A DNA stretch of 27,488 nt, from positions 1 to 27,488 of IMG/VR virus record IMGVR_UViG_3300036652_000361. One strand, 5' to 3'. A program made the position numbers and the translations under genes. The stretch's first letter is position 1, and every line of letters starts with the position of its first letter. This stretch comes from a virus. Positions 1-27,488 of this stretch are shown here, one piece after another. The notes beneath the pieces were generated by a model that was not told where the DNA came from, made no database searches, and saw only the letters and a program-made list of their open reading frames with translations.

Positions 1-720
1 ATCAAGGATCGCCCGGGCCCGCAACGACAGCGCCACTTCGCGCGCGTCGCCATTCTTCGTTTTCGGCAGGACGACATACTGCGACGACAGGTAGACGTTC
101 GACCAGGTCAGTGCGCAGATTTCCCCGGATCGCATCGCGGTCTCAATCGCGAACAGGAAGGCCAGGCCCACGCGCTGCGTTGCCGTTCCCGCCCGTAGTA
201 CGTCGCCCACACCGAACGCTGCGGCGATGCCCGTCACTTCGTCCGCCGACAGCCGACGCTTGCGACCCTTCGGCACCGCGGGCCAGCGCACGTCTTGCAG
301 CGGGTTGACCCGGAGCCAATGCCAGTCCCTTCGCGCGTGCTCCAGCACGGACCGCATCAGGTTCATTTCCCGGGCCACCGTTCCCGGTTTGCGCGCACTC
401 ATCCGCCCGTCGCGCCAGTCGGCGAAGTCATTCCCAGCCAGGCCGGATAGTCGGCGCTTGGCGATGGGCCACGTCTGCATGGCCTTGAGCCGGATGATTT
501 CCCAGTCGCCGCCCGCTCGTGTGGGCGCCACATCCCGCGAGAATCGAAGCATGGCGTCGCCGAAGGACTTGGCCGGCAGCTTGGCACCCGTCAGCTCCGC
601 GTCGCGCTCCAGCGCCCACGCAGACGCTTCCTGCTTGGTCCTGAACGTGGCAGAGTCGCGTCGTCCCTTCGCGTAGACCTGCACGCGCCACTTCGTTCCG
701 GACCGTTGGATGCTCGCCAT
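1..720 (-). CDS. int: Tyrosine recombinase (phage integrase), 3' end outside the window
   Basis: The first 240 codons are present, from an ATG at 720, reading off the left edge in frame. The N-terminal ~55 residues (SIQRSGTKWRVQVYAKGRR and following) look like the arm-binding AP2-like/SAM-like start of phage integrases. Residues ~55-150 fit a core-binding helical domain, and the catalytic domain begins near 157 (LSADEV). The motif AMRSGEICALTW contains the expected first catalytic arginine (R197), and PKTKNGDAREV (220-230) is the beta-hairpin carrying the conserved lysine region. The H-x-x-R, H/W and tyrosine motifs would lie beyond the edge and cannot be checked. The gene lies downstream of the tailspike in the same direction. 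Family known: site-specific phage integration and excision. Identification is firm; completeness and activity are unknown. Confidence 0.93.
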   Translation of the reverse strand, partial: MASIQRSGTKWRVQVYAKGRRDSATFRTKQEASAWALERDAELTGAKLPAKSFGDAMLRFSRDVAPTRAGGDWEIIRLKAMQTWPIAKRRLSGLAGNDFADWRDGRMSARKPGTVAREMNLMRSVLEHARRDWHWLRVNPLQDVRWPAVPKGRKRRLSADEVTGIAAAFGVGDVLRAGTATQRVGLAFLFAIETAMRSGEICALTWSNVYLSSQYVVLPKTKNGDAREVALSLRARAILD

Positions 721-733
721 GCCGACGAGTGTA

Positions 734-746
734 TGGGGAAATTCTG
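734..746 (-). repeat. Direct repeat copy 1 (CAGAATTTCCCCA on the minus strand)
   Basis: The minus strand reads CAGAATTTCCCCA here and again, identically, at 929-941. Related versions occur between them: CAGAATTGCCCGC near 778-790, CGGATTCTCCCCG near 831-843 and CGGATTGCCCGG near 760-771. This copy lies 14 bp upstream of the integrase start codon. Spaced copies next to an integrase are typical of integrase arm-type or excisionase sites, but no footprint-like proof is visible. Confidence 0.5.
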
Positions 747-795
747 GGGAGTTGTGCCGGGCAATCCGGGGCGGACGCGGGCAATTCTGCAAATG

Positions 796-831
796 CGAAA
801 CGCCCGGAGGCAAGGCTACACGGGCGTTTCG
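796..831. terminator. 11-bp perfect inverted repeat, possible factor-assisted terminator
   Basis: CGAAACGCCCG (796-806) pairs perfectly with CGGGCGTTTCG (821-831) around a 14-nt loop. No T-run follows on the minus strand (CATTTGCAG), so it is a weak intrinsic terminator at best. It could end the late transcript after the tailspike or act as an operator-like structure near the integrase. Confidence 0.4.
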
Positions 832-928
832 GGGAGAATCCGGGCGAAGCTGTAGCGGCCCGGAATTGTGTCGTGGTGCCGGAAATAGGAAACGTCACGC
901 TAGGCGTGGCGCGGCTTCCGGCGATTCG

Positions 929-941
929 TGGGGAAATTCTG
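929..941 (-). repeat. Direct repeat copy 2 (CAGAATTTCCCCA on the minus strand)
   Basis: Identical to the 734-746 copy over 13 bp, in the same orientation, with start points 195 bp apart. It lies 44 bp downstream of the tailspike stop codon. See copy 1 for the degenerate intermediates and the arm-site interpretation. Confidence 0.5.
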
Positions 942-984
942 AGTAGTGTCCAGGTCATCGGCCATCCATGATTCCGTCGTCAGC

Positions 985-3036
985 TCACCATTGCGGGATG
1001 TACCAAGGCCCGGAGCCCCCCGTATTTGGGCCGGCGCCTTCGAACAGAAGGCGCGCGCTGAGCACGATGCAGGCGTCCGTGTTGGTGTCCGTCGATCCGT
1101 TGCGTATGATTCGCAAGAGCAGGTTGTCGCCCGCCGCAACGGACAGTGGCGTGGTGAAGGTGAGGGCGAGGGCCGTGAGAACGTATTGCGCTGCGGCCGA
1201 AGGGGTGAACGTCTGTGAAACCTCTGGCGTCACGACGGAGCCTATGCTGCCGTCCGCGGCGGAGCTGAGCAGCACCTGGAGGGAAAGGTTGCCACCCGAG
1301 GTTCCATTGCTGGAGACACGCAATTCGATCGCGGTGATTTTTCCCGCGTCAATATCGTAATCGGGCGCGAGTGTCGCGGAGATGGACGACGTCACGGCGT
1401 CCGGGAGGCTGACGCCATCCCACTGACCCGCGAGCAGTAACTGTGTGGCTTGCGCATCCAGCACAAACGCGCCGGCCGGGATGCTGATTTTCTTGCGCAA
1501 CTGGTAGGAGTGGGAATCGAATTTCTTGCCTATCGTGTAGTCGATAAGGCTCCCTTGCCACGACGAAGAGCCAGCGAGCTGGTTGATCGAGCCGCCCTCT
1601 GCGGCGAAATGCAGGATGTGGTTGCCAATCAAGCCATTGTCGAATGTCGTGTAGCCGCCGACGTACTTGAACACATTGTTACTTGCGGGCTGCGCACCGA
1701 CGTTCAACGCTTTCAGCGAACCACCCGAGCCCCCTGTGTCTCGCGTTCCCGCGATGAACTCGAATTGGCAGTTGTCGCACTCCTGGATCTGCACAAGGAA
1801 CCCGTTGTAGACAAGACCCGTGCACGGTCCAATCTGGTGCTGCGTGCCGGGAATGGTCGAACCGTTTCCGCGCAACAGAAGACCCGCGGCGCTATAGCAT
1901 GCCGCGGTTGCCCCATAGACAAAGTCCAATCTCTCAAGGCAGAAATGTTCAGAGAAGTTCGAGACACTTCCGCTGTCCGAGCACACGTCGATGCCCGCAT
2001 GGGTCACCTGATCGATTCTTCCGGCGAACACCGAGTTCTTTGTGTTGTCAAACCGCACCGCGTAGCTGGCGTTGGATTGCCCACTCCACGATATGTTGCG
2101 CGAACCACCGCCATAAATAACATTGCCAACGGTCGCCGGCTTTATCGTAAACATGGCGCCAGCGTCAACCGGGCCCGACCAGAATATTCTCGGCAGGGCA
2201 TTGGCCGAACCGTTTGTGCTGGCCGAATTGTCGTTCAGCGTGTCGCCCTGGAGAAGCACGCCGGCATTGGCCACGAACTTGGTGGCGCAGGCGTAATTCC
2301 GCTGGGGAACAATAATCTTTCCGCCACTCGCACCGAGCGCGTTGATCGCGTTCTGAAACGCGGGACCGTCATCCGTCACGCCATCGCCTTTCGCGCCGAA
2401 GTCAAGCACGTTGACGACGTCGCGACTTTTGCTCAACTGCGTGCGCGGAACGGCGCCCGTGCCGCTCTGCAGGAACCCGACAAGCGCGCCGCCCTGCCCT
2501 GCGCCAGTGCCGGCGAGGTCCGGGCGCAGCAACATGTCGCCAGCGGCAAAGTTTCCATTCTCCAGCGACAAGCCATCGGCGCTCCACACGAGAGGCGCGA
2601 GCGCCAACGGAATGGGCAGGTCCGTGCTTGGCTCCGGCAGCAGCCCGGCAGGCATCGAGAGGTTCAACGCGTTCTTCCCGGCAATCTGCTGGATCTCCAT
2701 GCACAGACGGTCAGCCATGGCCTGGTGCATGGTCGGGAAGAACGCGCCCTGGTTGGTGAAGTCGGTCGGTTGCGTGTAGGGCAGCGCCCGCTGCACGAGC
2801 AGGTTCGTGCCGGTAGGCACCGGGATCGTCGTGGTGAGCGTGAATCCCAGCGGACCGCCGGCGCCCGTCACCGTGTAATCCGTATTGAGCACCAGTGGCG
2901 TGATCGCGCCAGTGGTCGGGTTGATGTACGAGACGTTGATATCCGACGTCAGGGTGATCTGGAAATCGCACGGGAACGAGGTGGCGATACTGTTGCCGGC
3001 GAAGGCCTGCGATGCGTTGGTGGTGGAGATGGTCAT
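985..3036 (-). CDS. Tailspike with T7-fibre-like N-terminus and beta-helix body
   Basis: 683 residues. The N-terminal ~125 residues resemble the virion-anchoring head of T7-type tail fibres, with the characteristic RALPYTQPTDF ... FPTMHQAMADRL stretch at 83-111. From residue 207 the motif VVNVLDFGAKGDGVTDD marks the entry into a right-handed pectate-lyase-like beta-helix, the usual fold of capsule- or LPS-degrading tailspikes. The C-terminal ~160 residues (from about 520) are beta-rich and probably trimerising or sugar-binding. Start: ATG at 3036 with GGAG eight bases upstream. It follows a strong terminator by only 14 nt, so expression needs read-through or antitermination. Receptor and enzymatic specificity cannot be read from the sequence. 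No signature of a variable-repeat (DGR) target was seen at its end. Confidence 0.88.
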   Translation of the reverse strand: MTISTTNASQAFAGNSIATSFPCDFQITLTSDINVSYINPTTGAITPLVLNTDYTVTGAGGPLGFTLTTTIPVPTGTNLLVQRALPYTQPTDFTNQGAFFPTMHQAMADRLCMEIQQIAGKNALNLSMPAGLLPEPSTDLPIPLALAPLVWSADGLSLENGNFAAGDMLLRPDLAGTGAGQGGALVGFLQSGTGAVPRTQLSKSRDVVNVLDFGAKGDGVTDDGPAFQNAINALGASGGKIIVPQRNYACATKFVANAGVLLQGDTLNDNSASTNGSANALPRIFWSGPVDAGAMFTIKPATVGNVIYGGGSRNISWSGQSNASYAVRFDNTKNSVFAGRIDQVTHAGIDVCSDSGSVSNFSEHFCLERLDFVYGATAACYSAAGLLLRGNGSTIPGTQHQIGPCTGLVYNGFLVQIQECDNCQFEFIAGTRDTGGSGGSLKALNVGAQPASNNVFKYVGGYTTFDNGLIGNHILHFAAEGGSINQLAGSSSWQGSLIDYTIGKKFDSHSYQLRKKISIPAGAFVLDAQATQLLLAGQWDGVSLPDAVTSSISATLAPDYDIDAGKITAIELRVSSNGTSGGNLSLQVLLSSAADGSIGSVVTPEVSQTFTPSAAAQYVLTALALTFTTPLSVAAGDNLLLRIIRNGSTDTNTDACIVLSARLLFEGAGPNTGGSGPWYIPQW

Positions 3037-3050
3037 GGGCAGAACTCCGG

Positions 3051-3080
3051 CAATAAAAAAAGCCCGCGTGAGGCGGGCTT
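3051..3080 (-). terminator. Intrinsic terminator ahead of the tailspike
   Basis: On the minus strand AGCCCGC-CTCAC-GCGGGCT is followed by a run of T (complement of the A-run at 3054-3060). The 7-bp GC-rich stem plus U-tract is a textbook rho-independent terminator. It sits between the 847-aa ejection protein and the tailspike start. Confidence 0.88.
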
Positions 3081-3099
3081 GACGAGGGTATTGGGATGG

Positions 3100-5643
3100 T
3101 CAGCGATCGGCGGCGACGTGCGAGAGGTCCGGAGCGCGTGAGGGCGTGGCCTGGTCGGGCTCCCACCAGGCGGAGTGTCCCTGCTGGCGTGCCTTGACCT
3201 TCATGCGGTCGAGGTAGCCGGGCGAGAGGTAGTCGGACAGCTGGTTGAAGATCAGATGATTGAAGGCCGCCTTGAGATACCAGAGCGATGATCCTGGCAC
3301 GTAGGACTTGAGCGCGGCGACCGTCGAAACGCCGGTGGGCTGAAGCTTCTTTACAGTGCTGGCGTTCGGGTCGGTGCTGGCGGATACCAGTGTCTGTCCA
3401 ACGTTGAGCAGCTTGGAGATGTCGGCCACCTGCGGGCCGAGCAGTGTCTCGGCCAGGGTGTTGCCGCGAGCTTCGGCCGTATTGATCAGGAAGTCGCCAT
3501 AGATGCCCAGGCCGCCACCCTTGGCTAACGCGGCCGCCCAGTTCTTCCAGCCTTCCTTGCTGGATAGGTCGAGCGTGCGCGGGTCCTTACCCGACAGAAT
3601 GTCATTCACGCTGTTGGCGATCGCGCCGGTCACGATGGTCGAGGCGATCAATGCCGCGGCATACCCGGCTGTCCCGGCCTTGGTTTCGTAGGCGCCGGCG
3701 GCTCGTGTCCAGTGTGAACGAAGCATCTGCATGGGATAGGACTTGAACAGGCGGTAGCTGGAAACCAGGAAGGCCGACATGCCGTCCAGCGACTGATCGG
3801 CGCCGGATTTGACGCGCGTCACAGGATCGGGCTCAAGGATTGCATTGTCCTGTTCGGACTGCACGAAGCCCATCAGATGCGCGGCCGCTTGGTTTCGGAT
3901 CACGCCGGGGTCGCCCTGCACGGCGGCGGCAATGTCGGCCTCCGGGATCTGGTAAATGGATTCGGGCGTAATGAGTGTGTGATTGCCGCCGTAGTCGTCC
4001 AGCTTGGCCAGCTTGAGAATCTTCCAGTCGTCCTCGGTCATGCCGGACGACTTGATGAACTTCTGGTCGGACCGATCCAGATCGGCGAGGTTGTCATAGT
4101 GCTGCAGCGCGTAGCCGACCTGGTTGAGCATGCCGGTGGAGAACCCAAAGCGCTCGGCTTCCCAATAGCGCGTGACGCCCGACAGCTTGAGCATGGCTGC
4201 GCCCACCTTGCTGGTCCACCCATGCGCGCCCACGTCGCCACCGTAGCGACTGATGCTTTCGTTGTAGGTGCGTGTCATCAGGCCGGCGCTCTGCGCCATC
4301 TGCTTGGCCTTGGCATTCAGCGGGTTCAGCCGGCCCAATTCGTTGAGGAACATCTTCGTCTTGGGGATGCCATTCACATGAGCTGTCACGGCCATAGGCG
4401 CATTGTCGGTGAAGGCGGTGACCAGCACGCTGCCCAGCTTGAGCGTCTGCAGGTTGCGCCAGCCCTGTATGGCTTTGCCGTGCCACGTCGTGGGCGGCGG
4501 CCGACCGTTGCCGGCCATGTAGTTGTACAGGCGCTCGACGAAACGGGACGACTTCTCGACGCTGCTGCGGTTCTCTGGATCGGCCACAATCGACCGCGCC
4601 GACTCTTGTTCGAGGAAGTGGGCGAACTGGCGGTCAGCATTGGGGCCGAATTGCTCGATCAGCGCCGTGTTGCGCGCCATATTCTTGAGGTGGCCGAGCA
4701 TGGACTGCATCACGCTGTGGTCGGAAAACGCCCGCATAGCGGTCATGTGCGATGGCGCATCCTTGAGATGGATCTGCCGTTCCGCACTGCCGCGGTTGGC
4801 CTTGATGCCCGAACCGATGCGCTCGCCACCGAGGACCTTGTTCGCCCCGCCGGTCACGACGGTCTGCCACGCCTCACCCAGAAATGTTCGCATCTCCGCA
4901 TCGCTGTAGGCACTCCCGTCCTCGTGCACGTAGAAGGAGCGATTGAGCAGCGGCAACATAATGTCGGTCCACTTCTGCTTCCCGGCCTTGAGCAGAAGGT
5001 GGTCCGACCAGCTTTGCGGGATGCCCCAGTTGTCCAGCTTGCCGATGTCGCCGCCAGCTGCATTCATCTGGTTGCGTGCCATCTCGGCCGCTTCGTGGAA
5101 GTCATCCGCCGCCGCCTTGAACTGCGGACTCACGCGCTTGTCGCCGTATAACGCGCTCAACAGTTCCGCCTCGGCCTTGGGATCGCGCAGCAACCCGAAC
5201 AGTCGCTTGTCGAGCAGGTTCCAGCTTTTCGCCATAAAGGTCGACCAGCTGTTGTTGTAGCCGTTCGTCTTGTTGTAGACCGACGCGATGTTGTTCTTTC
5301 CATCCGTCTCCCCGACCAGCATGCGGCGCAGCGCATCGACCCCGCTGGCATCGTGTCCGGCAGCGACCTGCGCATCGATGTAGTTGCGCATGCGGTCGTG
5401 CGCTAGGATCGCCAGGGCGGTGCGCTGTCGGCGCTTGGCCGCTTCCTGCTCAATCCCTTCGGATGCATCGTGCGCCGCGCGTTGCAACCGTTCATTCGGC
5501 GACAGCTTCGACCAGCCCGGCGGATCATCGGCCGCCAATCGGCGCATGCTCGTCCGGATGGTGTTCTCGATGTCTCGGGTTTCAGCGGTCGTGGCGCTAC
5601 GCCCCAGCGCGCGGTTCACCGCCTGGATGCATTCCGGCCTCAT
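3100..5643 (-). CDS. Large internal virion / DNA ejection protein (847 aa)
   Basis: 847 residues, last of five consecutive presumed ejection proteins. It starts at an ATGA overlap with the 992-aa gene (MRPECIQAVNRALGRSATT). The sequence is mostly helical and rich in Q, N, A and K. One clear hydrophobic segment lies near residues 658-680 (AALIASTIVTGAIAN), compatible with membrane insertion. No enzyme motif was recognised. Size, position just before the tailspike and general composition match the largest internal virion proteins of T7/epsilon15-type phages, which are ejected before the DNA and form a channel across the envelope. Function by analogy and position; detailed role unknown. Confidence 0.72.
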   Translation of the reverse strand: MRPECIQAVNRALGRSATTAETRDIENTIRTSMRRLAADDPPGWSKLSPNERLQRAAHDASEGIEQEAAKRRQRTALAILAHDRMRNYIDAQVAAGHDASGVDALRRMLVGETDGKNNIASVYNKTNGYNNSWSTFMAKSWNLLDKRLFGLLRDPKAEAELLSALYGDKRVSPQFKAAADDFHEAAEMARNQMNAAGGDIGKLDNWGIPQSWSDHLLLKAGKQKWTDIMLPLLNRSFYVHEDGSAYSDAEMRTFLGEAWQTVVTGGANKVLGGERIGSGIKANRGSAERQIHLKDAPSHMTAMRAFSDHSVMQSMLGHLKNMARNTALIEQFGPNADRQFAHFLEQESARSIVADPENRSSVEKSSRFVERLYNYMAGNGRPPPTTWHGKAIQGWRNLQTLKLGSVLVTAFTDNAPMAVTAHVNGIPKTKMFLNELGRLNPLNAKAKQMAQSAGLMTRTYNESISRYGGDVGAHGWTSKVGAAMLKLSGVTRYWEAERFGFSTGMLNQVGYALQHYDNLADLDRSDQKFIKSSGMTEDDWKILKLAKLDDYGGNHTLITPESIYQIPEADIAAAVQGDPGVIRNQAAAHLMGFVQSEQDNAILEPDPVTRVKSGADQSLDGMSAFLVSSYRLFKSYPMQMLRSHWTRAAGAYETKAGTAGYAAALIASTIVTGAIANSVNDILSGKDPRTLDLSSKEGWKNWAAALAKGGGLGIYGDFLINTAEARGNTLAETLLGPQVADISKLLNVGQTLVSASTDPNASTVKKLQPTGVSTVAALKSYVPGSSLWYLKAAFNHLIFNQLSDYLSPGYLDRMKVKARQQGHSAWWEPDQATPSRAPDLSHVAADR

Positions 5644-8618
5644 AGATCACTCCCAAATCGCAGGAAACAGGCTACGGCAGCCTTGATGCCATCGGATTGC
5701 CGATTGGCTGCCTGCACATCTTCATCAGCCGCACGCATGGCGTCGGCGATGGTGCCGCCCTCGTCTAGAGTTTCGCTGGCTCGATCGGCAAGGACTTGGC
5801 GGGCTCGCGCAACGTCGTCAGCTCGCAATGGATCGTGTGCATCTCGCGCGTCAGTCGCTCCATCTCGCGCAGGATCGCCTTGCTGCGCTTCGTCAACGCC
5901 TGCATGCGTTCCTGTCGATCGATCAGCTGGCGACGCGTCAGTGGCACCGGCAGAGCCTTCGGAGGGGACGCCTACCGTATCACCGCCCGCGGTTGGCGTC
6001 TCGCCATGGCCCTGCAACAGTTTGCGCTGACCAAGATCATCGTAAGGGGTCGTGTCGATGTCGGCCGGAATGTCGCCCTCGGCCCGCGCTTTGGTCCGCG
6101 CCGCATCGATGCCGTCCGCCAGCGCCTTCTGGTACTGCTCAGGGTCAATGCCGTACTTGGCGCGGATGAATGCGTTCTCGCGCACGGTGGCAATCGCGTG
6201 CGCCTGTGGGTAGGCCAGCGGCTTGCCTTTCTTGACCTTCACCAGATCGCTTTTGGGAATCTTCGGGCTGTTCGGATTGGCCTTCGATTCCGAGGTAATA
6301 TCGGCCCGCAACGCGGTCATGTACTCCGGCGACTTCGGGCCGTCCGGTACCATGACCTTCTGTTCCTCCACCTCGTGGACGAACACGCCTTCCTTCGCAT
6401 CGATGGTCTTGCCGGACACCTTCACGGTGTCGGGCATGTACTTGCTGAGGTAGACAGTGTTGCCATCCCCGCTCACGCCACCGGCGTAAGGGATGTTTCG
6501 GGTGTCGTCGAGTTCGACCCACGGGTGCCGGTCAGGCGTGCCGTAGGCGGCATCGGTGGAGCGGATGGAGTCACCAGAAACAGAAACCCCGCCAGCGGCG
6601 GGGTTCAGGTCGGGTGGCTGTCCAGGAACTCTTTGACTCGCCGATTGTGTTCCTCGTAGGTCATCGGGCCGTCGCCCTTCCCCTCCCTCGACTTCAGGTA
6701 ATCGAAGTAATCCGGGGGTGCCATCGTGGGCGCTTGGGCTGTCGAGGGTGCCGTGGTAAACACGGTCTGAGACGTTTGTCTGGGTACCAACTCGATCTTC
6801 ACCGGCTTGTGACCCTGCTGGATCCAGCTCCGGACCGTTTCGCCGATCAGTGGCAGCCGGTCGAGTGGATTCTCGGCGGTCGGTGCGGAGGCCGGCCCGC
6901 TTTCGTCGATCTTTGTCGGCGTACTGGGCAGTTTCGGCGGATTCGACATCTGATCCTTTTCCATAGCTCAAACCTATACCGTTTTGGGTGATCACGCCAC
7001 CGTCCTGGTTTGTCGCCTTGATCGCCATGGTGGCCAGGTATTCCCGCATCCGCTCCATGGCTGCTGTCACGTCCGATTCGTTGTGACCTTGCCCGATGAA
7101 CTCATCCCCGCCGCGATGGAAGACATTCCCCTCACCCAACGCCTTGGCCATCAGCGTGCCGATCTGACGGATCACGGTGTCACCCGCGCCATGGCCCAGA
7201 CTGTCGTTCAGATCCTTGAAGTTGTCCGCGTCGGCGAACACCTGCACGGGGAGCAACTTCCCTGCTTGTTCGGCCTGCGCGCGCCCGACCATGTTTTGCA
7301 CGCCAGCCATGGGCTTGCCGGCGACCTTGGCTTGCCGGGCATCCTGGTCCTGCAAGTCGATCAGTTCGTTCTGGTCCTCCGGTGAAAGCGACTCGCCCTG
7401 CTGGCGGCGCTGGCGTAGTTCGTCCAGTCGCGCCTGGTACGGCATCTGGTCGATCAGTTCAGGTGCCTGCGCAAGGGCGCCGTCCCCAGTGCCTGCTGTC
7501 TCGCTCCGGAACGCCTCATCAATGCCTGCCGCGGCATCGGCATTCACGGGACGCGGCACGAACGTCGCGCCTCGCACGATAGGGTCGACGTCGATCGAAT
7601 GGCCGTTGAGCAACTGGCCGGTAGCGGTGTCGAGTGCGTCCACATGCTGCCCTGCTGAACGCGGATCGGCCGGAACGCCGGGCGCCACTTCGTTGACGTG
7701 CTGCGCATTCTTGGCGACCAGCGCGGAATCGATCAGGTCGGATGGGATCGGCGGCGCCCCGCCTGCGTCGTCCTTGGACGCCCCACCATGCGGCAGCAGG
7801 CCGAACGCGCCACCGATGATGATGTCACCGAGCATCGAGGCGCCGTCGTTCCACTTCTCCTGCGCGGCCTGGGCCGTGTAGCCGTGGTCGGCCAGTAGGG
7901 CGGAATCCAGGCCGCGCTGACCTGCCCCGAACCCGAAGTTCACGCCGGCACTGGTGAGCGCGCGCATCAGGGCGGTCTTGCCCATGCCGGCGACGCCACC
8001 CATGCCCAGCAGCGAACCGCCGGCGAGCAGGCCGGACTCGGTCGCCGTGGACGGGTCGACGCCCTGCGCTTCGAGGTCTTTCGCGCGCTCGTACCCGGTC
8101 GTGCCTGCGGCCAGCGTCAGGCCGAAGCCGGGCGCGACCAGATCGCCGCCGACCACGCGGGTCACAACGTCGGTGGCACCGAACAAGGTGTTGCCGACAA
8201 AGCCGGTCGTCTGCGGGTCGGGACGGAATACCCGGTTGACGTCCTGCCGCGCTTGGTCGATGGCGTGGTCGGCCTGCGGTTGAAACTTGTCCCATCCGCC
8301 GTGCACGTCCTGCACGCTGTTGGCCGCGGCGTCGAACAGGCCGGCGCCGGTATGGATCGGTGCATCGGATGGCTCGGCCACGCCGTTCTCGGCGCGATAC
8401 TGGTGGCCCAGCACGTCCGGCGGATTCACGGCCAGCTTGGCGACATCGAGCCCGACGTTCGCCACGCCTGACGGGATGCCCGCCGCCGCCTTGTACCAGC
8501 CTGCGAAGGCGCCCGGGCTACTGGGATCGGCGGCGGCCGGATGACTGCCATAGAGCGCCGTGAATCGCTGCTGCTCGTCTTGGGAGAGGTTGTCGAGATC
8601 CCAGCCCTGTGCGCTCAT
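5640..8618 (-). CDS. Multidomain ejection protein with GGDEF (diguanylate cyclase) domain
   Basis: 992 residues from MSAQGWDLDNLSQDEQ; the ATG at 8618 overlaps the previous stop (ATGA). The frame stays open upstream to 8882, but that part only shadows the preceding gene. Residues ~140-270 are glycine/alanine-rich and hydrophobic, typical of ejection proteins. Residues ~460-585 form a GGDEF domain: FADADNFKDLNDSLGHGAGD carries the metal-binding D-x-D, the FK and ND guanine-binding residues and GHxxGD, then GGDEF itself at 503-507. No RxxD inhibitory site is seen upstream of it. A low-complexity linker (~590-710) contains a nested gene and a terminator. Residues 748-752 (HEVEE) with AHAIATVRE (from 806) look zincin-like. 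The end (AAVACFLRFG) resembles a conserved tail of such polyproteins. Domains seen; c-di-GMP synthesis inferred. Confidence 0.78.
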   Translation of the reverse strand: MSAQGWDLDNLSQDEQQRFTALYGSHPAAADPSSPGAFAGWYKAAAGIPSGVANVGLDVAKLAVNPPDVLGHQYRAENGVAEPSDAPIHTGAGLFDAAANSVQDVHGGWDKFQPQADHAIDQARQDVNRVFRPDPQTTGFVGNTLFGATDVVTRVVGGDLVAPGFGLTLAAGTTGYERAKDLEAQGVDPSTATESGLLAGGSLLGMGGVAGMGKTALMRALTSAGVNFGFGAGQRGLDSALLADHGYTAQAAQEKWNDGASMLGDIIIGGAFGLLPHGGASKDDAGGAPPIPSDLIDSALVAKNAQHVNEVAPGVPADPRSAGQHVDALDTATGQLLNGHSIDVDPIVRGATFVPRPVNADAAAGIDEAFRSETAGTGDGALAQAPELIDQMPYQARLDELRQRRQQGESLSPEDQNELIDLQDQDARQAKVAGKPMAGVQNMVGRAQAEQAGKLLPVQVFADADNFKDLNDSLGHGAGDTVIRQIGTLMAKALGEGNVFHRGGDEFIGQGHNESDVTAAMERMREYLATMAIKATNQDGGVITQNGIGLSYGKGSDVESAETAQYADKDRRKRAGLRTDRRESTRPAATDRRNGPELDPAGSQAGEDRVGTQTNVSDRVYHGTLDSPSAHDGTPGLLRLPEVEGGEGRRPDDLRGTQSASQRVPGQPPDLNPAAGGVSVSGDSIRSTDAAYGTPDRHPWVELDDTRNIPYAGGVSGDGNTVYLSKYMPDTVKVSGKTIDAKEGVFVHEVEEQKVMVPDGPKSPEYMTALRADITSESKANPNSPKIPKSDLVKVKKGKPLAYPQAHAIATVRENAFIRAKYGIDPEQYQKALADGIDAARTKARAEGDIPADIDTTPYDDLGQRKLLQGHGETPTAGGDTVGVPSEGSAGATDASPADRSTGTHAGVDEAQQGDPARDGATDARDAHDPLRADDVARARQVLADRASETLDEGGTIADAMRAADEDVQAANRQSDGIKAAVACFLRFGSDL
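5765..5947 (-). CDS. Nested out-of-frame ORF, 60-aa coiled-coil protein
   Basis: This 60-residue ORF lies in the +1 frame inside the 3' part of the 992-aa ejection gene. It starts at GTG (5947), with GAAGG eight bases upstream and an in-frame TAG 27 bases upstream. The product (MPLTRRQLIDRQERMQALTK and on) is an even, charged amphipathic helix, rich in R, E, L and M, predicted coiled coil. By hand count only about 9 of 60 codons end in A/T in this frame, while over half do in the main frame, whose product here is a low-complexity D/A/R/G linker. That supports real coding in the nested frame. Function unknown; a small DNA-binding, chaperone or regulatory protein are options. It may still be chance. 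Confidence 0.5.
   Translation of the reverse strand: MPLTRRQLIDRQERMQALTKRSKAILREMERLTREMHTIHCELTTLREPAKSLPIEPAKL
6574..6605 (-). terminator. Intrinsic terminator inside the 992-aa gene, at the end of the nested ORF
   Basis: On the minus strand AACCCCGCC-GCT-GGCGGGGTT is followed by TCTGTTTCTGG. The 9-bp perfect stem (6585-6593 with 6597-6605), 3-nt loop and U-rich tail make a good intrinsic terminator. It begins at the stop codon of the nested 114-aa ORF, yet lies mid-gene in the main frame. Confidence 0.7.
6605..6949 (-). CDS. Nested out-of-frame ORF, 114-aa hypothetical protein
   Basis: A +1-frame ORF inside the 992-aa ejection gene, overlapping the last strand of its GGDEF domain and the following linker. 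The preferred start is ATG 6949 (MSNPPKLPST), with AAGGA four bases upstream; ATG at 6964 adds five residues. Upstream in-frame TAG and TGA close the frame. The product is protein-like: a proline-rich N-terminus, then PLIGETVRSWIQQGHKPVKI and a charged C-terminus (DYFDYLKSREGKGD, YEEHNRRVKEFLDS). By hand count 26 of 114 codons end in A/T here (about 77% GC3), against roughly half in the main frame. The stop codon coincides with an intrinsic terminator. The ORF plus terminator looks like an inserted moron-type unit that kept the host frame open. No family recognised. Confidence 0.62.
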   Translation of the reverse strand: MSNPPKLPSTPTKIDESGPASAPTAENPLDRLPLIGETVRSWIQQGHKPVKIELVPRQTSQTVFTTAPSTAQAPTMAPPDYFDYLKSREGKGDGPMTYEEHNRRVKEFLDSHPT

Positions 8619-11380
8619 TCGCTGATGCTCATGCGCGGCATGTCCGGCGCGGTGGCGGGTGCGATCGGTGCAGGCGGCTTGCTGGCGAGCTGCTGCGCCT
8701 GGGCGTGGATCTGCGCCGCATTGGCGGCATTGATGCGCAGCACCACCGGACGCCCGTGCTGGTCCAGTACCGGCGCACCGCCGTTGCTCATGCCGTAGGT
8801 GCCCGGCGCCAGGGTGTCGAGCGTGTACGCGCCCGCGTCCTGGGACTCCGCGCCCGGCACGTTGGCCCGCTGCGCCTGCCAACTGGCGTTCACCGCATCC
8901 TTGAACACGTTGCCGTCCATGCCATAGGGCGGAATGACCTGGTGGCCGTTCCAGTCGGTGACGTTGCCGAGCGTGGCCCGGGCCGCTTCGGTGGCGAGGT
9001 TGGCGTTGAGCGAGCCGTCGCTGATGCCCTGCTTGGCGGCCAGGCCGGCATACATGGCGCGGAAGGCCTGGTAGGCCTGCGCATCGCCCGCCCCGTCACC
9101 GCGGAACGCATCGCCGGCCACCGCCGTCCACTCCGAGCGCAGGCCGGAGATCCCGCCATCGGCAGGCATCGCAAATTTCGGCTTGGCGCCATGGGCCTTT
9201 GGCGCTTTGCCAGTCTCCGGGTCCGGCGCGGCTACCGGGTTCAGCAGCTGCTGGCCGTCGATCATGGTCTGCGCGACGTCGCTGGCGGACATCATCGAGG
9301 GCTGCTTCCACCACAAGCTGCCCGTGGTGCCGGTCTGTGCCGATCGCTCGGCGGCCATGATGCGCCCGGCGTACCCCATCACCGGCGCGTCGGGCGTGAT
9401 CGACTGCAGCACACGGTCGGCATCCTGCTCGGGCAGTTTGCTGGTGATCGCGCCGAGCATCTGCGCTTTCGTGCCCACCGGCGCGTTTTGCAGCGTCGCC
9501 GCCAATTGCGCACGCTCCGGTTCCGACAACATGCGGTTGGGCATTTGATAGGTCGAGGACAGGGCATCCATCGCAGATGCCCGGCTGGCCAGCGACGCGC
9601 CGAGCTTGTCCGGGCTGGAAGTATCGAGCGCCTGCACGCCGCCGACGTTCGCCTGCATCGCCCACGCCACCGGGTCTTTCGCCCGGAGGGTCAGGGTCTG
9701 GTGCATGGCGCGTTCCAGGTGGTTCTCGTCTTCCTGCTTCACCGCGAAGTTCTCGCCCGGCGTGGGCTGGCGGGCCTGCGCGAGCGCCTGCATTTGCGTC
9801 GGGGTCAGCGTGCTCACGGTCTGCAGATCCTGACCGAGCTGCTGGTTCGACTGGTAGGCGCCGAACGCGGTCATGCCCTGCTGGTCGCCATAGGCTTGCG
9901 TGAAGTCGCCCAGCGACAGCGGCTGCTTGACGGTCTGGCCGTTCTGGAAGGCGGCCGTGTCATCGCGCACGCGCTGCTCGATGCCGGCGCGCTGGTTGAC
10001 CTTGCCGCGGTTCACTTCTTCGCGGGCGCGGTTGTAGAGCTGCACCACGTCGGCGGTCGGCAGCGAGTCGATCTGCGCATTGCCGGTGCGTTTCAGTTCG
10101 GCGATCGGCGTGCCGGTACCATCGCCTGGCACGATCAGGCCGCTGCCATTGGTGGTGACGGCCGGGTGCGCATCGGCCAGCTTGCTCTGGCCCAGGGCCG
10201 CGGACACGCCGGCCTGCACCACATCCGGGCTGTACGGGTTGCCCTTGTTCTCGTGCGTGATGATCGCGTTGGTGAAGGCGGTCAGTGTGGCCGGATTGCG
10301 CAGGTCGACATTCGCGTTCGGATCCACGCCCATGGTCTTGGCGACAGCCGCAATGTAGGCGGCGGTGTTGGCCTGCCCGTTCTCGCTGGCCGGCGACCAT
10401 TGCGCCACCAGGTCAGAAACCGAGTTGGCGCCACCGGCTTGCAGGTGCAGCGCATTCACGCCCAGCGCCCGAATGCCCAGCTGCGGACTGGCGAAGGCTT
10501 CGAAGCGTGGATCGGACGACGACACTTTGCCCTGCCACGCCACCGGCGACTGTTGCAGGTTGCCTGGGTTGTTGTTCTGCACGCCACGCGCGGCGCCTGG
10601 TTGCCCGCTGATCGCCTGGTTCGCCGGGCTGTACTGGTTGACGCCCAGGCGCGCGCCCAAGTCGTTCAGCGTGCCCTGCGGGTTCTGCAGGATCGACTGT
10701 TCCACCTGTGCCCGGGTGGCCGATTGATTGGCCGCCTGGATGGACTTCTGGAACTTGTCGACGCTCGACTGCGTGTATTCCGGCGCCCAGCCGTTGGCGT
10801 GGCCGTACTGCTGGATGAGTGAGATGCCTTCTTGCTCCGCCTGCTGCGCACCGAATGTATCGCCCGCCTGCGCCTTGCTGGTGGCCGACGACAGCGTAGT
10901 GCCCAACCCGCCTGTGTACACCTGGCGTTGGTAACCTTCGGTCTGGCCCACCGCGTACCGGTTGGCTTCGTCGGATATTGCCAGCATGCGACGGCTGTAG
11001 AGCCGGCTGAACATCTCCTTCTGCACGGGGTTGGTCAGCTTCTGCTGGTATTCGTTGTAAAACTCCTGCATCTGCTGGCGAACCACGCCAGGAACCTTCT
11101 GCGCGTCAATGCCCTTGTAGCTGTAGATACCCTGTGGGTTGTTCGGGTCGCGAAGGCTAGCCTCTTTCGTCGATAGGTCCAACACCTGCTGGCTCCCTGC
11201 TGCAGCGTTGGCCTTGTACTGCTCGCGCTGGTACAGCTCGTCTGTCGCCTGCCCCAGCTGCTGCAGCCCCTGGCCGATATCCGCGCCCATGCCTCCGGCC
11301 GAGACCTGATTGCCGATGCGCGCGCTGGGCATGGCCTCCGGCGCGATATCGGGACCGCTGACGCGCGGGACGACGATCAT
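8615..11380 (-). CDS. Virion muramidase-like ejection protein (921 aa)
   Basis: 921 residues, starting at an ATGA overlap with the gp14-like gene. Residues ~266-392 contain GVQNNNPGNL followed by FEAFASPQLGIRAL, TMGVDP and ITHENKGNPY. This is the R/V-x-NNPGN type lysozyme-like domain found in phage structural proteins, which locally opens peptidoglycan during DNA entry. Flanking regions are long, helical and rich in Q, A and N (DELYQREQYKANAAAG, EEVNRGKVNQRAG), as in T7 gp15/gp16-type proteins. The C-terminus is proline-rich. It lies between the gp14-like and GGDEF-containing proteins in the ejection block. The domain motif is seen; the exact catalytic residue is not certain, and the role as an ejection protein is inferred from context. 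Confidence 0.78.
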   Translation of the reverse strand: MIVVPRVSGPDIAPEAMPSARIGNQVSAGGMGADIGQGLQQLGQATDELYQREQYKANAAAGSQQVLDLSTKEASLRDPNNPQGIYSYKGIDAQKVPGVVRQQMQEFYNEYQQKLTNPVQKEMFSRLYSRRMLAISDEANRYAVGQTEGYQRQVYTGGLGTTLSSATSKAQAGDTFGAQQAEQEGISLIQQYGHANGWAPEYTQSSVDKFQKSIQAANQSATRAQVEQSILQNPQGTLNDLGARLGVNQYSPANQAISGQPGAARGVQNNNPGNLQQSPVAWQGKVSSSDPRFEAFASPQLGIRALGVNALHLQAGGANSVSDLVAQWSPASENGQANTAAYIAAVAKTMGVDPNANVDLRNPATLTAFTNAIITHENKGNPYSPDVVQAGVSAALGQSKLADAHPAVTTNGSGLIVPGDGTGTPIAELKRTGNAQIDSLPTADVVQLYNRAREEVNRGKVNQRAGIEQRVRDDTAAFQNGQTVKQPLSLGDFTQAYGDQQGMTAFGAYQSNQQLGQDLQTVSTLTPTQMQALAQARQPTPGENFAVKQEDENHLERAMHQTLTLRAKDPVAWAMQANVGGVQALDTSSPDKLGASLASRASAMDALSSTYQMPNRMLSEPERAQLAATLQNAPVGTKAQMLGAITSKLPEQDADRVLQSITPDAPVMGYAGRIMAAERSAQTGTTGSLWWKQPSMMSASDVAQTMIDGQQLLNPVAAPDPETGKAPKAHGAKPKFAMPADGGISGLRSEWTAVAGDAFRGDGAGDAQAYQAFRAMYAGLAAKQGISDGSLNANLATEAARATLGNVTDWNGHQVIPPYGMDGNVFKDAVNASWQAQRANVPGAESQDAGAYTLDTLAPGTYGMSNGGAPVLDQHGRPVVLRINAANAAQIHAQAQQLASKPPAPIAPATAPDMPRMSISE

Positions 11381-11955
11381 CCTAAACCTCCACCGCCGAA
11401 GTTGTTCATCATTCCGTAACTGCTGAATCCATTGCCGCCGCTGTAGTTGCCGCCGGTCAGCAGCGTGCCCGAGCCGCCGCCAAGGCTGGGGCTTTTCGCC
11501 GCCATGTTGGCCACCGAGCTCGCGCCCTGCAGGAAGCTGCCGATCTGCTGCGTGCGCCCGGAATACTTGGCGTAGGCCGCCGCGCCCTGGTCACTGAGCG
11601 ATTGCACCTGGAACCCGTAGGCGCGCTGCTGGGCATTGATGCGCGCCTGGTTCTCGTTCATGCCGGTAAACATGGCGGTATCGCCCAGGATGTCCGCCGC
11701 GCTGCCGGTGGTGACATCGACGTTGTTCGCCGACATCACGGCCATCTGGTGACCTTCGGCCAGCTTGCCGCGAATGGCCGCTTCGTTCTGCTGGTAGGTG
11801 CCCATCGCGTTGGCGTTCTGCGCCTGCGTGGTGGCGACCTTCGCGTTCTGCGTGTCGACGGCGGCGTTGTACTTCGCCGCCTGCCCTTCGGCGTGCATGG
11901 TGTAGGCGGTGCCGACTGCCATAAGGACGTAGGGGATGGCTGCTACCGCGCACAT
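11377..11955 (-). CDS. T7 gp14-like internal virion protein (192 aa)
   Basis: 192 residues from MCAVAAIPYVLMAVGTAYTM; the start overlaps the preceding gene by 13 nt. A longer upstream reading (to 12354) is arginine-rich frame shadow. The N-terminal hydrophobic segment (residues 3-17) is followed by a long Q/A/N-rich helix (YNAAVDTQNAKVATTQAQN). A glycine-rich tail ends NNFGGGGLG. This pattern, with MSANNVDVTTGSAADILGDT in the middle, is typical of gp14-type core proteins, ejected into the outer membrane of the host. Assigned by architecture and by its place between the gp13-like and muramidase-like genes. Confidence 0.75.
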   Translation of the reverse strand: MCAVAAIPYVLMAVGTAYTMHAEGQAAKYNAAVDTQNAKVATTQAQNANAMGTYQQNEAAIRGKLAEGHQMAVMSANNVDVTTGSAADILGDTAMFTGMNENQARINAQQRAYGFQVQSLSDQGAAAYAKYSGRTQQIGSFLQGASSVANMAAKSPSLGGGSGTLLTGGNYSGGNGFSSYGMMNNFGGGGLG

Positions 11956-12386
11956 AGTTCGAACCTCACTTGGTTGCCGTGCACGTCGAACACCGCACCC
12001 AGCCAGGTCAGCCAGCGGATCGTGCGACGGTTGTCGATGTGGACCGTATTGACGAGGCGCGGCCACCGGCTGTGCATTTCCGCCAGTAGCTTGGGTGTCT
12101 CGTGAAGGAACAAGCGCGCGTTGCGGTCGAGGATCGGCGTGGCCAGCATCCACACAGTGGCCTCGTCGGCGACGATGCTCGAGGACGCGATGCCGAACAG
12201 GGCGGCCGGTTCCTCGTCGATCAGTGCCACCCAGGCATCCCCTGGCGCGCGCAGGCTGCGCTGCACTGCCAGCTCGGGCGTCATGCGGTTCAGCGCCCAC
12301 ACTTCGGCGCGGTCCGCCTCGCGCAGGTGCGCGGCGACATACTCCGCATGCCACGGCTGCACCGGCACAATCGAAAGGTCAGCCAC
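11943..12386 (-). CDS. GNAT-fold / T7 gp13-like virion protein (147 aa)
   Basis: 147 residues, GTG start, overlapping the previous gene by 8 nt. The sequence follows a reduced GNAT acetyltransferase fold: an N-terminal strand and helix (PVQPWHAEYVAAHLREAD), a central GIASSSIVADEATVWMLAT, and a late motif DNRRTIRWLTWLGAVF that resembles the N-x-x-A/T-x-x-x-x-x-x-lGA end of GNATs. The acetyl-CoA-binding R/Q-x-x-G-x-G/A loop is not evident, so catalysis is doubtful. Related DUF2833/gp13-type proteins sit at the head of T7-like ejection-protein clusters and are needed for virion assembly; the same position is kept here. Confidence 0.72.
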   Translation of the reverse strand: MADLSIVPVQPWHAEYVAAHLREADRAEVWALNRMTPELAVQRSLRAPGDAWVALIDEEPAALFGIASSSIVADEATVWMLATPILDRNARLFLHETPKLLAEMHSRWPRLVNTVHIDNRRTIRWLTWLGAVFDVHGNQVRFELCAR

Positions 12387-14112
12387 CGGCCACGCTCACG
12401 TCGGCGATCACACCGAGGATATTCAGCGGCAGCGGTTCGGATTGGCGCACGAACACCACGCCCTGCGTGCTGAATGTGGTCTGCACATACGCTTCGATCA
12501 GGTCGTTCTGGAGCGCGTTGGGAGGGTAGTAGTTGTCGGTGGCCAGCCGCCCCTTCATCGGCAGCAGGTTGGCCGGGTCCGGGCCGATCATCGCGCCGCG
12601 GCTCTTGTTCACGATCAGCGTGACCTTGCTGATGATCTTGCGCTTGTCGCGCACGCCTTCCTGCCCGATCGCGTTGACCTCGAGCGTCTGGAAATCCGCG
12701 GTGATCGGCAGGCCGATATGCACCACGGCCGCCGGCGCATCGAGCGTGATCGTGCCACTGGCGGGCACCTTCTGCTGCGCCTTCACGTTGCCATCGGCCA
12801 GGATCGAGACCACCTGCCCCTGCAGGTACTGCATGCCACCGAAGGACAGCGGGCAGTAATCCCACGAGGCCACGGCGATCGCCTGCATGCTCTTGGGCAC
12901 GTCGCCAATCGAGCGCACCTGCACCACGCTTGAACTGGTGTAGCCGATGATCTGGCACGCCAGGATGGTCTGCACCTGCTGGATGGTGCCGAAGTCGTCG
13001 GTGACCGGATTGCCGGCACTGTCGAGCTGCGGGGTGTAGCCGTAGAGCTTGACCCAGTCGGCATTGACGCCAAGGGCAGAGAACGGCGTCGCGCCGGCGC
13101 AGGTGAGGGTGAGCGTGTCCGCACTGGTCCACGTCGTGCCGCCGGTCAGCGTCATGGTGGCGCTGGGCGCGGTGGTCGAGTTGCGCCCGTCGTAGCTCAA
13201 GCCCGCATCGACGAAGTTGGCATCGCGCTGGTCGACGAAGAAGCGGCTGTTGAGGCGCTCGACGAAACGCACGGTCTGGCCGTTGATGACACGGCGCACG
13301 ACCATGTAGACCGCGTCCTCGTCGCCCTCGGTGATCGAGCACACCGATTCGACGAAGCCGTTCACCGTGTCACAGTGAAACCACCCCATCACCTCCTGCT
13401 CTTTGAAGTACGCCAGGCCCAGGAGCACGCCGTCATTGCGCACCGCCCACACCACCGAGAACGGCGTCTGTTGGTAGGTCCAATCGACGATCTGGTGCCC
13501 CTGCACCAGGTGCGAGGAGAACACGGTCAGGTCGTTGCCAGAGTATTGATCGACCGCGAACTGGTAGGCCAGGTCACGGACATAGTCTCCGCGCCCCTGC
13601 ACGAACAACGCGCTGTTGCCCACCACCAGGCTCGGCACCGGCGAGGATCCATAGTTCGACTGCGGCAGGAAGCTGATGGTGCTCGGCGTGAGCACGTTGG
13701 CGGTGCCGCCGGTCGTGCGCCACTCCGAGCCGGTCGTCAGCGTCACGAGATCCTTGAGCGGGACCAGGTCGTGAATCGCGTTCACTTGCCGGGCGACCAG
13801 CGTCGCGGTGATCGCATCATCGTCCGCGGTCGGCACGCTGTGCCCGAAGTTGTTCCACTGGCTGATTTTGCTTGACCATACCGTGGCTGGGTTGGTTTGC
13901 GTGCCAGCGAAGAACAGGCGGTTGCTGAAGAACTCCACCTCGACCGGGTAGCCGCTCGATGGGCCCCAGGCACCCAACGACCACAAGTTTGTGGCGTTCA
14001 CGGCACCTTGGGCAAACTCGTTCACCGCGATCGCCGCGCCGTTGGCCGGCGGCGTGTAGAACGTGATCGTGTGGCCAACGTTGTCGACCGTCCAGCCCTG
14101 CTGTGTGGTCAT
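12379..14112 (-). CDS. Tail protein, C-terminal part of a split tail tubular/nozzle protein (577 aa)
   Basis: 577 residues, ATG at 14112 overlapping the upstream stop (ATGA), with no good Shine-Dalgarno, so translation is probably coupled. It opens in the middle of a beta-domain: GWTVDNVGHTITFYTPPANG is the second half of the 'ydg-x-Y-tv-ITF-APP-G' module seen in phage tail proteins. It continues with the tail-protein core: FFSNRLFFAGTQTNPATVW, TADDDAITATL, and DLVTLTTGSEWRT. In related podoviruses the part before this core normally sits in the same polypeptide; here it is the 517-aa gene upstream. It is expected to form part of the short tail tube or nozzle. Assignment by pattern; the split-gene interpretation is discussed under findings. 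Confidence 0.75.
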   Translation of the reverse strand: MTTQQGWTVDNVGHTITFYTPPANGAAIAVNEFAQGAVNATNLWSLGAWGPSSGYPVEVEFFSNRLFFAGTQTNPATVWSSKISQWNNFGHSVPTADDDAITATLVARQVNAIHDLVPLKDLVTLTTGSEWRTTGGTANVLTPSTISFLPQSNYGSSPVPSLVVGNSALFVQGRGDYVRDLAYQFAVDQYSGNDLTVFSSHLVQGHQIVDWTYQQTPFSVVWAVRNDGVLLGLAYFKEQEVMGWFHCDTVNGFVESVCSITEGDEDAVYMVVRRVINGQTVRFVERLNSRFFVDQRDANFVDAGLSYDGRNSTTAPSATMTLTGGTTWTSADTLTLTCAGATPFSALGVNADWVKLYGYTPQLDSAGNPVTDDFGTIQQVQTILACQIIGYTSSSVVQVRSIGDVPKSMQAIAVASWDYCPLSFGGMQYLQGQVVSILADGNVKAQQKVPASGTITLDAPAAVVHIGLPITADFQTLEVNAIGQEGVRDKRKIISKVTLIVNKSRGAMIGPDPANLLPMKGRLATDNYYPPNALQNDLIEAYVQTTFSTQGVVFVRQSEPLPLNILGVIADVSVAGG

Positions 14113-15662
14113 TTCGGCAATGCCAAGTTGTTGTGCGTCGAGACGTAGATACCCGGGCGATCACCACCCCACAGGCACCAGCCGCCGATGCTCATTTGAT
14201 TCACCCAGAGATCTCCGACAGCGGTCAGGCGGGTGACGCGTTCCCAGCGTGTGCGAGGCAGCCCGACAAGCCGGCGCCACCACGCATCGCGGCGTACGGC
14301 GACCAGTTGGCCAAGCATCCCGGGCAGCATGCACAGCGCACCACCCGGGAGCGTCATTGGCGTGGAATCGCTGGCCGTGACCGTGGCGCCGGATTCGGTG
14401 ACCAGACGCCGGCACGGCTGCAGGCTGAGTCGCGCGTCCTGCACGTTGAATCGATGCGTGACCAGGTTGCCGTACGTGCCCTCGATGGTTCCACCTGCGA
14501 ACACAAGTCCGGCCAAGAGACCGCCCGGCATGACCTGATCGACTGCCAGGCATCCGCCGCCGGTGCCACTGCCGCCACCACTGGGGGGCAGGTAGTTCGG
14601 GTCGCTCTGCACGATCACCCCGCCGATCGTGACGCTGTAGTTGCCGGTCAGCGCAGACACGTTGCCGGCGATCGGAAAGGTGATCGTCGACCCGTCGCCC
14701 GTCAGGCTCCACGCATGGGCGGGCGTTCCCGCGCCACCGATGATGCCCTGGGGCAATGTCCGAGTGACGGTGCCGGTGACTGTGGTGTCGTTCGTATAGC
14801 CGGTGATCTTCACGATGCCGTAGCCCGAATCGACGTACTGCCACAGCACGCCATCGGTGTAGGTGTTGGTGCCGTCGCTGCGCACATCGCCCGGACCGTC
14901 CCACTGCGCGCCCCTGTCGTGCTGCGGTGCGTTGCCGCCGCACAGGACGTAGGTGCCCCCGGTGCTGGCCTGAATAGCCTGGTAGGTGATGCCGTCGTTG
15001 ACGCGATAGCTGCCCATCGCGACGTTCTTCTCGCCCGACGCCCATGGCTTGAGGTTCTGGAAGTTCTGATTCTGCAGATACAGCAACTGGCCGACCATCG
15101 AGGCATTGAACGTGCCGGCGGTGTTGCAGGTGACCGTGACGTTCCCGGTCGTAGCGCTCGCGGCCATCATCGTCGCCGCGTTGCCGTTGGTCGGCTGGAA
15201 CGGCCCCTCGAACACCACGAAGGGCGCAATCACGAAGGTGGCCGCGCTGGTGCGGCTGATGGTCTGCGGCGGGTAGTTCGGATGGGTCAGGTACATCACG
15301 TCCGCCGACTGGGTGTAACGCACGCTCCAGATATCGCCCGCGCCCCACGGCGTGGCGATCTCCACCGGCGAGCCGCCGGACATCACTGGTGCGCCGTTGG
15401 CATAGAACCGCGCATAGTTCGCGCCCAGCTCGAGCACGTAGTTCTGTTCGGTGTTGAACGAGAACGGGATCAGCCGGCAGGCGCCATCGCCTTTCGTGTC
15501 GGTGATGTAGGTCGTGCCCGGTCGGTTGTAAACGCCGCCATAGCTCGACACGATGAAGTTGCGGCACGTCTGCAGGGAGTTGGCATAGCGCTGCAGGTCG
15601 GTGCGCGCATACAGCGCCGGCGCGAGCTCGCCGCCAGTGAAGGAGGGCTGGGTCAGTTTCAT
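14109..15662 (-). CDS. Tail protein, N-terminal part, ending in a Hint/intein-like domain (517 aa)
   Basis: 517 residues from MKLTQPSFTGGELAPALYAR; ATGA overlap with the adaptor gene. A longer reading to 15836 is shadow. The N-terminus (FTGGELAPAL, RNFIVSSYGGVYNRPGTTYI) is the classic start of podovirus tail tubular/nozzle proteins. Residues ~320-365 give the first half of a beta-module (LTGDGSTITF, NYSVTIGGVIV), then a Gly/Ser-rich linker. Residues 371-511 read as a Hint domain: C371-L-A-V-D at the start, VTESGATVTASDSTP (421-435) in the block-B position but without its usual His, and IYVSTHN ending in H510-N511. Six residues follow before the stop. The remaining half of the interrupted module is on the next gene. 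Hint assignment by motif only. Confidence 0.8.
   Translation of the reverse strand: MKLTQPSFTGGELAPALYARTDLQRYANSLQTCRNFIVSSYGGVYNRPGTTYITDTKGDGACRLIPFSFNTEQNYVLELGANYARFYANGAPVMSGGSPVEIATPWGAGDIWSVRYTQSADVMYLTHPNYPPQTISRTSAATFVIAPFVVFEGPFQPTNGNAATMMAASATTGNVTVTCNTAGTFNASMVGQLLYLQNQNFQNLKPWASGEKNVAMGSYRVNDGITYQAIQASTGGTYVLCGGNAPQHDRGAQWDGPGDVRSDGTNTYTDGVLWQYVDSGYGIVKITGYTNDTTVTGTVTRTLPQGIIGGAGTPAHAWSLTGDGSTITFPIAGNVSALTGNYSVTIGGVIVQSDPNYLPPSGGGSGTGGGCLAVDQVMPGGLLAGLVFAGGTIEGTYGNLVTHRFNVQDARLSLQPCRRLVTESGATVTASDSTPMTLPGGALCMLPGMLGQLVAVRRDAWWRRLVGLPRTRWERVTRLTAVGDLWVNQMSIGGWCLWGGDRPGIYVSTHNNLALPK
14130..14552 (-). other. Hint/bacterial-intein-like domain in the tail protein
   Basis: These codons encode residues 371-511 of the 517-aa tail protein, 141 residues, a normal Hint size. 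Seen: Cys at position 1 after a Gly-rich linker, a T-x-S-G-x-x-V-x-x-S-D motif in the block-B place, G-D-L-x-V-N near 483-488 in the block-F place, and a terminal His-Asn. The residue after Asn is Asn, not Cys/Ser/Thr, so normal splicing is not expected; cleavage at either end is possible. This pattern resembles A-type bacterial intein-like (BIL) domains. Confidence 0.6.
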
Positions 15663-16363
15663 AGACGGCAGGAAACCGCCGGAGAGTCGGGACGGATATC
15701 GGCGCCGCTCTCGTTGAGGGTTTGCGCCCGGGCGTTCTGCACGGCGTTGGCGTAATACTTGCCGGACATCTGCGCCACCTGCTGCCCCGCGGGTGCTCCC
15801 AGGAACGGCCCGGCGATCTCGCTGGCCAGCTTCCACGCCAGCGCGTCAGTGAACCCGGCGTCGAACAGGTTCGGGTCGTCGCGGTTGGCGGTGTAGACCA
15901 GGTACGCGCTGGGCATGTCCGTCACGATCACGCGACTGACCGCCGTGGGCGAGGTCGCCACGCTCATGACCGCGAAGGGCACGGTTGGGCGCGCCACGAT
16001 CGGATAGCCCGGAATGCCTTGGTCGACCTCGGCCCAAGGCACGGCCTGCCCCACGCACAAGTCCGGGCCGTTGAACGTGCTTCGCGCGCCGGCGGCATTG
16101 CACACGGTTCGCGCCATCAGGCAGTCGATCGGGTAGCCGTAGGCGTACAGCCAGCCCGGAGGCACCGTGATCGTCAGCGGCGCCAGGGCGATCAGCCGCG
16201 TGGCGAAGTTCCAGGGGAAGTCGCGCAGGCACGCCTCGACACACGTCTGATACCAAAGGCGGTACATCGAGCCGCCCTTGGAGGTTTCGTTCGGATCGCC
16301 CACGAACTGGTCGATGCCGATGCGCGAGAGCGCCTGGTTGAAGATGGTCAGATCAGAGGCCAT
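15659..16363 (-). CDS. Head-tail adaptor / tail tubular A-like protein (234 aa)
   Basis: 234 residues from MASDLTIFNQALSRIGID; the start was chosen because the 15 codons upstream lie in the preceding terminator. The opening with NQAL..IG, then MYRLWYQTCVEACLRDFPWNFATR, is the hallmark of T7 gp11-type adaptor proteins, which form the ring between portal and tail nozzle. The pattern Y.y.yP.DCL at about residues 75-83 also fits. It lies between the 69-aa gene and the tail protein, joined to the latter by ATGA. Confidence comes from the N-terminal signature; the exact ring position is inferred from relatives. Confidence 0.8.
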   Translation of the reverse strand: MASDLTIFNQALSRIGIDQFVGDPNETSKGGSMYRLWYQTCVEACLRDFPWNFATRLIALAPLTITVPPGWLYAYGYPIDCLMARTVCNAAGARSTFNGPDLCVGQAVPWAEVDQGIPGYPIVARPTVPFAVMSVATSPTAVSRVIVTDMPSAYLVYTANRDDPNLFDAGFTDALAWKLASEIAGPFLGAPAGQQVAQMSGKYYANAVQNARAQTLNESGADIRPDSPAVSCRL

Positions 16364-16370
16364 GACGTTC

Positions 16371-16406
16371 TCGCAAAAAAAAGAGAGGGGCTGTTTCCAG
16401 CCCCTC
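16371..16406 (-). terminator. Strong intrinsic terminator ahead of the adaptor gene
   Basis: GAGGGGCTG-GAAA-CAGCCCCTC on the minus strand has a 9-bp stem, a GNRA tetraloop and is followed by TCTTTTTTTTGCG. The downstream start codon is only 8 bp beyond the T-run, so the tail genes need antitermination or transcript read-through. Confidence 0.9.
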
Positions 16407-16428
16407 AAGGGTCACCACTGCGGGCGGT

Positions 16429-16638
16429 TTACTCGGTACCTTGCTGCTCTTCGCCGTCGTGGCCGTTGGCGTCTTCGCCGTCGTTGCCGCCGTCATTGGC
16501 GTCGTCCCGAGTTACTTCCTTGAACCAGGTCGAGCCGTCTTTCAGGCGCGACCGCTCGACAGAGAACCGCTCGCCGACGTGGATGTAGCGATTGCCGTCG
16601 TGGCCGTTCTCGATCGCCCGTACTTCTACCTTCGCCAT
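16429..16638 (-). CDS. Small acidic-tailed phage protein (69 aa)
   Basis: 69 residues, ATG at 16638 with GGAGACAG just upstream. The first half (KVEVRAIENGHDGNRYIHVG, RLKDGSTWFKEV) looks like a small beta-sheet domain; the second half is a D/N/G/E-rich disordered acidic tail. It sits between the cement protein and a terminator in the head block, 12 bp after the cement stop. No family recognised. A minor head or assembly protein is the simplest guess from position. Confidence 0.72.
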   Translation of the reverse strand: MAKVEVRAIENGHDGNRYIHVGERFSVERSRLKDGSTWFKEVTRDDANDGGNDGEDANGHDGEEQQGTE

Positions 16639-16650
16639 GAGCTGTCTCCG

Positions 16651-17136
16651 TTACTGCACAGTGAAGCCGGACGCGTAGGCCTGGTTATTGGCCACCGCCG
16701 GCGTGAGGAACGCGTCGAACGCACCGGCAGTCAGCGGGCCGGTGCCGATCGTGTAGCGCACGCCGAGGTAGCGCCGGTACTGGCCAGACGGCAGTTTGAT
16801 GCTGGCCAGCTGCGAGCCCGCGTTCTGGAACGCAGCCAGGGCCAGCGGCCCGCTGGAATACATCACCTGCGAGTTGGTCGTGAGACCAGCGTCGTCAGCG
16901 GACTCCAGCGAGATGGTCAGCGTTGCCGCACCCGCTGCGGTCGCTGCCACCGCGGTGCTGACCACCAGGCTCAGGTCGACATCGTTGCCGATGTTGATCT
17001 TGGCGTTCGGCGAGATAGCGGCGCCGTTGCTGGTGCCGCCGGCGAGGGTGGAAAAGATATCGAGCACGTTGCTCGAGATCGCGCTGGCCGTGACCGCCTG
17101 CGAGCTGGAGAACTCGGTTTGAGAATCGACGTACAT
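16651..17136 (-). CDS. Bbp16-like capsid cement/decoration protein (161 aa)
   Basis: 161 residues, MYVDSQTEFSSSQAVTASA, rich in A, S, T, G and V, matching the beta-jelly-roll cement proteins of the BPP-1/epsilon15 group (Bbp16 type). Typical features are NDVDLSLVV, LTISLESADDAG and the late KLPSGQYRRYLGVRYTIGTG. In BPP-1 the equivalent protein clamps capsomers on the outside of the capsid. The gene follows the capsid gene after a 91-bp gap and has the same strong ribosome-binding leader. The identification rests on residue patterns and on gene order. Confidence 0.82.
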   Translation of the reverse strand: MYVDSQTEFSSSQAVTASAISSNVLDIFSTLAGGTSNGAAISPNAKINIGNDVDLSLVVSTAVAATAAGAATLTISLESADDAGLTTNSQVMYSSGPLALAAFQNAGSQLASIKLPSGQYRRYLGVRYTIGTGPLTAGAFDAFLTPAVANNQAYASGFTVQ

Positions 17137-17140
17137 GGGG

Positions 17141-17150
17141 ATTACCTCTG
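17141..17150 (-). promoter_or_regulatory. Strong Shine-Dalgarno leader of the cement gene
   Basis: CAGAGGTAAT lies just upstream of the ATG at 17136. The same ten bases precede the capsid gene (18286-18295), and both genes then have a short T/C spacer ending in CC before ATG. Matched strong sites suit the two most abundant virion proteins. Confidence 0.65.
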
Positions 17151-17190
17151 TTCAATGGGATGGAAGGTGATCGATGGTCTGTCCGATGGG

Positions 17191-17222
17191 CCGGCGGGCG
17201 ATCAGGGTCGATCGCCCGCCGG
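17191..17222. repeat. 13-bp perfect hairpin after the capsid gene
   Basis: CCGGCGGGCGATC (17191-17203) pairs perfectly with GATCGCCCGCCGG (17210-17222) around a 6-nt loop. It begins 6 bp after the capsid stop codon (minus-strand sense) and has no T-run. It is likely an mRNA-stabilising or processing hairpin, or a weak attenuator, between the capsid and cement genes. Confidence 0.65.
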
Positions 17223-17227
17223 AGCGA

Positions 17228-18280
17228 TCAGGTCAGTGCGGTCTCGGTCTCGAGGATCCGGTCGACGGTACGCACCGGCACGCCGAGCACGTTCAAGGTG
17301 CCACCCGCCCCGACGAAGCCGGGCTCGACCTTGCCGAACTGCTGCGCGGCAGCCTGGATCGAGAGGATGTTCTGCGACTTGTCGATCGCGCCGACCGCCA
17401 GCATTTCCTTGACCGTGCGCGAGGCGTAGAACGCCGCCCGGCCCATGGTCATGAACGGAATGCGGGCCATCGCCTTCACCATCAGCTTGGGCAGCCACGT
17501 TGCCGCGGTGTTGGCCTGGGTGCCCGACTGGCCGAGCATGTCGGTCAGCGAGATGTTGGCGATGCGGACCACGTAGCGCCAGTCCTTTACGTGCAGGCCG
17601 CACTTCCACTTCCACAGGTCCGCATACGCGCGATAGCGGCCGTTGCCGGCATCGAACGCGTCGATCTCGCCCAGGTCCTGGTGCTGCAAGCCCACCTGCG
17701 AACCCTTGGGGAAGATGCCCGTGACGGTGTTCTCGCCCCACAGCACCAGCCATACCGACGTGCAGTTACCCGAGCCGCCGGCGTTGATGACGTTCTTCGC
17801 CACCTGGTTGTTGGCCACGGTGATGGTGTTGTAGCGGGTCGCCAGGCCGTTGAACTGCTCCGGGTTGAGGCCCGAGTCGCCGTAGATCACGGCTTGCGCC
17901 ATGCTCTGGTTCATCGCCTCGATGAAGGCCTGCGCCTCGGACAGACGGAACTCGGCACTGTTGCCGTTGAGGTCGGCCAGATCCTTGTCGATCTCGGCAC
18001 GCGCCTCGAGCATGCCGCAGGCGTCCTCGATCGTCGCGCGCAGCGACTTGGTCGGCGGAACGCCCTGGTACAGCTTGCGCCAGATCGCCGCCGGCAGGCC
18101 GGTGCGGATGGAGCCCTTGTGGCCGGTCGGCAGGTTGCCCTCGATGAAGGGCATGTCGAGCAGCATTTCGTTCGATTGCGCCAGCAGCTCGGCGACCTTG
18201 GCGACCTTGCCTTCCGGATCGATCGCGTTGGCCCAGTCGAGCAGCGTGGCGGCACCAGATGGAATCGTGAGAGTACCCAT
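17228..18280 (-). CDS. Major capsid protein, Bbp17/epsilon15-like (350 aa)
   Basis: 350 residues, MGTLTIPSGAATLLDWANAI. The N-terminal helix, MPFIEGNLPTGHKGSIRTGL, and the segment VPPTKSLRATIEDACGMLEA are as in the capsid proteins of BPP-1/epsilon15-like phages, which have an HK97-type fold. The region EFRLSEAQAFIEAMNQSMAQ, YGDSGLNPEQFNGLATRYNT and a C-terminal VPVRTVDRILETE complete the pattern. It lies directly after the scaffold, whose stop codon falls within the capsid Shine-Dalgarno (AGAGGTAA), suggesting coupling. Length fits the family. The identification is strong through sequence pattern and gene order. Confidence 0.9.
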   Translation of the reverse strand: MGTLTIPSGAATLLDWANAIDPEGKVAKVAELLAQSNEMLLDMPFIEGNLPTGHKGSIRTGLPAAIWRKLYQGVPPTKSLRATIEDACGMLEARAEIDKDLADLNGNSAEFRLSEAQAFIEAMNQSMAQAVIYGDSGLNPEQFNGLATRYNTITVANNQVAKNVINAGGSGNCTSVWLVLWGENTVTGIFPKGSQVGLQHQDLGEIDAFDAGNGRYRAYADLWKWKCGLHVKDWRYVVRIANISLTDMLGQSGTQANTAATWLPKLMVKAMARIPFMTMGRAAFYASRTVKEMLAVGAIDKSQNILSIQAAAQQFGKVEPGFVGAGGTLNVLGVPVRTVDRILETETALT

Positions 18281-18285
18281 GGAAA

Positions 18286-18295
18286 ATTACCTCTG
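18286..18295 (-). promoter_or_regulatory. Strong Shine-Dalgarno of the capsid gene, overlapping the scaffold stop
   Basis: CAGAGGTAAT supplies AGAGGT six to eight bases upstream of the ATG at 18280. It also encodes the last two scaffold codons and its TAA stop. Termination and capsid initiation therefore share sequence. Confidence 0.7.
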
Positions 18296-18982
18296 AGGTT
18301 GAGACGTCGGGTTGTCGAACAGGACCGACGCAGCCGACCGCTTGCTACCGCCGCCCGAAGCGGCGATGACAAGGGAGTCCTCTGCGATGGCGTTGCCGAT
18401 GCGATGAAACAGACGAACGATTTCCGGGTGGTTCCCGAGCCCGGTTTGCTCGAGCAGGCCCTTCAGTTCGGACGTGCCGAACTTCTCCACGGCCTTGCGT
18501 GCGGCCGTGATGGACTTCTCGAACTGCTCGCCGCCGAACTCCTTGTCGGCCTTGGCGTCGTCCAGCCATTTCGAGACCTGCGCGGTGTGCGCCTCCTGCT
18601 GCTGGCTGGCCAGCTTCTCCACAAGCTTCGCGCCCAGGCCCACGAACTTCTGCGCGTCCTCATTGCTGAGGTCGTGCACGCGGGCGATGGTTTCGAACTC
18701 GGCGGTGATGCCGGGCTCGAGCGTCATGCCCTCTGGTGCCGTGAACTCGTACTTCTCGGGCGCCTTGAGGGCCGGCGTGTCGGTGGCGGCTGCCTCGCCG
18801 GTCGGCGTGTCGCCGGTCGGTGCGGGGTCGCCGGTGACGGCCGTGCTGGTGGTCTTGCTGGGGTCAGGGCTGGTGGTGCTGCCTGCAGGGGTTGCCGTTG
18901 CCGTGGTAGCTGGCGCGGGCGTCCCTGACGTTGCATCGGCGGCCGCATTCGTGGTCGTGGCGGCGGTGGACTGCTCTGTCAT
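18287..18982 (-). CDS. Capsid scaffolding protein (231 aa)
   Basis: 231 residues from MTEQSTAATTTNAAADATSG; an upstream ATG at 19000 would fall in the terminator and is not preferred, while GGAG nine bases before 18982 supports this start. The N-terminal ~75 residues are A/T/P/S-rich and disordered. The rest is strongly helical and charged (KFVGLGAKLVEKLASQQQEAHT, DKEFGGEQFEKSITAARKAV), and the last residues are basic, typical of scaffolding proteins. It lies immediately before the capsid gene. Family assigned by composition and position; no protease motif was seen. Confidence 0.8.
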   Translation of the reverse strand: MTEQSTAATTTNAAADATSGTPAPATTATATPAGSTTSPDPSKTTSTAVTGDPAPTGDTPTGEAAATDTPALKAPEKYEFTAPEGMTLEPGITAEFETIARVHDLSNEDAQKFVGLGAKLVEKLASQQQEAHTAQVSKWLDDAKADKEFGGEQFEKSITAARKAVEKFGTSELKGLLEQTGLGNHPEIVRLFHRIGNAIAEDSLVIAASGGGSKRSAASVLFDNPTSQPQR

Positions 18983-19000
18983 GGGTGAAACTCCGTGCAT

Positions 19001-19023
19001 GAAAAAGCCGCCAGGAGGCGGCT
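19001..19023 (-). terminator. Intrinsic terminator ahead of the scaffold gene
   Basis: AGCCGCC-TCCT-GGCGGCT followed by TTTTC on the minus strand: a 7-bp stem with a short U-tract. It lies 18 bp upstream of the scaffold start. Confidence 0.78.
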
Positions 19024-19064
19024 GGTGGTAGGCTTGCCGTGGGAATCAGGAACAGGGCAAGGCT

Positions 19065-19226
19065 ATGAAAGGGTGGAGTGTTGCGACGTGGATCGGGGTC
19101 GCCGTGGTCGTGGCCATGCTCGGCTGCGCGGTGGATGAAGCGATGCGCGGCGCCTATTTCAACGCCGTGATGCTGGGTCTGCTGGCCATCGGCGTGAGCT
19201 GGTACGGCGCCAAGACGGCGTTTTAA
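19065..19226 (+). CDS. Small membrane protein ORF on the opposite strand (53 aa)
   Basis: 53 residues, ATG at 19065 with AGGG seven bases upstream, stop TAA at 19224-19226. It is the only protein-like ORF on the plus strand. Two hydrophobic segments are visible: WIGVAVVVAMLGCAV (about 9-23) and FNAVMLGLLAIGVSWYG (about 32-48), with a short charged link (DEAMRG), so a two-pass inner-membrane protein is likely. Only 8 of 53 codons end in A/T, close to the coding bias of the phage. It fills the only long gap in the head block, between the scaffold and Bbp19-like genes, and its stop overlaps the convergent Bbp19-like stop (TTAA). No homologue recognised. A moron-like lysogenic or exclusion gene is possible. 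Confidence 0.62.
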   Translation: MKGWSVATWIGVAVVVAMLGCAVDEAMRGAYFNAVMLGLLAIGVSWYGAKTAF

Positions 19227-19528
19227 CTGGCGTCCTCTTCCTCGTCCTCGGGCATGCGCTCGGCCATCAGCGCGGAGAACCGCTCCGGGCCCACCTGCAT
19301 GATCTCGCCGAACATGGTGGTGCCGACCGAGCGCTGCCCTTCCTTGAAGAACGTTTCACTCGTGCCGGTGAAGGTGGTCTTGAACACGCTGCAGATGGAC
19401 AGGTAGCGCTTGAGATAGCGCCGGAACTCCGGCAGGTCCAGCAACACGCCGATGTCCTTGCGCTGCGCGGCCTCGATGCGTTTGGCGCGCGCGGCCTCCT
19501 GCTGCTTGCTGGTCTCGCTCTGCCTCAT
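19223..19528 (-). CDS. Bbp19-like phage protein (101 aa)
   Basis: 101 residues, starting at an ATGA overlap with the portal. The core LLDLPEFRRYLKRYLSICSVFKTTFT, then ETFFKEGQRSVGTTMFGEIM, is the pattern of the short helical Bbp19-like family found after the portal in BPP-1/epsilon15-type phages. The C-terminus is acidic (MPEDEEEDAS). Role in the family is not clear; probably morphogenesis. Identification by pattern and position. Confidence 0.78.
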   Translation of the reverse strand: MRQSETSKQQEAARAKRIEAAQRKDIGVLLDLPEFRRYLKRYLSICSVFKTTFTGTSETFFKEGQRSVGTTMFGEIMQVGPERFSALMAERMPEDEEEDAS

Positions 19529-21270
19529 GCCGGCGGCGCTCCGCCGTTCATTGCGGCACCGGCCGCGCCCAGCAGCGAGCCCGGCGAGGCGTTCGCGTTA
19601 CTGAGCGACTGCGCGCCCTTGGCGTACTGCGCGAACGCCGGCGCCATGGCGGCCATCTGTTCCTGCTGCTTCTGCTGCTGCTTCTGCTGGCGAATGGCTG
19701 CAACCTTGTCGTCAGACACGATGATCGCCGGCGGCACGCCGAGATCGGTGCCGAACTCGTCCAGCGCCTGGTCGAAGTCGACCTTGTCCAGCACGCCCGG
19801 ATTCATCGATGCCATGGCGCCGGCGAACTGCACGAACTGCTGAATCGCTCCGGTCATCAGCACTTTCTGCGACTGCGCGAGGATCGAGATGTAATCGACC
19901 CGCAACGGCTGCCCGTTGAGCTGCGGCGGCGGCGGCGGGATCAGGCTCACCGCGGGGTTGTCGCTCACGCCGGCGGCCATCATCAGGCTGAACACGCGAT
20001 CGATCAGCGGATCCAGTAGCTCGTTGTTGAGCCGCTCCAGCACCGGGCCGAGCGCGAGCAGCTTCTCTTCGTGCCGCTCGTTGACCTCGGTCGCGGTCAT
20101 CGAGTTGTCTTGCGAGTTGGAAAGCATCAGGAACAGGTTCGCGTAGTACGTGTCGCGAATGCGGTTGATGATGTCCTGCTTGTCGGTCAGCGCCCCCTGG
20201 TAGTCCGGCGTGACCTGGTAGATCGGCAGCAGGTTGGGCCGTCCCTCGCTCATGTTGGCGAACGTCACCGCCCCCGGCAGCGCATTTACGCCCTTGCTGC
20301 GCAGATCCGGCGCGCCCACCAGCGGCGGGTCGATATGCTTGTCCACGGCCATCGCGAACTGCTTCTCGCGCACCTGCAGCGTTTTGGCGTCGCCCAGCGC
20401 ATCCATGCCCGGGCTGGAGCCGTAGATGTCCTCGCCAAGCACGTCCCAGCGCGGAGCGAAGAACGGCTTGCTGTCGTAACCGCGCTCGCGCAGGAACGTC
20501 GACTCGCCGCGCTCCCAGTAGCAGCTCGACCATGGCTTGTTCTTCGAATCGATCTTGCCCGGGTCGCGCTCGTCGTTCGGGCAGATCAGGTGATCGACGA
20601 ACACCGCCAATTCGTAATTGCCGTTTTGGAAGCGACTGCGCACGGCGGCAGAGCACTTGTCGATGCCGAACTTGTCCACCACCTGGCGCACGGTCATGCG
20701 CAGTTCGCGGTAGAGCGTGTCGACGTCGCGCCGGTGATCGGTGGCCAGCCAGTACGTGCCAATGGTCAGCGGGTAGAACCGCGCCACCGTGTCATCGTCG
20801 CCCTCGCACAGCACGGCCGCCGTGCCGTAGTCGCCCAGCTCGCGATAGATGTTGGGCAGGGAGTTGTAGAGGTTCGAACGCGCCAGCGTGTCGCGGATGC
20901 GTTGTTCCACGAGGAACAGCCACTGCTTCACCGCCGCCACTTCCATCAGGTTCGGGTCGGGCGTCAGCAGACGGAACCACGGCCGGGCCGGGCTGGTCAG
21001 GCCTGACATCATGCCGGCGGCGAGGGTCTTGCTCGCCTGAGTCGGTGCGCCGTTGATGATGCGCTGGTCTTTCTTGCGCCCCTGGTTCGTCTCGGCCAGC
21101 GTCCAGCGTCCCGAACGCGGCGAGATGAAGCGCTGGATATCGCGCCAGTGCGGCTCCCAGGTGTAGCGGTCCTCGCGCATGGACGCGATGCGCTTGTGGT
21201 AGCGCTGGATGCGCGATTCCTGCGGTCGCTCCGCAACGGTGGACGCGTCAGCTTTGCCGGTGCGTGCCAT
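19525..21270 (-). CDS. Portal / head-tail connector protein (581 aa)
   Basis: 581 residues, MARTGKADASTVAERPQESR. The head-to-tail connecting protein family (epsilon15/T7 portal type) is recognised from RDIQRFISPRSGRW, RIINGAPTQASKTLAAGMMS, LTSPARPWFRL, YTLARSNLYNSL-like ring helices, LYRELRMTVRQVVDKFG and, further on, YGSSPGMDALGDAKTLQVRE with an EVNERHEEKLLALGPVLERL helix. The glutamine-rich C-terminus (QQKQQQKQQEQMAAMAP) would point into the head. It forms the dodecameric DNA gate and is joined by ATGA to the Bbp19-like gene. Length fits the family. Confidence 0.92.
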   Translation of the reverse strand: MARTGKADASTVAERPQESRIQRYHKRIASMREDRYTWEPHWRDIQRFISPRSGRWTLAETNQGRKKDQRIINGAPTQASKTLAAGMMSGLTSPARPWFRLLTPDPNLMEVAAVKQWLFLVEQRIRDTLARSNLYNSLPNIYRELGDYGTAAVLCEGDDDTVARFYPLTIGTYWLATDHRRDVDTLYRELRMTVRQVVDKFGIDKCSAAVRSRFQNGNYELAVFVDHLICPNDERDPGKIDSKNKPWSSCYWERGESTFLRERGYDSKPFFAPRWDVLGEDIYGSSPGMDALGDAKTLQVREKQFAMAVDKHIDPPLVGAPDLRSKGVNALPGAVTFANMSEGRPNLLPIYQVTPDYQGALTDKQDIINRIRDTYYANLFLMLSNSQDNSMTATEVNERHEEKLLALGPVLERLNNELLDPLIDRVFSLMMAAGVSDNPAVSLIPPPPPQLNGQPLRVDYISILAQSQKVLMTGAIQQFVQFAGAMASMNPGVLDKVDFDQALDEFGTDLGVPPAIIVSDDKVAAIRQQKQQQKQQEQMAAMAPAFAQYAKGAQSLSNANASPGSLLGAAGAAMNGGAPPA

Positions 21271-21273
21271 ACG

Positions 21274-21486
21274 TTACTGCCCGATCAAGGTCTTGGCCGC
21301 ACCAGTGGGCGTCGCCGCGCCACCAGCCCCGGTCAGAATGGTGGACTGGAAGCCGGCCATGGACTGCAGGCGTCGACGCTCCGCCGCCGCGGTCATCTGC
21401 GACTGGTCCGAGATGGCCTGCGAGGGCTGGATGACGGGCGTAATGGAAGCCGTTGCCGGCGCTTTGGGAGATCCACCGATGCACAT
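21274..21486 (-). CDS. Small conserved phage protein before the portal (70 aa)
   Basis: 70 residues, MCIGGSPKAPATASITPVIQ. It begins 1 bp after the terminase stop and ends 3 bp before the portal start. The N-terminal MC-x-G/I-G-x-PKAP and the C-terminal 'TILTG-x-G ... T-x-KTLIG' are a recurring signature of short proteins next to podovirus portals. A basic A/E/R helix (MTAAAERRRLQSMAG) lies between. Function unknown; probably a minor morphogenesis or virion protein. Clearly coding by position and pattern. Confidence 0.75.
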   Translation of the reverse strand: MCIGGSPKAPATASITPVIQPSQAISDQSQMTAAAERRRLQSMAGFQSTILTGAGGAATPTGAAKTLIGQ

Positions 21487-21487
21487 A

Positions 21488-22927
21488 TCAGTTCAGCCTC
21501 GCGAAGGGGTCGTATTCTTTGGTTTCGGTCACGATGCCCATGCGCTCGGCAAGGCTTCGCGGTGCCACGGGATAGGCGAACGTGAGGGCCAATGCATCGG
21601 CCAGGTCGGGTGACCGACCCAGGCGTTTCTTGATCGATTCCTTCGGCTCGATCAGGATCTTGTCGCGCTTGAATGCGTACGTTGGCGTCGTGAGCTCCGC
21701 CACGATCAATGGAAGGTTCGGCAGCGACCCGCCTGCTTTCACCCACGCGGCCATCAGGAACCACATCTCGGCGCGCTTGTTCGCGTACTGCGGATCCGAC
21801 GCCTTGCCGGCGAAGTGAATGCCCATGGGACTGCGGCCAAGAACTTGCAGCTGGTCGAGCCAGCCGGCACCGAACCCGCCCGTGTTGTCCACGAACACCG
21901 CATCCGCGCCCCACTCGGTCCACTTCTTCTGCACCGCGCCGGCACCGAACAGGCTGTCGACGTTGCGCATGATCTTGGGCATGAAGGCCGCCACGCCCTG
22001 GCGCGGGAAGATCACGCTCGAGTCGTCGCCCTCGCGCGCCACGTCCACGCCCAGGATGCGCGCCGATGTCTCGTATTCGGTCTCCCGGTGATGGCGTCCC
22101 ATCGCCGCGGTCACGTCCTCGATGCCCAGCAGCGAGCGGAAGCCGCCTGGCGGGAACAGGCCGAGGATGGTGGCCATCACCCATGGGTTCTCGCGCCCAT
22201 GCTCGGCGATCATTTCGCGCGCGTGGTCGATGCTTACCCGCGGCGTGCGCTTGGGGTCGTCCGGGTCGGCGGTGATCGTGATCACCACGCGCCGATCCGA
22301 GCGGTTGGCGCACGACTCGTAGAGCAGTCCATCCGTGCTGGTGGGATTGCCAGCTTGGATGATCGCCGCGTCCTGCGGCATGCCGGTGAATATCTGCTGC
22401 GCCGCCTTGCCTACCGAGACCGGCATATCCCCCGTTTCGTCCAGCAGCACGAACGGAAACTGACTGTGCAGGCCGGACAAGGCGCGGCCGATCGCCTCGG
22501 GGTTGGCATCGTTGGCGAAGGAGCGCGCCGACAGAAACCAGGTCTCCGCATGGTCGGTGGCGTAGATCTTCTCTTTCGTCCAGGTGAATGCCGCCTGCAG
22601 GAACGCCGAGCGACCGCGCCACTTCGCCAGCTCGGCCCACAGGTTGTCTTTCAGGTTGTTGCCGGTGATCGACAGCGCCGCACCCTTGGGGTGCTCACCC
22701 TTGGCCGCGAAACACGCCAGGCGCTGCCAGCCTGCCCAGGCCAGCAGCGCGGACTTGCCCGGCCCGGTGCAGGCTTTCAGGCATAGCTCGCGGCGTGGGT
22801 TGGTCTCCCCGCCGAGCGCTATCAGTGCGTCACGCTGCCACGCATCGGGCTCCACGGCGAAGTTGTCACGCACGAAACTGACCGGATCCACCCGCCACTG
22901 ACGGATGCGATCATAGGCCGCCAGCAT
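21488..22927 (-). CDS. terL: Terminase large subunit (479 aa)
   Basis: 479 residues from MLAAYDRIRQWRVDP, two bases after the small-subunit stop; the longer ORF to 23158 is shadow. ATPase motifs: Walker A CTGPGKS at 53-59 (K58) and Walker B FVLLDE at 159-164 with the catalytic Glu. The nuclease domain carries the usual acidic set: GVDVAREGDD (D295), VFVDNTGG (D347) and SPDLADALAL (D441/D444). This is the Sf6/P22-like packaging motor that cuts and pumps phage DNA into the prohead. All active-site residues appear intact. Confidence 0.94.
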   Translation of the reverse strand: MLAAYDRIRQWRVDPVSFVRDNFAVEPDAWQRDALIALGGETNPRRELCLKACTGPGKSALLAWAGWQRLACFAAKGEHPKGAALSITGNNLKDNLWAELAKWRGRSAFLQAAFTWTKEKIYATDHAETWFLSARSFANDANPEAIGRALSGLHSQFPFVLLDETGDMPVSVGKAAQQIFTGMPQDAAIIQAGNPTSTDGLLYESCANRSDRRVVITITADPDDPKRTPRVSIDHAREMIAEHGRENPWVMATILGLFPPGGFRSLLGIEDVTAAMGRHHRETEYETSARILGVDVAREGDDSSVIFPRQGVAAFMPKIMRNVDSLFGAGAVQKKWTEWGADAVFVDNTGGFGAGWLDQLQVLGRSPMGIHFAGKASDPQYANKRAEMWFLMAAWVKAGGSLPNLPLIVAELTTPTYAFKRDKILIEPKESIKKRLGRSPDLADALALTFAYPVAPRSLAERMGIVTETKEYDPFARLN

Positions 22928-22929
22928 GC

Positions 22930-23364
22930 TCACGCTTTCTCGCCCGCTCCGGTAATCAGCTGCTCGAGCGTCACCTTGCCGAGATGGTTGATCTCCTGCC
23001 GCTCGGCATAGCGCTTGTCCCACTTGGCCAGGAGCTTGAGTCGCGTGTCGATCTGCAGCTTGCGATGGCCGAGCATGTCGCCCACCTGCACCTCTGTCCT
23101 GTCGCCCTTTTCGACGATCACGCGGCCTTCTTGCGGCGTGTTGGCGATCGTCATGCACTGCCAGGCGATGGTATCGGCCCCGACGCGGCGCGCATCCTCG
23201 AACTGCGCATCGATGTCCTTGTCGTCCTCGCGCCAGTGGTTGATCGTGCGCGTGGGCACACCGAACTCACGCGCCAGCACTTCCAGCGGGATGCCATCGT
23301 TCGCCATGCGCTCACACATCGCCGGCACCAGCGCCTCGCGATCATGCTTGCGATGCGCGCTCAC
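22930..23364 (-). CDS. terS: Terminase small subunit (144 aa)
   Basis: 144 residues with a GTG start at 23364 that overlaps the stop of the 56-aa gene (GTGA). The N-terminus holds a helix-turn-helix (LEVLAREFGVPTRTINHWRE), which would recognise the pac site. It continues with the Sf6-type core GADTIAWQCMTIANTPQEG and GDMLGHRKLQIDTRLKLLAK, then a C-terminal helix that should contact the large subunit. It sits directly upstream of terL. Assignment is strong by pattern and context. Confidence 0.88.
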   Translation of the reverse strand: MSAHRKHDREALVPAMCERMANDGIPLEVLAREFGVPTRTINHWREDDKDIDAQFEDARRVGADTIAWQCMTIANTPQEGRVIVEKGDRTEVQVGDMLGHRKLQIDTRLKLLAKWDKRYAERQEINHLGKVTLEQLITGAGEKA

Positions 23365-23531
23365 GGCTTGGGCGGAGCCTGCGTCGAGCCGCCGTCGATC
23401 TTGGCGACGATGCCGCGGAATGCGGTGTCGACCTCGGCGCGCAGCTGGTTGATCTTGGCGCTGTGATGGCCGTGCCAGAACCACAGGCCGACCAGTAGAA
23501 GGACGATAACGATCAGCAGGATCAGGATCAT
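23361..23531 (-). CDS. Small single-pass membrane protein (56 aa)
   Basis: 56 residues: a very hydrophobic N-terminal segment (MILILLIVIVLLLVGLWFWH), then HHSAKINQLRAEVDTAFRGI and a proline end. AAGG lies seven bases before the ATG. The stop overlaps the terminase small subunit start (GTGA), and the gene lies 14 bp after Rz. One transmembrane helix with a short cytoplasmic or periplasmic amphipathic helix is predicted. Likely an accessory lysis protein; no family recognised. Confidence 0.72.
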   Translation of the reverse strand: MILILLIVIVLLLVGLWFWHGHHSAKINQLRAEVDTAFRGIVAKIDGGSTQAPPKP

Positions 23532-23545
23532 GGGGATGCCTTGGG

Positions 23546-24079
23546 TCAGTGGAGAGGGTTGCGCTCGGCGCGTAGCACGGCCTGCAGCGCGTTTATCTTG
23601 GCGTCGAGCTGCTGCTCGCGGGCGTCGGCGTCGTCGCCGGCGCGAACAGCAGCGATTGAATCCGCGACGCGGTCTGCAAGGGCTTGGGTGGCGGCTGCAT
23701 CACGCTCGCGGGAAGCGGCTGCGGCTGCGGACACGCCACCGCGATCGGGCGCGGGGCAGGCGTCGCGCAGCTGCACAGTGCCAGCAGCGACAGCAGCAGG
23801 AAGAGTGTCGGCAATCGATGGATACGCATGGGTCGTGGCCTGCAGGAAGGTGGTGGCGATGCCGGCGAAATCGGCGGCTTGCTGGTGCTCCGCGGCGCGT
23901 GCGGTTTCGCTGGCGTGGACCGTGAGCTTGGCCTCCTGCGCATTGGCCAGATCCCACTTCGCCTGCACGCCGTCCGCACCGACGTTGCGCTCGTGCCAGG
24001 CAAACCCGACCACCGCAAGGATCAGCAGCACGGTCAGCACCGTCGAGGCGATCGCCTTGGCTTCCAGGGACTCGAACAT
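23546..24079 (-). CDS. Rz: Rz-like inner-membrane spanin (177 aa)
   Basis: 177 residues from MFESLEAKAIASTVLTVLLI; one N-terminal transmembrane helix (about 9-28), then a long charged helix rich in A, D, Q and R (DLANAQEAKLTVHASETARA, AAAASRERDAAATQALADRV) reaching into the periplasm. Start at 24079 overlaps the preceding stop by one base (TGATG). Rz1 is encoded in another frame inside it, as in lambda. The pair bridges inner and outer membranes and fuses them in the last lysis step. Length and layout fit i-spanins. Confidence 0.85.
   Translation of the reverse strand: MFESLEAKAIASTVLTVLLILAVVGFAWHERNVGADGVQAKWDLANAQEAKLTVHASETARAAEHQQAADFAGIATTFLQATTHAYPSIADTLPAAVAAGTVQLRDACPAPDRGGVSAAAAASRERDAAATQALADRVADSIAAVRAGDDADAREQQLDAKINALQAVLRAERNPLH
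23593..23829 (-). CDS. Rz1: Rz1-like outer-membrane spanin lipoprotein, embedded in Rz (78 aa)
   Basis: 78 residues in the +1 frame wholly inside Rz, from MRIHRLPTLFLLLSLLALCS. A signal peptide leads to a lipobox-like LCSC, with Cys21 the likely lipidated residue. The mature part is short and proline-rich (CPQPQPLPAS, MQPPPKPLQT), typical of o-spanins. An upstream extension of the frame to 24018 is shadow. Embedded Rz1 genes are well known, so this overlap is expected. Confidence 0.8.
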   Translation of the reverse strand: MRIHRLPTLFLLLSLLALCSCATPAPRPIAVACPQPQPLPASVMQPPPKPLQTASRIQSLLFAPATTPTPASSSSTPR

Positions 24080-24186
24080 CAGTGCGTCCAGGCGATGTAG
24101 GCGATCACGATCGCGGCATAGACCGCCGTCACGAACAGGCAGGCCCACACGATGCCGCGAGCGGCGTCGAAATCGTCGTTCTTCAT
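24079..24186 (-). CDS. 35-aa membrane peptide in the lysis cassette
   Basis: 35 residues: MKNDDFDAARGIVWACLFVT and a hydrophobic run to YIAWTH. The start overlaps the holin-like stop (ATGA) and the stop overlaps the Rz start (TGATG), so it is translationally tied to both. A single transmembrane helix covers most of it. Similar short ORFs often lie between holin and Rz; role unknown. Confidence 0.72.
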   Translation of the reverse strand: MKNDDFDAARGIVWACLFVTAVYAAIVIAYIAWTH

Positions 24187-24434
24187 GGCTTGCGCTCCGT
24201 CAATGCCTTGGCTGCGACCGCGCCGCCCAGTGCAGTAATCACCAGGCCCAGGCCGATGCCGTAGGACTCGTAGGCAAATGGCACCTTGTTCACAACGACG
24301 TTCCAGATGGACAGGAACAGAAAAACGACACCGCCAACCAACGCGAGCAGGCCGCCGACCACGCGGACAACGTCCGGCGTGGTGTTGTCCCGCTCGCTGA
24401 ACAGCTTGAGCAGCGTGACGCGTAGCCAGTTCAT
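24183..24434 (-). CDS. Holin-like small membrane protein (83 aa)
   Basis: 83 residues from MNWLRVTLLKLFSERDNTTP; ATGA overlap with the endolysin. Two hydrophobic segments are clear: VVGGLLALVGGVVFLFLSIW (about 25-44) and GIGLGLVITALGGAVAAKAL (about 57-76), linked by a short loop, with a charged C-terminus. Position between endolysin and Rz and the two-helix topology suggest a holin or a holin-associated membrane protein. The family is not certain. Confidence 0.68.
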   Translation of the reverse strand: MNWLRVTLLKLFSERDNTTPDVVRVVGGLLALVGGVVFLFLSIWNVVVNKVPFAYESYGIGLGLVITALGGAVAAKALTERKP

Positions 24435-24916
24435 GCCAGCGTGCCGCCTGCAGCCACGTAAGCGCCCTGCAGGCTCGCCATGTCTTGCTCGTGCTGGCCG
24501 TAGGGCGATCCCGGCAAGCTGGCCCAAATGTCGTTCACCGCCGCGATGGCCGCCGCCAAGTCACCGACATGGATGTGCCCGAGCGCACCCTGCTCCCGGA
24601 TCTGCTGCAGCGCGATGCGGTCCTGCGACAACGGGCTGAAATCAGGCAGGCCCAGCATGCGGCTGTAGGCGACCCAGTACCGATACAGCAACTGGTACCG
24701 ACCCGCGGCGGTGCTGCGAAGGCGCGGACTGTAGACGTCCGGGTGCGTGGCGTAGCTGTCGAACAGCAGCGGCGCATGGTCGGTGCTGCCCACCAGCACG
24801 TCGTAACCGTTGTCCGAGTGCGCGAGCAGGCCCGGTCCGATCTCGCTCCACGCGATGGCGTCGAGCAGTGCGCAGACGTTCTTGCCGCCGGCTTCCTCGG
24901 GCGTGATGGTGGGCAT
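24431..24916 (-). CDS. Endolysin, glycoside hydrolase family 104 type (161 aa)
   Basis: 161 residues. The GH104 pattern is clear: ALLDAIAWSE with the catalytic Glu (E25), NGYDVLVGS, STAAGRYQLL (68-77), DFSPLSQDRIALQQIR and NDIWASLPGSPYGQ (128-141). These lysozyme-like muramidases cleave cell-wall glycan at lysis. No signal peptide or signal anchor is seen at the N-terminus (MPTITPEEAGG), so export should need a holin. The start overlaps the 76-aa gene stop by one base. Confidence 0.92.
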   Translation of the reverse strand: MPTITPEEAGGKNVCALLDAIAWSEIGPGLLAHSDNGYDVLVGSTDHAPLLFDSYATHPDVYSPRLRSTAAGRYQLLYRYWVAYSRMLGLPDFSPLSQDRIALQQIREQGALGHIHVGDLAAAIAAVNDIWASLPGSPYGQHEQDMASLQGAYVAAGGTLA

Positions 24917-25146
24917 CAGCGGTCAGCCTTCCGCTCGACCTTGTCCTCGATCCGTGTCAGGGCCGCCATGATGTTGTTGTTCTGCCGATCGGCGCGGTCG
25001 CGGTCATCCTTCGCGTTGTCGGCCAATCCCCGAATCTGCACTTCGGTCGTGGTCAGGCGTGAGCTATGGCGCAGCAGCCAGCCGATGACGAGGATCAGGC
25101 CGCTGGCCCCAGCAATGAGCAGTTGGATCCATGCTGATTCGGTCAC
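24916..25146 (-). CDS. Small membrane protein with coiled coil, first gene of the late operon (76 aa)
   Basis: 76 residues with GTG start at 25146; GGAG lies about eight bases before it, and an overlapping ATG in another frame stops at once. One transmembrane helix (IQLLIAGASGLILVIGWLL) is followed by a charged coiled coil (EVQIRGLADNAKDDRDRADR, AALTRIEDKVERK). It is the first gene after the putative late promoter and terminator, directly before the endolysin. A lysis accessory, possibly antiholin-like, role is inferred from position only. Confidence 0.7.
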   Translation of the reverse strand: MTESAWIQLLIAGASGLILVIGWLLRHSSRLTTTEVQIRGLADNAKDDRDRADRQNNNIMAALTRIEDKVERKADR

Positions 25147-25166
25147 ATGGAAATCTCCGGACGTGG

Positions 25167-25198
25167 AAACGAAAAGCCCCGGCTTTTGGCCAGGGCTT
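25167..25198 (-). terminator. Intrinsic terminator, tR'-like position
   Basis: AAGCCCTGGC-CAAAA-GCCGGGGCTT followed by TTCGTTTCC: ten-pair stem with one mismatch (25174-25183 with 25189-25198). It sits between the Q-like gene and the first lysis gene, the place of tR' in lambda. Confidence 0.75.
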
Positions 25199-25251
25199 CG
25201 CGGGTGGGTGACTTTGTGTGTAGCGATTGGAACCGATGTTTTGTAATTACA
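25199..25251 (-). promoter_or_regulatory. Candidate late promoter region with palindrome
   Basis: This AT-rich stretch right after the Q-like gene includes a 10-bp palindrome TGTAATTACA (25242-25251) and TTACAA about 17-18 bases before a CTACACAC element. The boxes are poor sigma-70 matches, so the promoter call rests on position, not on sequence. Confidence 0.3.
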
Positions 25252-25675
25252 CAATCGCCGTGTTGACGTGATCCTCGCCGGTTTCACAAAACGCCAGGTG
25301 CAACCATCCAGCCACATGCACGCGCGCCAGGCGCAGGTGCTGGTAGTAGCGCACGCGGCCCAGGTTCTCCCCGATCGCGCGCAGCGCCTGCAGCTTCGAT
25401 TCGACCGGCTTGCCGGGCGTCAGGTATTCGCAGCGGATGACCTGGGCGGGCGTCCAGCCGTCCTTTTGTCGCTCGAGCGCTTCGATGGCCTCCTGCACCT
25501 CGTCAGCAGCGAGGTTGTCGGACGTATGGCCGAGTCCGGACGGTGGCCGGCCGTGCCACTTCATCATCGACGCGAGCGGCGAATTACCCAGGCCGATGTA
25601 GGTCTCGTATTTGCCGCCACCGTATTCCCTGCCCCATTCGGTCAGTCGGGCCTCGAGCGTGGTCGCGCGGCGCAT
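25247..25675 (-). CDS. Q-like late antiterminator (142 aa)
   Basis: 142 residues from MRRATTLEARLTEWGREYGG; the start overlaps the previous stop (TGATG). The opening 'EARL-x-x-WG-x-EYGGG-x-Y-E', LGHTSDNLAADEVQEAIEAL, QKDGWTPAQVIRCEYL and the ending helix RYYQHLRLARVHVAGWLHLA match a DUF1133/Q-type family placed at the end of early operons. These proteins are thought to modify RNA polymerase at the late promoter so that it reads through terminators. The following terminator and the many internal late terminators fit this role. Family assignment moderate. Confidence 0.68.
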   Translation of the reverse strand: MRRATTLEARLTEWGREYGGGKYETYIGLGNSPLASMMKWHGRPPSGLGHTSDNLAADEVQEAIEALERQKDGWTPAQVIRCEYLTPGKPVESKLQALRAIGENLGRVRYYQHLRLARVHVAGWLHLAFCETGEDHVNTAIV

Positions 25676-25908
25676 CACCAAACCCTCTCGATCGGCGGAT
25701 CGTCCGGCAACGCGGCCCAGCACAGCACCGCGTCACGTCCAAGCCATCGACCCAGCACGCACCAGCCGAGTCGAGGGTGCCACTGCGCGACGCTCTGGCT
25801 GCGGTTGATGCGGTCGATCACCAGGTATCGGCCGCGCGTCGGCGGCTCACCATCGCGCCAGGGCTTGGGCAGCGGGCGAGGATCGGGAACCATGCCGCGG
25901 TTGATCAT
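25675..25908 (-). CDS. DUF551-like small protein (77 aa)
   Basis: 77 residues from MINRGMVPDPRPLPKPWRDG, ATGA overlap with its upstream neighbour. The C-terminal pattern, RGRYLVIDRINRSQSVAQWH followed by VLCWAALPDDPP, resembles the DUF551 ending in which a 'W-x-x-LP-x-PP' motif closes the domain. Function unknown; such proteins are common in phage early regions. No enzyme motif seen. Confidence 0.65.
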   Translation of the reverse strand: MINRGMVPDPRPLPKPWRDGEPPTRGRYLVIDRINRSQSVAQWHPRLGWCVLGRWLGRDAVLCWAALPDDPPIERVW

Positions 25909-26288
25909 CGAACAAGCTCCAGGCAGCCAACACGAGGCCAATAGCGGCGATCGCGTCGAGGAAAGGGCACGGCCACGACGTAGCTCTCATGGTCGCGGTA
26001 GTAGTGGTGGCCGTTGAGCTCGGGGAAGGTGACCGCCGGCGGGTTGTCCGGTGGCGCGCACACCGCCGGATAATCGCCTCGCGCCACGACCTGCACGATC
26101 ACGCCGCTGCGCTCATGTCCCAGTGCCGACGCTTTCCAGCGCACACGATCGCCAACCTGGAAGCGGCCCACGCCGTGATCGAGTGGCAGTTCGCGCGCCT
26201 TGCGCTCGCGCCGGAAGACACGCCGAAACGCACGCTCGTCCTCGGGCGTGAGCGGAAGCTTGGGCAATGCACGTCGTTTCGGCCTCAT
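25905..26288 (-). CDS. Hypothetical SH3-like phage protein (127 aa)
   Basis: 127 residues, ATGA overlaps on both sides. The N-terminal 40 residues are strongly basic (KRRALPKLPL, AFRRVFRRERKARE). A beta-rich part starts at FQVGDRVRWKASALGHERSG and GVIVQVVARGDY, which looks like a small SH3/KOW-type barrel, then YYRDHESYVVAVPFPRR. No known family assigned. Nucleic-acid binding is possible but not shown. Confidence 0.65.
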   Translation of the reverse strand: MRPKRRALPKLPLTPEDERAFRRVFRRERKARELPLDHGVGRFQVGDRVRWKASALGHERSGVIVQVVARGDYPAVCAPPDNPPAVTFPELNGHHYYRDHESYVVAVPFPRRDRRYWPRVGCLELVR

Positions 26289-26740
26289 GCTTCGAACAGA
26301 CTGGCTGCGATCGGTTCGCGCACGATCGGCGATATCGTCACAACGACGCGGGCGCCGTGTTCGTCGGGCTCCATCCGCTCGGCGTCGATCTTGCGCACCC
26401 AGGCATCGTCATCGAACGCCACGTTTTTCAGCGCGTCGAGCAGGACCTTGAGGCAGTTGTCGAGGTCGATGCTGCGCACGGTGTCATCCCAGCCGTCAGG
26501 GTCTTTCGCCGAGCGCTTCGACCAGTCGAGCGGGCGTGCGGGATACAGCTTCACGGTCAGCGCCACACGGCCGGACACGGGGCGGCGACAGCCAGCTCCC
26601 AGCGCGAGCTTGAGCACGTCGCGCTTGTAGGCCTTCGCCTCGTCGCTGACGACGACGATCGCCCTGCTCGCGCCACGCGGGACGAAGCTGCGCCAGTACA
26701 AATTACTCGACACAGGGTATGGAAGAACCATTGAGGTCAT
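26285..26740 (-). CDS. rusA: RusA family Holliday-junction resolvase (151 aa)
   Basis: 151 residues from ATG at 26740 (MTSMVLPYPVSSNLYWRSFV); a TTG two codons earlier is not preferred because the ATG overlaps the HNH stop (ATGA). The RusA motif is plain: RSIDLDNCLKVLLDALKN, with Asp92, Asp94 and Asp111/112 in the metal-binding places. The opening PP-x-SNLYWR and RAIVVVSDEAKAYK also match. RusA cuts four-way DNA junctions during recombination or replication before packaging. Confidence 0.92.
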   Translation of the reverse strand: MTSMVLPYPVSSNLYWRSFVPRGASRAIVVVSDEAKAYKRDVLKLALGAGCRRPVSGRVALTVKLYPARPLDWSKRSAKDPDGWDDTVRSIDLDNCLKVLLDALKNVAFDDDAWVRKIDAERMEPDEHGARVVVTISPIVREPIAASLFEA

Positions 26741-27174
26741 GCCCAAAACGTCCCTTTAAGAACGCACTCAATCGTTCGCCGGCTCACGCCGTATCTCCGC
26801 GCAAGCGCGCATTGCGTGACGACACGAGGCACATACGCAGCCCTGATCGCGTTCGCCTTTGCGTGGCTCAACTTGCGGTTCGATGAACGCTGCGAGTTCG
26901 TTCGGTGTGTCACTGCCTCCAGGTGATCAGGGTTCCTGCACCATCGGTTGCGGCACAGGTGATCAAGTTCCAATCCTTCAGGCACTGGGCCATTCACCGC
27001 TTCCCACGCTGCGACGTGAGCCAGTTTGCGATTGCCACCGTTCCACAAACGAACGTATCCAAGGCGGGTGACTTCCCCAGGTCCACCAATGCACTCCGAT
27101 GAAGCCGGCGGTGGCAGCACCAGGCGCACCGGATTCGCGGCAGGTGCGCGCGCGATGTCGGCCAGTTCGGTCAT
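26737..27174 (-). CDS. HNH endonuclease with C-terminal HTH-like region (145 aa)
   Basis: 145 residues from MTELADIARAPAANPVRLVL, ATGA overlap with its neighbours. The HNH_3 pattern is LGYVRLWNGGNRKLAHVAAW (His53), GLELDHLCRNRWCRNPDHLE (Asp71-His72, Cys74, Cys79, Asn81, His84) and AVTHRTNSQR. The last 45 residues (KANAIRAAYV, CALARRYGVSRRTIECVLKG) form a helix-turn-helix-like unit, as in homing-type HNH proteins. It lies in the early operon before rusA, away from the terminase genes. Target unknown. Confidence 0.88.
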   Translation of the reverse strand: MTELADIARAPAANPVRLVLPPPASSECIGGPGEVTRLGYVRLWNGGNRKLAHVAAWEAVNGPVPEGLELDHLCRNRWCRNPDHLEAVTHRTNSQRSSNRKLSHAKANAIRAAYVPRVVTQCALARRYGVSRRTIECVLKGTFWA

Positions 27175-27446
27175 GCCGCAACCTCGCAATCGCTCTCACG
27201 CACCAGGCTTGTCGGCTCACCGCGCTGGTCCAGCTTGCGCAGTTCGATATCCCAGCACAGACCTCGGTCGGATGCGTCACTGAGCGAAGACGTTTCGTAG
27301 TCGTAGCACTTCACTTCGCGCCTGGTGTTCATCGCGAGCAGCGGGCCGACCTCCAGAATCTCGACAATGCTGCCCTCGTAGCCGTGGCCGTCAATGTCCA
27401 CCGCGATGATCGCCAGTTCGCCGACCTTGAAGCGCAGCCCGTTCAT
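27171..27446 (-). CDS. Hypothetical phage protein (91 aa)
   Basis: 91 residues, MNGLRFKVGELAIIAVDIDG, ATGA overlaps on both sides. A beta-rich start resembling the 'kvGe.a.i' modules of small phage proteins (GSIVEILEVGP) is followed by CYDYETSSLSDASDRGLCWD and LRKLDQRGEP. It could be a small barrel domain. No family recognised; coding is supported by the overlaps and by composition. Confidence 0.68.
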   Translation of the reverse strand: MNGLRFKVGELAIIAVDIDGHGYEGSIVEILEVGPLLAMNTRREVKCYDYETSSLSDASDRGLCWDIELRKLDQRGEPTSLVRESDCEVAA

Positions 27447-27488
27447 GCCGCCTCCAGCTGCTGCAGCTGCGCATACGTCTCGGCCTTC
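27443..27488 (-). CDS. 3' end of an upstream early gene (partial)
   Basis: Only the last 14 codons are inside the window: KAETYAQLQQLEAA then stop, overlapping the next ATG (ATGA). The end is helical and the rest lies beyond the right edge, so no function can be given. Confidence 0.6.
   Translation of the reverse strand, partial: KAETYAQLQQLEAA

Follow-up and report, generated by a model that had tools for sequence, protein, structure and literature searches.

A Hint-fold domain of a previously undescribed family at the end of a podophage tail nozzle half

The 27,488-base IMG/VR stretch that we analyzed (the window) encodes a podophage tail nozzle in two genes, and the product of the first ends in a domain predicted to adopt the Hint fold. 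This domain belongs to a previously undescribed Hint family whose members form a mobile module at the C termini of virion proteins. The account toward which we lean, with modest confidence, is that of a two-chain nozzle in which the Hint domain removes itself and leaves a Gly-tailed first half that pairs with the second half.

The window displays a podophage gene order of the epsilon15/BPP-1-like kind, with genes for portal, major capsid protein of the GP7 type, Bbp16-like cement protein, tail adaptor, nozzle, gp13-like and gp14-like proteins. Nozzle half 1 (P0001; 14109..15662 on the minus strand, stop included) has 517 aa, matches phrog_20269 (E = 1.5e-97) and the tail protein family phrog_376, and aligns in tblastn over residues 5-307 with the nozzle of Carin1 (gp36) at 44%. 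Half 2 (P0002; 12379..14112, minus strand, stop included) has 577 aa and matches phrog_15566 (E = 3.8e-168), phrog_376 and, from residue 40 onward, the structure of the Carin1 tail nozzle (PDB 8ck1; E = 4.7e-114). The N-terminal part of phrog_376 corresponds to P0001 and the remainder to P0002. The two genes overlap, as had been noted originally, by an ATGA stop/start (14109..14112, minus strand) that couples half 1 to half 2. We conclude that these genes are the two halves of one tail nozzle of the T7/epsilon15/Carin1 type. Elsewhere in the window, a 972-aa protein encoded among the internal virion (ejection) genes (5640-8558, minus strand) contains a GGDEF diguanylate-cyclase domain (residues 440-548; PF00990, E = 3.5e-13); the injected proteins may thus include a c-di-GMP enzyme, or what remains of one.

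Both the gene position and the fold are those of a T7-type nozzle, the fold having been checked on a proxy for the pair: a Hint-less homologue (L022) whose halves lie in one frame, with the single stop between them read as Trp. AlphaFold modeled the fused L022 halves with a pLDDT of 75 and a pTM of 0.66, and the model superposed on Carin1 8ck1 with a VIA Z-score of 34.8 over 723 residues and on T7 gp12 with a Z-score of about 20. Propeller-type matches extend over residues about 45-680 and thus bridge the junction at residue 386. The junction linker (360-391) is disordered and flanked by strands (321-351 and 394-419), which the model does not show pairing. Separately, the nozzle of Pseudomonas phage UFJF_PfDIW6 (L009, 2546-5015) is annotated as two overlapping genes divided at a different place, perhaps reflecting a frameshift.

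The C-terminal portion of half 1 reads ...VQSDPNY-LPPSGGGSGTGGG-C371...STH510-N511-NLALPK-stop. It comprises a Gly-rich linker, PPSGGGSGTGGG (residues 359-370; 14553..14588), directly followed by the Hint-fold domain (residues 371-511, from Cys371 to His510-Asn511; 14130..14552) and a six-residue tail, NLALPK (14112..14129), all on the minus strand. Phage-type members of the family have tails of 3-10 aa. The original prediction had numbered Cys371 and His510-Asn511 correctly, and had rightly given Asn as the +1 residue and the block-B His as missing; one point to correct is that six further residues follow His510-Asn511, so that the Hint-fold piece including NLALPK makes up the C-terminal 147 residues of half 1. 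While Pfam, PHROG and NCBIfam models all fail to detect the Hint domain of the window, and a sequence profile searched against the PDB yielded four inteins among 15 weak matches (best intein E = 0.066), too little to settle the fold alone, structure prediction, which had been suggested as the check, does return a Hint fold. When run on half-1 residues 361-517 with 14 family members, AlphaFold gave a model with a pLDDT of 88.7 and a pTM of 0.84, for which all 49 PDB chains listed by Foldseek at E ≤ 0.001 are inteins, bacterial intein-like (BIL) domains or Hedgehog proteins. The VIA Z-scores are 17.9 for the Ssp DnaB mini-intein, 17.1-17.4 for Hedgehog and 14.4 for the Clostridium thermocellum BIL. 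In these alignments, Cys371 (model residue 11) falls on Cys258 of Hedgehog, and Asn511 (model residue 151) on the terminal Asn of several inteins. On the strength of these models, half 1 ends in a true Hint-fold domain.

Conservation points in the same direction. Cys1, His and Asn are invariant in all 30 family members (the window and 29 others), which share a mean identity of 31%, and they account for three of the five invariant columns among 133 that are well filled; the probability that three named columns would all fall among the invariant five is about 2.6e-5. The THN motif was part of the search patterns for some members, while the genome profile scans did without it. A single family with 29 other members and this set of invariant columns makes the domain more than a chance resemblance. 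The Hint domain is under purifying selection, with a dN/dS of about 0.18-0.37 in four close copies versus 0.14-0.24 for the half-1 core, dS being near saturation. The residues known to assist Hint chemistry are absent, however: block B reads S-x-x-T or S-x-x-A throughout the family instead of the T-x-x-H of inteins, and the His at block F:13 is not conserved, as judged from the alignment. The +1 residue is Asn in the window and Ser in one of the 30 members. The lack of T-x-x-H speaks against canonical chemistry but leaves the assignment of the Hint fold untouched, and doubts about cleavage stem mainly from the missing block-B His; the conserved Cys1 and His-Asn could serve structure or a different reaction.

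This family-wide loss of both His residues is what one would expect if the Hint fold had been kept purely as a structural or binding domain that stays attached in the virion. Xanthomonas phage PhiXhv-12 also encodes a stand-alone Hint copy without Cys1 and His-Asn (L011, 4423-4842), in the gene right after its Hint-ended tail protein, which could be taken the same way. We nevertheless consider a retained, inactive domain unlikely, since a pure scaffold leaves the invariance of Cys1 and His-Asn in 30 diverged members unexplained, and since this sole degenerate full-length copy has lost precisely those residues.

The family occurs at the ends of diverse proteins. Among phages, these are proteins of Xanthomonas PhiXhv-12/15/16, LucasX and XacN1, Stenotrophomonas DLP_6 and Erwinia Ep032; a search of 50,697 phage records gave no further convincing match, two PPSC2 records being weak (E = 0.09). 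IMG/VR adds copies at the C terminus of lambda gpJ-like proteins (L058, L072) and of jumbo-phage tail proteins (L062, L069). The preceding linker in other tail proteins is usually rich in Gly or Pro, poly-Gly being usual in the IMG/VR gpJ-like and jumbo-phage cases. One scan of genome contigs for the family found none. By profile scanning, 10 of 395 Lysobacteraceae genomes and 5 of 393 from Burkholderiaceae carry the domain, compared with 0 of 368 from other Gammaproteobacteria. A strict association with Xanthomonadaceae was considered and rejected: Lysobacteraceae exceed the other Gammaproteobacteria (p = 0.002) but not Burkholderiaceae (p = 0.30), leaving a tendency only. In Burkholderiaceae, the domain lies in Rhs/peptidase-effector-like proteins with longer C-terminal flanks (L094, L095, L096, L097 and L098), of which the truncated L098 ends before His-Asn. 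Our literature search found no description of this Hint family in tail proteins; where papers on phiCbK and CBB refer to Hint, they do so solely in connection with terminase and similar inteins. Virion proteomics has been published for XacN1 (PMC5852040).

How the Hint domain came to lie at a gene boundary is addressed by two phylogenies. In a tree of 46 nozzles with 40 split rows, all split nozzles form one clade (support 100/99), 33 of the 40 split rows are without a Hint domain, and its presence requires at least four changes. In the Hint tree, the nozzle Hint domains of L073 and L089 group with those of gpJ-type proteins (with L085, 87/72, and with L090, 100/97, respectively), while those of L005, L021, L064 and L065 form a separate clade. 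The AU test rejects one common origin for all nozzle Hints (p = 7.5e-29; 7e-60 when the window is left out), and likewise a clade of L073 and L089 (p = 5e-7). A clade of the window and the L005 group is not rejected (p = 0.055), and we therefore state the number of gains as at least three rather than four. The trees thus indicate that half 1, already split, acquired Hint at its C terminus on at least three independent occasions. Since the split clade is mostly Hint-less and its Hints were gained separately, the split did not need Hint.

Hint-bearing and Hint-less forms of half 1 both occur, and the empty form is a shorter C terminus rather than a rejoined protein: Hint-less half 1 terminates at the corresponding position, in a Gly-rich tail. 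The sister locus L008, whose half 2 is 77% identical, has probably lost its Hint copy; the end of its tail (AGRGTHIQ) was considered as a Hint scar and dismissed because the resemblance is too weak. The original prediction had an intein-like insertion turn into the site of a gene split, a claim that does not survive these trees. The coincidence of split point and Hint in seven nozzle loci, together with the possible common origin of the L005 and window Hints, would suit an intein that entered an intact nozzle gene, decayed and left its insertion site as a gene boundary. We give this history hardly any credence, because the single split clade is mostly Hint-less, its Hints have several origins, and no unsplit protein was found with the β-module or an internal Hint. 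As far as phylogeny can tell, the Hint of the window is a module common to unrelated tail proteins, not a vestigial intein of the half-1 gene.

The junction itself appears to run through an accessory β-module. Residues 308-517 of P0001 and 1-39 of P0002 have no counterpart in the unsplit nozzles of Carin1, epsilon15, MZH0603, Jess A, BIP-1 and HTVC024P. The first part of the module corresponds to half-1 residues 318-357 (14592..14711, minus strand) and the second to half-2 residues 5-35 (QGWTVDN..TITF..PPANGAAIAVNEFAQ; 14008..14100, minus strand), which align with positions 140-169 of DUF2460; every split locus has a QGW motif at the start of half 2. When joined, the halves of the window (WSLTGDGSTITF...YSVTIGGVIVQSDPNY + QGWTVDNVGHTITFYTPPANGAAIAV) match Pfam DUF2460 in a single run (E = 0.006), as do those of L008 (E = 3e-4), the runs covering positions 99-169 or 104-169. 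As controls, the swapped order gave E = 0.11 and the half-2 part alone E = 0.03, and the half-1 part by itself gave no DUF2460 match. It is thus likely, at modest scores, that a β-module is divided across the gene junction. This component of the original prediction gains support from the joined run, less strongly than the Hint domain does, but the joined halves of two other loci gave no DUF2460 match. The companion claim that relatives usually keep the whole region on one polypeptide holds insofar as unsplit relatives have a one-chain nozzle; the module, however, is missing from them. A further one-chain nozzle (L075, 3840-6515) carries an unrelated accessory module exactly at the module site of the split clade, which marks this loop as a place for accessory domains.

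Across the split loci, junctions occur in frame 0, 1 or 2 with spacings of -3 to +16 nt, and half 2 has its own start, often with a Shine-Dalgarno AGGAGG inside half 1. In the Hint-less L002 and L024-L048, this AGGAGG is encoded by the final codons of half 1, giving a QEV/QEA tail. A Lys-rich tail after His-Asn was considered as an extein signature and discarded, since Hint-less half 1 encodes AGGAGG at the same place, and the Lys-rich tail may therefore be shaped by the Shine-Dalgarno sequence. The half-2 N terminus was likewise ruled out as a conserved nucleophile because its start differs between loci (MTTQQ, MATQ, MADQ, MPQ, MAQ). In four loci (L022, L064, L073 and L089) the halves share a frame with one stop between them, which would suit frameshifting or read-through that sometimes produces one chain with Hint acting as an internal intein. 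Such recoding is very improbable, because junction frames and spacings vary freely and half 2 has a start of its own.

We return to the two-chain nozzle with a self-removing Hint domain. The original prediction had proposed self-processing, which is plausible. Judged from the sequence features, Hint most likely cuts itself off at Gly370|Cys371. After half 1 has folded, the Gly370-Cys371 peptide bond would shift to a thioester on Cys371, the resolution of which would release the 147-residue Hint piece and leave half 1 with its Gly-rich tail, the very form that Hint-less relatives such as L008 encode directly. Cyclization of Asn511 may also shed the six-residue end. Half 1 would then pair with the separately started half 2, completing the accessory β-module and the nozzle. 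The Hint module is optional and moves between tail proteins by addition to their C termini; that it removes itself, or plays a part in assembly, would explain why it is tolerated.

Type A BILs combine His-Asn with the lack of a +1 nucleophile; for the most part they cleave, in some cases they splice, and they can ligate their flanks via a free amine (PMC4031507), so transfer or splicing of the NLALPK end is possible. By analogy, the Gly370 thioester might be handed to an amine of half 2 or of another tail protein, or to a host-surface glycan or lipid, for covalent joining. The Hint fold also matches that of Hedgehog, which transfers cholesterol, and Hint has been gained repeatedly on adsorption-tip proteins such as gpJ. 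We regard transfer as doubtful, though, given that no acceptor-binding region exists outside Hint, that the variable half-2 starts offer no conserved nucleophile and that many relatives manage without Hint. Equally doubtful in our view is a broader version, in which Hint would be a C-terminal activation device that turns a Gly-rich tail end into a thioester for an acceptor during assembly or adsorption, yielding a covalent tail bond and, here, joining or anchoring half 1 at the nozzle split.

An unrecorded Hint family that lacks the usual assisting His is thus an end-module shared by podovirus nozzles, gpJ-like tips, jumbo-phage proteins and a few Burkholderiaceae Rhs/effector-like proteins, and the window provides an example of a nozzle naturally made of two chains. 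If active, the domain would bring a self-processing step to tail assembly, would be a naturally occurring Hint whose catalytic residues are unusual, and might offer a new tool for protein ligation; were transfer to occur, phage tails would gain a covalent bond through Hint chemistry.

Among known systems, the domain resembles the type A BIL of C. thermocellum (PDB 2lwy) in its predicted fold, Cys1, terminal His-Asn, non-nucleophilic +1 residue, lack of an endonuclease and length of about 140 aa. Unlike type A BILs, the family has S-x-x-T/A in block B, escapes Pfam, PHROG and NCBIfam models, and in its phage-type members always lies at or near the C terminus with a 3-10 aa flank. It shares with mini-inteins (Ssp DnaB, Npu DnaB, gp41-1) the fold (Z = 16.8-17.9), Cys1 and a His-Asn aligned to the intein ends, but it has no true C-extein and, one Ser in 30 aside, no C/S/T at +1, and it does not sit inside a conserved host protein; an intein is inserted in frame, is flanked by an extein on each side and has C/S/T at +1, whereas here six residues follow the domain and +1 is Asn. 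Like the Hog domain of Hedgehog (1at0, 6tyy; Z = 17.1-17.4), the Hint of the window is C-terminal and has Gly before the catalytic Cys; unlike Hog, it ends in His-Asn, lacks the block-B His and a sterol-recognition region, and its chain stops six residues after His-Asn. The intramolecular chaperone autocleavage domains of tailspikes differ from Hint in fold and chemistry. As C-terminal self-cutting domains (MYRF/ICA, PMC3742443), they offer an analogy of working, with no homology claimed. As in T7 gp12, epsilon15 gp12 and Carin1 gp36, the joined halves give a nozzle encoded in the order adaptor-nozzle-gp13; in contrast to these proteins, it consists of two chains, with an extra β-module where the two meet; the Hint end is optional.
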